Source of the DNA: Candidatus Bathycorpusculum acetigenes
GTDB lineage: Archaea; Thermoproteota; Bathyarchaeia; Bathyarchaeales; Bathycorpusculaceae
DNA: 51,012 nucleotides
Assembly (NCBI GenBank): GCA_009781675.1
Contig: WQVG01000006.1
Span: forward strand, 1 to 51,012
Reading direction: 5' to 3'
Within the stretch, counting starts at the first letter, position 1. Every line of letters starts with the position of its first letter. The position numbers and the translations under genes were made by a program. Under the pieces are notes generated by a model. It was not told where the DNA came from. It was given only the letters and a program-made list of their open reading frames with translations, and did no database searches. Shown here piece after piece: positions 1-51,012 of this stretch.

Positions 1-2
1 GA

Positions 3-81
3 TGGTGAGGCCGCTGGGATTTGAACCCAGGATCGCATGCGCCCCAGGCATGTATCCTAATCCATGCTAGACGACGGCCCC
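3..81 (-). tRNA. tRNA-Pro, anticodon GGG
   Basis: Read on the minus strand the segment folds as a complete cloverleaf of 79 nt including an encoded 3' CCA. The acceptor stem GGGGCCG pairs with CGGCCTC (one G-T pair), the anticodon stem CATGC pairs with GCATG, and the 7-base loop CTGGGGC places GGG at positions 34-36. The T-stem CTGGG/CCCAG encloses TTCAAAT. The discriminator base is A. No intron is needed for the fold. I see no convincing TATA element at the expected distance upstream. Confidence 0.95.
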
Positions 82-480
82 ACAGGTTTGCGGCTGCATT
101 TTTGGGGATTTGATGTTTTTCAATACGTATATGAACTTAAATCTTCTGGATACCGTTGCTTTAGCTCCCATGCATTTTAAGATAACCCCAACTATAATAT
201 TCAAAATGGAACCTCCACAGGTCTATAGAACGGGCGGTTGAGTGCGAAATTGTTGTGAGCGCTCTTTGTAGAGTTTTTATGTGATAACTCGTTAGATGCG
301 AAATTTAAGAAGAGTATGTGTAAACTGAGATCAAATAACATCGGGTTGTTTTGTTGTTTCATCATGAGAAGTTTATTTTTCAAGCAATATTTTTATAACG
401 AAAGTGTCGCATTCAAAAGTCAGCATGGACATGGCGAGTCCTGTGTAGAATAAACTCGGTGAATAGCAATACCGTTTAAG
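82..480. other. Intergenic stretch without a supported gene
   Basis: About 400 bases between the tRNA and the polyferredoxin promoter. A 60-codon minus-strand reading frame (201-383) is present, but it has no ribosome site, no recognisable fold and biased low-complexity content, so I do not call it. I see no RNA gene or repeat here. Confidence 0.5.
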
Positions 481-492
481 GCTTTAAAAAAA
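481..492 (+). promoter_or_regulatory. TATA-like element of the polyferredoxin-hdrA operon
   Basis: GCTTTAAAAAAA lies centred about 40 bases before the TTG start at 526. The predicted transcript start near 512 would leave a leader of about 14 bases. This is inferred from spacing and composition only. Confidence 0.45.
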
Positions 493-525
493 GATGGTGT
501 AAGTAGTTTAACCTTAGAGTGGGTT

Positions 526-1416
526 TTGCAGGCTAAGAATTACAGGTTAACTTTGGATAGGGAGCGTTGTGTTGGTTGTCAGATTTGCATGAATGCTTGT
601 CCAAAGCAAGCCATAACCGTCCAAATTCAGCCTCGAGTGTTTGGTGAAGCGGTAAAGAAGGTTAAAGTGGATATTGATGGGCTGAAGTGTAATTTTTGTG
701 GTGTTTGTGATATCACCTGTCCGTATGGTGCCATTAAAGTTTTCCAGAATGGGAACAGCAGAGAGGTTCTTTTGGTGTTAGCTAAAGATAGCTATCCTCA
801 GATTATGCGCGACATAGGGGTGGATACGCGTAAGTGTGATAAGGCGTGTGTTAAATGTGAATCGGTCTGTCCGCTTAAACTCATCAAAATCTCAAAGGTT
901 GGTTATGATGGTAAGCCTGTGGAGGATATATCGGTTTTGTCGCCGTTGGGTCAGAAACGGGTTCAGGTCACGTTAGATATTCAAAAAGAGTTCTGTCCTA
1001 CGTGCCGTCTCTGTGAATTTAGCTGTGCTTTGGGTGCAGTGAAGGTTAAAAAGATCTTTGAAGGCCATCTCTTAGTTGATCAGGAAAAATGTCTTGTGGG
1101 TTGTCGGGACTGCGTGGATGTTTGCCCCATAACAGGTACGCTTGTCTTTGATGATAACGGTAGAGTTGTTGCCAACGAGCAGAGTTGCACGTTTTGTGGT
1201 GCATGCAAAAACGTCTGTCCAAACCCTGAAGCGCTGACTGTTCAGCGGACCAAGGTGCAACATACACCAGTTCATTCGGGTGCATGGAACAAAACCCTTG
1301 AACGTTTAACTAGTCCCCAGGATGCGATGAAAGAATTTAAGGCGCATGCCGCACAGGCCAGACGGACACTTGTCAAAAACCGTTTGGAATTTGAGGCGAG
1401 GAAAAAAAATGAGTGA
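526..1416 (+). CDS. Polyferredoxin with six [4Fe-4S] motifs, HdrA-associated
   Basis: A 296-aa cytoplasmic electron-transfer protein. Six cysteine clusters are visible: C15/18/21/25, C55/58/61/65, C104/108/111/115, C157/160/163/167, C189/193/196/200 and C221/224/227/231, so it could bind six [4Fe-4S] clusters. The C-terminal 60 residues are basic and helical without cysteines. The start is TTG; no ATG or GTG lies in frame nearby. It overlaps the HdrA start by 8 bases, so translational coupling is likely and the two products probably work together, with this protein ferrying electrons to or from HdrA. It resembles FwdF- and VhuB-type polyferredoxins, but no formylmethanofuran dehydrogenase or hydrogenase gene is in the window, so the true partner is unknown. 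Confidence 0.85.
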   Translation: MQAKNYRLTLDRERCVGCQICMNACPKQAITVQIQPRVFGEAVKKVKVDIDGLKCNFCGVCDITCPYGAIKVFQNGNSREVLLVLAKDSYPQIMRDIGVDTRKCDKACVKCESVCPLKLIKISKVGYDGKPVEDISVLSPLGQKRVQVTLDIQKEFCPTCRLCEFSCALGAVKVKKIFEGHLLVDQEKCLVGCRDCVDVCPITGTLVFDDNGRVVANEQSCTFCGACKNVCPNPEALTVQRTKVQHTPVHSGAWNKTLERLTSPQDAMKEFKAHAAQARRTLVKNRLEFEARKKNE

Positions 1417-3838
1417 TACCAAAAATTTTGCTAACCCTGAGGAGCTTCGGGTTGGGGTCTTTGTCTGCCATTGCGGCTTAAACATTGCCGGTACCGTAGA
1501 TGTGCATGCAGTTGCGGAATATGCCAGAACCATCCCCGATGTTGTCTATGTGAAAGAGAATCGCTATACCTGCGCTGATCCGGGACAGGAAGAGATTCGT
1601 CAAGCCATCTGTGAGCAGAAGCTTAATCGAGTTGTGATTGCGGCTTGCTCGCCTCGGATGCATGAACCCACCTTTCGTAGGACTGTTGCGGAAGCTGGAC
1701 TTAACAGTTTTCTCTATGAGATGGCAAATATTCGGGAATTTGCTTCTTGGTGTCATCAAAGTGATCCTCAGGCGGCAACCGAGCGTGCTAAGGATGCGGT
1801 GAAAATGGCAGTGGCCAAGGTTCGGTTGATGCAACCCCTGCAGGCCATGGGGGTGCGGGTTACAGATAAGGCTTTGATTATTGGTGGTGGCATTGCGGGT
1901 ATTAATGCGGCGTTGGATCTTGCTGAGCAGGGTTATGGTGTCTATTTGCTTGAAAATACGCAAAGTATCGGTGGACATATGGCTGCGCTTGACAAAACTT
2001 TTCCCACTTTGGATTGTAGTATATGTATTGAGGGGCCAAAGATGGTGGATTGTGCGCGTCATCCAAATATTACCATTTTTGCCAACAGTGAGTTGGTTAA
2101 ATGTGAGGGTTATATTGGTAATTTTAGGGTTAAAATTCGTCAAAACCCTCGCTATGTTATTGCTGAAAAATGTACGGGGTGTGGGGAGTGTAAGGATGCG
2201 TGTCCTATTGAGTATCCAAACGAATGGGATCTAAATTTAGGCACGCGCAAAGCCATAAGTGTGCCCTTTGATCAGACGGTTCCGCTTATCTATAGCATTA
2301 ATCGTGACTATTGTATAGAGTGTTTTAAATGCACAGAGGCATGTGGGGAAAGAGCTGCCATCGATTTTGATCAAAAACCTCAAGAAGTCATCATAGACGT
2401 GGGTGCCATCATTGTTTCCACGGGTTTTGATGTTTATTTGCCCTATGATATGCCGCTTTTGGGCTATGGTAAATATCCAAATGTAGTCACCAGCATGGAG
2501 TTTGAGCGGCTGATTTTAGCGGCGGGACCCACCGGTGGTAAAGTTATCCGGCAATCTGATGGTCAGAAACCGCGGTGCGTTGCATTTATCCAATGTGTTG
2601 GAAGCCGGGATAAGCAACATTACCCCTACTGTTGCAATTTTGGTTGTATGTACACGCTAAAGCATGTGGTACAACTCAAAGAAAAATACAAGCAAGATGT
2701 GGAAGTCTATGTTTTTTACATGGATATGCGTAGTCCAGCTAAAGGCTATGAGGAATTCTATGACCGCGCACGAGAACAGGGGGTCAACTTTATTCGCGGG
2801 CGAGTCAGCAGAATCGAAGAAGACCCACTCACCCATAACCTCACGGTACACAGCGAAAATTCGTTGTTAGGGCAACCCATCGAAATTGAAGCGGATATGG
2901 TTGTGTTGGCAACTGCGGCCATACCCAAAAAAAGCAATGATGAAATCGCTCGGATCCTCAACCTTAGCCGTGACTCCGATGGTTTTTTTATGGAGGCTCA
3001 CCCCAAACTCAAGCCGCTTGATGCGCCAACGGATGGTATTTTCTATGCCGGGTCCTGTGCAGGACTCAAAGATATACCCTATAGTGTTTCACAAGGAAGC
3101 GGGGCTGCTTCACGCGCAGCAACCGTTCTTAGTAAAGAAGAATGGAAAATTGAGCCCATCGTTAGCGTTGTAGACGAAACGAAATGTAAGCAATGTGGGG
3201 TCTGTATAGATAAATGTCCCTACAGCGCTATCCGACAAGAAAAAAATCAGCCAGCTACCATCGTAGCTGCTAGCTGTCATGGTTGTGGTACATGCGTTGC
3301 CGAATGTCCTCATCAGGCAATAACTCAGATGCATTTTACTGACGCCCAAATTATGGCTCAAATTCATGCCGCCCTCCAAACCAACCCTGAAGACAAAATC
3401 CTAGCCATCCTCTGTAACTGGTGCAGTTACGCCGGTGCAGACCTCGCAGGCATCAGCCGATGCGATTACCCCGCAAGTGTCCGAGCCATCCGCGTCATGT
3501 GCAGCGGCAGAACCTCGCGCGAATTTATCCTCGAAGCCCTCAAATTAGGCGCAGGCGCAGTTATGATCGGCGCCTGCCATCTACCCTATGACTGTCACTA
3601 CATAGACGGCAACTACAAAATGAAAACCCGAACTGATGCCCTCAAAGCCACACTTACCAAACTGGGCATGAGCCCCCAACGCTTCCGCGTAGAATACATC
3701 TCCGCCGCAGAAGGCAACCACTATGCTGAAGTCATAAAAGAAATTGATAGCCAACTTAAAGCGCTTGGTAAAGAGAAAATTCAGGCAGAAACCGTCAAGT
3801 TAAAACCCACCCTTGAGAACATGCTCAAACGCAAATAA
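1409..3838 (+). CDS. hdrA: HdrA-type heterodisulfide reductase subunit A fused to an MvhD domain
   Basis: An 809-aa flavoprotein of the HdrA family. The ATG at 1409 is preceded by GAGGCGAGG and sits in an ATGAGTGA overlap with the upstream stop; a longer in-frame start at 1346 lacks a ribosome site. In order: an N-terminal HdrA domain with C20/C22; an FAD-binding GGGIAG at 159-164; the HdrA-specific cysteines C203/C206/C215; two [4Fe-4S] motifs (C255-265 and C302-312); two further ferredoxin motifs (C593-603 and C623-633); and a C-terminal MvhD/FlpD-like domain (about 663-785, with C669, C672, C698, C723, C729). In the family HdrA binds the bifurcating FAD and MvhD links it to hydrogenase or another donor. 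A comparable HdrA-MvhD fusion is known as HdrA2 of Methanosarcina. No hdrB, hdrC or hydrogenase gene follows, so it probably serves a partner encoded elsewhere. Codon use shifts at the MvhD part. Confidence 0.93.
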   Translation: MSDTKNFANPEELRVGVFVCHCGLNIAGTVDVHAVAEYARTIPDVVYVKENRYTCADPGQEEIRQAICEQKLNRVVIAACSPRMHEPTFRRTVAEAGLNSFLYEMANIREFASWCHQSDPQAATERAKDAVKMAVAKVRLMQPLQAMGVRVTDKALIIGGGIAGINAALDLAEQGYGVYLLENTQSIGGHMAALDKTFPTLDCSICIEGPKMVDCARHPNITIFANSELVKCEGYIGNFRVKIRQNPRYVIAEKCTGCGECKDACPIEYPNEWDLNLGTRKAISVPFDQTVPLIYSINRDYCIECFKCTEACGERAAIDFDQKPQEVIIDVGAIIVSTGFDVYLPYDMPLLGYGKYPNVVTSMEFERLILAAGPTGGKVIRQSDGQKPRCVAFIQCVGSRDKQHYPYCCNFGCMYTLKHVVQLKEKYKQDVEVYVFYMDMRSPAKGYEEFYDRAREQGVNFIRGRVSRIEEDPLTHNLTVHSENSLLGQPIEIEADMVVLATAAIPKKSNDEIARILNLSRDSDGFFMEAHPKLKPLDAPTDGIFYAGSCAGLKDIPYSVSQGSGAASRAATVLSKEEWKIEPIVSVVDETKCKQCGVCIDKCPYSAIRQEKNQPATIVAASCHGCGTCVAECPHQAITQMHFTDAQIMAQIHAALQTNPEDKILAILCNWCSYAGADLAGISRCDYPASVRAIRVMCSGRTSREFILEALKLGAGAVMIGACHLPYDCHYIDGNYKMKTRTDALKATLTKLGMSPQRFRVEYISAAEGNHYAEVIKEIDSQLKALGKEKIQAETVKLKPTLENMLKRK

Positions 3839-3907
3839 CCACCAAAGCTAAGAGCAGGCAAATAACTCGGGCTGACTTAGAAGGGAAGCATAAAAGCATT
3901 CTCAGGT

Positions 3908-3929
3908 GTTGTTTTGTTGTGTTTTTTTG
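3908..3929 (+). terminator. T-rich putative terminator after hdrA
   Basis: A run dominated by T ending in seven consecutive T's lies 70-90 bases after the hdrA stop and before the rnhB promoter. Archaeal transcription often ends at oligo-T stretches without a hairpin. This is inferred from composition alone. Confidence 0.35.
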
Positions 3930-3931
3930 GA

Positions 3932-3944
3932 AAGCTTATAGCTT
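3932..3944 (+). promoter_or_regulatory. TATA element inside a palindrome before rnhB
   Basis: AAGCTTATAGCTT is a perfect inverted repeat (AAGCT/AGCTT around TAT) whose centre is a TATA-like CTTATAG. It lies about 45 bases before the ATG at 3983, which predicts a transcript start near 3964. It could simply be a TATA box, or a site where a dimeric repressor competes with TBP. Confidence 0.4.
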
Positions 3945-3982
3945 AGAAAATCGAAGCCATTCCAGATAGGCGGATAATTGGC

Positions 3983-4651
3983 ATGATGGTTGCGGGGGTT
4001 GATGAGGCTGGACGTGGATGTGTGATTGGGCCTTTAGTTGTTGCGGGTATTGTTGTTTCAGCGGATAATTTACAGTTGTTGTTAGAGTTGGGTGTCAAGG
4101 ATTCTAAATGTCTTTCAGCTAAAAAACGTGAAGCGCTCTATCCTGAGATTCTCAAACTTGTTAAAAGCCATCATATCATAAAGGTGCCGCCTTATCTAAT
4201 CGATAGAGCGGTACGTAGCACAAGAACTCTCTACAAGCTTAATCATCTTGAGGCTCAAACTATGGCAAAAGTCATCCAAGAACTCAGTCCAGATAAAGCG
4301 TTTGTGGATGCTGCTGATGTATTGCCAAAACGTTTTGGGGAGTACATAAAAGAATGCCTTGCAATGCCGTATCCGGTGATTGTCTCTGAGCATAAGGCTG
4401 ATAAGAATTATGGAGTGGTTGCTGCGGCTTCAATTGTTGCCAAGGTGGAGCGGGATGGGGAGATCCGTCGGTTGCAGGAAAGGTATGGTGAGTTTGGTAG
4501 TGGTTATTTGACTGATGAGAGGACCTTGGGTTTTCTTAGGCGGTTACTTGATGAAGGCAGTGGGTTCTATCCGAGTTGTGTGCGAAAATCTTGGGAGCCT
4601 GCTCGGAAGTTAAAAGAGGCGTATGGTTCAAAGCAAAAGACACTGGGTTAA
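3983..4651 (+). CDS. rnhB: Ribonuclease HII
   Basis: A 222-aa archaeal RNase HII, which cleaves the RNA strand of RNA-DNA hybrids and single ribonucleotides embedded in DNA. The N-terminal GVDEAGRG supplies D7 and E8. D109 (VDAAD) and D140 (HKADKNY) complete the DEDD metal site. The KDSK signature at 40-42 and the AAASIVAKVERD helix (about 147-158) fit the family, and the length is normal. The ATG at 3983 is followed directly by a second ATG, and either could be used. It is a single gene between HdrA and the TrmB-type regulator, with its own promoter. Confidence 0.97.
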   Translation: MMVAGVDEAGRGCVIGPLVVAGIVVSADNLQLLLELGVKDSKCLSAKKREALYPEILKLVKSHHIIKVPPYLIDRAVRSTRTLYKLNHLEAQTMAKVIQELSPDKAFVDAADVLPKRFGEYIKECLAMPYPVIVSEHKADKNYGVVAAASIVAKVERDGEIRRLQERYGEFGSGYLTDERTLGFLRRLLDEGSGFYPSCVRKSWEPARKLKEAYGSKQKTLG

Positions 4652-4693
4652 CTTCCGGCGTTATTGTATTTTGTTGCATCTTTAACGATACAA

Positions 4694-4701
4694 TTTATAA
4701 A
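4694..4701 (+). promoter_or_regulatory. TATA box of the TrmB-like regulator gene
   Basis: TTTATAAA is a near-consensus archaeal TATA box about 70 bases before the TTG start at 4765. It predicts transcription from about 4724, giving a leader of roughly 40 bases. Confidence 0.6.
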
Positions 4702-4721
4702 CATCTTCAACGTAAATTATT

Positions 4722-4738
4722 TTGATTATCATTATCAA
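4722..4738 (+). promoter_or_regulatory. 17-bp imperfect palindrome at the predicted transcript start
   Basis: TTGATTATCATTATCAA pairs with its own complement at eight positions around a central C except for one T-T mismatch. It lies exactly where the transcript should start relative to the TATA box at 4694. This is the classic position for an operator, and autoregulation by the encoded wHTH protein is a reasonable inference. Confidence 0.45.
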
Positions 4739-4764
4739 CAGTTGATTTTAATGGCGGTATATAG

Positions 4765-6423
4765 TTGAGTGAAAAAGATGTAATGCGGTTTCTCCAAATT
4801 CTATGCTTATCTAAACGGGAAATCCAGGTTTATATGTTTCTTGCCAAAAGCGGTGTACAATCAACCAGTTTTGTCGCAAAGAGGCTCAAGATGGAACGTG
4901 TACAAGCCTATCGCACGTTTAAAAAGCTCCAAGAAAAAGGCTTCATCGAAGCAACCCTGGAGCGACCAACCCGTTTCACCATTGTTCCCTTCTCTGCGTT
5001 AGTTGACAATTATATCACCACCAAAAAAAATGAAGTTACCAACCTAAACGAGCAAAAACAGAGCCTGCTAACCGCCTGGCAGGCCATAAGTGCCCCTGAA
5101 TCCGAGTATCCTGTGGCGAAATTTTCAATTATAACAGGCAAAAAAAAGATCCACTCCAAAATGCTCAACATGATAGAGGAAGCCAAATCAGAGGTTATTG
5201 TACTAACAACCTCGTTGGGATTGATTCAAGAAGACATTGCAGGCATTTTCGACGCCACCGTCGAACCATCCCAAAATCGCGGGGTCCAAGTTCAAATTTT
5301 AACCGATGTATCCTTGGAGAACTTTAAAGTGGTCGAACGCTTTGACCGCAACATTACCGAGGATAAACTCAACATAAAATTGCGCCATGTAACTATGAGC
5401 TCCAAATTTTTCCCCCGCTTTCTAATCAAAGATGAAGAAGAAGCCATACTCTATGCGCCGTTTGGAAACGAAGCATCAGTGCTTAACCTCGAAGATGAAG
5501 GCTTATGGATAAACGACAAGATGTTTATCTCAGTCCTCAAAGCGTTTTTTGTGCAGATGTGGCAAAGTGGAGTTGAGGCATCCAAACGTATAGAAGAGCT
5601 AAAAAGCGGAGTACCGCTGGGTGAAACAGTAGTCATAAAAGATGCCGAGGAAGCATGGAATAAAGTCGGTAAAATTTTGGAAGCCGCCAAAAAAGAAATC
5701 GTGATAATCACCTCTTCGCAAAGCATCAATCGGCTTGCCGAAGACAATTCACTCATCAAATTTTTAAAAGAAGACCTAAAGATCCGCTTGATGGCATCTA
5801 TCGATCTTGATAACCTCGAACCCGCACAGAAACTCGCCGCCCACTATGAAGTTAAACATGTGCCCATAAGCTACATGACAATGATGCTTGTAGATAACAA
5901 GCATCTGTTCATGTTTAAAAATCCACCCATCAACGATATTGATGTGGAATCAGCGCTCTATTTAGCAGATACCTTCTACACCAGTGACCCCAGTCAAATT
6001 GAACGGGTCAGTGAAATGCTAGATGATATATGGAAACGTGGTATAGATATCTCTGAAATTACAAGTCAAGCCGGAACGAAGCTGCCTACCGTGGAAGTGG
6101 AGAAAACGCAATCTGTAACGCAGGCAGTGGAGCGAATGCTTCAAAATAACGTCACATCAGTTCTCATAACAGAGCAACAACAATCGCTAGGGGTTATAAG
6201 CGATCGGGATATACTAAGAGAAATCATCGAAGAACAAAAAGATCCCCAAGAAACCTCAATGGGAGAGCTCAAGTTCACCCCGCTCATCCTTTTGGAGACT
6301 GATGAATCCATGATTACCGCCATGAAACTGATGGAAGAGCGGGGCTTTAAACGTGCAGCTATGGTAAAAGATGGCCAGTTAATCGGCATGTTAACTAAAG
6401 AAACCGCGAAAAACAAGGGATAA
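4765..6423 (+). CDS. TrmB-family transcriptional regulator with tandem effector modules and a CBS pair
   Basis: A 552-aa cytoplasmic regulator. Residues 1-75 form a TrmB-type winged helix (SKREIQVYMFLAKSG, then the recognition segment VAKRLKMERVQAYRTFKKLQ). A short coiled-coil linker (about 85-105) leads to two similar PLD-fold effector modules of the TrmB type: about 115-280, with EAKSEVIVLTTS, and about 290-425, with AAKKEIVIITSS. The last 115 residues are a CBS domain pair, which in other proteins senses adenine nucleotides. Standard TrmB sugar sensors have one effector module and no CBS, so this is an extended architecture. The start is TTG at 4765; an in-frame ATG at 4783 is an alternative. 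The next genes encode sugar metabolism (tpiA and glycogen debranching), which are plausible targets by analogy with TrmB, but this is unproven. Confidence 0.85.
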   Translation: MSEKDVMRFLQILCLSKREIQVYMFLAKSGVQSTSFVAKRLKMERVQAYRTFKKLQEKGFIEATLERPTRFTIVPFSALVDNYITTKKNEVTNLNEQKQSLLTAWQAISAPESEYPVAKFSIITGKKKIHSKMLNMIEEAKSEVIVLTTSLGLIQEDIAGIFDATVEPSQNRGVQVQILTDVSLENFKVVERFDRNITEDKLNIKLRHVTMSSKFFPRFLIKDEEEAILYAPFGNEASVLNLEDEGLWINDKMFISVLKAFFVQMWQSGVEASKRIEELKSGVPLGETVVIKDAEEAWNKVGKILEAAKKEIVIITSSQSINRLAEDNSLIKFLKEDLKIRLMASIDLDNLEPAQKLAAHYEVKHVPISYMTMMLVDNKHLFMFKNPPINDIDVESALYLADTFYTSDPSQIERVSEMLDDIWKRGIDISEITSQAGTKLPTVEVEKTQSVTQAVERMLQNNVTSVLITEQQQSLGVISDRDILREIIEEQKDPQETSMGELKFTPLILLETDESMITAMKLMEERGFKRAAMVKDGQLIGMLTKETAKNKG

Positions 6424-6478
6424 CTCTCTTTGTGGGCTTTAGTTGGAAGCAAAGTGTTATTAGCAAAAAAAAGTTTAG

Positions 6479-8076
<1,598 letters not shown>

Positions 8077-8077
8077 T

Positions 8078-10138
8078 ATGGAATTGCCTGCCATTACTTT
8101 TCAGAAAGATTTTCTTGCCCATTTTGAAAATGTTATCGAGAAGGAATGGATTATAACCAATGGGTTAGGCAGCTATGCCGCTACAACGATACCAGGCATC
8201 AACACACGTAAGTACCATGGGCTTTTGGTGGCTGCACTTAACCCGCCGGGAGACCGCACGGTCTGTCTTGCCAAACTCGACGAAGACCTACTTATAGGTG
8301 ACACCACTTACCGGTTGGGCTCCAACGAATTTCACGATATAGTTTTCCCCGATGGCTACAAACATATCGAGCAGTTCACTCTCAATCCCTATCCTACATA
8401 CGTCTATGATTTGGGTTCTATTGAAGTAAAAAAGACTATTTTTCTACACCAACTCAAAAACGTCACAGCCATAGCCTACCACATCACAAACCACAACAAC
8501 ACACCCCTCAAAATTCGGCTCTATCCACTTTTAACCTGTCGCTATTACCACAACGTTATCGACCGTTTCCGGGTCCCCCTAAACTTCACCCAAGAAAGCA
8601 ACCTCAAGGATTTTCAAGTTATGTTTATGCGCCCCCAGGCAACAATTATGTGCCGCATAACGGATGGTGTCTTTATCGAGGGACTTAACTGGGTGGAACG
8701 GTTGCATTACCGTGATGAAGCAACACGGGGCGAAGCAGACTTTGATGACCTCTTCCAACCGGGTTATTTTGAACTCCAAATTCCCGCCCTATCCAAGAAA
8801 GATTTTGCAATTACATGCGCAGCCAGCCTTGAGGGCAAAACCGCAGCTCAGATTCTAGATTCCGCCGGCACTACCAGTCAGGAAATAGACCATATGCTTA
8901 GCGCGGAAGTAAACAATAGCACAAACCTGCTCAGAGACTTCTACGGTGATCATCCACAGGTGCCGCAGAGTGATTGGCTTAATTGGATACTGCTTGCCGC
9001 CAACTCTTTTATCGTTCAGGACAAAAACAGCAGAAAAGCAATTATCGCCGGCTACTACTGGTTTGAGCCCTGGGGCCGTGACACTTTCATCTCCCTGCCT
9101 GGTTTGATGCTGACCACAAACAGATTTGCTGAGGCAAAAGATACTCTGCAGAATTTCATGCGCTACTTCAAAGACGGTTTAATTCCCAACTTTGTCGCTG
9201 ACAAAACAGGTGCTCCCATCTATAACACTGTTGATGGCACCCTCTGGTACGTTAACGCGGTGTTGCAGTACATCAAATATACCAGTGACTATGACTTTAT
9301 CAAAACTAAACTGTGGGAAAACCTCAAAGGTATAATCGAGCATCATCAGAAGGGCACCTTCTTTGGTATCCAACTCGATAGTGATGGTTTACTTATGCAT
9401 GGACCGCGTCTTACCTGGATGGATGCAGTGGTTGAGGGGGATATGATTACGCCGCGGGCAGGTAAAGCGGTGGAAGTCCAGGCATTGTGGTATAATACGC
9501 TCAAGATCATGGAGAACCTTGCAGACAGATTTGATGAGACGACATCAGCCAAGCAGTATGCAGCTATGGCGGAGCAAACCTGCCAAAGCTTCAACGAGAA
9601 ATATTGGAACTCCAAGTACGGTTGTCTCTACGATGTGCTTGAACCAAACAGAGTTGATGTCTCAATACGACCCAACCAAATCTTTGCAGTCTCACTTGAC
9701 TACACGATGTTAAATAAAGAAACCAGCCGCCGTATCGTCGATGTCGTCAATCGGGAACATGTAACACCGCATGGCTTACGCACGCTTTCGATAGATGATC
9801 CCAAGTTTATGGATAAATGCGCAGGTAACCGTCGTACCCGAGACGCCGCCTATCACAACGGCACCATTTGGCCGTGGCTACTTGGACCATACATAACAGC
9901 CTATCTTAAAGTCAACGACTACTCCAGCCAAGCACGAAAACAAACATTAGATACCCTTATTTTACCCCTGTTTAGAAATGACATCTATGAAAACAGTCTA
10001 GGGACCATAAATGAAATCTATGACTGCAAACCACCCAACATACCCCGCGGCTGTATCTCCCAGGCATGGAGCATAGCAGAACCCCTAAGAGCATACATAG
10101 AAGATATACTCCAAATTAAACCCAGTTTGATAAATTAG
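8078..10138 (+). CDS. Glycogen debranching enzyme (amylo-alpha-1,6-glucosidase, archaeal type)
   Basis: A 686-aa enzyme with an N-terminal beta-sandwich domain (begins EWIITNGLGSYAATT, about 20-290) and a C-terminal (alpha/alpha)6 catalytic domain (about 300-680). Diagnostic stretches are WGRDTFISLPGL, the TWMDAVVEGDM segment with its acidic residues, GKAVEVQALWYN, and the terminal NGTIWPWLLGPY. In the family it hydrolyses alpha-1,6 branches left after phosphorolysis of glycogen. It follows the DUF89 gene with a 1-base gap, so tpiA, DUF89 and this gene form one cassette for storage-polysaccharide breakdown into glycolysis. No glycogen synthase or phosphorylase is in the window. Confidence 0.95.
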   Translation: MELPAITFQKDFLAHFENVIEKEWIITNGLGSYAATTIPGINTRKYHGLLVAALNPPGDRTVCLAKLDEDLLIGDTTYRLGSNEFHDIVFPDGYKHIEQFTLNPYPTYVYDLGSIEVKKTIFLHQLKNVTAIAYHITNHNNTPLKIRLYPLLTCRYYHNVIDRFRVPLNFTQESNLKDFQVMFMRPQATIMCRITDGVFIEGLNWVERLHYRDEATRGEADFDDLFQPGYFELQIPALSKKDFAITCAASLEGKTAAQILDSAGTTSQEIDHMLSAEVNNSTNLLRDFYGDHPQVPQSDWLNWILLAANSFIVQDKNSRKAIIAGYYWFEPWGRDTFISLPGLMLTTNRFAEAKDTLQNFMRYFKDGLIPNFVADKTGAPIYNTVDGTLWYVNAVLQYIKYTSDYDFIKTKLWENLKGIIEHHQKGTFFGIQLDSDGLLMHGPRLTWMDAVVEGDMITPRAGKAVEVQALWYNTLKIMENLADRFDETTSAKQYAAMAEQTCQSFNEKYWNSKYGCLYDVLEPNRVDVSIRPNQIFAVSLDYTMLNKETSRRIVDVVNREHVTPHGLRTLSIDDPKFMDKCAGNRRTRDAAYHNGTIWPWLLGPYITAYLKVNDYSSQARKQTLDTLILPLFRNDIYENSLGTINEIYDCKPPNIPRGCISQAWSIAEPLRAYIEDILQIKPSLIN

Positions 10139-10377
10139 CGTGTTTTTGTGCTATAATGGCACTTTGACGGCAGTATGATACCAATTACATGGCTCACTCA
10201 CTCTGCCAGCTACTCGTTTAGGATGTCGTCTATATAGCAAGGGCACGTGAAGGGTCGGGCGGATGCAAGGTGTAAACTATCTGTTGATAATAGGGGGCTA
10301 GAGGATTTTAGGTGATGAAAAGTTAGGTATAATATGAAGCTCGAGGGTACAGTCTTGGGGTCAGTATTTTGCAAAAC

Positions 10378-10384
10378 TTTAAAT
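10378..10384 (+). promoter_or_regulatory. TATA-like element before the surface-protein gene
   Basis: TTTAAAT lies about 49 bases upstream of the ATG at 10430, which predicts a transcript start near 10408 and a leader of about 22 bases. The 240 bases between the debranching-enzyme stop and this element contain nothing else I can support. Confidence 0.45.
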
Positions 10385-10429
10385 GCCTATATTTGAATAA
10401 CGAATAGTTATCATCGATTGGTGTCCTCT

Positions 10430-11392
10430 ATGTCTAAGGTTAAACTGTTAGGTTTATTTACAATAGTTCTTTTAGCATCGATTTGCTTGTCTCTGGGTTC
10501 CTCTGCGGTGCCTGCAATAAACACAGAAAAAGCAGTCTATGCTCCGCAGGCAACTATGCCGCCAGTTTCCCTCCTTCAAGCTCTCCAAGATAGTGAACCT
10601 ACAACAACTCCAGAACCGACCGAAAAACCTACGCCAACACCTAAACCAGAACCTACCACAAAACCTAACTTAAAGTTTGCCTGCCAAAGTAGCTCCGCCA
10701 ACAGCCTTAAACTTGAAATAACCGGTATGCTAAGCTACAATAACAGCGCCATACCCGGCGCCCAAGTATATATCCGAAGTAGCACCGATGGCGGAGATAA
10801 CTGGGAAAATTTTGCACTAGAACAAACCCGTGCAGACGGTAGCTTCACTACCACTTGGATCCCCAAGACCACAGGCAACTATATGCTTTGCGCTCATTGG
10901 GCAGGAAACGACACATTACGCTGGATGAATACCACCCTAAATCTTGCACTAACATCTGATTCTGAGAACAACATTTTCTGCGCATCTTCAAACTCAACCA
11001 TAACTAGGTTACGCTATGATCCAGCATCTCAGACTCTGAGCTTTAATACAAACGGAACCCAAAACTCCGAGTCCATAAACATCTTCATACCTAAAACTCT
11101 TGTAAACGACGTTCAAACCCTCCAGGTAAAAATAGATGGAAAAACAGTAGCATTCAGTAACAAAGCCCAAAACGACATCTGGATTATAACCTGCATAGCC
11201 GATCAGGGCGAACATACCCTCACCGTACAAATGCCCCTTCTGGAGTTTATGAATCCAGTCTCGAACCCTTGGCCTACCATAACCATAATTATCATAGCCA
11301 TGATCGCCATTATTGCCATCGCCACAATCATCCGCCGCAGACGCAGAACCGCCGCAAGTGTAGCCGCCATCCTAAAACAAAACCGCCAATAG
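10430..11392 (+). CDS. Secreted, C-terminally anchored surface protein
   Basis: A protein of about 320 aa. The ATG at 10430 starts a clear signal peptide (KVKLLGLFTIVLLASICLSLGSSA). In-frame TTG (10418) and GTG (10421) starts just upstream are possible but less well placed for the TATA element. A Thr/Pro/Glu/Lys-rich linker (PEPTEKPTPTPKPEPTT) leads to an Ig-like or carboxypeptidase-regulatory-like beta domain (ITGMLSYNNSAIPGAQV). A further beta region follows, then one transmembrane helix and an RRRRR stop-transfer tail. The bulk should face outside, and several N-x-S/T sites suit N-glycosylation. The specific function is not recognisable. Confidence 0.8.
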   Translation: MSKVKLLGLFTIVLLASICLSLGSSAVPAINTEKAVYAPQATMPPVSLLQALQDSEPTTTPEPTEKPTPTPKPEPTTKPNLKFACQSSSANSLKLEITGMLSYNNSAIPGAQVYIRSSTDGGDNWENFALEQTRADGSFTTTWIPKTTGNYMLCAHWAGNDTLRWMNTTLNLALTSDSENNIFCASSNSTITRLRYDPASQTLSFNTNGTQNSESINIFIPKTLVNDVQTLQVKIDGKTVAFSNKAQNDIWIITCIADQGEHTLTVQMPLLEFMNPVSNPWPTITIIIIAMIAIIAIATIIRRRRRTAASVAAILKQNRQ

Positions 11393-11495
11393 ACACGGCA
11401 TACAACTCCAGAGAAATCATCCATTCCTTTTTTAGCTCTAAGGGTTATGTCTATAAGATAGACCTACTCATACCGCATCCAGCCAAGGGATAATC

Positions 11496-12239
11496 ATGAC
11501 TAAAGAGCAAACTTTGATTCCATTTGTTAAAGAAAAAAGCAAAACTGACGAACCTACAATTATCATTGACAGCCGCGAAGCGACCAGCGCCAAAAAAATC
11601 GCCACAGGCTTAACTGAAAAAGGGGCTCAAGTTAAAACTCAAATGCTTGAAAAAGGTGACTACATTCTAAGCGACCAATGCGCAGTAGAACGCAAAACAG
11701 TCAACGACTTCGTCTACACTCTCACCCGCCGCTTCCTCTTTGAGCAACTCTTTCGCCTAAAAGATGTCTACTCAAAATCGCTCATCATCTTAGAAGGCTA
11801 TATGCCCATCATCTACAAATACAGCAACATTCAACCTCAAGCCATCTGGGGCGCCATATTTAACCTCGCCAAAAACGGCATCGCCATAGTTAACACCGCC
11901 AGTCAAAAAGAAACCATCGACTTTCTCTACACCGCTGCGCGCCAAGAACAGATAGTTGAGAAACGCAACGCAGTGGTACATGCATTTAAAAAATGTGACA
12001 CCCTCTCAGACGCACAGGTATATTTCGTTGCAAGTCTACCCAGTATTGGACGAGAAAAAGCCACAGCTATTCTAGATGCATATCAAACCCCAATAAATGC
12101 GCTCATAAACATAGACGACTGGGAAAGATCAGTTCATGGACTTGGTCCAGTTATAACTAACCGTGTTAAAGACGTATTAAACACACCCTACAGAGACAAT
12201 AAAGAAAACGACAAAGAATGCCAAGACCCAGCAACTTAA
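11496..12239 (+). CDS. xpf: XPF/ERCC4-type structure-specific endonuclease (short archaeal form)
   Basis: A 247-aa nuclease cleaving branched or flap DNA near single-strand junctions. The active-site series is complete: D25 and E28 (IIIDSRE), D55 (KGDYIL) and the ERK-x3-D motif at E65-K67/D71. Two helix-hairpin-helix motifs follow (ASLPSIGREKATAIL, about 177-192, and GLGPVITNRVKDVL, about 214-228) for dimerisation and DNA binding. No helicase domain is attached, which is the crenarchaeal/TACK form rather than the Hef fusion of Euryarchaeota. The C-terminus is polar and shows no obvious PCNA-binding motif. Confidence 0.95.
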   Translation: MTKEQTLIPFVKEKSKTDEPTIIIDSREATSAKKIATGLTEKGAQVKTQMLEKGDYILSDQCAVERKTVNDFVYTLTRRFLFEQLFRLKDVYSKSLIILEGYMPIIYKYSNIQPQAIWGAIFNLAKNGIAIVNTASQKETIDFLYTAARQEQIVEKRNAVVHAFKKCDTLSDAQVYFVASLPSIGREKATAILDAYQTPINALINIDDWERSVHGLGPVITNRVKDVLNTPYRDNKENDKECQDPAT

Positions 12240-12434
12240 AGCAACACCGCCTTGAACGCCTTGCAACATATCTAAAAAACAACATAAACCTCAACACAAC
12301 CTCGAGAAACAGAGAAACGGACTGTTTTAACTCAGCAGCCAATAGCCAAAGCTACTGTGTTCGCGTCTGGAAACGCATATTAATTGGTATAACTCATATG
12401 AATTATACGCATACAAAAGGAGTTAGTTTAGACC

Positions 12435-12668
12435 TTGTCACAAAAAGTAACTCGTCAAGAACTCGAAGCCAATAACGGTAAAGGCGGCAAACCCGCTTGG
12501 ATAGCCTATAAGGGCAAAGTTTATGATGTAACTGAGAGTAGCTTCTGGATTGACGGCGAACACATGGGCATGCATAATGCCGGTACAGACTTAACTGAAA
12601 ACCTTGAAATGGCACCGCACCGAGACGAAAACTTTAATCGCCTCAAACTAGTCGGCGAATTGATCTAA
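12435..12668 (+). CDS. Small cytochrome b5-like heme-binding protein
   Basis: A 77-aa single-domain protein. The fold signature is easily seen: VTRQELEANNGKGGKPAWIAYKG, then KVYDVTESSFWIDGEHMG. Likely axial histidines are in GEHMGMH and in APHRDENF. The classical HPGG is absent, as in other small prokaryotic b5 domains. The TTG start is preceded by AAAGGAG (12416-12422, about 12 bases away). No signal peptide or anchor is seen, so it should be a soluble cytoplasmic redox or ligand-binding protein. The redox partner is unknown. Confidence 0.85.
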   Translation: MSQKVTRQELEANNGKGGKPAWIAYKGKVYDVTESSFWIDGEHMGMHNAGTDLTENLEMAPHRDENFNRLKLVGELI

Positions 12669-12930
12669 CTGGATAGCTAAAACAGACACCGCAAAACGCT
12701 GTCAACAATAGAATACGACAACGCCGTTTAATCAACACACTTTTAGCGCCTCAACCGCCAATAATATTTTCCACTGGATTTAAACAACATATCGGAGATA
12801 CTATAGCAACCCCTCTTCATCTACAGGTAGAGCACAAAAACTACGAATAAGCAAATGTGTCACGTTTCTGGGCTGTAGCAGCAACGCCTTTTTTCGCCTA
12901 AATTAAGGGTCAATACAGACCATCACCATA

Positions 12931-13245
12931 TCACATACCCAAATCGATGGGTTGTTTTAGGAGCTCGAGGATTTGTTTTTCGTGTGCTTGACGTGTGGTT
13001 AGGGGATAGATTTGGCGTTCGCATTCAAAAAAGAGAGGGTCTTGTCCGATGATACGGCTGAGTATTTCGTCGGATTCAGCGTTTACTATGAGCATGTTAC
13101 CTTGTTGTCCGATGAGATGGTAGGTAAGTTCAAGACTTTTTTCTGTTTCAAGTTTCTCAAAATATTTGAACTGCAAAGGCAACAGTTTTGCCCAGCGTTC
13201 AAGGGGTATATCATGTTTTACTTTTTGTATGACTAAAAACTTCAT
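12931..13245 (-). CDS. Muconolactone delta-isomerase-like small protein
   Basis: A 104-aa protein with the ferredoxin-like alpha/beta fold pattern of the muconolactone isomerase (MIase) family: an N-terminal strand MKFLVIQKV, a helix with repeated E/L/K residues, then GQQGNMLIVNAESDEILSRII and PLFFECERQIYPL. MIase-type domains in genomes without aromatic degradation act mostly as small dimeric proteins of unknown role, and no catechol-pathway gene is present here. It is a single gene read from a TATA-like element about 35 bases upstream of its start. Confidence 0.7.
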   Translation of the reverse strand: MKFLVIQKVKHDIPLERWAKLLPLQFKYFEKLETEKSLELTYHLIGQQGNMLIVNAESDEILSRIIGQDPLFFECERQIYPLTTRQAHEKQILELLKQPIDLGM

Positions 13246-13583
13246 ATAGATCCCAGATAGTGTTGAATTGATCAGAGTATAAATAATTTCGTGTACAATA
13301 TTAAAACATTTTTTGGCACATTAATTATTTTTTATAAGTTATTATCAATAAAATGACAGTGTAACAAAATTAATAAAAAATACTTGTTAAAAATAATTAT
13401 TCGTAATTGAAAAAGGAATGTACGCATTGCATGTTTTGAATTTTATCGAATGCTGGCTTTGTTGGTTTATGGGAAGAATCAGTAGCTATTGGCGATAAAT
13501 TTAAGGCATCAAAGGACGCTATGTTGAGTTGAACCATACAACGGCTTAAAAGGTGTTTAGTAAACCTGTGACGCTTCACTGGT
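13246..13583. other. A/T-rich intergenic segment
   Basis: It contains a minus-strand TATA-like TTTATAC at 13277-13283 (about 35 bases from the gene ending at 12931) and otherwise highly A/T-rich sequence. A 60-codon minus-strand frame at 13397-13579 begins MKRHRFTKHLLS. It is only of interest as a possible frame-shifted continuation of the small gene at 13584-13757. Confidence 0.45.
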
Positions 13584-13757
13584 TTAGCAAGTTTCTTTGC
13601 AGTTGGTTTTTTCTGTGCCGCCTCGCTTTAGCAGTTCTGGAAGGTGTATAGAAGCCTTTGACATTGTATCCTTTAAAGCATCCATCAATTCATCGTTAAT
13701 TTCGAGGTCAACAGTTACGCGCATATGTCCGGTCTTTTCGTGCCTTCGTTCAGTCAT
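13584..13757 (-). CDS. 57-aa small protein, possible ribbon-helix-helix-like
   Basis: The minus-strand ATG at 13757 is preceded by a strong AGGAGGTGG ribosome site (about 13762-13770) and overlaps the upstream gene's stop by 8 bases (ATGACTGA). The product begins MTERRHEKTGHMRVTVDLEI and continues with two helical stretches (DELMDALKDTMSK, then SIHLPELLKRGG) before a stop. The strand-helix-helix pattern is reminiscent of a ribbon-helix-helix fold, but I do not recognise the family. Directly before the stop is a run of six A's. Removing one A would open the other frame into a Lys/Pro/Ala-rich tail (KPTAKKLAKPVKRH). Confidence 0.65.
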   Translation of the reverse strand: MTERRHEKTGHMRVTVDLEINDELMDALKDTMSKASIHLPELLKRGGTEKTNCKETC

Positions 13758-14034
13758 AGTGCCACCTCCTTAGCTGCGGGGGAAGTAGGTTAACTACGAG
13801 ATGAGCTGCCTGTAGGCCGGTTAGATCCAGATGGATCTCGATTTGGTAATGGTATCTGCCCAGTCGTCGGGTACGGGTTTTGTAGCCGCTGACTATACCG
13901 CCTTCTTTGTAACGGTGCAGCCTCTGATTTATAAACACAGATAAGACTGTGGAGACTAAAGGCTCAAAAGCAAAGGCTAACCGGAGCAGAACACGGATGG
14001 CACTACCAGATAAAGATTCTAAAAATGGTCCCAA
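13750..14034 (-). CDS. 94-aa conserved-looking protein of unknown function
   Basis: The TTG start at 14034 has AGGAGG eight bases upstream (around 14043-14048). The product has a hydrophobic N-terminal half (SAIRVLLRLAFAFEPLVSTVLSVF), then a basic, beta-rich half (YKTRTRRLGRYHYQIEIHLD, then LQAAHLVVNLLPPQLRR). I do not recognise it. It overlaps the 57-aa gene by 8 bases, so the two form a coupled pair transcribed away from the uracil-DNA glycosylase gene. Candidate promoter: an A-rich GGCTTAAAAAAACC element near 14108-14121, read on the minus strand. Confidence 0.6.
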   Translation of the reverse strand: MGPFLESLSGSAIRVLLRLAFAFEPLVSTVLSVFINQRLHRYKEGGIVSGYKTRTRRLGRYHYQIEIHLDLTGLQAAHLVVNLLPPQLRRWHYD

Positions 14035-14154
14035 GCCATAAACCTCCTAAAGCCCACAAACAGTCGTTTCTGCTGCTTGCAGAGAAGAGCTTGATTAACA
14101 ATAGGCTACAGGTTTTTTTAAGCCTGTGTGACTGTATATACCCAACAACAAAGG

Positions 14155-14679
14155 ATGCCTATGGTGATGGATGAGCTTAATTGTCAGATTTATGGTTGCA
14201 GACGATGCCAACTCTGGCAGGGTGCTAAACATGCAGTTCCCGGCGAAGGAGCCAACGATTCCAAGGTTATGCTGGTGGGACAGAACCCCGGTGCTGAGGA
14301 AGATGAAACGGGCAGACCGTTTGTAGGCAGAGCAGGCAGATATCTCACCAAAACCCTCCTTGAATATGGTATCCGCCGAGAAGAGGTCTACATAACCAAC
14401 ATCGTCAAACACACATCACCTAAAAACCGCAAACCCCACCCCGACGAAGTCTCCGCATGCCTCCCCTACCTGCAAGAACAAATCCGCCTTATCCAACCCA
14501 AAATCATTGTCCTTTTGGGGGCCTCAGCAAAGGAGACGCCCCGGATTGCGGGCATCAAATATTTTGAGATTGTGCATCCATCCGCGGCTATGCGGTTTAC
14601 CAAGATGCGGGAAAAATTCAAAAAACAAATCGCCGAACTTGCAGAACAAATCAAACAGATACAACAATCACAAATCTGA
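14155..14679 (+). CDS. udg: Uracil-DNA glycosylase, family 4-like
   Basis: A 174-aa base-excision repair enzyme from the ATG at 14155 (GTG at 14128 and ATG at 14161 are alternatives). It carries motif 1 as GQNPGAEED (42-50), the TGRPFVGRAG loop (52-61), TNIVK at 81-85, and motif 2 HPSA at 141-144. Iron-sulfur ligands expected in family 4 are C15, C18 (CRRC), one at position 86 and C102. Position 86 is His (KHTSP) where the well-studied enzymes have Cys, while the 16-residue spacing to C102 is kept. Motif 1 also differs from the usual GEAPG. It is therefore either a divergent archaeal clade or a superfamily member with altered specificity. It is transcribed alone, divergently from the 94-aa/57-aa pair. 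Confidence 0.88.
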   Translation: MPMVMDELNCQIYGCRRCQLWQGAKHAVPGEGANDSKVMLVGQNPGAEEDETGRPFVGRAGRYLTKTLLEYGIRREEVYITNIVKHTSPKNRKPHPDEVSACLPYLQEQIRLIQPKIIVLLGASAKETPRIAGIKYFEIVHPSAAMRFTKMREKFKKQIAELAEQIKQIQQSQI

Positions 14680-14925
14680 TAGAGTACTCAGTCCTAAGCC
14701 ACAATATTTCTGTGCTTTCGACCGAGCATTTTGTATTTTGAAGTCCAATTGACCATTTTGTTGTTTTGGCGCTAAACACAACTAATGCTATGAGGATGTT
14801 TTTGCAATTAGTCCGGTACGTGTTTGACCCCGTTCACATGTTTTGGTGCATTCAAGATTTGTTATGTGGCTTATTCTATGGTTTCTCTGTTTGGGTGTCA
14901 ACACACCGACCAAAAAAGAGAAAAA

Positions 14926-15576
14926 TTAGGATACTTTAAACAATGAATCAGGTAAATACGGATTTAATTTAACATCTTCATAAAAATGTATAACATTTCC
15001 AATGTCATCAATATAGTACTCCTCAAAGTTTGGATTTGGTCGATAATACTTGTTAAAGTCCAAAGCATGTTGAACCAAATAACTAAAAATGTAGTATGGT
15101 GCTTTCTCCCAATTTTCACCACCATCACGAGTGTAATACGACACTTGAGCATCCACATCAAATATGTAGGTTTCAATCACACCAGATATCCATGTTTCAT
15201 CAACACGAATTAAATTATCACGAACAGTATAAACAGTGACACAATCAACATGGGTAATTTTGTATTGATAGCTGCTATAGTAGGGACTGGGTCGCGGTGA
15301 TGGAGAAGGATTAAAGGGTATTGTTGAAGCGGCTCCATATTGACTTTCCGGCTCCTTAATAGCGCCAGATGTAGACGCTTCAGTCCCATCATACGATGGC
15401 TCATTAAACTCTGTATCACGATACACAATTCGCTCTTTCAGTGGAGCATTAATAAAAAACAATGAAGTCACAACACATGTAAACACACAAGCCGCTATCA
15501 CAACCACAACCACCTTACCATTATCCACTATCCACAACCCCACCGCAATTTTAACACCTAACAGTTTATTGAACAC
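14926..15576 (-). CDS. N-terminally membrane-anchored extracellular protein, unknown function
   Basis: A 216-aa protein with one N-terminal transmembrane helix (about 23-43, VVVVVIAACVFTCVVTSLFF). A Ser/Pro/Gly-rich linker (about 60-100, including PSPSPRPSPYYSS) follows, then a beta-rich domain with many Tyr and acidic residues (VYTVRDNLIRVDETWISG, then YYTRDGGENWEKAP). The start is GTG at 15576 and no good ribosome site is visible. The topology suggests a surface protein with its C-terminus outside. I do not recognise the domain. About 245 bases on its downstream side (14680-14925) are empty. Confidence 0.65.
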   Translation of the reverse strand: MFNKLLGVKIAVGLWIVDNGKVVVVVIAACVFTCVVTSLFFINAPLKERIVYRDTEFNEPSYDGTEASTSGAIKEPESQYGAASTIPFNPSPSPRPSPYYSSYQYKITHVDCVTVYTVRDNLIRVDETWISGVIETYIFDVDAQVSYYTRDGGENWEKAPYYIFSYLVQHALDFNKYYRPNPNFEEYYIDDIGNVIHFYEDVKLNPYLPDSLFKVS

Positions 15577-15777
15577 ACCCGATATATCAATTACTTCACA
15601 TCCGCAATAGTTCCAAAAATGTTTTAGCGGTGAACATCTTCAGCGTCATAAAATCATATATGAAACCCTAACCATCACAATAAGGATTGCTTACACCAAA
15701 TCAAAATCAATTTGAGGTTTACTTTAGAGCTTTATGCAAATGCTTTTTAACGATTGTAGTTATCCTCTTTGGGGTAG

Positions 15778-17055
15778 ATGCAACGGAGAAATGTGGTATC
15801 CAGCCGCTTGTTTGTTTATGGTTTTTGTAGCGGTATGCGATCCAAGGGATGCTTTGCGCATATATGTAAACAACTGTCTGCTATCTCAGCGGTTATAGGG
15901 CGGCAGCCTGTGAAAGTTAAAGGGGTCCTCTTAATCGGTATTATAAGTCTCTCTATCGTATCTGTTCTTAGTATTCAGCAGCTGAGCACTCAAGAAACAA
16001 AGTCTTCAGACGAGTTCTATTTTGGAGTCTCCTTTGGTGGCCAAACTTCTGAGGAAGCAAAAGTTTTGATCGATAAAGTCAAAGGTTACACTAACTTTTT
16101 TTTGATAAATTCCTATGATTTAACAACCAATGAAAGTGCGCTAAATGAAGTCTGTGATTATGCTGTTCAAGCTGGTTTGAAGTTTACGGTGTATTTTGAT
16201 TTTATCTCACGGGTTACCTATTCGTGGCATCAAACATGGCTTGACAACGCCTCTACACGCTGGAAGGACAGTTTTTTAGGTGTCTATCTCCATGATGAAC
16301 CGGGGGGTAAACAGCTTGATACTCAAAAGATGTTTAAAAATGCGGCTAGTTACAGTGAAGCTGCAGAGCTTTTTGTTCAAAACATAACTCAATCCAACAG
16401 TATGATGGATCTTAACCGCAGGTCTATCTCAGCTTTCACCGCTGATTATGTTCTTTTTTGGTGGGATTATCTTGCAGGCTATGACGTTTTGTATGCAGAG
16501 TTAGGCTGGGAGCTTAATTCAACACAACAAATTGCGCTTTGTCGGGGTGCTGCAAACGTGGAGGATAAATCATGGGGGGCCATTATTGTTTGGACTTACT
16601 ATGAAGCGCCCTACCTGGCAGGTGCTCAGGAAATCTACCAAGAGATGCTCATGGCATACAATGCAGGGGCAAAATATGTGACAGTTTTCAACTATCCTAC
16701 CTATCCTGAGGACAATCCCTATGGAGTTCTCTCTGAAGACCACTTTAATGTCCTAGAGGATTTTTGGAAATACGTTAAGGCAAATCCTCGGCCCAACAGC
16801 GAAGAAGTGTATGCTGAGGCTGTGTTGGTTTTGCCTTCAGATTATGGCTGGGGTATGCGTCGTAATAAGTACCTGCCGGAGGATAACATCTGGGGTCTTT
16901 GGTCTGAAGATGAAAAGGCCCCGCTTATCTTGGAAAATGTAAACAAACTGTTAAGTCGGTATGGTTTGGGTTTGGATATAGTCTTTGAGGATACAAGGTT
17001 CGATTTCAGCGATATCTATAGCAGAGTTTACTATTGGAATGAGACGATACGTTAA
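15778..17055 (+). CDS. Membrane-anchored glycoside-hydrolase-like protein
   Basis: A 425-aa protein. After a basic N-terminus, one transmembrane helix (about 49-66, VLLIGIISLSIVSVLSI) anchors an external domain. The alternating strand/helix pattern suggests a TIM barrel, with acidic residues at strand ends (GVYLHDEPGG, then VWTYYEAPY, then VFNYPTYPEDNPYG) and a carboxy-terminal YGWGMRRNKYLPEDNIWGLW stretch. These features resemble retaining glycosidases, but I cannot assign a GH family. The ATG at 15778 follows GGGGTAG, and a TATA-like GCTTTTTAA at 15742-15750 predicts a very short leader. Confidence 0.6.
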   Translation: MQRRNVVSSRLFVYGFCSGMRSKGCFAHICKQLSAISAVIGRQPVKVKGVLLIGIISLSIVSVLSIQQLSTQETKSSDEFYFGVSFGGQTSEEAKVLIDKVKGYTNFFLINSYDLTTNESALNEVCDYAVQAGLKFTVYFDFISRVTYSWHQTWLDNASTRWKDSFLGVYLHDEPGGKQLDTQKMFKNAASYSEAAELFVQNITQSNSMMDLNRRSISAFTADYVLFWWDYLAGYDVLYAELGWELNSTQQIALCRGAANVEDKSWGAIIVWTYYEAPYLAGAQEIYQEMLMAYNAGAKYVTVFNYPTYPEDNPYGVLSEDHFNVLEDFWKYVKANPRPNSEEVYAEAVLVLPSDYGWGMRRNKYLPEDNIWGLWSEDEKAPLILENVNKLLSRYGLGLDIVFEDTRFDFSDIYSRVYYWNETIR

Positions 17056-17063
17056 ACGTTTAA
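17052..17063. repeat. 12-bp perfect palindrome between convergent genes
   Basis: TTAAACGTTTAA spans the stop codon of the glycosidase-like gene and ends 14 bases from the stop of the convergent CBS gene. It is too A/T-rich to make a strong hairpin and may only be a shared termination region. Confidence 0.3.
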
Positions 17064-17076
17064 AATATAGGGGAGG

Positions 17077-18258
17077 CTATTCTTCTTCTGAAGGTAGCCC
17101 TATTTTGCGCAGGTAATCTCGTGCAAATCGTGGGTTATAAGCCAAGAGTTCTTTGCTTCGTAGTAAGCGTCTCTCGAGGCGATCAAGAGCAACATTAAAG
17201 GTTGGTTCTACGCCCCATCCTTCGCCGGCGGCAATAAAACTGCCCTTTGTGGTTCGGAATTGCAGGCGGCAGTGAACCATTGGGGTATCGCGCATGTTGG
17301 TGCCGCGGTGAGTTTTCATGTACACAAACAGTGAACCCGGTTGGAAAGCATCTTGGAAACGGCGGGCAAATGAATCGAATTCTGCCATCATAAATTGTTG
17401 TATCTCTGGGTTGATTTCTATGTCTTTGATGCTAAACTGGATTGTTAAACGATGTTCAGCTGTCTCCAACTGGCTTATGGGTTCTAAGAAATCGAGTTTG
17501 GTTACGACCCCTATTAAGCGTTCACCATCGACTATGCAAAGGCAGGATATGTCGTGGTAATGCATCAGTGCTTCGCAGTCGTGTATGGCCTTTTTGGGGT
17601 CAACTGTTATCACAGGCCTACGCATGATAGCTTTAGCAGAGATGCCCAAGGTGGCTATGCGGTCGCCTGCGAAATCGTTGTTTCCCATGCGTTTAGGTGG
17701 AAAATAGAGATTATCAAAGATATCTTGTATGCTGATTATTCCTCCAAGACGGCCGCGTTCCATGATGGGGACATGAGATATACCGAATTCCCGCATCAAT
17801 CCCAATACGGCGCCCACGCTCCGGTTCACTTCAACTGTGTGGGGTGCACGAGTCATAAGCGATTCGACAGGAGCATTGCCCCAGGGCGCTTCAGCAAATG
17901 CATGGATCAGGTCTTCATCAGTGACAAAGCCTATAATTTTGTTCTGTTCAATCACGGGTAACTGACGTACGCCGCTGCCAATCATAAGTTTTGCCACACG
18001 GCTCAAAGAGTCATCTAAACTAACCTTAGATGCGCCTGTCATTAAATTTTTGACTTTAAGTCTGGTTAAATCCAGTCGGCTTCGTATAACTGAGCGGCGG
18101 CTTACCATCCCCACATAGTTGCCCTTCTCATCTAAGACTGCTAGGACAGGAGGCATATCTTTTTTGAAGCTCTCCAAACATTTTGATGCGCTATCATTCT
18201 CGAAAACTGCGTTAAATTTTTCTGAGTAGATATCCTTAACAGTAGCTGACACTGCCAT
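17077..18258 (-). CDS. Four-CBS protein with C-terminal ribosome-hibernation (HPF/RaiA)-like domain
   Basis: A 393-aa cytoplasmic protein from the ATG at 18258 (GTG at 18267 also possible). Four CBS motifs follow one another at about 7-60, 70-125, 132-187 and 207-262, each with the typical VxxLMREFGISHVPIM-like helix-strand pattern. The last 120 residues (about 270-390) carry strands and helices like hibernation-promoting factor: LTIQFSIKDIEINPEIQQFM, then KTHRGTNMRDTPMVHCRLQF, then AAGEGWGVEPTFNVALDRLERRL. CBS pairs commonly bind AMP/ATP and HPF-type domains bind the decoding centre. A nucleotide-gated ribosome silencing factor is therefore a well-motivated inference, but not shown by the sequence alone. 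Confidence 0.8.
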   Translation of the reverse strand: MAVSATVKDIYSEKFNAVFENDSASKCLESFKKDMPPVLAVLDEKGNYVGMVSRRSVIRSRLDLTRLKVKNLMTGASKVSLDDSLSRVAKLMIGSGVRQLPVIEQNKIIGFVTDEDLIHAFAEAPWGNAPVESLMTRAPHTVEVNRSVGAVLGLMREFGISHVPIMERGRLGGIISIQDIFDNLYFPPKRMGNNDFAGDRIATLGISAKAIMRRPVITVDPKKAIHDCEALMHYHDISCLCIVDGERLIGVVTKLDFLEPISQLETAEHRLTIQFSIKDIEINPEIQQFMMAEFDSFARRFQDAFQPGSLFVYMKTHRGTNMRDTPMVHCRLQFRTTKGSFIAAGEGWGVEPTFNVALDRLERRLLRSKELLAYNPRFARDYLRKIGLPSEEE

Positions 18259-18300
18259 GAAAATCACTGCAAAACTAAAGGTGCAGGTTGGATTTAAAGG

Positions 18301-18308
18301 TTATAAAT
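18301..18308 (-). promoter_or_regulatory. TATA box of the CBS-HPF gene
   Basis: Read on the minus strand this is ATTTATAA, about 43 bases before the ATG at 18258. A second TTTAAATC-like element lies just downstream. Predicted transcription starts near 18278. Confidence 0.5.
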
Positions 18309-19546
18309 CGCATCAGTTAACTTCGTTCAATATTTACAAATAACAAAATAAATTACGTCAATAAAAATACAATAATATATAAAAATAATTCAAATTTGAA
18401 TACATGAATTTAGTGTGTGTTAACCCCTTTATTTTCAGGAAATGATATGTCAGGATAAATACAGAATAACAGGCATCTTAAACCAAACGTCTAAAGCAGG
18501 CAACACATCAAGCCAGCGCACAAACAAGTCGCTTGCCGTGTTTGATGAACCCATATATAAGCTGACTAGGTATTCAGCCAACATATAAACCGGTGATAAA
18601 ACAATGAGCAAGAGTGTCTTGGCTGTCTAGACGGAAATCAGGCCATATGAATATTGAGCGGTGAATACAGCACGCCGCCCAGACAGCCGCAACTATCATT
18701 TACTGATTAGACGCACAGTTTGACATAGCCAAATCTCAGTTGACCGCAAACAGGGCAACAAATTAACTAACAAACCGCAAATAAAACATCAAGTGAATTA
18801 ATGTTAATCAGATCAACACATCCGTGTTCCAAGCAGATAAACAACGTTGTCAACGGATAATTCCAGCATTCAACAACGACTTTTCTAGTCAAAACCATCG
18901 CGCCCAACAAGGTTCCCTAGATACTGGTAGAAATATTTCTGGCCAATAAACACACGTGAAAACACCAACAGACAAACCCCGCTACTATTGTGATCACTAA
19001 ACCGGTTGACAACCAACCAGCACTCTACAACACAAATCTCATACACTAAATTACGCGATTAACTCATCACTATTTCTGCATACATAACTTGTTTATTTCA
19101 TTAACGGGTTAGAGCGAATACATGAACTCAATAAAATAGGGCAGAGTATGTTGACGTTTTGTGCGTTGCCAGTTGTCCTTTATCTTTATTGGCAACCATA
19201 ACCATAGCTTAATACGGGATATCTATACAGTTTTGAACAGATCAAGAGACTATGGTTTGGCCAATTTTACACCGCACTTTCAAAAAGGTTTACGTTATCA
19301 TAACATGAGACATTAAGCATCAGTGTTCTATGCCAAACAACATTTTAAACCAATAAAAAATTGGACAAAATACAGAAAAAAGCTACAAGTTCTAAATAAA
19401 ACTAGAACAATATATCCTTGCAGTTTAAATAAAACCTTCATTCAAGTTATAGTTGAGGTTAACTAAGGCCTCATCTTGTTTTTGTTAGTTTTTTTTAAAA
19501 AAAGAGTTTTTCAATCCACTTCTATCATGAAGGGAATAATTTACCC
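18309..19546. other. 1.24-kb gene-poor region with inverted repeats
   Basis: No reading frame on either strand has a ribosome site or recognisable product, and I find no tRNA T-loop or box motif. The sequence is A/T-rich with CAA/AAC-biased stretches. Two inverted-repeat areas (18621-18688 and 19165-19264) stand out. The last 60 bases form the likely promoter region of the gene at 19547, with a T8A7 block at about 19490-19504. It may hold a non-coding RNA, decayed genes or a replication or segregation element. Nothing settles which. Confidence 0.5.
18613..18690 (+). ncRNA. Candidate structured RNA (nested hairpin)
   Basis: GGCTGTCT (18621-18628) pairs perfectly with AGACAGCC (18681-18688). 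Inside it, GCGGTG pairs with CACGCCGC through a 2-base bulge around an AATACAG loop. An archaeal TATA-like ATATAAAC (18583-18590) lies about 26 bases before a predicted start at 18613, so a transcript would begin 8 bases before the stem. There is no match to any RNA family I know and no clear terminator. Confidence 0.3.
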
Positions 19547-19933
19547 ATGGTTCTAAAACAAAAAGAACTCGTTAACGAGTTAAAAATTGAATGGAAACGG
19601 CTCTGGCAGGAAAGAGTAGACGATAAAATCCGTGCAGAGGGCATAGCATGCGATGACTATAGCTCGCTTTTTATCGATAAAGGCACCATAATCCATGCAA
19701 CCCGCGATTTTAAGGCGCTTAACTTTAAAGATATCCTTCAGCAACATGAAATCTCAGACCCTGAACGATATATCCCTCCAGACCCACAAGTGGGAGGCTG
19801 GAACAAATTTGTCAGGGACAACATAACAAAACTGGAAACTAAAAACGAGAAATTTGTAGAATACTACAGCAACCCGATCCATAGAGAGAAACAACCCCAG
19901 AAAAAGAACCGCAGAGGTTGGCTGCACATCTAA
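19547..19933 (+). CDS. 128-aa hypothetical protein
   Basis: The ATG at 19547 opens a charged, mostly helical protein (KELVNELKIEWKRLWQERVD) with a central segment FKALNFKDILQQHEI, then PPDPQVGGWNKFVRDNI, and a basic C-terminus (KQPQKKNRRGWLHI). It has no signal peptide, membrane helix or known motif. It precedes the winged-helix regulator gene by 24 bases, so the two are likely co-transcribed. I do not recognise the family. Confidence 0.65.
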   Translation: MVLKQKELVNELKIEWKRLWQERVDDKIRAEGIACDDYSSLFIDKGTIIHATRDFKALNFKDILQQHEISDPERYIPPDPQVGGWNKFVRDNITKLETKNEKFVEYYSNPIHREKQPQKKNRRGWLHI

Positions 19934-19957
19934 CGTTAAGGAAAATGGGGCATTTAT

Positions 19958-20320
19958 TTGGTTACATATCGGGACAGGCTAGATATAATTGCCGACATCT
20001 TAACCGTTGTCAGCAGGGAAGCTAAAAAAACCCAGATCATGTACCAAGCTAATTTAAGCTATAAAATCCTGCAACGCTACCTAAACGAAATTGCTGACGC
20101 ATCCCTTATCAGGTTTGAAAATGAACAACAAATTTATATGCTAACCGACAAGGGCCAAAACTATTTGGACGCCTACAAAGAATACTCCCGATGCGGCAAA
20201 AGCATGGAAAAACGCCTCAACGATTTCACTACGAAAAGAAAAAGCCTCGAAGGACTCTGCCCCTCCAAAAATAATTTTTCCAATCAACCTCAAAAAGATA
20301 ATCCATCAATCGAAGCATAA
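19958..20320 (+). CDS. ArnR1-like winged-helix transcriptional regulator
   Basis: A 120-aa DNA-binding protein. Residues 4-75 match the small archaeal winged helix of the ArnR1/HTH_45 type: RLDIIADILTVVSREAKKTQ, then MYQANLSYKILQRYLNEI as recognition helix, then the wing IRFENEQQIYMLTDKGQNYL. The tail is polar and probably disordered. The start is TTG at 19958, downstream of AAGGAAAATGGGG. It lies between a hypothetical gene and a DUF1616-like membrane protein at the head of the glycan locus, so it may control surface genes. Confidence 0.82.
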   Translation: MVTYRDRLDIIADILTVVSREAKKTQIMYQANLSYKILQRYLNEIADASLIRFENEQQIYMLTDKGQNYLDAYKEYSRCGKSMEKRLNDFTTKRKSLEGLCPSKNNFSNQPQKDNPSIEA

Positions 20321-20347
20321 TCTAAACCAAGCAAGGAAAAAAAGACT

Positions 20348-20926
20348 ATGAGTTTTCAGCGTAATAAGACATTCATTCTCATAATCATCGCTGTTGCGGC
20401 ACTACTTGTTGCTTCCCCATTTCTGCAACAGCTTGCGATTGCACCACAAACCGAGTACTTCACTGAGATGGCATTACTGGATTCAAACCATAAAACAGAT
20501 TACCCCTCAAACGCTACGTCAGGCAAAAACTATAAACTCTACATAGAAATCACAAATCATTTGGGCCACGCCGCTGACTACACAGTTGAAGCAAAATTCC
20601 GCGACGCAAGCCAACCGGGACCTGATAGCTTTAAACACACAAGCAGTTCCCTGCCACCGCTAGAACGCTTTACAGTATCTGCAGATGATAATCAAACAGT
20701 GGAACTTCCCCTTGAAGTATCCTTACAATTCAGCTCATCAGGGTATGTGGATTCACTCACCATTAACGGCAAAACACATAACATCAACACACAGATAGAA
20801 TTTGATTCACAAAAAAATAACTATTACAGCAACATATTCTTTGAACTATGGGTTTATAACCAAACAACAAACAAATTGCAGTACCATGAACGGTACATAA
20901 GCTTATGGCTTAAAATGATCACATAA
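20348..20926 (+). CDS. DUF1616-like membrane-anchored protein
   Basis: A 192-aa protein with an N-terminal transmembrane helix or uncleaved signal (about 8-28, TFILIIIAVAALLVASPF). An extracellular Ig-like beta domain follows, in which YPSNATSGKNYKLYIEITNHLG is the DUF1616 hallmark and the end reads NIFFELWVYN. It is co-directional and 27 bases after the wHTH gene. The DUF1616/wHTH combination recurs in archaeal genomes. The biochemical role is unknown; a cell-surface or envelope sensing part is likely. Confidence 0.78.
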   Translation: MSFQRNKTFILIIIAVAALLVASPFLQQLAIAPQTEYFTEMALLDSNHKTDYPSNATSGKNYKLYIEITNHLGHAADYTVEAKFRDASQPGPDSFKHTSSSLPPLERFTVSADDNQTVELPLEVSLQFSSSGYVDSLTINGKTHNINTQIEFDSQKNNYYSNIFFELWVYNQTTNKLQYHERYISLWLKMIT

Positions 20927-20958
20927 CTTTATTTCTGTATGTTAATGGAGGTTTCATT

Positions 20959-21588
20959 TTGGTTCTTAGAGCAAACACGATTTTAGCAGTAGGTGCCCAC
21001 CCCGACGACATAGAGTTAGGCTGCGGTGGAACCATACAGGCCGCATCTAAACTGGGAAAAAAAGTTATAGCAGTTTTTATGTCAAAGGGAGAACATAGCG
21101 GCAATCCCGAAGTTAGACCTAAAGAAAGCATAGAAGCCTTAGCCATGCTTGGTGTTAACGAAGTATACTTTGGCGATTTCCCCGACACCGGAATTTCCTG
21201 TTCAAGACAGGCAATAGATTTCCTAGAAGCCTTCTACATAGCCAACAAACCCGAGACCATACTCACCCACACCGTAAACGATATCCACCAAGATCACCGC
21301 CAAGTCGGTTGGGTTTCGATGTCCGCATTTAGAAACGCCCCCCAAATTCTAGCATATGAAACGCCACGAGTTACGCAAAACTTTTCACCCACCTATTTTG
21401 TGGACATAACAACCAGTGTAAACGACAAATGGAATGCACTTAAATGCCATTTCTCACAGAAAACAAAACGCTACATCACCTACGAATCGATGGTTAACTT
21501 AGCGTCTTTTAGGGGAAGCCAAGTTAACCTTACAGCAGCAGAAGCCTTTGAAGTCGTACGGTACATTGAACACTTAAGGATCCCCTGA
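20959..21588 (+). CDS. PIG-L/LmbE-family N-deacetylase
   Basis: A 209-aa Zn-dependent deacetylase of the PIG-L/LmbE superfamily, which removes acetyl groups from N-acetyl-amino sugars or related glycans. The metal motif AHPDD (H14, D16, D17) and the downstream H110-x-D112-H113 (IHQDH) are intact. It is cytoplasmic. The TTG start has GGAGG eight or so bases upstream (20947-20951). Its stop is 10 bases before the WbqC start. Here it probably acts on a nucleotide- or lipid-linked amino sugar made for the surface glycan. Confidence 0.93.
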   Translation: MVLRANTILAVGAHPDDIELGCGGTIQAASKLGKKVIAVFMSKGEHSGNPEVRPKESIEALAMLGVNEVYFGDFPDTGISCSRQAIDFLEAFYIANKPETILTHTVNDIHQDHRQVGWVSMSAFRNAPQILAYETPRVTQNFSPTYFVDITTSVNDKWNALKCHFSQKTKRYITYESMVNLASFRGSQVNLTAAEAFEVVRYIEHLRIP

Positions 21589-21598
21589 GGTTGCAACT

Positions 21599-22267
21599 TT
21601 GATTGCTGCGGGCCACCAACCGAACTATCTGCCGTGGCTTGGATTCTTCGATAAAATGCGGCGTTCAGACCTATTTATAATCGAAGATAACATACAGTTT
21701 GAACGACAGGGATTCACTAGTAGAAATCGAGTGATGACCGCTGATGGCATACGTTGGCTCAGTGTACCCATAGAACATGCCAACAAACCCCTGCTCATCA
21801 AAGAAGTTAAAATTGCCAACAAGAGCAAACCGCGATGGGAACACAAACACTGGTCAACCCTAAAACACAGCTACTGTAAAGCACCCTACTGGAATGATTT
21901 TTCCGACTTCTTTGAAGAAACCTACGAACAAGAATGGGACCGCCTTATCGACCTAAATATGTATCTCATACGCGGCATCATGGAATTTCTCAATATCAAT
22001 AAAACCCTAATTTTAGGTTCCTCACTTGGAGTAGAGGGCAAAAAAACCGAGTTAATTATCGCCCAATGCAAACAAATCGGTGCCGATATCCAACTTGCAG
22101 GCGATGGGGGTAAAAACTATATCGACAAAACCCTCTTTGAGAGGGAGGGTATCGAGCTTGTTTTCCAAGAATTCACTCAGCCCATATACCCCCAGACTAC
22201 AGTGGGCTTTGTTCCCAACCTCTCAGTCGTTGATTATCTTTTCTGTACTGGCGGAAAATCATGGTAA
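21599..22267 (+). CDS. WbqC-family protein
   Basis: A 222-aa protein with the WbqC signature GHQPNYLPWLGFFDKM (5-20), then FIIEDNIQFERQGFTSRNRV, and the C-terminal FVPNLSVVDYLFCTGG. Members sit in O-antigen and other surface polysaccharide loci, and an acyl- or aminoacyl-type modification of sugars has been suggested for the family. The catalytic chemistry is not firmly known to me. The TTG start uses a GAGG overlapping the PIG-L stop. It lies between deacetylase and aminotransferase genes, which points to amino-sugar tailoring. Confidence 0.9.
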   Translation: MIAAGHQPNYLPWLGFFDKMRRSDLFIIEDNIQFERQGFTSRNRVMTADGIRWLSVPIEHANKPLLIKEVKIANKSKPRWEHKHWSTLKHSYCKAPYWNDFSDFFEETYEQEWDRLIDLNMYLIRGIMEFLNINKTLILGSSLGVEGKKTELIIAQCKQIGADIQLAGDGGKNYIDKTLFEREGIELVFQEFTQPIYPQTTVGFVPNLSVVDYLFCTGGKSW

Positions 22268-22287
22268 CTGATTAGGTGATGTAATAA

Positions 22288-23418
22288 GTGAATATTTCTG
22301 CGGCCTTTCCCTATTTTTCAGACGACAGCATAGAGGCCATCTTGACCGATATGGCTCAGATGTTAAGGAATGGAAAATTAACCGATGGCCCCTTTAGCCG
22401 TGAATTTGAACGGCAATTTGCCGCCTACACCAATGCCAAGTATGCAGTTGCGGTAAGCTCGGGTTCAGCTGCGCTGGATGTGGCGTTGCGGCATTTCAAG
22501 TTACAGGGCAAAGAAGTCATCGTGCCTACCAACACGTTTGTTTCAACACCAAATAGTGTCGTTTTTGCCGGGGGTAAACCCGTTTTTGCTGACATGAACC
22601 CCGATACGCTCTGTATCGACATAGAAGACGTTAAGCGCAAAGTTACCCCAAAAACTGCCGGTGTCATTGCAGTGCATATTGCCGGTTTAATCTGCCCGCA
22701 GATACGCGAACTCAAAGAATTCTGCAAAGAACAAGAACTTTTTCTCCTTGAAGATAGTGCACATGCACACGGTGCAACACTTGAAGCACAGAAAGCAGGA
22801 ACCTTTGGGGATGTTGGTTGCTTCTCGTTCTATCCTACAAAAGTCATGACCAGCTGTGAAGGCGGCATGATAGTAACCCAAGATAGAGAACTGGCAGAAG
22901 AGGCTCAGTGTGTACGGTCATGTGGTCAAAATGTTGAGCGGCAGATGGTAAAGCTTGGAGATAACTGGCGGCTAAGTGAGCCTGCGGCAATTGTAGGTTT
23001 GCATCAGCTTAAACACTTAGAAGAATTTCTTCTAAAGCGCAACCAGATTGCTGACTGTTATGAGGAGGCATTAACCGATGTTGAGGAGATTTCGCTGTTT
23101 AGTGCACCAGCAAACAGTCGACACAGCTACTATAAGTATCCGTTAAGACTTGCAGAGGGAATCGACCGTCAAAAAGCTGCCGCGACACTCAAGGAGAAAT
23201 TCGAAATCGAAACCGGACACATTTACTATCCACCTTGCCATCTCCACCCCTACTATATGGAAACGTTTGGAACCCGCGTAGGCGATCTGCCAGTTGCTGA
23301 GCGGGTACTTAAGCAGATAATGTGTTTACCTATGCATTATCAAATAACAGAACAAAACATCCAATACATCTCTGAAGCACTGCTTGCCACAATCAAAACA
23401 GCCCCAGCCAAGGCTTAA
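22288..23418 (+). CDS. DegT/DnrJ/EryC1-type PLP sugar aminotransferase
   Basis: A 376-aa aspartate-aminotransferase-fold enzyme that converts a keto-sugar nucleotide to an amino sugar using glutamate and PLP. Landmarks: the cofactor Lys K185 (FYPTKVMTSCEGG), D156 in LEDSAHAHGA, SGSAALDVAL at 58-67 for phosphate binding, and the helical C-terminal domain with CLPMHYQITEQNI. The GTG start at 22288 follows AGGTGATG. With the FdtA-like isomerase at 39595 it could make a 3-amino-3,6-dideoxyhexose, though the two genes are 16 kb apart. Other keto sugars are equally possible. Confidence 0.95.
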   Translation: MNISAAFPYFSDDSIEAILTDMAQMLRNGKLTDGPFSREFERQFAAYTNAKYAVAVSSGSAALDVALRHFKLQGKEVIVPTNTFVSTPNSVVFAGGKPVFADMNPDTLCIDIEDVKRKVTPKTAGVIAVHIAGLICPQIRELKEFCKEQELFLLEDSAHAHGATLEAQKAGTFGDVGCFSFYPTKVMTSCEGGMIVTQDRELAEEAQCVRSCGQNVERQMVKLGDNWRLSEPAAIVGLHQLKHLEEFLLKRNQIADCYEEALTDVEEISLFSAPANSRHSYYKYPLRLAEGIDRQKAAATLKEKFEIETGHIYYPPCHLHPYYMETFGTRVGDLPVAERVLKQIMCLPMHYQITEQNIQYISEALLATIKTAPAKA

Positions 23419-23820
23419 TCGGGTTTGATGATGGCTCAAAAAGAACAAAATATAACACTTCAAGGGTTTCCCATCCGCAGATCAACTGTCGATTCAAATA
23501 TTGTACAAAATTCCACCAACGCATTAATTTAACCCTACAATTCAACGCTCGATTTAGATATCGTCGCTGAATCAACCCTTTTCCAAAACCAACGTACTCT
23601 GTGATTTGAACCGTCTCAATCAAGTACGAAAAAACGGTTACTGATGTAGAGCTTACGAAAATGCCCCTTTTTCACCGTAACTTATGCCGTCTAAATGCAT
23701 GTATGGACCTAAAACAAGACTCCGATACAAAAACCTTGAAGATACCGCGTTTATGCAAACCTTTCTCTATTTTATTTAGAAATAGAACATTTAAGGTTTG
23801 TTCGAGATGTCTTATCCTTA
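23419..23820. other. Intergenic stretch without a supported gene
   Basis: About 400 bases between the aminotransferase stop and the next promoter. Short frames on both strands (up to 76 codons) have no ribosome site or recognisable product. Two loosely similar segments beginning TCGATT are present near 23488 and 23548 but are too diverged to call repeats. Confidence 0.4.
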
Positions 23821-23835
23821 GAGCTTTAAAAGCTC
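23821..23835 (+). promoter_or_regulatory. TATA element inside a 15-bp palindrome before the GT2 gene
   Basis: GAGCTTTAAAAGCTC has 7-base arms (GAGCTTT/AAAGCTC) around one A and encloses a TATA-like CTTTAAAAG. The GTG start at 23889 is about 60 bases downstream, with a strong GGAGGA at 23875-23880. A dimeric repressor binding here would block TBP. Confidence 0.45.
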
Positions 23836-23888
23836 GTTTCCCCGAGTAACTCTTAACGTCGGCTTTAGGGTTTTGGAGGACTTTTTCT

Positions 23889-24590
23889 GTGGTAACCGAA
23901 TTAAACTCAAGTATATCAGTTGTTATAGCGACACTAAATGAGGAGGAAGGAATAGGGCCGACTATAGTTGAGATGCGAAAGGTTCTAAATAACCCCTACA
24001 TGGTTGTTATTGATGGTAATAGTGTTGATCGGACCATAGAGATAGCCAAAAACATGGGTGCAGACGTTATGTTACAGGAGGGGAGAGGTAAAGGTGATGC
24101 AATGTTCCAAGGCATTAAAACGCTTGCTGCCAAGGTCCCCTATATTGTGTTCACCGACGCCGATTACACATATCCAGCCCAATACATCCCCCAGATGGTG
24201 GAAATATTGGAAACTAATCCACATGTTGGCATGGTTATCGGGAACCGCTTTAAAGGGCAATACAATCTTTCAAAAACAATCACAAACCCCTTCTATGTGG
24301 GAAATAAACTTTTGGCATTTGCCCAACTGGTTATGAATGGGGTAAATCTCGGAGATCCCCTCTCGGGACTGCGGGTGGTACGAACCCAAGCTCTGGACGG
24401 TTGGAAGCCCAAAAGCAAAGGCTTTGATGTAGAAGCAGAGATGAATACTATTATAGAGCGCAGGGGATACGGCATCATGGAAGTGCCCATCGATTATCGA
24501 GATCGGATGGGTGAGAAAAAACTTAAGCTGAGACATGGCTTGGGGATAATGAAGCGGATTCTATCTGAAAGCTTTTTCTTTGAGGTCTAG
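23889..24590 (+). CDS. Family 2 glycosyltransferase, dolichol-phosphate sugar synthase-like
   Basis: A 233-aa GT-A enzyme without membrane helices, like DPM1/AglJ proteins that charge or start lipid-linked glycans. Residues: SVVIATLNEEEGI (11-23), IDGNSVDRT (41-49), the metal-binding D90-A-D92 in FTDADYTYP, and the acceptor-side GNRFKGQ and DPLSGLR stretches. The GTG start has GGAGGA nine bases upstream. A downstream T-rich stretch separates it from the next operon. It likely transfers the first sugar, or makes a polyprenyl-phosphate sugar donor, on the cytoplasmic side. Confidence 0.9.
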   Translation: MVTELNSSISVVIATLNEEEGIGPTIVEMRKVLNNPYMVVIDGNSVDRTIEIAKNMGADVMLQEGRGKGDAMFQGIKTLAAKVPYIVFTDADYTYPAQYIPQMVEILETNPHVGMVIGNRFKGQYNLSKTITNPFYVGNKLLAFAQLVMNGVNLGDPLSGLRVVRTQALDGWKPKSKGFDVEAEMNTIIERRGYGIMEVPIDYRDRMGEKKLKLRHGLGIMKRILSESFFFEV

Positions 24591-24591
24591 A

Positions 24592-24618
24592 TGTTCTTTT
24601 TGGTTTGTTATTTTTGTC
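24592..24618 (+). terminator. T-rich putative terminator after GT2
   Basis: Several T runs (up to five) directly follow the GT2 stop before the next gene at 24653. It is consistent with archaeal oligo-T termination; inferred from composition. Confidence 0.3.
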
Positions 24619-24652
24619 TTAGCGAAAGCTGAGGAAAATTTGGGGTATATAT

Positions 24653-25651
24653 GTGACAGCAAATAATGCTCGGCTTAAAATTGGAATCGTTGGTTTGGGT
24701 AAGATGGGCATTATGCATGCTTGTCTTCTAAACACTCTGTCCAACGTAGAGGTCCGTGCGCTTTGTGATAAAAGTCGTCTGATTCGTACAATAGCTAAGC
24801 GGTCCTTTAGGGGTGCTCTAATCACTGATTCTCTTGAGCGGTTAGCTGGTTTGGATCTTGATGCAATCTATGTGTTGACACCTATACCCTCTCATTATCC
24901 CATAATCAAGGAAATTTATGCAATGAACTTGGGAAGAAATTTGTTTGTGGAAAAAACTCTTACGGCTAGTTACAACCAATCCGCTGAACTCTGTACTCTT
25001 TCAAATGCGCAGGGTGGCATCACCATGGTGGGTTATATGAAGCGGTTTGGAGTCACTTTCAACCAAGTTAGACAGCTCTTAGAAAAACAGGTGTTAGGCA
25101 AGGTGGAGTCCTTTGATGCGTATGCATTTTCCTCTGATTTTGCTGATGTACCGGAGGGTTCTACGTTATCAAAGGCACGGGGCGGGGTCATTGAAGACCT
25201 TGGTTCACATGTGGTTGATTTGGCAGGATGGTTTTTTGGCGATCTCAAGGTCACTGATGTAAAGGTTAACTCGCAGCTTTCTCTGGGTTCAGAGGATGAT
25301 GTGAGCTTTAGTGTCGCAGGTAAAGAGGGACTAGTGGGAGATTTTGAAGTTTCATGGCGTAAAAGTCACTATCGTATGCCCGAATTTGGCTTATCGATCC
25401 AGGGTACAAAGGGTGTCTTAGAGGTCAATGATGATGAGGTAAAATTAGCCCTAAACGGTGCAGAGCCAAAACGATGGTACCGTCACGATATGGCCGATAA
25501 TGTTGGTTTTCTTTTGGGTGGACCTGAATATTATCGTGAAAACCAGCAGTTTATCCGCTCCATAATCTCGGGTGAACCCCCAGAATCAAGTTTTAAAAAT
25601 ACACTAAGAGTGGATTATCTCTTAGAACAGGTAAGGCAACAAAGCAGATGA
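24653..25651 (+). CDS. Gfo/Idh/MocA-family oxidoreductase (EKT variant)
   Basis: A 332-aa NAD(P)-dependent sugar oxidoreductase. The Rossmann motif GIVGLGKMGIMHA (11-23) opens the protein, and the C-terminal alpha/beta domain contains GGVIEDLGSHVVDLAGW. The usual E-K-P of the cofactor/active site appears as E100-K101-T102. The likely role is oxidation, epimerisation or 3-keto chemistry on a nucleotide sugar. The GTG start at 24653 has no clear ribosome site. Its stop overlaps the next ATG by four bases (ATGA), so it is coupled to the NPFHG protein. Confidence 0.9.
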   Translation: MTANNARLKIGIVGLGKMGIMHACLLNTLSNVEVRALCDKSRLIRTIAKRSFRGALITDSLERLAGLDLDAIYVLTPIPSHYPIIKEIYAMNLGRNLFVEKTLTASYNQSAELCTLSNAQGGITMVGYMKRFGVTFNQVRQLLEKQVLGKVESFDAYAFSSDFADVPEGSTLSKARGGVIEDLGSHVVDLAGWFFGDLKVTDVKVNSQLSLGSEDDVSFSVAGKEGLVGDFEVSWRKSHYRMPEFGLSIQGTKGVLEVNDDEVKLALNGAEPKRWYRHDMADNVGFLLGGPEYYRENQQFIRSIISGEPPESSFKNTLRVDYLLEQVRQQSR

Positions 25652-26553
25652 ACAGCAAACCTCTAAGTCTTCTTGTCGGCGACAATCCCTTTCATGGCAT
25701 AAGCCATCTTTCTCAGCAAAGAGCCAGGGAACGTCCCCTTGAGCAAACCCAGAAAAGTACCCAGCAAGCATATCGCATAGTTGAGTGTGCTGTTGAAAAC
25801 GGCGCGGATGGTTTTATGTTTAGCGTCGATGAAGTCACATTATCGATAATACGACAACTTCAAAAAAGTCCCAAAGCAGCCAAAGCACGCTTATACGCCA
25901 TTGCACCATACGCCTATGAGTACGTGCGGAAATCCACACAGACAGGCGGGGTATCGGGTTTGGCTATGAACCTTGCGCGGGAAATGGTTTTTTCCTCCAA
26001 CGTTAGAGTCATCACCTCAAACCTCAACGGACTTGTCCGTTTTAATCTTTCATCTCTGCTTAAAACGTATGTGGCATACGAGTTGGCGCGCATAAAAACT
26101 GCTTCAGGAAATATCATGCGTCTGGATGCGTTTATGCTCCATGAAATTGTTACCGATATGGCCTTAGCGCTTAACTTAGAACAGCTCTTTAAGGAATACA
26201 TAGCCTTTCTTGAGAGCCGTCATGTTCGTCCTGGGTTTGAAACCCGCAACTTTTCGATCCTTGTGGATAAATTTAACCGTTGGAACATTGACTTGGGAAA
26301 GTTAACCCTGACGGCTTCGTTTAATAATGTCGGTTTTCAAATGTGCCCTTCTAAGCGTGAATGTGAAGAAGCACTAAAGGTTGCCTGTGGAGCTGAAATT
26401 TTGGCCATGAGTGTCTTGGCCGCGGGGTATCTTAAACCTGCTGAAGCAGTTGGTTACTTGGCAAATCTTGAGGGATTAAGCGGTGCAGTCATCGGGGTCT
26501 CGGGGGAGGCTCAGGCGGCTGAGACATTTCGGGTTTTCCGTGAAGGCCGTTGA
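25648..26553 (+). CDS. NPFHG-motif TIM-barrel-like protein, unknown function
   Basis: A 301-aa protein opening with the striking LLVGDNPFHGISHLS (8-22). Alternating strands and helices (ENGADGFMFSVDE, then ARLYAIAPYAYEYV, then LDAFMLHEIVTDMAL, then LTLTASFNNVGFQM, then ILAMSVLAAGYL) fit a TIM barrel. There is no signal peptide. It is translationally coupled to the Gfo/Idh oxidoreductase upstream and overlaps the glycosyltransferase downstream, so it probably handles the same sugar intermediate. I do not know an assigned function; isomerase, aldolase or aldo-keto-reductase-like chemistry are possibilities from the fold. Confidence 0.75.
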   Translation: MNSKPLSLLVGDNPFHGISHLSQQRARERPLEQTQKSTQQAYRIVECAVENGADGFMFSVDEVTLSIIRQLQKSPKAAKARLYAIAPYAYEYVRKSTQTGGVSGLAMNLAREMVFSSNVRVITSNLNGLVRFNLSSLLKTYVAYELARIKTASGNIMRLDAFMLHEIVTDMALALNLEQLFKEYIAFLESRHVRPGFETRNFSILVDKFNRWNIDLGKLTLTASFNNVGFQMCPSKRECEEALKVACGAEILAMSVLAAGYLKPAEAVGYLANLEGLSGAVIGVSGEAQAAETFRVFREGR

Positions 26554-27745
26554 GAAGCGGTTTGGGGGTTTATGCTTGGTTGGGCTGGTGGCGGTCTGGG
26601 TTGTGGTGGGGTTGCTGTTTTTTGGTATTCCGGGTACCTATTTTATGTATATGAAGCGGTGTTCGAGAAGGGATTGGGGGCTATATGGTGATAGTAACTA
26701 TGTGCCCTCTGTTGCCATTCTTGTTCCGGTTTACAACGAGCAAAAGATCATACGCTTAAAACTTGAAAACCTCGCCAGGGTAGCATATCCAGCTGATAAA
26801 ATGGAGATTATCCTTGTTAATGACTTTTCATCGGATAATACTTTAAAAATCGTTGATCAATATATCTCAGAGTATCCATTATCTAAAATCACTGTTTTTG
26901 ACAGTAAAGAGCACTTAGGAAAAACCGGCTGTTTAAACAAAGCGCTAAAATCGGTCAAATCGGACATAGTTATAATCTCTGATGCTGATTGCTTTTGGCC
27001 ATCAGATATACTTCAAAAAGCCCTCATCTACCTCTCAGACCCAAATGTTGGTGCCATAACCGCACGAGAACTGCTCCTAAACGCCGGTGATACCTGGGTA
27101 ACACTTGGGGAACAGTTCTATGACAGCACGATCCAGTCTATACGTATAGGCGAGTCAAAACTACATTCGACACTTTTCTTTCAAGGCGGCTTTGCAGCCT
27201 ACAAACGTAGTGAGCTCAAAGAATTCAACCACACAACAGATGACTCGGGAACCGCACTGGATATCATACAGACCAACAAACGTACCTTGCTGATTCCAGA
27301 AATCGGCTTTTTTACCATTAGTCCCACGGCTTGGCAAGACAAGTTCACGGTAAAAATTCGACGGGCAATCCATCTGCAACTGCTCTGGGCAAGATGCCTT
27401 AGCTTGTTGATCCGAGGTAAACTTGTCATCCCCAAACGTATCGCTGTGCCTGAAATTTTTCTCCACCTCTTCAACCCTCTGTTGCTAATTGTGCTGGCGG
27501 TGTTGACTGTAATGGTTATGGTTATCCATCCAATTCTGGCACTGATCATAATTTTGGCACTATGTGGAGTGTTTGTAGTTAAAAAAACCCGGACAACTGC
27601 TTTGGAACTCATCCAAAATAACCTTATTTTGCTTATTGCCCTGACTTCCTTTTTAACAAATCACAAATTTAAGTTCTGGAAACCCGTAGAGGGCGCCCGC
27701 TCCGCTTTAAGTAAACAGATGCTTCAAGAAAAACAACTAATCTAA
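26540..27745 (+). CDS. Membrane-bound family 2 glycosyltransferase
   Basis: About 401 aa from GTG at 26540 (14-base overlap with the upstream gene); an in-frame GTG at 26483 would add 19 arginine-rich residues. The layout is one N-terminal transmembrane helix (LCLVGLVAVWVVVGLLFFGI), a cytoplasmic GT-A domain with VAILVPVYNEQKII, NDFSSDNT and the D-A-D of ISDADCFWP, an R-R helix near KIRRAIHLQ, and two to three C-terminal transmembrane helices. This plan resembles processive cellulose/hyaluronan-type synthases, although a strict QxxRW is not present. It ends the three-gene coupled cassette. Confidence 0.88.
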   Translation: MKAVEKRFGGLCLVGLVAVWVVVGLLFFGIPGTYFMYMKRCSRRDWGLYGDSNYVPSVAILVPVYNEQKIIRLKLENLARVAYPADKMEIILVNDFSSDNTLKIVDQYISEYPLSKITVFDSKEHLGKTGCLNKALKSVKSDIVIISDADCFWPSDILQKALIYLSDPNVGAITARELLLNAGDTWVTLGEQFYDSTIQSIRIGESKLHSTLFFQGGFAAYKRSELKEFNHTTDDSGTALDIIQTNKRTLLIPEIGFFTISPTAWQDKFTVKIRRAIHLQLLWARCLSLLIRGKLVIPKRIAVPEIFLHLFNPLLLIVLAVLTVMVMVIHPILALIIILALCGVFVVKKTRTTALELIQNNLILLIALTSFLTNHKFKFWKPVEGARSALSKQMLQEKQLI

Positions 27746-28037
27746 ACCATAACCCCTTCTAGGTTTTAGAATATTAGTTGATTTGAACTGCAGTTTAAAC
27801 TTGATCAAACGCGTTTAATTTAACTTGTTTTTAACACTGAGCGGAGTCATCATCTACATCGGGGATATACCATATTCCCAATTCTGCCTCACCCATATGT
27901 TACCCCTGTGTTTGGAGAATTATGTATCTATAGGCGTTGAGGGCGGTGCCTCAAAACAGTAGAGGCGGCTTAGGTCTTGCATTCAACAAATCTTTCCAGC
28001 TAAAGGAGATAAGTTAAGCATATTTGAGGTGGATATT
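27746..28037. other. Intergenic segment with a palindrome
   Basis: About 290 bases. AGTTTAAACT at 27792-27801 is a perfect 10-bp palindrome that could act as a TATA/operator, but it is 230 bases from the next start. A weak hairpin GCCTC/GAGGC occurs at about 27948-27966, and a GGAG at 28005 is too far to serve the next gene. Nothing else is seen. Confidence 0.35.
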
Positions 28038-28949
28038 TTGGATTCACAGTTTGTGGTTACGGTGGGTTTATGCGTAAAAAACGGTGCTACCATCATCAAG
28101 AAAGCCGTTGATAGTCTTTGCCGTCAGACGTTTCCAGCTCAAAATACAGAAATAATTGTTGTTGATGGCAACAGCAAAGACGGTACACTGCAGATAATCA
28201 AAGCCAATCTTAAAACCTGTTTTGGTAGGATACAGATTTTTCAAGAAAACCATGGGTTGGGTGTTGCACGTCAAATGGTGATACAGAAAGCTAGTGGCAA
28301 ATACATTGTTTGGCTCGATGCCGACATGATGCTGGCCCCCAATTATTTGGAAAATCAAGTTTCTTTTATGGAACAGAACCCTGATGTGGGAATTGCCGGT
28401 GGAACATACACCCTTCATATCGGCCATGGGTTGGCTGCTGATCTTGAAAACGTTGCTTATGCAGTGGATTCTATTTTTGGGCGACCAGGTAGTGCATCTA
28501 AATTTGGCTTTTTACCCGGAGCAGAGGGAGCAATTTATCGTGTAGAGGCAGTTCGTCAAGTCGGCGGATTTGATACGCAAATAAACGGTGCGGCAGAAGA
28601 TACAGATTTAGCTTATCGCGTCAGGGCAAAGGGTTGGCAACTAGCGATGACACAGGAAAGGTTCACAGAGTCGACCCGAGCGTCATGGCAGACGCTTTGG
28701 AACCAATATGTCTGGTACGGGCGTGGTGGACACTACATTTTTCACAAAGACTCCCGTTCAGTAAACCTTTTACAGATGTCACCCATGGCAGGATTTGTAG
28801 CAGGCATCCTACGATCCCCTGGTGCTTATCTGCTTACACATAACACAACATTTTTCTTATTACCGGTACACTATACTTACAAGCGTATAGCTTGGTTTTG
28901 TGGTTTCTGCAATGCACATCTAAGCGGATATGGCCATAAAATTGATTAG
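28038..28949 (+). CDS. Family 2 glycosyltransferase (first of a tandem pair)
   Basis: A 303-aa enzyme from TTG at 28038, preceded by GAGGTGG six bases upstream; an in-frame GTG at 28029 lies inside that ribosome site and is less likely. The GT-A core shows VTVGLCVKNGATII, VDGNSKDGT, the D-A-D of WLDADMM and an acceptor-side GAAEDTDLAYRV (E/D-x-D). The C-terminus is hydrophobic and carries MSPMAGFVAGIL, probably associating with the membrane. It is closely similar in layout to the next gene. Confidence 0.9.
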   Translation: MDSQFVVTVGLCVKNGATIIKKAVDSLCRQTFPAQNTEIIVVDGNSKDGTLQIIKANLKTCFGRIQIFQENHGLGVARQMVIQKASGKYIVWLDADMMLAPNYLENQVSFMEQNPDVGIAGGTYTLHIGHGLAADLENVAYAVDSIFGRPGSASKFGFLPGAEGAIYRVEAVRQVGGFDTQINGAAEDTDLAYRVRAKGWQLAMTQERFTESTRASWQTLWNQYVWYGRGGHYIFHKDSRSVNLLQMSPMAGFVAGILRSPGAYLLTHNTTFFLLPVHYTYKRIAWFCGFCNAHLSGYGHKID

Positions 28950-29104
28950 TATCCTAATAGGGCATTGTTTGTGGGTTTTTAGGTGTAATCAGGTAGCGAT
29001 CGTTTTCTATTGGGTAGATAACTTGGAAGGGCAACTCATAGACAACATGTCTCAGAGAAGGGCTATTTTGATGGTTTGTTTGATAAAGGGTAAGGGGTGA
29101 GGTT

Positions 29105-30004
29105 GTGAATCCGCTTTTAACTGTGGGTATCTGTGTTCGCAACGGTGAAACCATGCTTTCAAATGCCGTAGAGAGCATACTTCGACAAGACTATCCTCAA
29201 GAAAGGCTTCAGATTATCTTTGTTGATGATGGCAGTCAGGATAGAACTCCAAAAATAATCAGCCAATATACCGCTATGTTGGGTCAAAGGGCGAAGGCTT
29301 TCAAAACTTCCTGGAAAGGTTTAGGGTATGCTCGAAACTGCATCGTTGATAGTGCAGATGGTGAATATATCCTCTTTGTTGATGCTGATGAGATGCTCAC
29401 TCCGGGTTACGTAAAAACGCAGGTTGAAGTTATGCAGAAGAACCCGCAAGTTGGGATTACCGCAGGGGTCTTCAAGATTATTCCCGGTAATAGCATATTA
29501 AACCTTGAAATCGCGCCTCATATTGTTAACCAGAAGAGTTTTGGTAAGCCTAAGAGCTTTATCTGGAAAACTGACAAGCTTGTTGGTACAGGAGGCACAA
29601 CCTTTCGCACTGTTGCAGTGAGGCAGGTGCAGGGTTTTGATGAAAATATCAAAGGTGCTGGAGAAGACACCGACTTGGTTCTACGGATAAAAAAGGCAGG
29701 ATGGCTTCTTGAACCCAACGCAGCAGAATTCTATGAACTGCACAGTGGCTTATCTAAACCCACAGACCTCTGGAAAAAATATTACTGGTATGGCTATGGA
29801 TGTCAGAAAAGCTTTCAGCAGACCCGTAATGGTTTTTCTTTCCCGAGGATGTCTCCGATGGCGGGTTTAATTACAGGCGTTCTCTATTCATTTCCTGCTT
29901 ATAGGTTTCTGCGGCAAAAACAGATGTTTTTGTTGCCGTTACATTTTGGGTTTAAGCATACCGCTTGGGTTTTTGGCTTCATGAAAGGGCAGATTAAAAA
30001 ATAA
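29105..30004 (+). CDS. Family 2 glycosyltransferase (second of a tandem pair)
   Basis: A 299-aa enzyme. The GTG start is preceded by AAGGGGTGAGG. Motifs are LTVGICVRNGETML, VDDGSQDRT, VDADEML and GAGEDTDLVLRI. The C-terminal MSPMAGLITGVL and LPLHFGFKHTAWVFGF correspond position by position to the upstream GT2 (LLPVHYTYKRIAWFCGF). The two arose by tandem duplication and now probably add different or successive sugars. A 155-base gap separates them. Confidence 0.9.
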   Translation: MNPLLTVGICVRNGETMLSNAVESILRQDYPQERLQIIFVDDGSQDRTPKIISQYTAMLGQRAKAFKTSWKGLGYARNCIVDSADGEYILFVDADEMLTPGYVKTQVEVMQKNPQVGITAGVFKIIPGNSILNLEIAPHIVNQKSFGKPKSFIWKTDKLVGTGGTTFRTVAVRQVQGFDENIKGAGEDTDLVLRIKKAGWLLEPNAAEFYELHSGLSKPTDLWKKYYWYGYGCQKSFQQTRNGFSFPRMSPMAGLITGVLYSFPAYRFLRQKQMFLLPLHFGFKHTAWVFGFMKGQIKK

Positions 30005-30039
30005 GTAAAAATAAACAAAAGGGGAAGGGTAAAGGAAAT

Positions 30040-31725
30040 TTACCAGCGGGAAATAAACCATGCGTTATACTGGGGCCAGTAGAGGCTAAGCCAGTGTCTA
30101 TAGAAGCAACCCCAGGTGATTATTTGTGTTGGATCCTCTAACTGGGCAACTGGAGTTGAGGCAAAGGGTGGTAACTGTGGGAATGGTGATGGTGTTAGTG
30201 GTGGGATTATTGGTTGGGTTGATTTCGGGAATCCTATTGATGGTGTTGATTGTGAGAATGGCGATGGAAAGGGTGTTGGTGTTGCACTAATGGATGTTGG
30301 TGTGGGTGTTGGTGTGGGTACTGGTGTGGGTGTTGGTGCGGGTACTGGTGTGGATGTGGATGTTGGTGTTGCGCTAATGGGTGTTGGTGTTGCACTAATG
30401 GATGTTGGTGTGGGTGGTTTGTAGGTGTTGATGTATGCTTGACCCATGGCGTTTGGTTCATAACCTCTGGAGAGCATTGTTTCTCCTGCGTAGATGTTGC
30501 CTAATCCTGCGTCGCTTAGCCAATAGTATGCGCCTGCGCCGAGGCCCAGATCATATTGGGCTCTTAGCAGGTTGGTCCACCAGGTAAGGTCGTTTTTGGC
30601 GTTGTTTGTCTTTGTCAGACAAGAGCCTTCCTCGTTGATTACCAATGGGGCTACAGTGCCCATGGTTTTTATGGCATCTGATAGTTGGGTTTTGAGTCCG
30701 TCATAGTCAGTCTTCCAGTATTGTGTAAGATCGGTTGGGGCATAGTAGTAGAGATGGGTTGTGTAAACCAGATTGAATGCATCAGGGATTGCTGAGTCGA
30801 TTTGTTTAGCCCATCTTAGATTATTGTCCCAAGTATTTGGATGCCACCCCATGTGCCATTGCATCATTATCAAGTTGTTTGCATCTTTTGCTCTGATGGC
30901 GCTATACATTGTTTGGAGATACAGTAGATATCCAGATGGGATAGCGTCATTGTCGATACCAAGGTTTGGTTCATTCCAGGCTTCGAAGATTACATTGTCA
31001 TATCCTTTGTAGGTGTCAGCTATATCTGTCCAAAACCATCGCCAGAAACCTAGTTCATTGTTGCTGTAGCCTGCATCAGATAGGAAGTTCTGTCCGGCTC
31101 TATCCCAGTCTTCCATTGGCAAACCCTGCCAGCCGTATCCTTGGCTTGCATATGGGTCGCCGCCGAAACTGCTCGCTGAGGGTGTGAGCATGTAGGGGAC
31201 GATATCAACGTATATGCCATATTTGCCTGCTGTTTGAATTAGGGTGTGAAGGTATGCTTTGATGCTGATTGGGGTTGTTTGGGCTTTGTAACTGATTGGG
31301 TCTTCCTGTGCGGGTATGATGTTGTCGCGGTAGTACCAGCTGGGATAGATAAAGACCCTGATGTAGTTGATGTGCCATTGATCTCTCATGGCTTTAAATG
31401 TTTGTTCCATAACTCCTTGGGAGTTGTAATTCCATTGATTGTTCCAGCCGTCTATTGCGTCTTGGCCCCAAAGGATAAGGTTTGGTGCGAATCCAGCAAG
31501 TCCCATGCCACGGAGATATATGGTGTTTCCGTTGGTGTCAAGGATATATGTTCCTTGGGTGTGGAGAGCTGAGGGCGTTGTTGATGTATTTAGTTGGGCT
31601 TGTGTTTGCGAAACTGCTGAAGTTATGGTTAGGGCAAGCATTGCGATGAGGAGGATCGTTATGGGTTTTGTGTGTTTTTTGAGTGTTAGAGATTTTAGGA
31701 TTTGCGTTAAACTGTGTGTATTCAT
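30040..31725 (-). CDS. Secreted GH5-family glycoside hydrolase with Pro/Thr linker
   Basis: A 561-aa protein. The signal peptide is at about 19-43 (KPITILLIAMLALTITSAVSQTQA). The (beta/alpha)8 domain at about 50-420 has the GH5 acid/base E252 in WNEPN and the nucleophile E365/E366 in VINEEGS, with HLYYY before it. A long Thr/Pro/Ser/Val linker (about 424-530) made by a minisatellite leads to a short aromatic tail (FYRHWLSLYWPQYNAWF). GH5 enzymes cut beta-glucans, mannans and similar polymers. The start ATG has GGAAGAGAGAG upstream. It is the only reverse-strand enzyme inside the glycan locus and may trim or degrade exported polysaccharide. Confidence 0.92.
   Translation of the reverse strand: MNTHSLTQILKSLTLKKHTKPITILLIAMLALTITSAVSQTQAQLNTSTTPSALHTQGTYILDTNGNTIYLRGMGLAGFAPNLILWGQDAIDGWNNQWNYNSQGVMEQTFKAMRDQWHINYIRVFIYPSWYYRDNIIPAQEDPISYKAQTTPISIKAYLHTLIQTAGKYGIYVDIVPYMLTPSASSFGGDPYASQGYGWQGLPMEDWDRAGQNFLSDAGYSNNELGFWRWFWTDIADTYKGYDNVIFEAWNEPNLGIDNDAIPSGYLLYLQTMYSAIRAKDANNLIMMQWHMGWHPNTWDNNLRWAKQIDSAIPDAFNLVYTTHLYYYAPTDLTQYWKTDYDGLKTQLSDAIKTMGTVAPLVINEEGSCLTKTNNAKNDLTWWTNLLRAQYDLGLGAGAYYWLSDAGLGNIYAGETMLSRGYEPNAMGQAYINTYKPPTPTSISATPTPISATPTSTSTPVPAPTPTPVPTPTPTPTSISATPTPFPSPFSQSTPSIGFPKSTQPIIPPLTPSPFPQLPPFASTPVAQLEDPTQIITWGCFYRHWLSLYWPQYNAWFISRW
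30271..30416 (-). repeat. Minisatellite coding the GH5 linker, with a 38-bp perfect direct repeat
   Basis: Six-base GTGGGT/GGTGTT-type units dominate, and within them a 38-base segment occurs identically at 30271-30308 and 30379-30416. On the protein level it encodes TPTSISATPTP-type repeats. Such arrays vary in length by slippage or recombination. Confidence 0.85.
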
Positions 31726-31770
31726 TTAGTTCTCTCTCTTCCAGATTTTGGAACCCTATTGGCTTTGATT

Positions 31771-31779
31771 GTTTTTATA
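31771..31779 (-). promoter_or_regulatory. TATA box of the GH5 gene
   Basis: Read on the minus strand it is CTATAAAAAC-like, about 48 bases before the ATG at 31725, which predicts a start near 31748. It lies 100 bases from the oppositely directed TATA box at 31876, so the two genes share a divergent control region. Confidence 0.55.
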
Positions 31780-31875
31780 GGATTTTGAAAAATGGGTTTA
31801 ACGGGTTTGACAAGTTCAGTTCGCATGCGTTTGTGTAACAATCGCACATGTTAACCATGCAAGCACATAATTTTT

Positions 31876-31883
31876 ATAAATAA
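31876..31883 (+). promoter_or_regulatory. TATA box of the GT4 operon
   Basis: TATAAATA within a T/A-rich block, about 50 bases before the GTG at 31929. The predicted transcript start is near 31903, leaving about 26 leader bases that include GGCGGAT as a ribosome site. Confidence 0.6.
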
Positions 31884-31928
31884 ACAGCTACAAATCAGTA
31901 AATTTTTATCTCTGCAGGCGGATAAGCG

Positions 31929-33044
31929 GTGTCAAACAAAATCGGGGTCTTCTGTCCCACCCTAAATGTCTACGGTGGTGGAGAATACGTCGCAATAGCC
32001 ATAGCCAACACGCTAGCAGAAAACAACCACCAAGTAATTCTCTTTTCCAGCAGCAAAATCAATCCCCAAGACATCAAAAACTATTTCGGTGAAAGCCTCC
32101 ATCCAAACATAGAAACCCTCCAGCAACCCACCCGCTTCACGCCCCGAGGATTAGCTGACTTCTACCAAACCATCCTCCACTCCTATGTTGCAAAATCAAA
32201 ATGCCGCACCTTTATTGACGCCTTCTCCAACTGCGTCTTTCCTTGGACAGAAATCACCTACATCCATTTCCCCTACCTCAACCAATATGTGTTCAACAAC
32301 GCCTTTCCCTACCTCAACCATCCCCGCATCTCCCAAGCTGGCATCCTGCCCCAAGTAATCTTGGAAAAAAATCTAGTGGACTACAAAAAACGGCTGGTTT
32401 TAGCCAACAGCTACTACACAGCTGATGAAATCCAGAAATTCTCCGGTAAATCTGTGGATGTGCTCTACCCGCCCTTTTCATCAAGCATACTGAGCATGGG
32501 AAAGGACACTACCAAAAAAAGCCAAGACAACCTCGTCATTACAGTTTCACGACTAGACGGCAACAAACAGTTAGAGCGAATTCCCCAAATCGCCACCCAA
32601 ACAGACCCAAACATACAGTTTGCCATAATTGGACGCTTATGCAACCAGTCCACACTCAATCATCTACAGACCTTAGCAAAAAAACTAGGCGTTGCCTGTC
32701 GCGTTCACTTCTACCCCAATGCACCTGCAGAGCAGAAAATAGAGTTACTTAAAAAAGCTAAAATCTATCTGCATACAATGGTGGGAGAACATTTCGGCAT
32801 ATCCATTGTGGAAGCCATGGCATTGGGTTGTCTACCCATCGTTCATGATTCTGGCGGCATGAGAGAATTCGTTCCGGTGCAGTACCGTTATGAAACCATA
32901 GAAGAAGCGGCATCAAAAATAAACGATGAAATAGGCAACTGGTCAAAACAAAAAGCCGCAGAAGTCAAAGCCATCGCCAACAGATTTTCCTTCTCTAACT
33001 TTTCAGCACAGTTTATGGAACTTTACTCGAAGTACTACGATTAG
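31929..33044 (+). CDS. Family 4 glycosyltransferase, ALG11-like
   Basis: A 371-aa GT-B enzyme. The N-terminal domain begins IGVFCPTLNVYGGGEYVA, like ALG11. The C-terminal nucleotide-sugar domain has VITVSRLDGNKQLERIP and the retaining-GT motif E287-x7-E295 (GEHFGISIVEAMALG). It most probably transfers a hexose, often mannose, to a lipid-linked oligosaccharide on the cytoplasmic face. It is the first gene of a same-strand run (31929-38642) that includes a second GT4, the DUF2206 membrane protein and two GT2 enzymes. Confidence 0.92.
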   Translation: MSNKIGVFCPTLNVYGGGEYVAIAIANTLAENNHQVILFSSSKINPQDIKNYFGESLHPNIETLQQPTRFTPRGLADFYQTILHSYVAKSKCRTFIDAFSNCVFPWTEITYIHFPYLNQYVFNNAFPYLNHPRISQAGILPQVILEKNLVDYKKRLVLANSYYTADEIQKFSGKSVDVLYPPFSSSILSMGKDTTKKSQDNLVITVSRLDGNKQLERIPQIATQTDPNIQFAIIGRLCNQSTLNHLQTLAKKLGVACRVHFYPNAPAEQKIELLKKAKIYLHTMVGEHFGISIVEAMALGCLPIVHDSGGMREFVPVQYRYETIEEAASKINDEIGNWSKQKAAEVKAIANRFSFSNFSAQFMELYSKYYD

Positions 33045-33099
33045 CTAATTTGCGGGCATCTTTATGTCGCTCGCTAAAGACACATGAGGCGTTTATGCA

Positions 33100-34272
33100 T
33101 TGCATGTATGTCATGTTTGGGAAAGATTCTGGCCAATAGAGATAGGCGGCTTAGAACGCTACATCCTGTGGCTTACCAACTACCTTGCAAAGAAGCAGTC
33201 CATAGAATTCTCTCTTATAACGGGACGCACAAAGTTTATGCTGGTAACTAAAAACATCAAAAAATATGAGGACGCAGGCTTTCTAAAGGTTTATCGTCTT
33301 GGACCCAATCCCGTGGATGTCTTAAACGGGGCTTGTATATACACACTGGGCGCCACACCACGATTGGTTGAAAAGATAAAGTTTGCAAGCCTGTACCAAG
33401 AAGCTTTAAAATGGAAAGGAGCGCAGACTAGTGATATCTTTCACATACATGGTATTTGGCACGACTTGGAATATATCAATCTTGGCATTTATTTGAGCAG
33501 GCATTACCATAAACCACTTGTTGTTACCCTCCATGGTGGGTTTGTGGGTAGTCCGCTTCAAGGGGGTATGCCGCTTGAGTCACCGCCTGTTAAGGCTATA
33601 CTAGAAGATGATGTTGCGGCAATCACCACTTATTCACGTGAAGTGTTAAATACGCTTGAGCGGATGGGACTGGGCAATAAGAGTCATCTTATTACTAATT
33701 TTGTAGATCCGCCGCATTTCAAAAACCCCAGTTCTGTTGAACCGCATAAGATTACGGTTATTTATGTTGGACGGCTTGAACCTGTACAAACGCCTGACTT
33801 GGTTCTGAGAGCTTTCAAAAAAGTTACTGAACAGGTGCCTAATGCTAAACTTGTTATCGTTGGATACGGTAGGCTCTTTGAAAAGCTTAAGCTGATGATT
33901 AAGGAGATGAACCTTGAAGATTCCGTCACCATGGCGGGTAAACAAACTGATGTTCGTCCCTTTTTGTGGAGTAGTGATATTTTTGTGGCAACAAACTTTG
34001 GCTATATCGCTACTCTTGAGGCATGGTCGGCAGGTCTTGCAGTCATCGCACCGAATTTTGGAATACTCAAAGAAACCATAAATCATGAACAAAATGGGTT
34101 GCTTTTTGAGCCTGAGAGTGTGGATGATTTAACCGCTGCTCTAATAAGGTTAATAGAGGATAGACAGTTAAGGGAAACCCTTGCAATAAACGGCGCTCGA
34201 ATTGTTCAAAGTTATGATATCCGAGTCGTGGCTCCTAAAATGTCTCTGGTCTATCAGTCAGTGATTAATTAG
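33100..34272 (+). CDS. Family 4 glycosyltransferase with altered E-x7-E motif
   Basis: A 390-aa GT-B protein. The start is TTG at 33100 with a distant GAGG. The N-terminal domain shows HVWERFWPIEIGGLERYILWLTN and the C-terminal domain VIYVGRLEPVQTPDLVLRAF. Where retaining GT4 enzymes carry E-x7-E, this one reads NFGYIATLEAWSAG, so the first Glu is Asn while the second Glu is kept. Activity may be changed, or a neighbouring residue may replace it. It sits between the ALG11-like GT and the DUF2206-type membrane protein. Confidence 0.88.
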   Translation: MHVCHVWERFWPIEIGGLERYILWLTNYLAKKQSIEFSLITGRTKFMLVTKNIKKYEDAGFLKVYRLGPNPVDVLNGACIYTLGATPRLVEKIKFASLYQEALKWKGAQTSDIFHIHGIWHDLEYINLGIYLSRHYHKPLVVTLHGGFVGSPLQGGMPLESPPVKAILEDDVAAITTYSREVLNTLERMGLGNKSHLITNFVDPPHFKNPSSVEPHKITVIYVGRLEPVQTPDLVLRAFKKVTEQVPNAKLVIVGYGRLFEKLKLMIKEMNLEDSVTMAGKQTDVRPFLWSSDIFVATNFGYIATLEAWSAGLAVIAPNFGILKETINHEQNGLLFEPESVDDLTAALIRLIEDRQLRETLAINGARIVQSYDIRVVAPKMSLVYQSVIN

Positions 34273-34299
34273 TGTAATTAATTGTTTTGAGGAGAATAC

Positions 34300-36411
34300 A
34301 TGAATTCTAATCAGCAACATATTTCTAAGCATTTCTTGGCCATAGTTGTGGCGTTTCAGGTTATCCTCTATGCGTCCATGTTTCTAAACTTGCCTGTAGT
34401 GCGTATAGTTATTGGCGCGGTATATCTGACTCTTATCCCGGGGTTGATCATAACTAAACTCTTAAAATTGGATAGTTTAGGAACACTTGAGTTGATTATT
34501 TACTCAGTAGGATTTAGCATCGCTTTTCTTATGATCTCAGGGTTAATCATCAACCAATTTGGATATTTGGTGGGACTTAGTTTTCCACTTGCTGCTCTGC
34601 CAATTGCTTTGTTTATAAACACGCTTGTTATCATCGGTGCGGTGGCAACACATTTTTTTGGGGATAAACATAGATCAGCACCGTCGTCTTTGGGTACTGC
34701 GTTTAACCGTTCAATGTTGTCTTTAGCATTGTTACCGGTTTTGAGCATAGTCGGTGTCTACTTTGTGAACACCACAGGTAACAACCTTATTCTGCTGGTA
34801 ATGATTTTAGCCATCGCTACGATATTTACTATCAGCATTTTTAGTAAAGGCACAAAATCACAGTTTTTTTATGCTTTTGCGGTCGCAATGATTGCTCTAG
34901 CACTTTTGATGCATGTATCTTTAGTCTCCAACTATATTCTTCCCTACGGCGGCGATTCGCCTGTTGAACTCTATGTTTTTAGGGGAACGGAGCTTAATTC
35001 ACATTGGAATCCCATCTTTAGTCCTGACGATGAAGCATACGGCCGATACAATGCCATGCTCAGTATTACCATACTACCCACAATATATTCCAACATACTG
35101 GGTATGGATCCCACATGGGTATTCAAGTTGATATACCCCATTATCTTCACGTTAGTTCCAGTTGGTTTGTACCTGCTTTGGCAACCCTATGTGGGTAAAA
35201 AACTTGGGTTTATTGCGGCTTTTTTGTTTATGTCCCAGCTGACATTTTTTACTGAGATGTTGGCGCTAAACCGTCAGATAATTGCGGAATTATTTTTTGT
35301 TTTGCTACTACTAACGCTTCTAAATCGAAAGCTGCCGCAGGGAGGTAAATTTGTTGCTTTTGCATTGTTTGGTTTTGGGTTAATCTTTTCTCATTATGCT
35401 TTAGCGGAGATTTTTCTTTTCTTAATATTTGCCGCTTGGGCTGTTTCAGCCTTTTATATTAAACGACCCAGTTTTAATCTGCAGTTAAGTTTTGTCATCT
35501 TCTTTTTTGTCGCCATGTTTCTTTGGTATATTTTTGTCTCCGGTGGTGTAGTTTTCGATAGTTTTGTTTCGTTTACGGGTTATATTTCTGCGCAGTTTGG
35601 TGATTTCTTAAATCCTGCATCCAGAGGGCAAGCTGTTCTCACGGGGTTAGGTTTAGCAACGTCGCCTTCGCCGCTAAACACCATCAGCCGTGGTTTTGCC
35701 TACCTAACAGAGATCTTTATAGTTATAGGCGGTTTTGCGTTAATCAGAAAGAAAACGCCGTTTCATTTTGCGCGTGACTACATAATATTTAGCATTTTAG
35801 CACTTGTCTTTTTGATATTTCTAACTTTGATTCCAGGATTAGCAAATTCATTATCAATGACACGCTTCTACCACATACTACTGATGATACTTGCGCCGTT
35901 CTGTGCGGTGGGGATGTGGACGGTACCACAGTACCTCTTCAAGCACAAAAGAGAACTGATTTTCTCTGTGCTTGTCGTGGGAATCTTAGTTCCGTATTTC
36001 CTGTTTCAAACCAATCTTATCTATGAAGTTGCAGGAAGCGAAAGCTGGTCGGTTCCACTAAGCGGCTACCATATGTCCTCAACACTTCTATATGGGCACT
36101 GTGGCTACATCGACACGCTTAGTGTATATGGCGCTGACTGGGTTTCATCCAATGTTCCCTATGAATACAACATACATGCCGATAACGGACTCTACACGTC
36201 ATTAACCGCTTATGGGTTAGTCTATCGAGGATACATCAAAGAACTTACCAACAGCTCCGAACTCTATGGCGGACAGTTTGCGTATCTTAGCTACATCACC
36301 ATTAACTATGAGCAGGCAACATCAAACGGCACCATACCAAGACTACTTAATCAAACAAATGTTGTTTATTCAAACGGTGGCAGTGAGGTTTACTTTGTAC
36401 CGATGCCATAA
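34300..36411 (+). CDS. Multispanning membrane protein, DUF2206/GT-C-like
   Basis: A 703-aa protein from ATG with GAGGAG upstream. About a dozen or more hydrophobic segments fill residues 10-560. An external loop contains YGGDSPVELYVFRGTELNSHWNP, with acidic residues typical of GT-C catalytic loops. The last 130 residues form a soluble domain (GYIDTLSVYGADWVSSNVP). It resembles the archaeal DUF2206 membrane proteins and, more distantly, lipid-linked-sugar glycosyltransferases. A role in transferring or polymerising lipid-linked sugars outside is inferred from topology and context. Confidence 0.75.
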   Translation: MNSNQQHISKHFLAIVVAFQVILYASMFLNLPVVRIVIGAVYLTLIPGLIITKLLKLDSLGTLELIIYSVGFSIAFLMISGLIINQFGYLVGLSFPLAALPIALFINTLVIIGAVATHFFGDKHRSAPSSLGTAFNRSMLSLALLPVLSIVGVYFVNTTGNNLILLVMILAIATIFTISIFSKGTKSQFFYAFAVAMIALALLMHVSLVSNYILPYGGDSPVELYVFRGTELNSHWNPIFSPDDEAYGRYNAMLSITILPTIYSNILGMDPTWVFKLIYPIIFTLVPVGLYLLWQPYVGKKLGFIAAFLFMSQLTFFTEMLALNRQIIAELFFVLLLLTLLNRKLPQGGKFVAFALFGFGLIFSHYALAEIFLFLIFAAWAVSAFYIKRPSFNLQLSFVIFFFVAMFLWYIFVSGGVVFDSFVSFTGYISAQFGDFLNPASRGQAVLTGLGLATSPSPLNTISRGFAYLTEIFIVIGGFALIRKKTPFHFARDYIIFSILALVFLIFLTLIPGLANSLSMTRFYHILLMILAPFCAVGMWTVPQYLFKHKRELIFSVLVVGILVPYFLFQTNLIYEVAGSESWSVPLSGYHMSSTLLYGHCGYIDTLSVYGADWVSSNVPYEYNIHADNGLYTSLTAYGLVYRGYIKELTNSSELYGGQFAYLSYITINYEQATSNGTIPRLLNQTNVVYSNGGSEVYFVPMP

Positions 36412-36461
36412 CCTCTTTGGCGAAAAATCTGAAGGGAACATTATAAAAAAAGGTACCCCCG

Positions 36462-37523
36462 ATGAGCCGCAAAGTAAACAATAGACAGAATTTTTGGGTT
36501 ACTGTGGTTATCCCCACCCACAAAAGAGCCAACGTTCTTCCTTACCTCCTTGCAGCGCTAAATCGCCAAACCTACAAGAATTTTGATGTAATATTTGTTG
36601 TAAAACCTTCAGGTGACGACACCAACACCATTCTAAAAGAAGCAACAGGTACACTCAAACTTAAAGTTGTCATCCAAACAGAGGGCTACATCGTAGACGC
36701 ATACTTTTTAGGCGTCAAACACTCCACAGGCGATATCGTAGCCTTCCTCGACGACGACGCACTCCCCGCCGATAACTGGTTACAAGAAACAGTGAAGATT
36801 TTTCGAACCGGCAAAGTGGATGGCATCACAGGCGATTCTTTTCCGGTATTGTTAAAAAATGATAAAATCGAAATAATCGAAGAATCCGAGGTACCTGTTG
36901 TTTTTTCGCATTTCGAATTTGCCCTCTTTGGCTGTCCCATTAAGGGCTTGGAGAAATATAAAAACGCCATAGCCAACTCTGGCTTGGTGTATGAGCGGGG
37001 GAATAATCCCTATTGGCGCAAACACGGCGCAACTAAAGCATTACTTCGGGGGCCCTCGATGGCTGTTTGGGGTGACGTTTTAAGGGAAATCAACCTACCC
37101 GGAGAGTGGTTTTTGGGCTGTGCTTGGGAGATGGTTCTGGGATGGCAGTTGTGGCGGAAAGGGTTTAGGTTGATTTATAGTCCTAAAGTGAAGGTGTACC
37201 ATATTGTGCATGGTAGAACCTCCAGCCGCGATTTTCTCAATCCCCGAGCAGACCTCTTGTGGGCTGTTGAGGCAGAACTGCTGTTTTACCGTCTCTATGG
37301 AGCAGAACCACAACTTTCAATGATGAGTAAAATAGGATCAGATATTTTCCGTGTTGCGCATAGTTTGAAGCATATACGATCTAACCAGCTCTATCAACTT
37401 CGGAAAATCGAGGGGATAGTTATAGGCAACATCATCGGCATAAAATGGTTACTATATAAATCTCTGGGCGCCAGCTACTCACCGCTCTCGGATTTGGTGA
37501 AACTAAAGAAAACTCAAACATGA
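36462..37523 (+). CDS. Family 2 glycosyltransferase
   Basis: A 353-aa GT-A enzyme with VTVVIPTHKRANVLPYLL, a triple-Asp metal motif in AFLDDDALP, and the acceptor-side GPSMAVWGDVLREI followed by EWFLGCAWEMVLGW. The long C-terminal helical region (SKIGSDIFRVAHSL) has no clear membrane helix. It starts at ATG 36462, 50 bases after the DUF2206 gene. It probably adds an internal sugar of the repeating unit; donor and acceptor cannot be read from the sequence. Confidence 0.88.
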   Translation: MSRKVNNRQNFWVTVVIPTHKRANVLPYLLAALNRQTYKNFDVIFVVKPSGDDTNTILKEATGTLKLKVVIQTEGYIVDAYFLGVKHSTGDIVAFLDDDALPADNWLQETVKIFRTGKVDGITGDSFPVLLKNDKIEIIEESEVPVVFSHFEFALFGCPIKGLEKYKNAIANSGLVYERGNNPYWRKHGATKALLRGPSMAVWGDVLREINLPGEWFLGCAWEMVLGWQLWRKGFRLIYSPKVKVYHIVHGRTSSRDFLNPRADLLWAVEAELLFYRLYGAEPQLSMMSKIGSDIFRVAHSLKHIRSNQLYQLRKIEGIVIGNIIGIKWLLYKSLGASYSPLSDLVKLKKTQT

Positions 37524-37562
37524 ACACCCCCAACACAACCAATGCATTTTGGAGATGACCTC

Positions 37563-38642
37563 TTGTCTCAAACCCAGCCGCTTACTTCAGTGATCATACT
37601 CAACTATAATGGCAAAAACTACCTCAACAATTGTCTGGCCTCAGTGCTTAAAAACAACTACAGTAACTATGAGATTATCTTAGTTGATAATGCCTCTACC
37701 GATGGCAGTCTTCAAACTGCAGAGCACCGCTTTAGCGATGATCCCCGCCTTAAAATCGTCAAAAACACCTCAAATCTGGGTTTTAGCGGCGGCAACAACA
37801 TCGGTTATTCCCACTGCCAGGGTGAATACATAGTTTTCCTCAACAACGACACCACTGTCGATGCAGTATGGCTTACCAACTTGGTTGATGCCCTGCAAAA
37901 CGACCACACCATTGGATTGGCACAGAGTAAAATTTTAATGATGGATAGTGATAAAATCCAAATTGGAGGCTGGATTTTTAGTGATTATCTGGTACGTAAA
38001 CATCCCTTAGCACAAAACCAGAGTAGCCGATTAAAATTTAAGCCATGCTTTGAGGTCTCTGTTGCATCAGGCGCCAGCATGATTACTCGGCGCTCTCTGA
38101 TTGAAGAATATGGGTTATTTGAGGCCAAGATTCCCTTCTTCTACGATGACACGCTGCTCTCAGTTAAGGCATGGCTTGCAGGTAAAAGAGTCGTCACCAT
38201 TACAGACTCGCAGGTTCACCATATTATGGGCGCCACCAGCGCATGGAACGTGGAGAAAACCACATTTAACTTGCTTAGAGCCAAAATCTGTTTGCTCTTT
38301 GATGTATACTATCAACCAGGTGAACTTATACAAGCGATCTTTGTCAACACCGTGGACACACTAATAAGCACACTACACGCTTTAAAGGGCAAACGTCTAC
38401 CGGTGGTCTATGCCAACATTCACGGTTTTACATGGATGCTTGGCAACTTGAGATTTCTGTGGCAGAACAGACACATCCGATGGAGCAAGCCCAAGATTAC
38501 ACCCCAAGAACTCAAAGAAAAAATCGTAAAAATCCACTTACCAGTCTCAATGTATATTCTACCCTCAAAATTAAGCAAAAACACATTTGCATCTGCAACG
38601 ACAAAGTATGAACACAAACTATACAAAACATCCAAACATTAG
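37563..38642 (+). CDS. Family 2 glycosyltransferase, rhamnosyltransferase-like
   Basis: A 359-aa enzyme from TTG at 37563, eight bases after GGAG; an ATG at 37542 is in frame but contains that ribosome site inside its reading. The core has TSVIILNYNGKNYL, VDNASTDGS, NLGFSGGNNIG and FLNNDTTVD (NND in place of DxD), a combination typical of WbbL/RfbF-type rhamnosyltransferases. Then come SGASMITRRSLIEEYGLF and FFYDDTLLSVKAWLAG. It ends the 31929-38642 run. Confidence 0.88.
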   Translation: MSQTQPLTSVIILNYNGKNYLNNCLASVLKNNYSNYEIILVDNASTDGSLQTAEHRFSDDPRLKIVKNTSNLGFSGGNNIGYSHCQGEYIVFLNNDTTVDAVWLTNLVDALQNDHTIGLAQSKILMMDSDKIQIGGWIFSDYLVRKHPLAQNQSSRLKFKPCFEVSVASGASMITRRSLIEEYGLFEAKIPFFYDDTLLSVKAWLAGKRVVTITDSQVHHIMGATSAWNVEKTTFNLLRAKICLLFDVYYQPGELIQAIFVNTVDTLISTLHALKGKRLPVVYANIHGFTWMLGNLRFLWQNRHIRWSKPKITPQELKEKIVKIHLPVSMYILPSKLSKNTFASATTKYEHKLYKTSKH

Positions 38643-38847
38643 AATAAAAATATAATAATACTCACCCGTTTTCTGTGACTTCACGAACGAACGCATAGCA
38701 AATTTGAAATCTATGACTGTAATCTGAGGCGATTATTTGAAATATCACCCTTTACACCCTCCAGCAACAAAAGACCAGGGATATTTAACCAGCCATTACC
38801 TGGAGTTAAATTATAGGATTTGGGTATAATCGTTTCCTGCGATTACA

Positions 38848-39348
38848 TTAGAGCGCTTGACCATATACAAACCAAGCAAGGGTAAACTCTGCAGATATGG
38901 TGTATGTATCATAATCTCCGGGGGATCGTATATAATTAAAATCTTTGGTAATACGATAATCCCCAGGACTTAACGCTCCATAGAGTCGTGTCCAATCTAG
39001 TTCTATTTTTCTTATGCTGTCGCCCTTTAAAATATAGCCTATACTGATCCAGACAGTATTTTCATCGAGATATGGAAGTTTACACCATCCACCATCAATC
39101 TGTTTTTCGAGAGTATAGGATTCACCAAACATATATTCGTCTGGCGTTACATTTTTTATTATTAGGGTAAGTCCCGTGCTATAAGCAGTGCCTTCTTTTA
39201 CTTCCAAAGTTACTCCGTTAAAATCAGAAATTATTTCTGCCTCAGAATTATCAGGCCTATTGCTATTACCCATGATGGATATACATACCACACAGCCCAC
39301 AATTGTTATACAGAAGAGAATTATCGCCGCCAACATTTTTGCGTTCAT
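38848..39348 (-). CDS. Membrane-anchored Ig-like (Big_14-type) protein
   Basis: A 166-aa protein. The ATG at 39348 has GAGGAG nine bases upstream; a longer frame from 39387 lacks a ribosome site. One N-terminal transmembrane helix (MLAAIILFCITIVGCVVCISI) precedes an external beta domain. Its segments GVTLEVKEGTAYSTGLTLIIKN, then GESYTLEKQIDGGWCKLPY, and PGDYRITKDFNYIRSPGDYDTY match the Ig-like domain best known from Firmicutes surface proteins. It is read against the flanking glycan genes. Function unknown; gene transfer from bacteria is conceivable. Confidence 0.75.
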   Translation of the reverse strand: MNAKMLAAIILFCITIVGCVVCISIMGNSNRPDNSEAEIISDFNGVTLEVKEGTAYSTGLTLIIKNVTPDEYMFGESYTLEKQIDGGWCKLPYLDENTVWISIGYILKGDSIRKIELDWTRLYGALSPGDYRITKDFNYIRSPGDYDTYTISAEFTLAWFVYGQAL

Positions 39349-39594
39349 TCTATCTGACTCCTCTATGAATACAGGGAATAGTTTCATTCAAGACAGCGTT
39401 CATCTTGACCACACCTACATAGCTACAACAGACCGCTTTAATTCTAATTATTAGAACACAACGTTTTGCCACCAGAACAGCAACCTGCGATTTCTGCTAA
39501 CCAACGACGCCTGACACTCAATACACCTCAACATATTTTTACAGGCAAAAATAATTTTTATACAACCAATTAAGGGAATTTTGGAGGTTTTTTT

Positions 39595-40029
39595 GTGCTT
39601 GTTAAACCCGGCAGTAGTTTAGATATATGTCATATAGTGAATTTTCCTAAAGTGACCGATTATCGGGGTAATCTCTCCTTTATAGAGGAAAATCGACAGA
39701 TACCCTTTCAGGTCAAACGCGTCTACTATCTATATGATGTTCCCAGTGGAGCCAGCCGCGGCGGGCACGCACACAAAGAACTCGAGCAAGTCGTTATCGC
39801 TTTGAGCGGCAGTTTTGATGTCATTTTAGACGATGGCGCCAACAGACGCACATTTTTTCTCAACCGTCCCCACTATGGCCTCTATATTCCACCGGGAATA
39901 TGGCGGGAGCTCGAAAACTTTTCATCTAATTCTGTTGCGCTCTCTTTAGTTTCTCAGATCTATGATGAATCCGATTATCTTCGGGATTACGATGAATTTA
40001 AACGGTGGGTTACAAATGAAGGGGAATAG
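39595..40029 (+). CDS. FdtA/QdtA-like cupin sugar 3,4-ketoisomerase
   Basis: A 144-aa single-domain cupin. RGGHAHK at 55-61 provides the histidines H58 and H60 expected for dTDP-4-keto-6-deoxyglucose isomerases, and VVIALSGSFDVILDDG forms the barrel strands. In the family it moves the keto group from C4 to C3 before transamination, leading to 3-amino-3,6-dideoxy sugars. The GTG start has GGAGG seven bases upstream, and a TTTTTATAC TATA-like element lies at 39555-39563. It heads an overlapping cassette with two acyltransferases. Confidence 0.88.
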   Translation: MLVKPGSSLDICHIVNFPKVTDYRGNLSFIEENRQIPFQVKRVYYLYDVPSGASRGGHAHKELEQVVIALSGSFDVILDDGANRRTFFLNRPHYGLYIPPGIWRELENFSSNSVALSLVSQIYDESDYLRDYDEFKRWVTNEGE

Positions 40030-40702
40030 CGAGAAACTCTTAATCATCGGTGATGGAGAAACTGCAGAGCTTGCCTGGGACTACTTTAGTCATCAGGGTT
40101 TTAGGGTGTCGGGCTTTAGCGTTGAGAAGGCCCACCTAAAAAAGGATATACTACTGGATTTACCCGTGGTGCCCTTTGAAGAAGTAGAATACACCTTTAA
40201 CCCAGAGGTTTATCGGGCGTTTGTTGCTGTCTCCTACACTCAGCTCAATCATCTCAGAAGCAGACTCGCCACAGCTGCCAAAAGTAAAGGCTATCGGCTC
40301 GCCACATACATAAGTCCCCATGCCTACATATGCAACGGAGTAGAAATAGGGGAAAACTGTTTCATACTTGAAAACACAGCCATCCAGCGGGGTGCAAAAA
40401 TCGGCAACAACGTTACGATCTGGACCGGAAGCTCAATCGGCCATCGCACAACTGTTGAAAATAACTGCTTTTTTGCTACCAACGTGGCAGTTTCAGGATT
40501 CTGCCGAGTGAATGAGAACAGTTTTTTGGGAGTTCACAGCTGTACCTCAGATGGAGTGAAAATTGGCCGTGATTGTATCGTTGGAGCCGGAGCCGTAGTC
40601 ATTAAAGATACGCTGGATGGCAGAGTTTATGCGGGAAACCCGGCTAAGCCGCTGGTGAAAAAAACCTCGCAAACCTACATTTCTGGAGCAGAAACGATTT
40701 GA
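40016..40702 (+). CDS. PglD/NeuD-like sugar O/N-acetyltransferase (left-handed beta-helix)
   Basis: A 228-aa enzyme from ATG at 40016 (14-base overlap with the FdtA gene). The N-terminal Rossmann-like PglD domain begins LLIIGDGETAELAWDYF. From about residue 95 onward hexapeptide repeats build the beta-helix (ISPHAYICNGVEIGENCFI, then AKIGNNVTIWTGSSIGHRTTVENNC), with the likely catalytic His in SIGHRT, and it ends GNPAKPLVKK. It transfers acetyl from acetyl-CoA to an amino sugar nucleotide. The coupling to FdtA supports a 3-acetamido sugar product. Confidence 0.9.
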   Translation: MKGNSEKLLIIGDGETAELAWDYFSHQGFRVSGFSVEKAHLKKDILLDLPVVPFEEVEYTFNPEVYRAFVAVSYTQLNHLRSRLATAAKSKGYRLATYISPHAYICNGVEIGENCFILENTAIQRGAKIGNNVTIWTGSSIGHRTTVENNCFFATNVAVSGFCRVNENSFLGVHSCTSDGVKIGRDCIVGAGAVVIKDTLDGRVYAGNPAKPLVKKTSQTYISGAETI

Positions 40703-41664
40703 CAGATATTAAAAAAAACCCAAAAGATACATTAAGCATTTTTGGGTACAAACCAGAGAACAAAATACTCTGGGACAACTTTATTTCTGCCTCCAAGAAC
40801 GGTGTTTTTCTGTTTTTTAGAGACTACATGGAGTACCATTCACACCGCTTCGCTGACCATTCACTGATGTTCTATAGTGGAGACAAACTCATTGCACTAC
40901 TACCCGCCAGTGTTGAAGGGCCTACTCTCTATAGTCATGGAGGCTTAACTTTTGGCGGTGTAATCTCTACCTATGAAATGAAAACACCTCTGATGCTCCA
41001 AATTTTTAATTCTCTAACCGCATACTGCCATAGTCGAGGCATAACTGAAATAGTTTACAAACCGGCGCCCTACATTTACCATTCAATCCCCGCCGACGAA
41101 GATCTCTATGCCCTATTTACCTATAATGCATACCTAACAGCACGCAACGTTTCCTCGGCCATCTATCTGCCCAACGCTAAGGGTTTTGATGGCAACCGCA
41201 AAGACAACCTGCGGAAGGCTAAAAAAAATAATTTAACTGTACAGAAGTCTGATGATTTTGACGCGTTTATGCGCATCGAAGAGGAAGTGCTTGTTGATCG
41301 TCACGGTGTTAAACCGGTGCATTCTGCGGAGGAAATTAAACTGTTAGCGGATAGGTTCCCAGACAACATCAAGTTGTTTGCCTCCTTCAAAGACAATATT
41401 ATGCTTGCAGGTGTCGTTATGTACGAGAGCAGAAACGTAGCTCACATGCAATATGCCGCCAACTCTAAGGCAGGCTGGAACATAGGAGCACAAGACATCA
41501 TCGAAGACTATCTCATAAAAGAACACTATAAAGATAAGAGGTATTTTGATTTCGGAATTTCCACTGAGAATCATGGAACCCTGCTCAATGTAGGCTTAAT
41601 TAATCGTAAAGAGAACTTTGGGGCAAGCGCAGTTGTGTATGATACCTACAAAGTCACGCTATAA
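40699..41664 (+). CDS. FemAB/GNAT-like acyltransferase
   Basis: A 321-aa protein with two GNAT-fold halves of the FemAB (Acetyltransf_6) type: FFRDYMEYHSHRFADHSLMFY early, KDNLRKAKKNNLTVQKSDDFDAF in the middle, and MQYAANSKAGWNIGAQDIIEDYLI then FDFGIST near the end. Relatives transfer amino-acyl or acyl groups to cell-wall or sugar substrates. Its TTG start overlaps the preceding stop by four bases (TTGA). Together with the PglD-like enzyme it suggests the glycan carries more than one acyl decoration. Confidence 0.85.
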   Translation: MTDIKKNPKDTLSIFGYKPENKILWDNFISASKNGVFLFFRDYMEYHSHRFADHSLMFYSGDKLIALLPASVEGPTLYSHGGLTFGGVISTYEMKTPLMLQIFNSLTAYCHSRGITEIVYKPAPYIYHSIPADEDLYALFTYNAYLTARNVSSAIYLPNAKGFDGNRKDNLRKAKKNNLTVQKSDDFDAFMRIEEEVLVDRHGVKPVHSAEEIKLLADRFPDNIKLFASFKDNIMLAGVVMYESRNVAHMQYAANSKAGWNIGAQDIIEDYLIKEHYKDKRYFDFGISTENHGTLLNVGLINRKENFGASAVVYDTYKVTL

Positions 41665-41705
41665 TCAGTAGAATATTTTCCGAGAAACCTTAGGAGGCGA
41701 TATGT

Positions 41706-43415
41706 TTGTTGGCAAATGAATCGGGTCGGGATAAGCGGCCTGAGGGGTTGTTAACCACAGATGTTTGTCTCTTTTCTACCCATAATCCCCAGATTGCAGA
41801 AAACCAGAAGATATTTAAAAAAATCGTGAAAAAAGTAAACCATGCCCTCAATAAAGGCGATTTAACCGCCGCCATTACATGGGCTAAAATTGCTGCGCAC
41901 TTCGCTTTCATCCGACACCCAGGTATCTACACAAATCCAGAACTAGAAAATCTGTTGCTCAACATCGCCCGGCGCATAGAACAACAACCCCCCGATATCA
42001 GCGGTGCCTTCTACCTAAAGACCAAACCGAAAAACTTTGGAAAAATGCGCTTCCTCCATGTTATCACCGAAAGCTATGACACCGGCGGTCATTCGTCATT
42101 TGTTGCCCGATGGATAGATAACACACTTGAGAGTGCAGTACACAGTGTTATAACGACCGCACAGAACAATGAACTCCCCGCCACTCTGCAAAACGCTGTA
42201 GCTAAATCTGGAGGTTGGTACTGTTCGCTCACTGAGTTGTCAGCTAACTTGGTGGAGCAGGCTTTGCTGTTACGTCTGCTGGCTCGGAACTGGGCAGACG
42301 CTATCGTGCTCCTTATTCACCCCTTTGACCCTATCCCCTTGGTCGCCTTTGGTATCGAGGGTGGCCCGCCAATAATTTTATGCAACCATGCTGATCATGC
42401 ATTTTGGTTGGGAAGCGGTATAGCCGACGTAACAGTAGATTACCACAGCTCAGCTACAAAACTTAACCAAGAACGTCGAGGCATTAAAAACGCAAAACTT
42501 TTGCCCATTCCCCTCGCAAAAAGCAGTCCCATCAGCCACAGCACCAAACTGAGAGAATCTCTGGGATTTAGCAATCAAGATGTGGTTTTACTTACAGTGG
42601 GACGGGCCGAGAAATTCTATCCTTTTGGCGGCTATGACTTCCTTGAAGTTATGGTCAGATTTTTAAATAAGCATCCAAATGCAAAACTGGTTGCAGCGGG
42701 ACCCAAACCCAGGGGCAAATGGGAAGATGCCTCTGTTAGGGTAGACGGTAGAATCCAAGCCTTAGGTACTGTTGAACGGCAAGAACTCGAAAAGTACTAC
42801 ACTATAGCAGATGTGTATGTAGCAAGTTTCCCCTGCGGCAGCGGAACGGCATTGCTTGAGGCGGCGATGCATAATCTCCCAATCGTTGGTCTACATCTTA
42901 GAGAACTTCCACATCTAAGCCTCGAAGATGATGTGGGATTTAAAAAACTAAAAGTGCATAATTGCTCGCTTGAAGAGTTCTCAGATTCATTGGATTTTGT
43001 TGCACTAAACTGCCGCTCAAAACAACAGAAAACCAGAGCCAAAGCTGTTAAAAAAAACGTTGAATATGAACACTGTACACCAGGCTGGAACAATTATCTT
43101 GACACCGTCCTACAATCATTGCCCTCCCAGCACTCCATCCAGGAACCCCAGACCTTAAACGAGGAAACCGATTATACCGATATATATTGGGAAACATTAA
43201 GTGCACAGATGATGACAAATGAGCACCCTCAGCATTCGCTTAGCCGATTAGTGCGCGTCTATGGTAACGGCCTCTCTAGAGGCGATTTGATTGGTACTCA
43301 AGCGGAAAGTCTCCGTTTAGCTTTCCTAAAAATAGATAACCTTCAAAGAACCAAACAGTTTTTTTTGGAATTCAAAGAGTTCACGTCCTGCCTCTTCTCT
43401 AGTCATAGTAGTTAA
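41706..43415 (+). CDS. Family 4-like glycosyltransferase with N- and C-terminal extensions
   Basis: A 569-aa protein from TTG at 41706 (or the adjacent TTG at 41709), after AGGAGGCGAT. Residues 1-110 are a helical extension; the GT-B part runs from about MRFLHVITESYDTGGHSSFVA to KKNVEYEHCTPGWNNYL. The nucleotide-binding part has VVLLTVGRAEKFYPFGGYDF and PCGSGTALLEAAMHNLPIVG, in which the first Glu of E-x7-E is replaced by Cys. The last 100 residues are another helical region. It lies in the operon 39595-47081. Donor and acceptor are unknown. Confidence 0.82.
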   Translation: MLANESGRDKRPEGLLTTDVCLFSTHNPQIAENQKIFKKIVKKVNHALNKGDLTAAITWAKIAAHFAFIRHPGIYTNPELENLLLNIARRIEQQPPDISGAFYLKTKPKNFGKMRFLHVITESYDTGGHSSFVARWIDNTLESAVHSVITTAQNNELPATLQNAVAKSGGWYCSLTELSANLVEQALLLRLLARNWADAIVLLIHPFDPIPLVAFGIEGGPPIILCNHADHAFWLGSGIADVTVDYHSSATKLNQERRGIKNAKLLPIPLAKSSPISHSTKLRESLGFSNQDVVLLTVGRAEKFYPFGGYDFLEVMVRFLNKHPNAKLVAAGPKPRGKWEDASVRVDGRIQALGTVERQELEKYYTIADVYVASFPCGSGTALLEAAMHNLPIVGLHLRELPHLSLEDDVGFKKLKVHNCSLEEFSDSLDFVALNCRSKQQKTRAKAVKKNVEYEHCTPGWNNYLDTVLQSLPSQHSIQEPQTLNEETDYTDIYWETLSAQMMTNEHPQHSLSRLVRVYGNGLSRGDLIGTQAESLRLAFLKIDNLQRTKQFFLEFKEFTSCLFSSHSS

Positions 43416-43433
43416 TTTTACGTATATAGATGG

Positions 43434-44345
43434 ATGTTTAGCATGAGCCTTGTAAGTTTAGTGAAAATTCCACTCAATACAGATGACCCACTCAAGCAGG
43501 CGATAGCACAAGCACTAAGTCTAATCGACTACACCTTTGATAAGAACGTACATAAAGTCGTGATTAAACCTAACTTGTGCTATTACTGGGACGCCACCAC
43601 AGGACAAACGACTTCACCGCAATTTGTGGGATCACTTATTGATCTAATCCGTGGACAAATTCACCCCGACGTTGACATTGCCATTATAGAATCGGATGCT
43701 TCTGCCATGCGTTGCAAGTATGCCTTTAGGATGCTTGGCTATACAAAACTTGCAGAAGAAAAACATGTTCGACTTGTCAACCTCACCGAAGATCAAGCAA
43801 CAAACACCAATGTCCACTGTGGTACTAACAGCTATGATTTTATGGTACCTAAAACCATCCAAGAAGCCGAACTCAAAATCAACATTGCACACATAAAATA
43901 TACCGTTAACCCCATCAAACTTACCTGCGGACTCAAAAATATCTTTGGCTGCAACCCAGCACAGAAAAAATTTAAGTACCACAACGATCTTGGCAACGTC
44001 ATAGTTGCCTTAAACAAAGTGATGCCCTTTGACCTTACCCTAGTCGACAGCAACATTGCCGCAGGCGTCCAACCACGCAGAATGGGCTTGGTTATGGCAA
44101 GTCAAGACCCTGTTGCATTAGATTCTGCGGCTGCAAAAATCGCTTGGCTTGATCCCGCCAAAATTCCATATTTTAAAACCGCAGAACAAGAAGGCATTGG
44201 AAAACGCACCTACATTTTACGGGGGGAACCGCTTGAGTCTTTTAGGGCGATTTATCCTAAGCCGCCATTTAACATGAAACTTAAAAAACAACTCAAAAGG
44301 ACGCTTGTAACGGTTGGTTTAGGCAAACGCATGGGGCTAGAGTGA
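43434..44345 (+). CDS. DUF362-family protein
   Basis: A 303-aa cytoplasmic protein of the DUF362 family. Signatures include VHKVVIKPNLCYYWDATTGQ, then DVDIAIIESDASAM, then LTCGLKNIFGC and ALDSAAAKIAWLDP. Unlike many members it lacks an attached ferredoxin domain, although scattered Cys residues remain. The ATG at 43434 or 43443 may serve as start. Its stop overlaps the Gfo/Idh start (GTGA). Family function is not established. Here the operon position says sugar modification or precursor supply. Confidence 0.85.
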   Translation: MFSMSLVSLVKIPLNTDDPLKQAIAQALSLIDYTFDKNVHKVVIKPNLCYYWDATTGQTTSPQFVGSLIDLIRGQIHPDVDIAIIESDASAMRCKYAFRMLGYTKLAEEKHVRLVNLTEDQATNTNVHCGTNSYDFMVPKTIQEAELKINIAHIKYTVNPIKLTCGLKNIFGCNPAQKKFKYHNDLGNVIVALNKVMPFDLTLVDSNIAAGVQPRRMGLVMASQDPVALDSAAAKIAWLDPAKIPYFKTAEQEGIGKRTYILRGEPLESFRAIYPKPPFNMKLKKQLKRTLVTVGLGKRMGLE

Positions 44346-45340
44346 ATAATATGGAAAATAAACAGATACAAATAGGACTTATCGGAGCGGGCGGCGTTGG
44401 TCAGATGCATCTAAAACACGGTTTGATGCTTAGAGACGCAAAAATCACAGCCGTTGCAGACACTGCTAAACCCACTTTAGAACGAGCAAAAGCGTTGGGT
44501 ATTAAAAACATCTATACTGACTACACCGAGATGCTCAAAAATCCCCAGATTAACGCCGTCATAATTGCACTGCCCACGCATCTACACCACAGTTGTGCTC
44601 TCCAAGCGGCAGAATCAGGCAAAGATATTTTTCTTGAAAAACCCATCACCGTTGATGTCCAAGAAGCCAAAGAAGTTATCTCAGCGGCTCAGCGCAATTC
44701 TGTGAAACTGATGTTGGGTTATCCCATGCGGTTTAATCGTCGATTTCTCAAACTCAAAGCAGATATGGCAGAGGGATTAATCGGTGACCCAGAAAACGTA
44801 CATGCAACCTATGTGTGCGCTGGTCCCTTTGTTCATCGCGCTGATGGACACTCACCTGCACCTGTCCCTGATTGGTGGTTTAATACGCAATTTAGCGGCG
44901 GCGGCGCTCTTGCCGATCTAGGATGTCACATAATCAATCTGTTGCGGATGCTATTTGGTGAAATAGTTGACATTAAAGGACAGTTTGGCTACCGTTATAA
45001 CATGGATTTTGAGGACTCGGCTATGTGTCTTGCCCGCTTCACCTCAGGTACTTTGGCGGCCATCAACGTGGGCTGGTACGCTCAAGAGTATCTTTTGCGG
45101 CTTGATGTTTTGGGAAGCGTTCGAAACGTTTCCGTCGGACATATGCCACCCAAAACCATGCCTGCTGCCTATCAGATGCTTACTCATGGCATTTCAGAGT
45201 TTAATCAGCCTCACTTCGATGAGCTCCAGTACTTTGTGAATTGTCTCCACACCGATCAGGAGCCTACGCCCACGGGGTTAGATGGACTTAGGGATTTAGA
45301 GGCTATAACCAAAGCTTACAGAAACAAAATAACGCTATAA
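44342..45340 (+). CDS. Gfo/Idh/MocA-family oxidoreductase (canonical EKP)
   Basis: A 332-aa NAD(P)-dependent oxidoreductase. GLIGAGGVGQMH at 12-23 binds the cofactor, and E99-K100-P101 is the standard active-site lysine motif. GGGALADLGCHIINLLR supplies the conserved D/H pair of the C-terminal domain. It starts with GTG overlapping the DUF362 stop by 4 bases and lies 4 bases before the flippase gene. It likely oxidises or epimerises a nucleotide sugar. It is the second Gfo/Idh paralogue in the locus; the other (24653) has EKT. Confidence 0.93.
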   Translation: MNNMENKQIQIGLIGAGGVGQMHLKHGLMLRDAKITAVADTAKPTLERAKALGIKNIYTDYTEMLKNPQINAVIIALPTHLHHSCALQAAESGKDIFLEKPITVDVQEAKEVISAAQRNSVKLMLGYPMRFNRRFLKLKADMAEGLIGDPENVHATYVCAGPFVHRADGHSPAPVPDWWFNTQFSGGGALADLGCHIINLLRMLFGEIVDIKGQFGYRYNMDFEDSAMCLARFTSGTLAAINVGWYAQEYLLRLDVLGSVRNVSVGHMPPKTMPAAYQMLTHGISEFNQPHFDELQYFVNCLHTDQEPTPTGLDGLRDLEAITKAYRNKITL

Positions 45341-45344
45341 CAAC

Positions 45345-47081
45345 TTGGATCTGATGCAGATGGCTAAGGCTATAGAGATGGGCAAAACCTCAGCTATTGG
45401 CAGTTTTCATCTGCTGTTGGGCGTCGCCGGTTCCACTATCATTATGGCTATAGGCACCATCGCTTTGGGAATACTCCTTCCTGCGGAGGGTGTTGGACTC
45501 TATGGTATGGCACTGATTCCTTCAGCGATTATTAACTTCTTTAGGGATTGGGGAGTTAACACCGCCATAACAAAACAGATCGCGGGATTACGGGGAACCG
45601 GTAGAGACTCAGAGATTCATGATGTTATCGTTTCAGGAATTGTTTTTGAGATCATAAGCGGCATTGTTTTGTCGTTGATTTGTTTTGCGATTGCATGGCC
45701 ACTTGCTTACATCATCAGTCCCCAAAATGCAGAAGCATTATCCCTCTACATAGGCATCATGTCGGTCTCTATTTTTGCAGGCGCCATCGCAGCTGCATCA
45801 GGCGGCGTTTTTGTAGGCTATGAACGCATGAAACTCAACAGCATCACACAAATCAGCCAAGCCATAATCAAAACTGCACTTGGACCCCTGCTCATCATAA
45901 TAGGTGCAGGTGTTTTAGGCGCAGTAGTGGCGGCTATGGTTTCCATGCTTGCAGGCGGCATCATTGCCGTTCTTTTGGTCTACTATATCCTGTTTAGGCC
46001 TCTGCGTAAAAGTAAAACCGGTAAATGTGACATAAAACAAACTCTAAAACCTATGCTAACGTATGGACTACCGTTGACCGCCTCAACCATCGCGGCTGGT
46101 GTACTACCGCAGGTTTTTTCTTTTGTCATGGCAGTTTATGCCGGCACCTGGATGATGGGAAACTACTTTACCGCCGTAAACTTTTCGGTTCTGCTCACCT
46201 TTGTTTCTATCCCAACTGCGACAGCACTATTTCCGGTTTTTGCAAAACTAGATCCACAAAAAGAACCCGAACTTCTAAAAACAGTGTTTGCTTTCTCAGT
46301 GAAGTATACGGCATTACTTCTTGTTCCAGCTACCATGGCATTGATTACACTTGCAACTCCGTTAGTTAATACACTATTTCCTATGGAGGGAATTTTTCAG
46401 TCACTCCTTGTTGCTGGCGCAGAACCCAAGTTTCCCTTTGCTCCGCTCTTTTTAGTCCTCTCAGCAGCGGTTAACTTGTTTGTCCTCTTTGGCAACGTCA
46501 GTTTAGGAACCTTTCTTATCGGCATCGGCGAAACCAGACAACTCATGAAGCAGAGTGCACTGTCTTTGGCAGTTGGGTTACCACTGGCTTATTTTCTGGT
46601 TGAATATTCTTTTTCGCTGGGCGGTTCAAACGCTCAGCTGTCATCGGCTTATGCAGTGATAGGAGGCTTAGTTGGCTCTCTTATAGCAAGTATGCCAGGG
46701 ATGATTTGGGGACTAATTTGGAGCTGGAGAAAATATCATGTTAGGGCTGATTTTAGGGTTTCCAGCAAAATTTTTGCAGCTTCTCTGTTTGCATCCATCG
46801 TATCGTTTGCGCTGATTAGTTTTTTGAACCTGCCCTACGTAATTATACTAGCGGCGGGGTTTGTGGTGTTTGGGTTGGTTTATCTTGTTGCCGCACCCAT
46901 TTTTGGGGCCGTCAATCGTATGGATATAGAGAATTTCCGCGCTATGTTTTCAGGTTTAGGCATTGTTTCAAGGTTTCTTAACGTGCCTTTGTTGTTTATG
47001 CGTAAGATATGCCGGGGTAATGTTGAACCACAGGTTTTAGCCCCCGCTGGTTCACAACCGGATGATAGCCAGAAGCCTTAA
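45345..47081 (+). CDS. Wzx/MATE-type oligosaccharide flippase
   Basis: A 578-aa multispanning protein with about 14 hydrophobic segments, beginning SFHLLLGVAGSTIIMAIGTIALGILLP. It is typical of polysaccharide transporter/flippase proteins (PST/AglR-like) that move lipid-linked oligosaccharides across the membrane. Charged residues in helix 1-2 (GLYGMALIPSAIINFFRDWGVNTAITK) and a cytoplasmic tail rich in Pro/Gln fit the family. The TTG start at 45345 is followed by ATG at 45354. It ends the long operon; T-rich sequence follows. Confidence 0.92.
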   Translation: MDLMQMAKAIEMGKTSAIGSFHLLLGVAGSTIIMAIGTIALGILLPAEGVGLYGMALIPSAIINFFRDWGVNTAITKQIAGLRGTGRDSEIHDVIVSGIVFEIISGIVLSLICFAIAWPLAYIISPQNAEALSLYIGIMSVSIFAGAIAAASGGVFVGYERMKLNSITQISQAIIKTALGPLLIIIGAGVLGAVVAAMVSMLAGGIIAVLLVYYILFRPLRKSKTGKCDIKQTLKPMLTYGLPLTASTIAAGVLPQVFSFVMAVYAGTWMMGNYFTAVNFSVLLTFVSIPTATALFPVFAKLDPQKEPELLKTVFAFSVKYTALLLVPATMALITLATPLVNTLFPMEGIFQSLLVAGAEPKFPFAPLFLVLSAAVNLFVLFGNVSLGTFLIGIGETRQLMKQSALSLAVGLPLAYFLVEYSFSLGGSNAQLSSAYAVIGGLVGSLIASMPGMIWGLIWSWRKYHVRADFRVSSKIFAASLFASIVSFALISFLNLPYVIILAAGFVVFGLVYLVAAPIFGAVNRMDIENFRAMFSGLGIVSRFLNVPLLFMRKICRGNVEPQVLAPAGSQPDDSQKP

Positions 47082-47098
47082 AGCCAACGCGTTAAGTA

Positions 47099-47125
47099 TT
47101 AATTTGTATATTTTTTTGTTTTTTA
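47099..47125 (+). terminator. T-rich putative terminator after the flippase gene
   Basis: T runs of seven and six within 27 bases, just after the flippase stop and immediately before the next ribosome site. It could equally be an A/T-rich leader of the next gene. Confidence 0.3.
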
Positions 47126-47138
47126 TGGAGTGATATTT

Positions 47139-47966
47139 TTGATGTCAACTAAGAAAAGCGTTTCAACCATATTTATCGCAGGTATCTTTTTAGCCGCCGG
47201 AGGTTTTTTGCTTGTTTGCTCGTTTATTTTTGAAATGCAGGTAGCGGCTTTTGTCGGGTTAGGCTTAACTTTTTGGGGTGCTGTTTTTGTTTTAGCTCGG
47301 AATGGAAACTATGTTGATAGCAGTCTTCTTGACAGCAGCGCTCACTCTACTTACTCGACCATTGATCGGATGATTAGTGATTTAAAATATAGCGGTCATG
47401 GCTACTACATCCCGGCCTATCCAAAGGATGTCTTTTTGCCTGATTATCTAAAGAATCTGCGTGACCCTGTAGTTTTTATCACTGAGAATTTTGATGGTAA
47501 CCCCTCCATCGATGAGTTGGCACAGAACAAATTTATCTCCACTCAAACTCGTGGCGTCTTTGTAACTTCGCCCGGTGCAGGTATCATGTCGCAGGTTGAG
47601 CGGCAGTTACGACTTGATCTAAGCAAAATCAGTTTGGACGAACTCGCGGATATATTACCTAAATACCTCACCGAGAATTTGAACTTAGCTAAATCTGCAA
47701 GTCTAGTGTTGACGTCCCATGGAGCTGAGTTTAGAGCACGAGGTATTCTCTATGAGAGCTTATATAGCCCTGAGAGTAATCTCAAAAGTCTCAGTTTGTT
47801 GGGTTGTCCTGTTGTCAGTGCGGTAGCCTCGGCGCTTGCTAAGACCTCAGGTAAAACTGTGGTTATTTCAGAGCAGAAGATTTTTCCGGGAAACAGTGTT
47901 TTTGCTGTGTATATTTTCGTTGGGAGACAAAAAAATGAACTTCCCCCTCGCGATTCCCGATATTAG
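47139..47966 (+). CDS. Two-helix membrane-anchored protein of unknown function
   Basis: A protein of about 275 aa from TTG at 47139 or the adjacent ATG at 47142, eight to eleven bases after GGAG. Two N-terminal transmembrane helices (STIFIAGIFLAAGGFLLVCSF and VAAFVGLGLTFWGAVFVLA) are followed by a mixed alpha/beta soluble domain, probably cytoplasmic by the short loop. Recognisable stretches are RGVFVTSPGAGIMSQVE and LGCPVVSAVASALAKTSGK. I do not recognise the family. It overlaps the next small membrane protein by 32 bases, so the two likely form a complex. Confidence 0.7.
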   Translation: MMSTKKSVSTIFIAGIFLAAGGFLLVCSFIFEMQVAAFVGLGLTFWGAVFVLARNGNYVDSSLLDSSAHSTYSTIDRMISDLKYSGHGYYIPAYPKDVFLPDYLKNLRDPVVFITENFDGNPSIDELAQNKFISTQTRGVFVTSPGAGIMSQVERQLRLDLSKISLDELADILPKYLTENLNLAKSASLVLTSHGAEFRARGILYESLYSPESNLKSLSLLGCPVVSAVASALAKTSGKTVVISEQKIFPGNSVFAVYIFVGRQKNELPPRDSRY

Positions 47967-48141
47967 CCTGTGGCTTGCCGTAACAGCGATTATTCTGCTG
48001 ATTACCTCAGAGTTACTGTATTCGTCGGCTACTTTTTCATCCAAGATTCATCTTGATAGAAATCTGTTACGTATACTTGCCGTGGGCTGTGGTTTTGGTT
48101 TTATGCTAACAGTGCTTATGCGGTTTGCGGGCTTAGCCTAG
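47935..48141 (+). CDS. 68-aa two-helix membrane protein
   Basis: The ATG at 47935, after GGGAGACAAAA, starts inside the end of the preceding gene. The product has two hydrophobic helices (LWLAVTAIILLITSELLYSSA and LLRILAVGCGFGFMLTVLM) joined by a short basic loop. It is probably a partner subunit of the upstream membrane-anchored protein. No known motif. Confidence 0.65.
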   Translation: MNFPLAIPDISLWLAVTAIILLITSELLYSSATFSSKIHLDRNLLRILAVGCGFGFMLTVLMRFAGLA

Positions 48142-48265
48142 CAATTTTCTTGTTTTTAGTGTGCCCGTCGGTTTTTCTGTGGCCTCTACTGGCTACATCC
48201 GGCGTCCACCTAACTTTCACTCTATATCAGCTGGAAATGACCTATATCCTTAATAGACGAGCAAT

Positions 48266-48988
48266 GTGACATTTCTAAGAAAACTGGAGGAAAAAGATCT
48301 GTTTGCTGTCGGGCATATGTGCCTCGCGTATCTTTTAGGTAAAGGCGCATCGAAGGCATTGCGGGTAAAAATCAACATACCAGTATTGCTAGTTTTATCC
48401 ATACTGCCCGATATAGACATCCTTGGCACATTTTTATTCAATTACAATATACATCGGGGCCCAACACACTCGATTGTGGTGGCAGGACTTGTTTTCATTC
48501 CGCTCTTTATCATCTATCGCAAAAAAGCAATTCCTTATTTTTTGGGGTTAGCTTCACATTTCTTAATCGGCGATTTTATCGTAGGGGGACAACTGCAGTT
48601 GCTATGGCCGCTTTCACGCTCAAAGTTTGGGCTACATGAACTGGGCTTCCCCCTCATCACAATAGATAGCCGCATAAACGTCGCTTTAGAATTAAGTTTG
48701 TTCATAATAGCCATCATGGTGTTAGTTATATCCAAAGACTGGAAGGTCTTCTTTAAAGGTCGTTTATCAAATCTTGTTCTCATAATTCCTACAACTACGG
48801 TTCTTCTGCCAAGTACCATTGGCTATCCCTTCACTGATTCACTGCTACTAACAGCACCCGCTTTGGCACTGGCACACATATTCTTCCTTGTGCTCTTCAG
48901 TATCGCGATTTTATCCGCACTAATAGCGCTCTATCGACATGGGTTTGGTGAGGGCAACAAAAAGCAACCTGTACAGACACACAGCTAA
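48266..48988 (+). CDS. DUF457/YdjM-like membrane-bound metal-dependent hydrolase
   Basis: A 240-aa membrane protein with the family's metal residues in GHMCLAYLLGK, ILPDIDILG, HRGPTHS and ASHFLIGD, and about six hydrophobic segments. In the family these are predicted membrane-embedded metal-dependent hydrolases, likely phosphatases or lipid hydrolases; experimental evidence is thin. The GTG at 48266 gives a charged 11-residue lead (TFLRKLEEKD). GGAGG at 48286 lies eight bases before an in-frame CTG at 48299, which may be the true start. A role in recycling lipid carriers would suit the location. Confidence 0.85.
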   Translation: MTFLRKLEEKDLFAVGHMCLAYLLGKGASKALRVKINIPVLLVLSILPDIDILGTFLFNYNIHRGPTHSIVVAGLVFIPLFIIYRKKAIPYFLGLASHFLIGDFIVGGQLQLLWPLSRSKFGLHELGFPLITIDSRINVALELSLFIIAIMVLVISKDWKVFFKGRLSNLVLIIPTTTVLLPSTIGYPFTDSLLLTAPALALAHIFFLVLFSIAILSALIALYRHGFGEGNKKQPVQTHS

Positions 48989-49076
48989 GCTACATATTTA
49001 TAAAAAGCCCCTTGTTGACAAGAGACGATTCTTTGGTGCCTCATCCTGCCTTAACCCAGACCTTGGAGGTGCGGTT

Positions 49077-49441
49077 ATGTTTGGTTAGGTGCTTTAGGTG
49101 CAACTTTAGGGGTATTGCTTGGTGCAACCGTAACAGCACTGGCTGTAACTGCAAAATACCTGCAACAGAAAAACAACCCAGACCATCAGCCCAAACCCAA
49201 GTATAACCTATGGGGATCGTTGATTTCACAGCTGCTTTGCTATTATCATATGTGCACTTTTTTTGATTTTCTTGCAGATACCATAAGTAAGGAGAGGCGC
49301 AGAAAAAAGATCTGCAAGTTGTTAAGATCTGCCATGAGCCGGGTCCAGTTAAGAAATGTACTTAAACTCAGAAAAACCCTCCATAAAACAAACAGGAAGC
49401 AGATCAAGCGAATAGGGATTGGTGAACTGGATAAAATATAA
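49077..49441 (+). pseudogene. Small membrane protein gene with an apparent early frameshift
   Basis: GGAGGT (49065-49070) and ATG (49077) give a start that stops after three codons (M-F-G-stop). One extra T in the TTT at 49080-49082 would join it to the open frame that runs to 49441, giving M-F-W-L-G-A-L-G-A-T-L and continuing GVLLGATVTALAVTAKY. The first part is a clear transmembrane helix; the later half is basic (KERRRKKICKLLRSA). Either a sequencing/assembly slip or a real inactivating mutation. The far C-terminal part may not belong to the original protein. Confidence 0.45.
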
Positions 49442-49622
49442 AACCAAAAATATCCAAATAGTTAGGTACGCCGTTCAGTTGCTGTTTTTCTTCTTGATTC
49501 TTTACTTGGCGGTAATTGGCATCTGGAAAGGCGTATTGTTACTTGTGATATTTGGGATAACCCTTATTTTAGGACGCTTCTTTTGCGGCTGGATATGTCC
49601 ATTTGGGTTATACATAGTTTAA
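49419..49622 (+). pseudogene. Truncated NapH/CcoG-like iron-sulfur membrane protein (N-terminal fragment)
   Basis: 67 codons from GTG at 49419. After a basic start, two hydrophobic segments (YAVQLLFFFLILYLAVIGI and VLLLVIFGITLILG) lead into GRFFCGWICPFG, the first cysteine motif of the NapH/CcoG-type 4Fe-4S membrane proteins. It then stops. Full-length relatives continue for over 150 residues with more helices and ferredoxin motifs. The stop lies 67 bases before an integrase gene, which suggests disruption by integration, or decay. Confidence 0.7.
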
Positions 49623-49688
49623 ATAACGGTCATTTGATACATGTCTATGGGTAACCATAGAAAATAAACCATGACAGAGTGAACAAAT

Positions 49689-50831
49689 ATGAGAAGATTA
49701 GAAGAATTCCTTGACGAACAGCACAGTATGAGTGAAAGCCGAAAAGTAAACTATCGTAACGCCATAACACTTTTCGAAAAAATTGCTGAAGCGGAATTTG
49801 AAGATATATATCTCGACCGAAAAAAAGTTAACACAACATTGTCGGCTATAAGCAAGGTTCCCAAAAACCCAAAAGATATTGAGTATACTTTAAACAAGCC
49901 TCATGCAAGAGCTGACAGCACTTGGAACACTTTTCTTGGAGCCTATAAACGATATGCAAAATGGTTATCCGATCCCGACGATATGGATTGCCCCAAGATT
50001 TGGCGCAAAATCAAAGTAAAAAAGATCGATTGGGAAGAAAAATTAAAAGACAAATGGTTAACTGAACAAGAATTTTACCAGTTCTTAGACGTTATAGATA
50101 ACTTATGTCTTAAAGCGTTATTTTGTACAACTGTTGCAGGTGCGTTGCGTAGAGGCGAAGTTTTAAACCTCAAAGTAGGCGATGTGGAGATTTCTGGAAG
50201 CGAATGCCTTGTTACTGTGAGTGGTAAGACAGGAACCCGCACATTTGTTATGAATCAATTTGCCCCCATACTTATCCAATGGCTTAATTTTCATCCCTTA
50301 AAACACGATAAAACAGCGGCTCTATGGACGCGCAACAAAACTACAACCAACAACACCATAGATATCGGTCTTAAAAAAACCCGAGTTACTCAGTTCTTAA
50401 AGAGTTATTGTCAGCGAGCTAAAATTAAAAAGCCTGTTAGTATGCATTGGCTTCGACATACGAAAGTGACTTGGACTGCTAGAAATCAAAAACTACGTGT
50501 AAATGATAAACAGGCTAACAGCATGTTTGGCTGGAGTGCAAGCAGTGGTATGTATAATCGGTATACTCATTTGGCGGCTACCGATACAGCAGATACTTTT
50601 CGGCTACTTGATGGGGTAGAGCCGTCTGAGAAGGTTGAGAATCGCGGCAAGATTTTGCAACGATTACAGTGTTTTGGCTGTAATGAACTAAATCTTGCCG
50701 GATCGCTCTACTGCTTTAAATGTGGATTGCCCTTGACTGAGGAGGAGGCGATGCGGCAGAGTGTGATGAAAGAAATACATGCCGAGGAGATTAAGGCACG
50801 GCTGGAGAAGAGACGACACAGCCTACATTAA
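49689..50831 (+). CDS. Tyrosine recombinase/integrase with C-terminal zinc ribbon
   Basis: A 380-aa site-specific recombinase. An N-terminal SAM-like core-binding domain (about 1-115) precedes the catalytic domain, with R154 (GALRRGE), K180 (SGKTG), H253-x-x-R256 (HWLRH), W282 (FGWSAS) and the nucleophile Y292 (RYTHL). After residue 320 a zinc ribbon with C328/C331 and C342/C345 is attached, followed by a charged helix. The complete catalytic set suggests it is active. It probably belongs to an integrated element extending beyond the window, since no other element gene is visible inside. Confidence 0.93.
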   Translation: MRRLEEFLDEQHSMSESRKVNYRNAITLFEKIAEAEFEDIYLDRKKVNTTLSAISKVPKNPKDIEYTLNKPHARADSTWNTFLGAYKRYAKWLSDPDDMDCPKIWRKIKVKKIDWEEKLKDKWLTEQEFYQFLDVIDNLCLKALFCTTVAGALRRGEVLNLKVGDVEISGSECLVTVSGKTGTRTFVMNQFAPILIQWLNFHPLKHDKTAALWTRNKTTTNNTIDIGLKKTRVTQFLKSYCQRAKIKKPVSMHWLRHTKVTWTARNQKLRVNDKQANSMFGWSASSGMYNRYTHLAATDTADTFRLLDGVEPSEKVENRGKILQRLQCFGCNELNLAGSLYCFKCGLPLTEEEAMRQSVMKEIHAEEIKARLEKRRHSLH

Positions 50832-50880
50832 GAAAAATAGCTCAATTGATACGCTCTGATGAATACAAATATGTTTTTTA

Positions 50881-51012
50881 CCCCCCCCCCCCCCCCCCCC
50901 CCCCCCCCTCTCTCTTCTTAACCATATTATATTTATATTTTTTTCTTTTATTTTTTTATAAATAAAAAAAAAGAAATATGGAGAAAATAGAAATAGATAA
51001 AAAAAAAAATAA
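50881..51012. repeat. Poly-C run and low-complexity contig end
   Basis: Exactly 28 consecutive C's (50881-50908) are followed by a TCTCTCTTCTT tract and then nearly pure A/T to the end. This differs from everything else in the window and looks like sequencing or assembly junk at a contig end rather than biology. Confidence 0.75.

Follow-up and report, generated by a model that had tools for sequence, protein, structure and literature searches.

A DUF362 subfamily of Bathyarchaeia is co-inherited with, and in a related lineage fused to, a Gfo/Idh oxidoreductase and probably works with it as one enzyme

What might a DUF362 protein do when its gene overlaps that of a Gfo/Idh/MocA oxidoreductase within a glycan locus, and do the two proteins act together? 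This question is raised by a 51,012-nt stretch of DNA (hereafter the window) from Candidatus Bathycorpusculum acetigenes, which makes up a single contig of a genome of 2.1 Mb (95% complete). On the forward strand, the gene of a 303-aa DUF362 protein (43434..44345) is followed by that of its partner, a 332-aa Gfo/Idh/MocA oxidoreductase (44342..45340). The initial annotation had described a GTGA overlap between them, and this is seen in the sequence at 44342..44345, with the DUF362 stop under the Gfo/Idh start, if GTG 44342 is the start codon; an in-frame ATG is present at 44351. It had also recognized a DUF362 protein lacking a ferredoxin domain, in agreement with PF04015 as the sole Pfam domain (119.2 bits, cut-off 24, profile positions 1-200 of 200) and with the lack of a CxxCxxC motif. 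The Gfo/Idh protein matches PF01408 (98.7 bits), PF22725, and PF02894, all above their cut-offs, which correspond in Pfam to Rossmann and C-terminal domains.

The surroundings of the pair are also as first described. A flippase (45345..47081; PF01943, 109.6 bits) begins just behind the pair, and genes encoding FdtA-like, NeuD-like, and FemAB/GNAT-like proteins and a glycosyltransferase lie upstream (39595..43415), all on the forward strand, so that the setting here is a glycan locus. A protein without Pfam or NCBIfam match (47130-47966) is kept 3′ of the flippase in same-genus loci. A tRNA-Pro (ggg) is located at the contig start (window 3-81), and apart from one tRNA no Rfam family was found at the gathering score. 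Promoter and terminator scans returned 12 and 11 sites, compared with 15.0 and 8.7 in shuffles, i.e., no clear excess. As only four Gfo/Idh domains above the cut-off, and one below it, are present in the 2.1 Mb of this genome, chance adjacency to DUF362 is unlikely.

The neighborhoods of DUF362 relatives were examined among the window's relatives and then in a 250-genome sample of its class, in each case for part of the matches. The resulting 107 DUF362 ORFs, a set biased to relatives of the window's DUF362, comprise 60 members of its subfamily (defined as >260 bits with the subfamily profile A3), 13 Gfo/Idh fusions, 31 other DUF362 proteins, and three fragments that were set aside, namely the two halves of the frameshifted L069 gene, one of which adjoins a Gfo/Idh ORF, and a remnant in L068. 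A same-strand Gfo/Idh ORF lies directly beside the subfamily DUF362 gene in 56 of 60 cases, with intergenic gaps of −55 to 172 nt. Among the misses, a contig end cuts the Gfo/Idh fragments beside DUF362 in L109 and L078, a truncated Gfo/Idh is in place behind DUF362 in L124, and the contig stops inside the DUF362 gene in L060, which is unreadable. Because profile A3 was built from paired proteins, the 24 subfamily genes taken by score alone (L106-L126) provide a fair test, and 22 of them are paired, the exceptions being L109 and L124. It is worth noting that L124, L068, and L069 represent decaying or frameshifted modules, with a truncated Gfo/Idh, a DUF362 remnant, and both genes split, respectively.

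Outside the subfamily, a Gfo/Idh neighbor was found for only two of the 31 other DUF362 proteins (a second copy in L123, and L142). The association with Gfo/Idh therefore belongs to one DUF362 subfamily together with the fusion clade, and pairing as a general property of ferredoxin-less DUF362 proteins was rejected. The lack of a ferredoxin domain, which the initial annotation had pointed out, does not mark the group, and the neighborhood analysis that it proposed supports the coupling within the subfamily but not among ferredoxin-less DUF362 proteins at large. CxxCxxC occurs in one of the 107 ORFs (L096), in a sample biased as described above. This protein is among several longer DUF362 proteins (L091-L096; 396-506 aa) that carry extensions. 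In addition, solitary DUF362 proteins, mostly with lengths of about 275-310 aa, make up a clade of eleven rows (L082-L084, L100, L102, L135-L137, L139-L141), of which that in L082 sits a few genes before a triosephosphate isomerase gene.

Is the adjacency inherited as such? In a DUF362 tree of 104 rows, the core of the subfamily forms one clade of 54 rows (support 100/100), in which the Gfo/Idh gene is downstream in 32 and upstream in 19, with several changes of order, while three rows (L060, L109, L124) have no Gfo/Idh ORF in the set. In the Gfo/Idh tree (83 rows), the 51 partners of this core likewise form one clade (98/92), with subclades that for the most part match the DUF362 ones. The 13 unpaired Gfo/Idh proteins, meaning those in the stretches examined, all fall outside this clade. 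Seven of the 58 paired Gfo/Idh proteins are found outside the main partner clade, and their DUF362 proteins are likewise outside the DUF362 core clade. Over the 58 pairs, DUF362 and Gfo/Idh distances are correlated with a Mantel r of 0.944. Fourteen genomes carry two or three pairs, and when partners were shuffled within genomes, the mean r was 0.54 and 0 of 999 shuffles reached the observed value; the shuffled r being far below that observed, paralogous pairs keep their own partners. DUF362 and Gfo/Idh have thus been co-inherited as matched pairs through order flips and duplications.

The two proteins are also joined in nature. Thirteen proteins consist of an N-terminal Gfo/Idh and a C-terminal DUF362 part, an architecture that Pfam confirms in the three checked; twelve of them are 634-655 aa long, and that in L133 is a 491-aa ORF overlapping a Gfo/Idh ORF. 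A 45% complete genome from another class of the phylum contains a fourteenth fusion. The fusions form one clade (99/95), with L142, an unfused Gfo/Idh-first pair, as their sister in both trees. From sequences judged by eye, the fusion genes seemingly lie near housekeeping-like genes, away from glycan loci. A search with the fusion protein, run alongside the plasmid search, gave no record covering 80% of the protein among 1249 matching records. Operon hitch-hiking is ruled out as the cause of the association by the paralogue-specific pairing, the order flips, and the fusions. Taken together, adjacency, order flips, paralogues that keep their own partners, and 13 fusions point to one co-inherited two-part enzyme. 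The coupling first read from a single locus is therefore borne out, and the two proteins probably work as one enzyme; the pairing is well supported, and the chemistry is what we infer below.

A second cassette in the window offers a parallel. Here, a second Gfo/Idh gene, GFO2 (24653..25651, forward strand), overlaps ORF25648 (25648..26553, forward strand), which encodes a 301-aa partner without Pfam match, and the order GT2f-GFO2-ORF25648-GT2e is found in nine loci, including the window; in L191, L193, and L211, one border gene of the cassette is off the stretch or contig. In five congeners (L070-L074), the same slot holds GT2f-Gfo/Idh-DUF362-GT2e instead. Of the 18 genomes of the genus that carry the first DUF362 copy, five have the slot pair without ORF25648, 13 have ORF25648, and none has both (Fisher p 1.2e-4), although this value overstates the exchange, since only three changes are needed on the tree; in addition, ORF25648 is in two pieces in G021, and the gene order differs in G017. 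The exchange of cassettes in the GT2f-GT2e slot suggests a role for DUF362 as a second, exchangeable enzyme beside a Gfo/Idh. ORF25648 itself gave no Pfam, PDB, or useful NCBIfam match, its single-sequence model (pLDDT 38.6) is useless, and the AKR label once considered for it is a guess without support. The window's genome has a further copy of the GFO2 cassette on its contig C11 (L216).

The catalytic residues of the Gfo/Idh half of the module are retained. As catalytic motifs, we take the lysine of EKP and D-x-x-x-H, and the corresponding residues K100, D192, and H196 are present in the window's protein; across the coupled Gfo/Idh enzymes, the lysine and the histidine are found in 70 of 70 and the aspartate in 69 of 70. 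With these residues kept, Gfo/Idh should oxidize or reduce a sugar hydroxyl. The best NCBIfam models, TIGR04380 (156 bits, cut-off 355) and NF040723 (134 bits, cut-off 450), for inositol 2-dehydrogenase IolG and the archaeal UDP-GlcNAc 3-dehydrogenase, score far below their equivalog cut-offs.

For the DUF362 half, a sequence search of solved structures with the protein or its profile gave nothing meaningful, and its likeness to a known fold comes from a predicted structure. An AlphaFold2 model from 11 sequences has a pLDDT of 78.6, with values below 50 at residues 159-181, around the key lysine. Foldseek matched the model to 8ezf (E 1.5e-5, TM 0.47/0.36), with TM-scores to LarA-type chains of only 0.27-0.47. 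By VIA, the model matches 7s91 with Z 14.7 (rmsd 3.3 over 205 residues), 4nar (Thermotoga maritima Q9WYS3) is row 12 with Z 11.9, and Z drops to 5.7 in the row that follows 4nar and the LarA entries. DUF362 is therefore predicted, on the model, to have the fold of the N-domain of LarA (lactate/malate racemase). DUF362 and DUF2088 (LarA) share the Pfam clan CL0471, and LarA-clan enzymes are 2-hydroxy-acid racemases or epimerases (PMC11770544). In LarA, K184 binds the nickel-pincer nucleotide (NPN), H200 is a Ni ligand, and H108 and H174 are catalytic, with a role also for R75 (PMC11770544). Two of the fold-search matches, 9q3j and 9q3k, carry titles that describe LarA-like NPN enzymes having only one catalytic His.

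Among the residues of DUF362, K45, K168, and D230 are conserved in 104 of 104 rows and H183 in 103 of 104, and an alignment of 20 rows, namely paired forms together with three fusions and a single solitary protein, has 16 invariant columns. K168 is aligned to LarA K184 by a weak profile alignment (E 0.013), and H183 was matched to H200 by hand only, both in a region where the model is poor. In the same weak alignment (E 0.013), T157 falls at the column of the catalytic His174. A histidine is found at this column in 29 of 30 solitary DUF362 proteins, whereas it is present in only 12 of 71 coupled ones (L060, L078, and L109 left out). The loss of this histidine in coupled forms would fit a changed chemistry, a trend that is not significant on the tree, and it could mean that acid-base catalysis in DUF362 has been lost. 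As a signature of coupling, the loss was rejected, as it amounts to two to four independent contrasts and the sign test is not significant.

Whether DUF362 uses the LarA cofactor was approached through the NPN genes of 42 module-bearing genomes, including that with the frameshifted copy (G046) and leaving out G030 (60% complete). LarC is absent from 18 of the 42, twelve of which were rechecked with matching controls in G048 and G128. Of these 18, eleven combine a completeness of 90% or more with a contamination of 5% or less, including G164, which has a truncated Gfo/Idh. LarE over the cut-off is absent from all of the same 18 (among them G017, G018, G021, G039, G046, and G049); all genomes searched have matches below the cut-off, which probably represent other ATP-pyrophosphatases. 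The other 24 module genomes have LarC, including the window's own, which also has LarE. Since LarA homologs with an intact motif occur in the LarC-less genomes G018, G036, G041, G046, and G058 (the motif was read in seven of 15 homologs), a missing LarC is not proof that NPN is absent. Nonetheless, because 18 of the 42 genomes lack LarC and the same 18 lack LarE, the nickel-pincer cofactor is probably not used by DUF362. In the window's own genome, a malate-racemase-like LarA homolog is encoded on contig C45 (L081:6574-7863), in which Arg replaces the cofactor lysine; this lysine is retained in the LarA homologs of some relatives.

Our leading, still tentative, reading is a two-part sugar-modifying enzyme in which Gfo/Idh makes a keto-sugar and DUF362 isomerizes it, with substrate, reaction, and cofactor all inferred. 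Gfo/Idh would oxidize a hydroxyl of a nucleotide- or lipid-linked sugar of the glycan precursor with NAD(P)+, yielding a keto-sugar. DUF362 might then carry out an acid-base step on this intermediate, epimerization or isomerization or, less likely, elimination, in the cleft that holds the nickel-pincer cofactor in LarA and by means of its conserved Lys/His/Asp set, and Gfo/Idh may re-reduce the product of that step. The NAD of Gfo/Idh would thereby take over the hydride work done in LarA by the nickel-pincer nucleotide, and the reaction would supply a rare sugar to the surface glycan exported by the adjacent flippase. In its specific form, that of a two-part sugar epimerase with a LarA-clan DUF362, devoid of nickel-pincer cofactor, as its isomerase half and with its hydride chemistry done by the NAD of Gfo/Idh, the proposal is rather doubtful. 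The apparent position of the fused forms away from glycan loci, the low TM-scores, and the loss at the His174 column count against the two-part reading in general, as do the weak profile alignment behind the residue mapping, the poor model around the key lysine, the seven paired Gfo/Idh proteins outside the main partner clade, and the small number of changes (three) that explain the cassette exchange.

Other roles of DUF362 may be weighed against the two-part enzyme. That DUF362 is a non-catalytic subunit, binding the substrate for Gfo/Idh or stabilizing it, is unlikely though by no means negligible: strict pairing and fusion, with one presumed catalytic His lost, would suit such a subunit, but the 16 invariant columns are what is expected of a kept active site. 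A ligase- or kinase-like DUF362 that attaches something to a sugar or lipid carrier seems quite improbable. The strictly conserved K45, K168, and D230 could bind phosphates and a metal, but the nearest folds are LarA-type racemases and fusion to an oxidoreductase does not favor such an activity; in the best 50 rows from each fold search, a weak phosphoglycerate kinase match (7zy7, E 0.043) was the sole enzyme of this kind noted. The initial annotation had proposed a redox or ligase-like step. Its redox part is likely for the Gfo/Idh half, given the retained catalytic residues, while the racemase-like fold of DUF362 points to isomerization or epimerization more than to a ligase step, for which no evidence was found.

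It is also improbable, and somewhat more so, that DUF362 serves Gfo/Idh as an electron-transfer or Fe-S partner, in place of the ferredoxin domain of other DUF362 proteins. Three cysteines (C49, C165, and C173) do occur together in 43 of 58 paired forms vs. 3 of 33 without adjacent Gfo/Idh, but all three are present in only 10 of 21 Gfo/Idh-upstream pairs and in 0 of 13 fusions, and a three-cysteine Fe-S site was rejected on account of this absence from the fusions. Moreover, Gfo/Idh enzymes work with NAD(P) and are not known to take Fe-S electrons. Least probable is that DUF362 is itself an NPN enzyme, a LarA-type sugar-acid epimerase, while Gfo/Idh acts independently in the same pathway. The same predicted fold, the conserved K168 and hand-placed H183, the LarC and LarE of the window's genome, the intact-motif LarA homologs in LarC-less genomes, and a match of the L070 DUF362 to an NPN malate racemase model (E 0.022, weak and far below the cut-off) speak for it; the module genomes without LarC and LarE and the histidine mostly gone from the H174 column in coupled forms speak against it.

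How widely the two-part module occurs was surveyed mainly among archaeal relatives of the window's genome, with bacteria hardly sampled. The ten nearest DUF362 loci are titled Candidatus Bathycorpusculum (three), Bathyarchaeota (three), Nitrososphaerota (two), Crenarchaeota (one), and Methanophagales (one). Across 398 genomes of the phylum, no subfamily member (>260 bits) was seen outside the class; in G552, which belongs to another class, a DUF362 protein of 212 bits has no Gfo/Idh within 1.5 kb on either side. The contig titled Methanophagales, outside Bathyarchaeia, carries a pair that is 51% and 46% identical (L044:9992-11902), for which transfer, an old origin, and misbinning are alternatives. 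Fourteen pattern matches in viral contigs included no relative, and two DUF362 matches in plasmids had no Gfo/Idh in the surrounding stretches.

Given the fixed partner, the natural fusions, and the predicted relation in fold, the function of DUF362 becomes a testable enzyme question, in terms of which sugar, which carbon, and which cofactor. If the two-part reading is true, DUF362 would gain a function and archaeal surface sugars a new way to build an epimerase. It would also show a metal-cofactor fold reused together with an NAD enzyme, and offer a way to approach the surface glycans that uncultured Bathyarchaeia make.

In the passages retrieved from the open-access literature searched, neither the pair nor the fusion is described, and no function is assigned to DUF362. 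DUF362 has been reported joined to the carbohydrate-binding module CBM9 (PMC5742341), which is a similar link to carbohydrates, although these are multi-domain proteins with CBM9 and dockerin, and no Gfo/Idh is noted in the part of the source that was available. The nearest NCBIfam model, NF052623 (Npun_F2552 family, DUF362; 59.7 bits vs. a cut-off of 500), states no function, and its name was not found in the open-access literature searched. With the LarA superfamily (PF09861/DUF2088), DUF362 shares its clan, in the source cited above, as well as the predicted N-domain fold and a lysine that the weak profile alignment places at K184. However, LarA proteins are about 400-430 aa long and DUF362 matches their N-domain only, and unlike LarA it is paired with Gfo/Idh, occurs in genomes without LarC and LarE, and mostly has no His at the His174 column. 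The window's Gfo/Idh has its domains and the K-D-H residues in common with IolG (inositol 2-dehydrogenase) and the archaeal UDP-GlcNAc 3-dehydrogenase, but its scores are far below the cut-offs, and it belongs to a clade of its own that is always found with DUF362 in our set. In IolG with IolE or IolI, and in similar pairs of a dehydrogenase and an isomerase, the Gfo/Idh enzyme oxidizes the substrate and the partner then isomerizes or dehydrates the keto product; the known partners are TIM barrels. The scheme of oxidation followed by isomerization proposed here is the same, but the partner would have a LarA-type fold instead of a TIM barrel. Overall, Gfo/Idh, DUF362, and LarA are known families, and what appears to be new, within the literature searched, is a Gfo/Idh system, in two parts or fused, whose partner is of LarA type.
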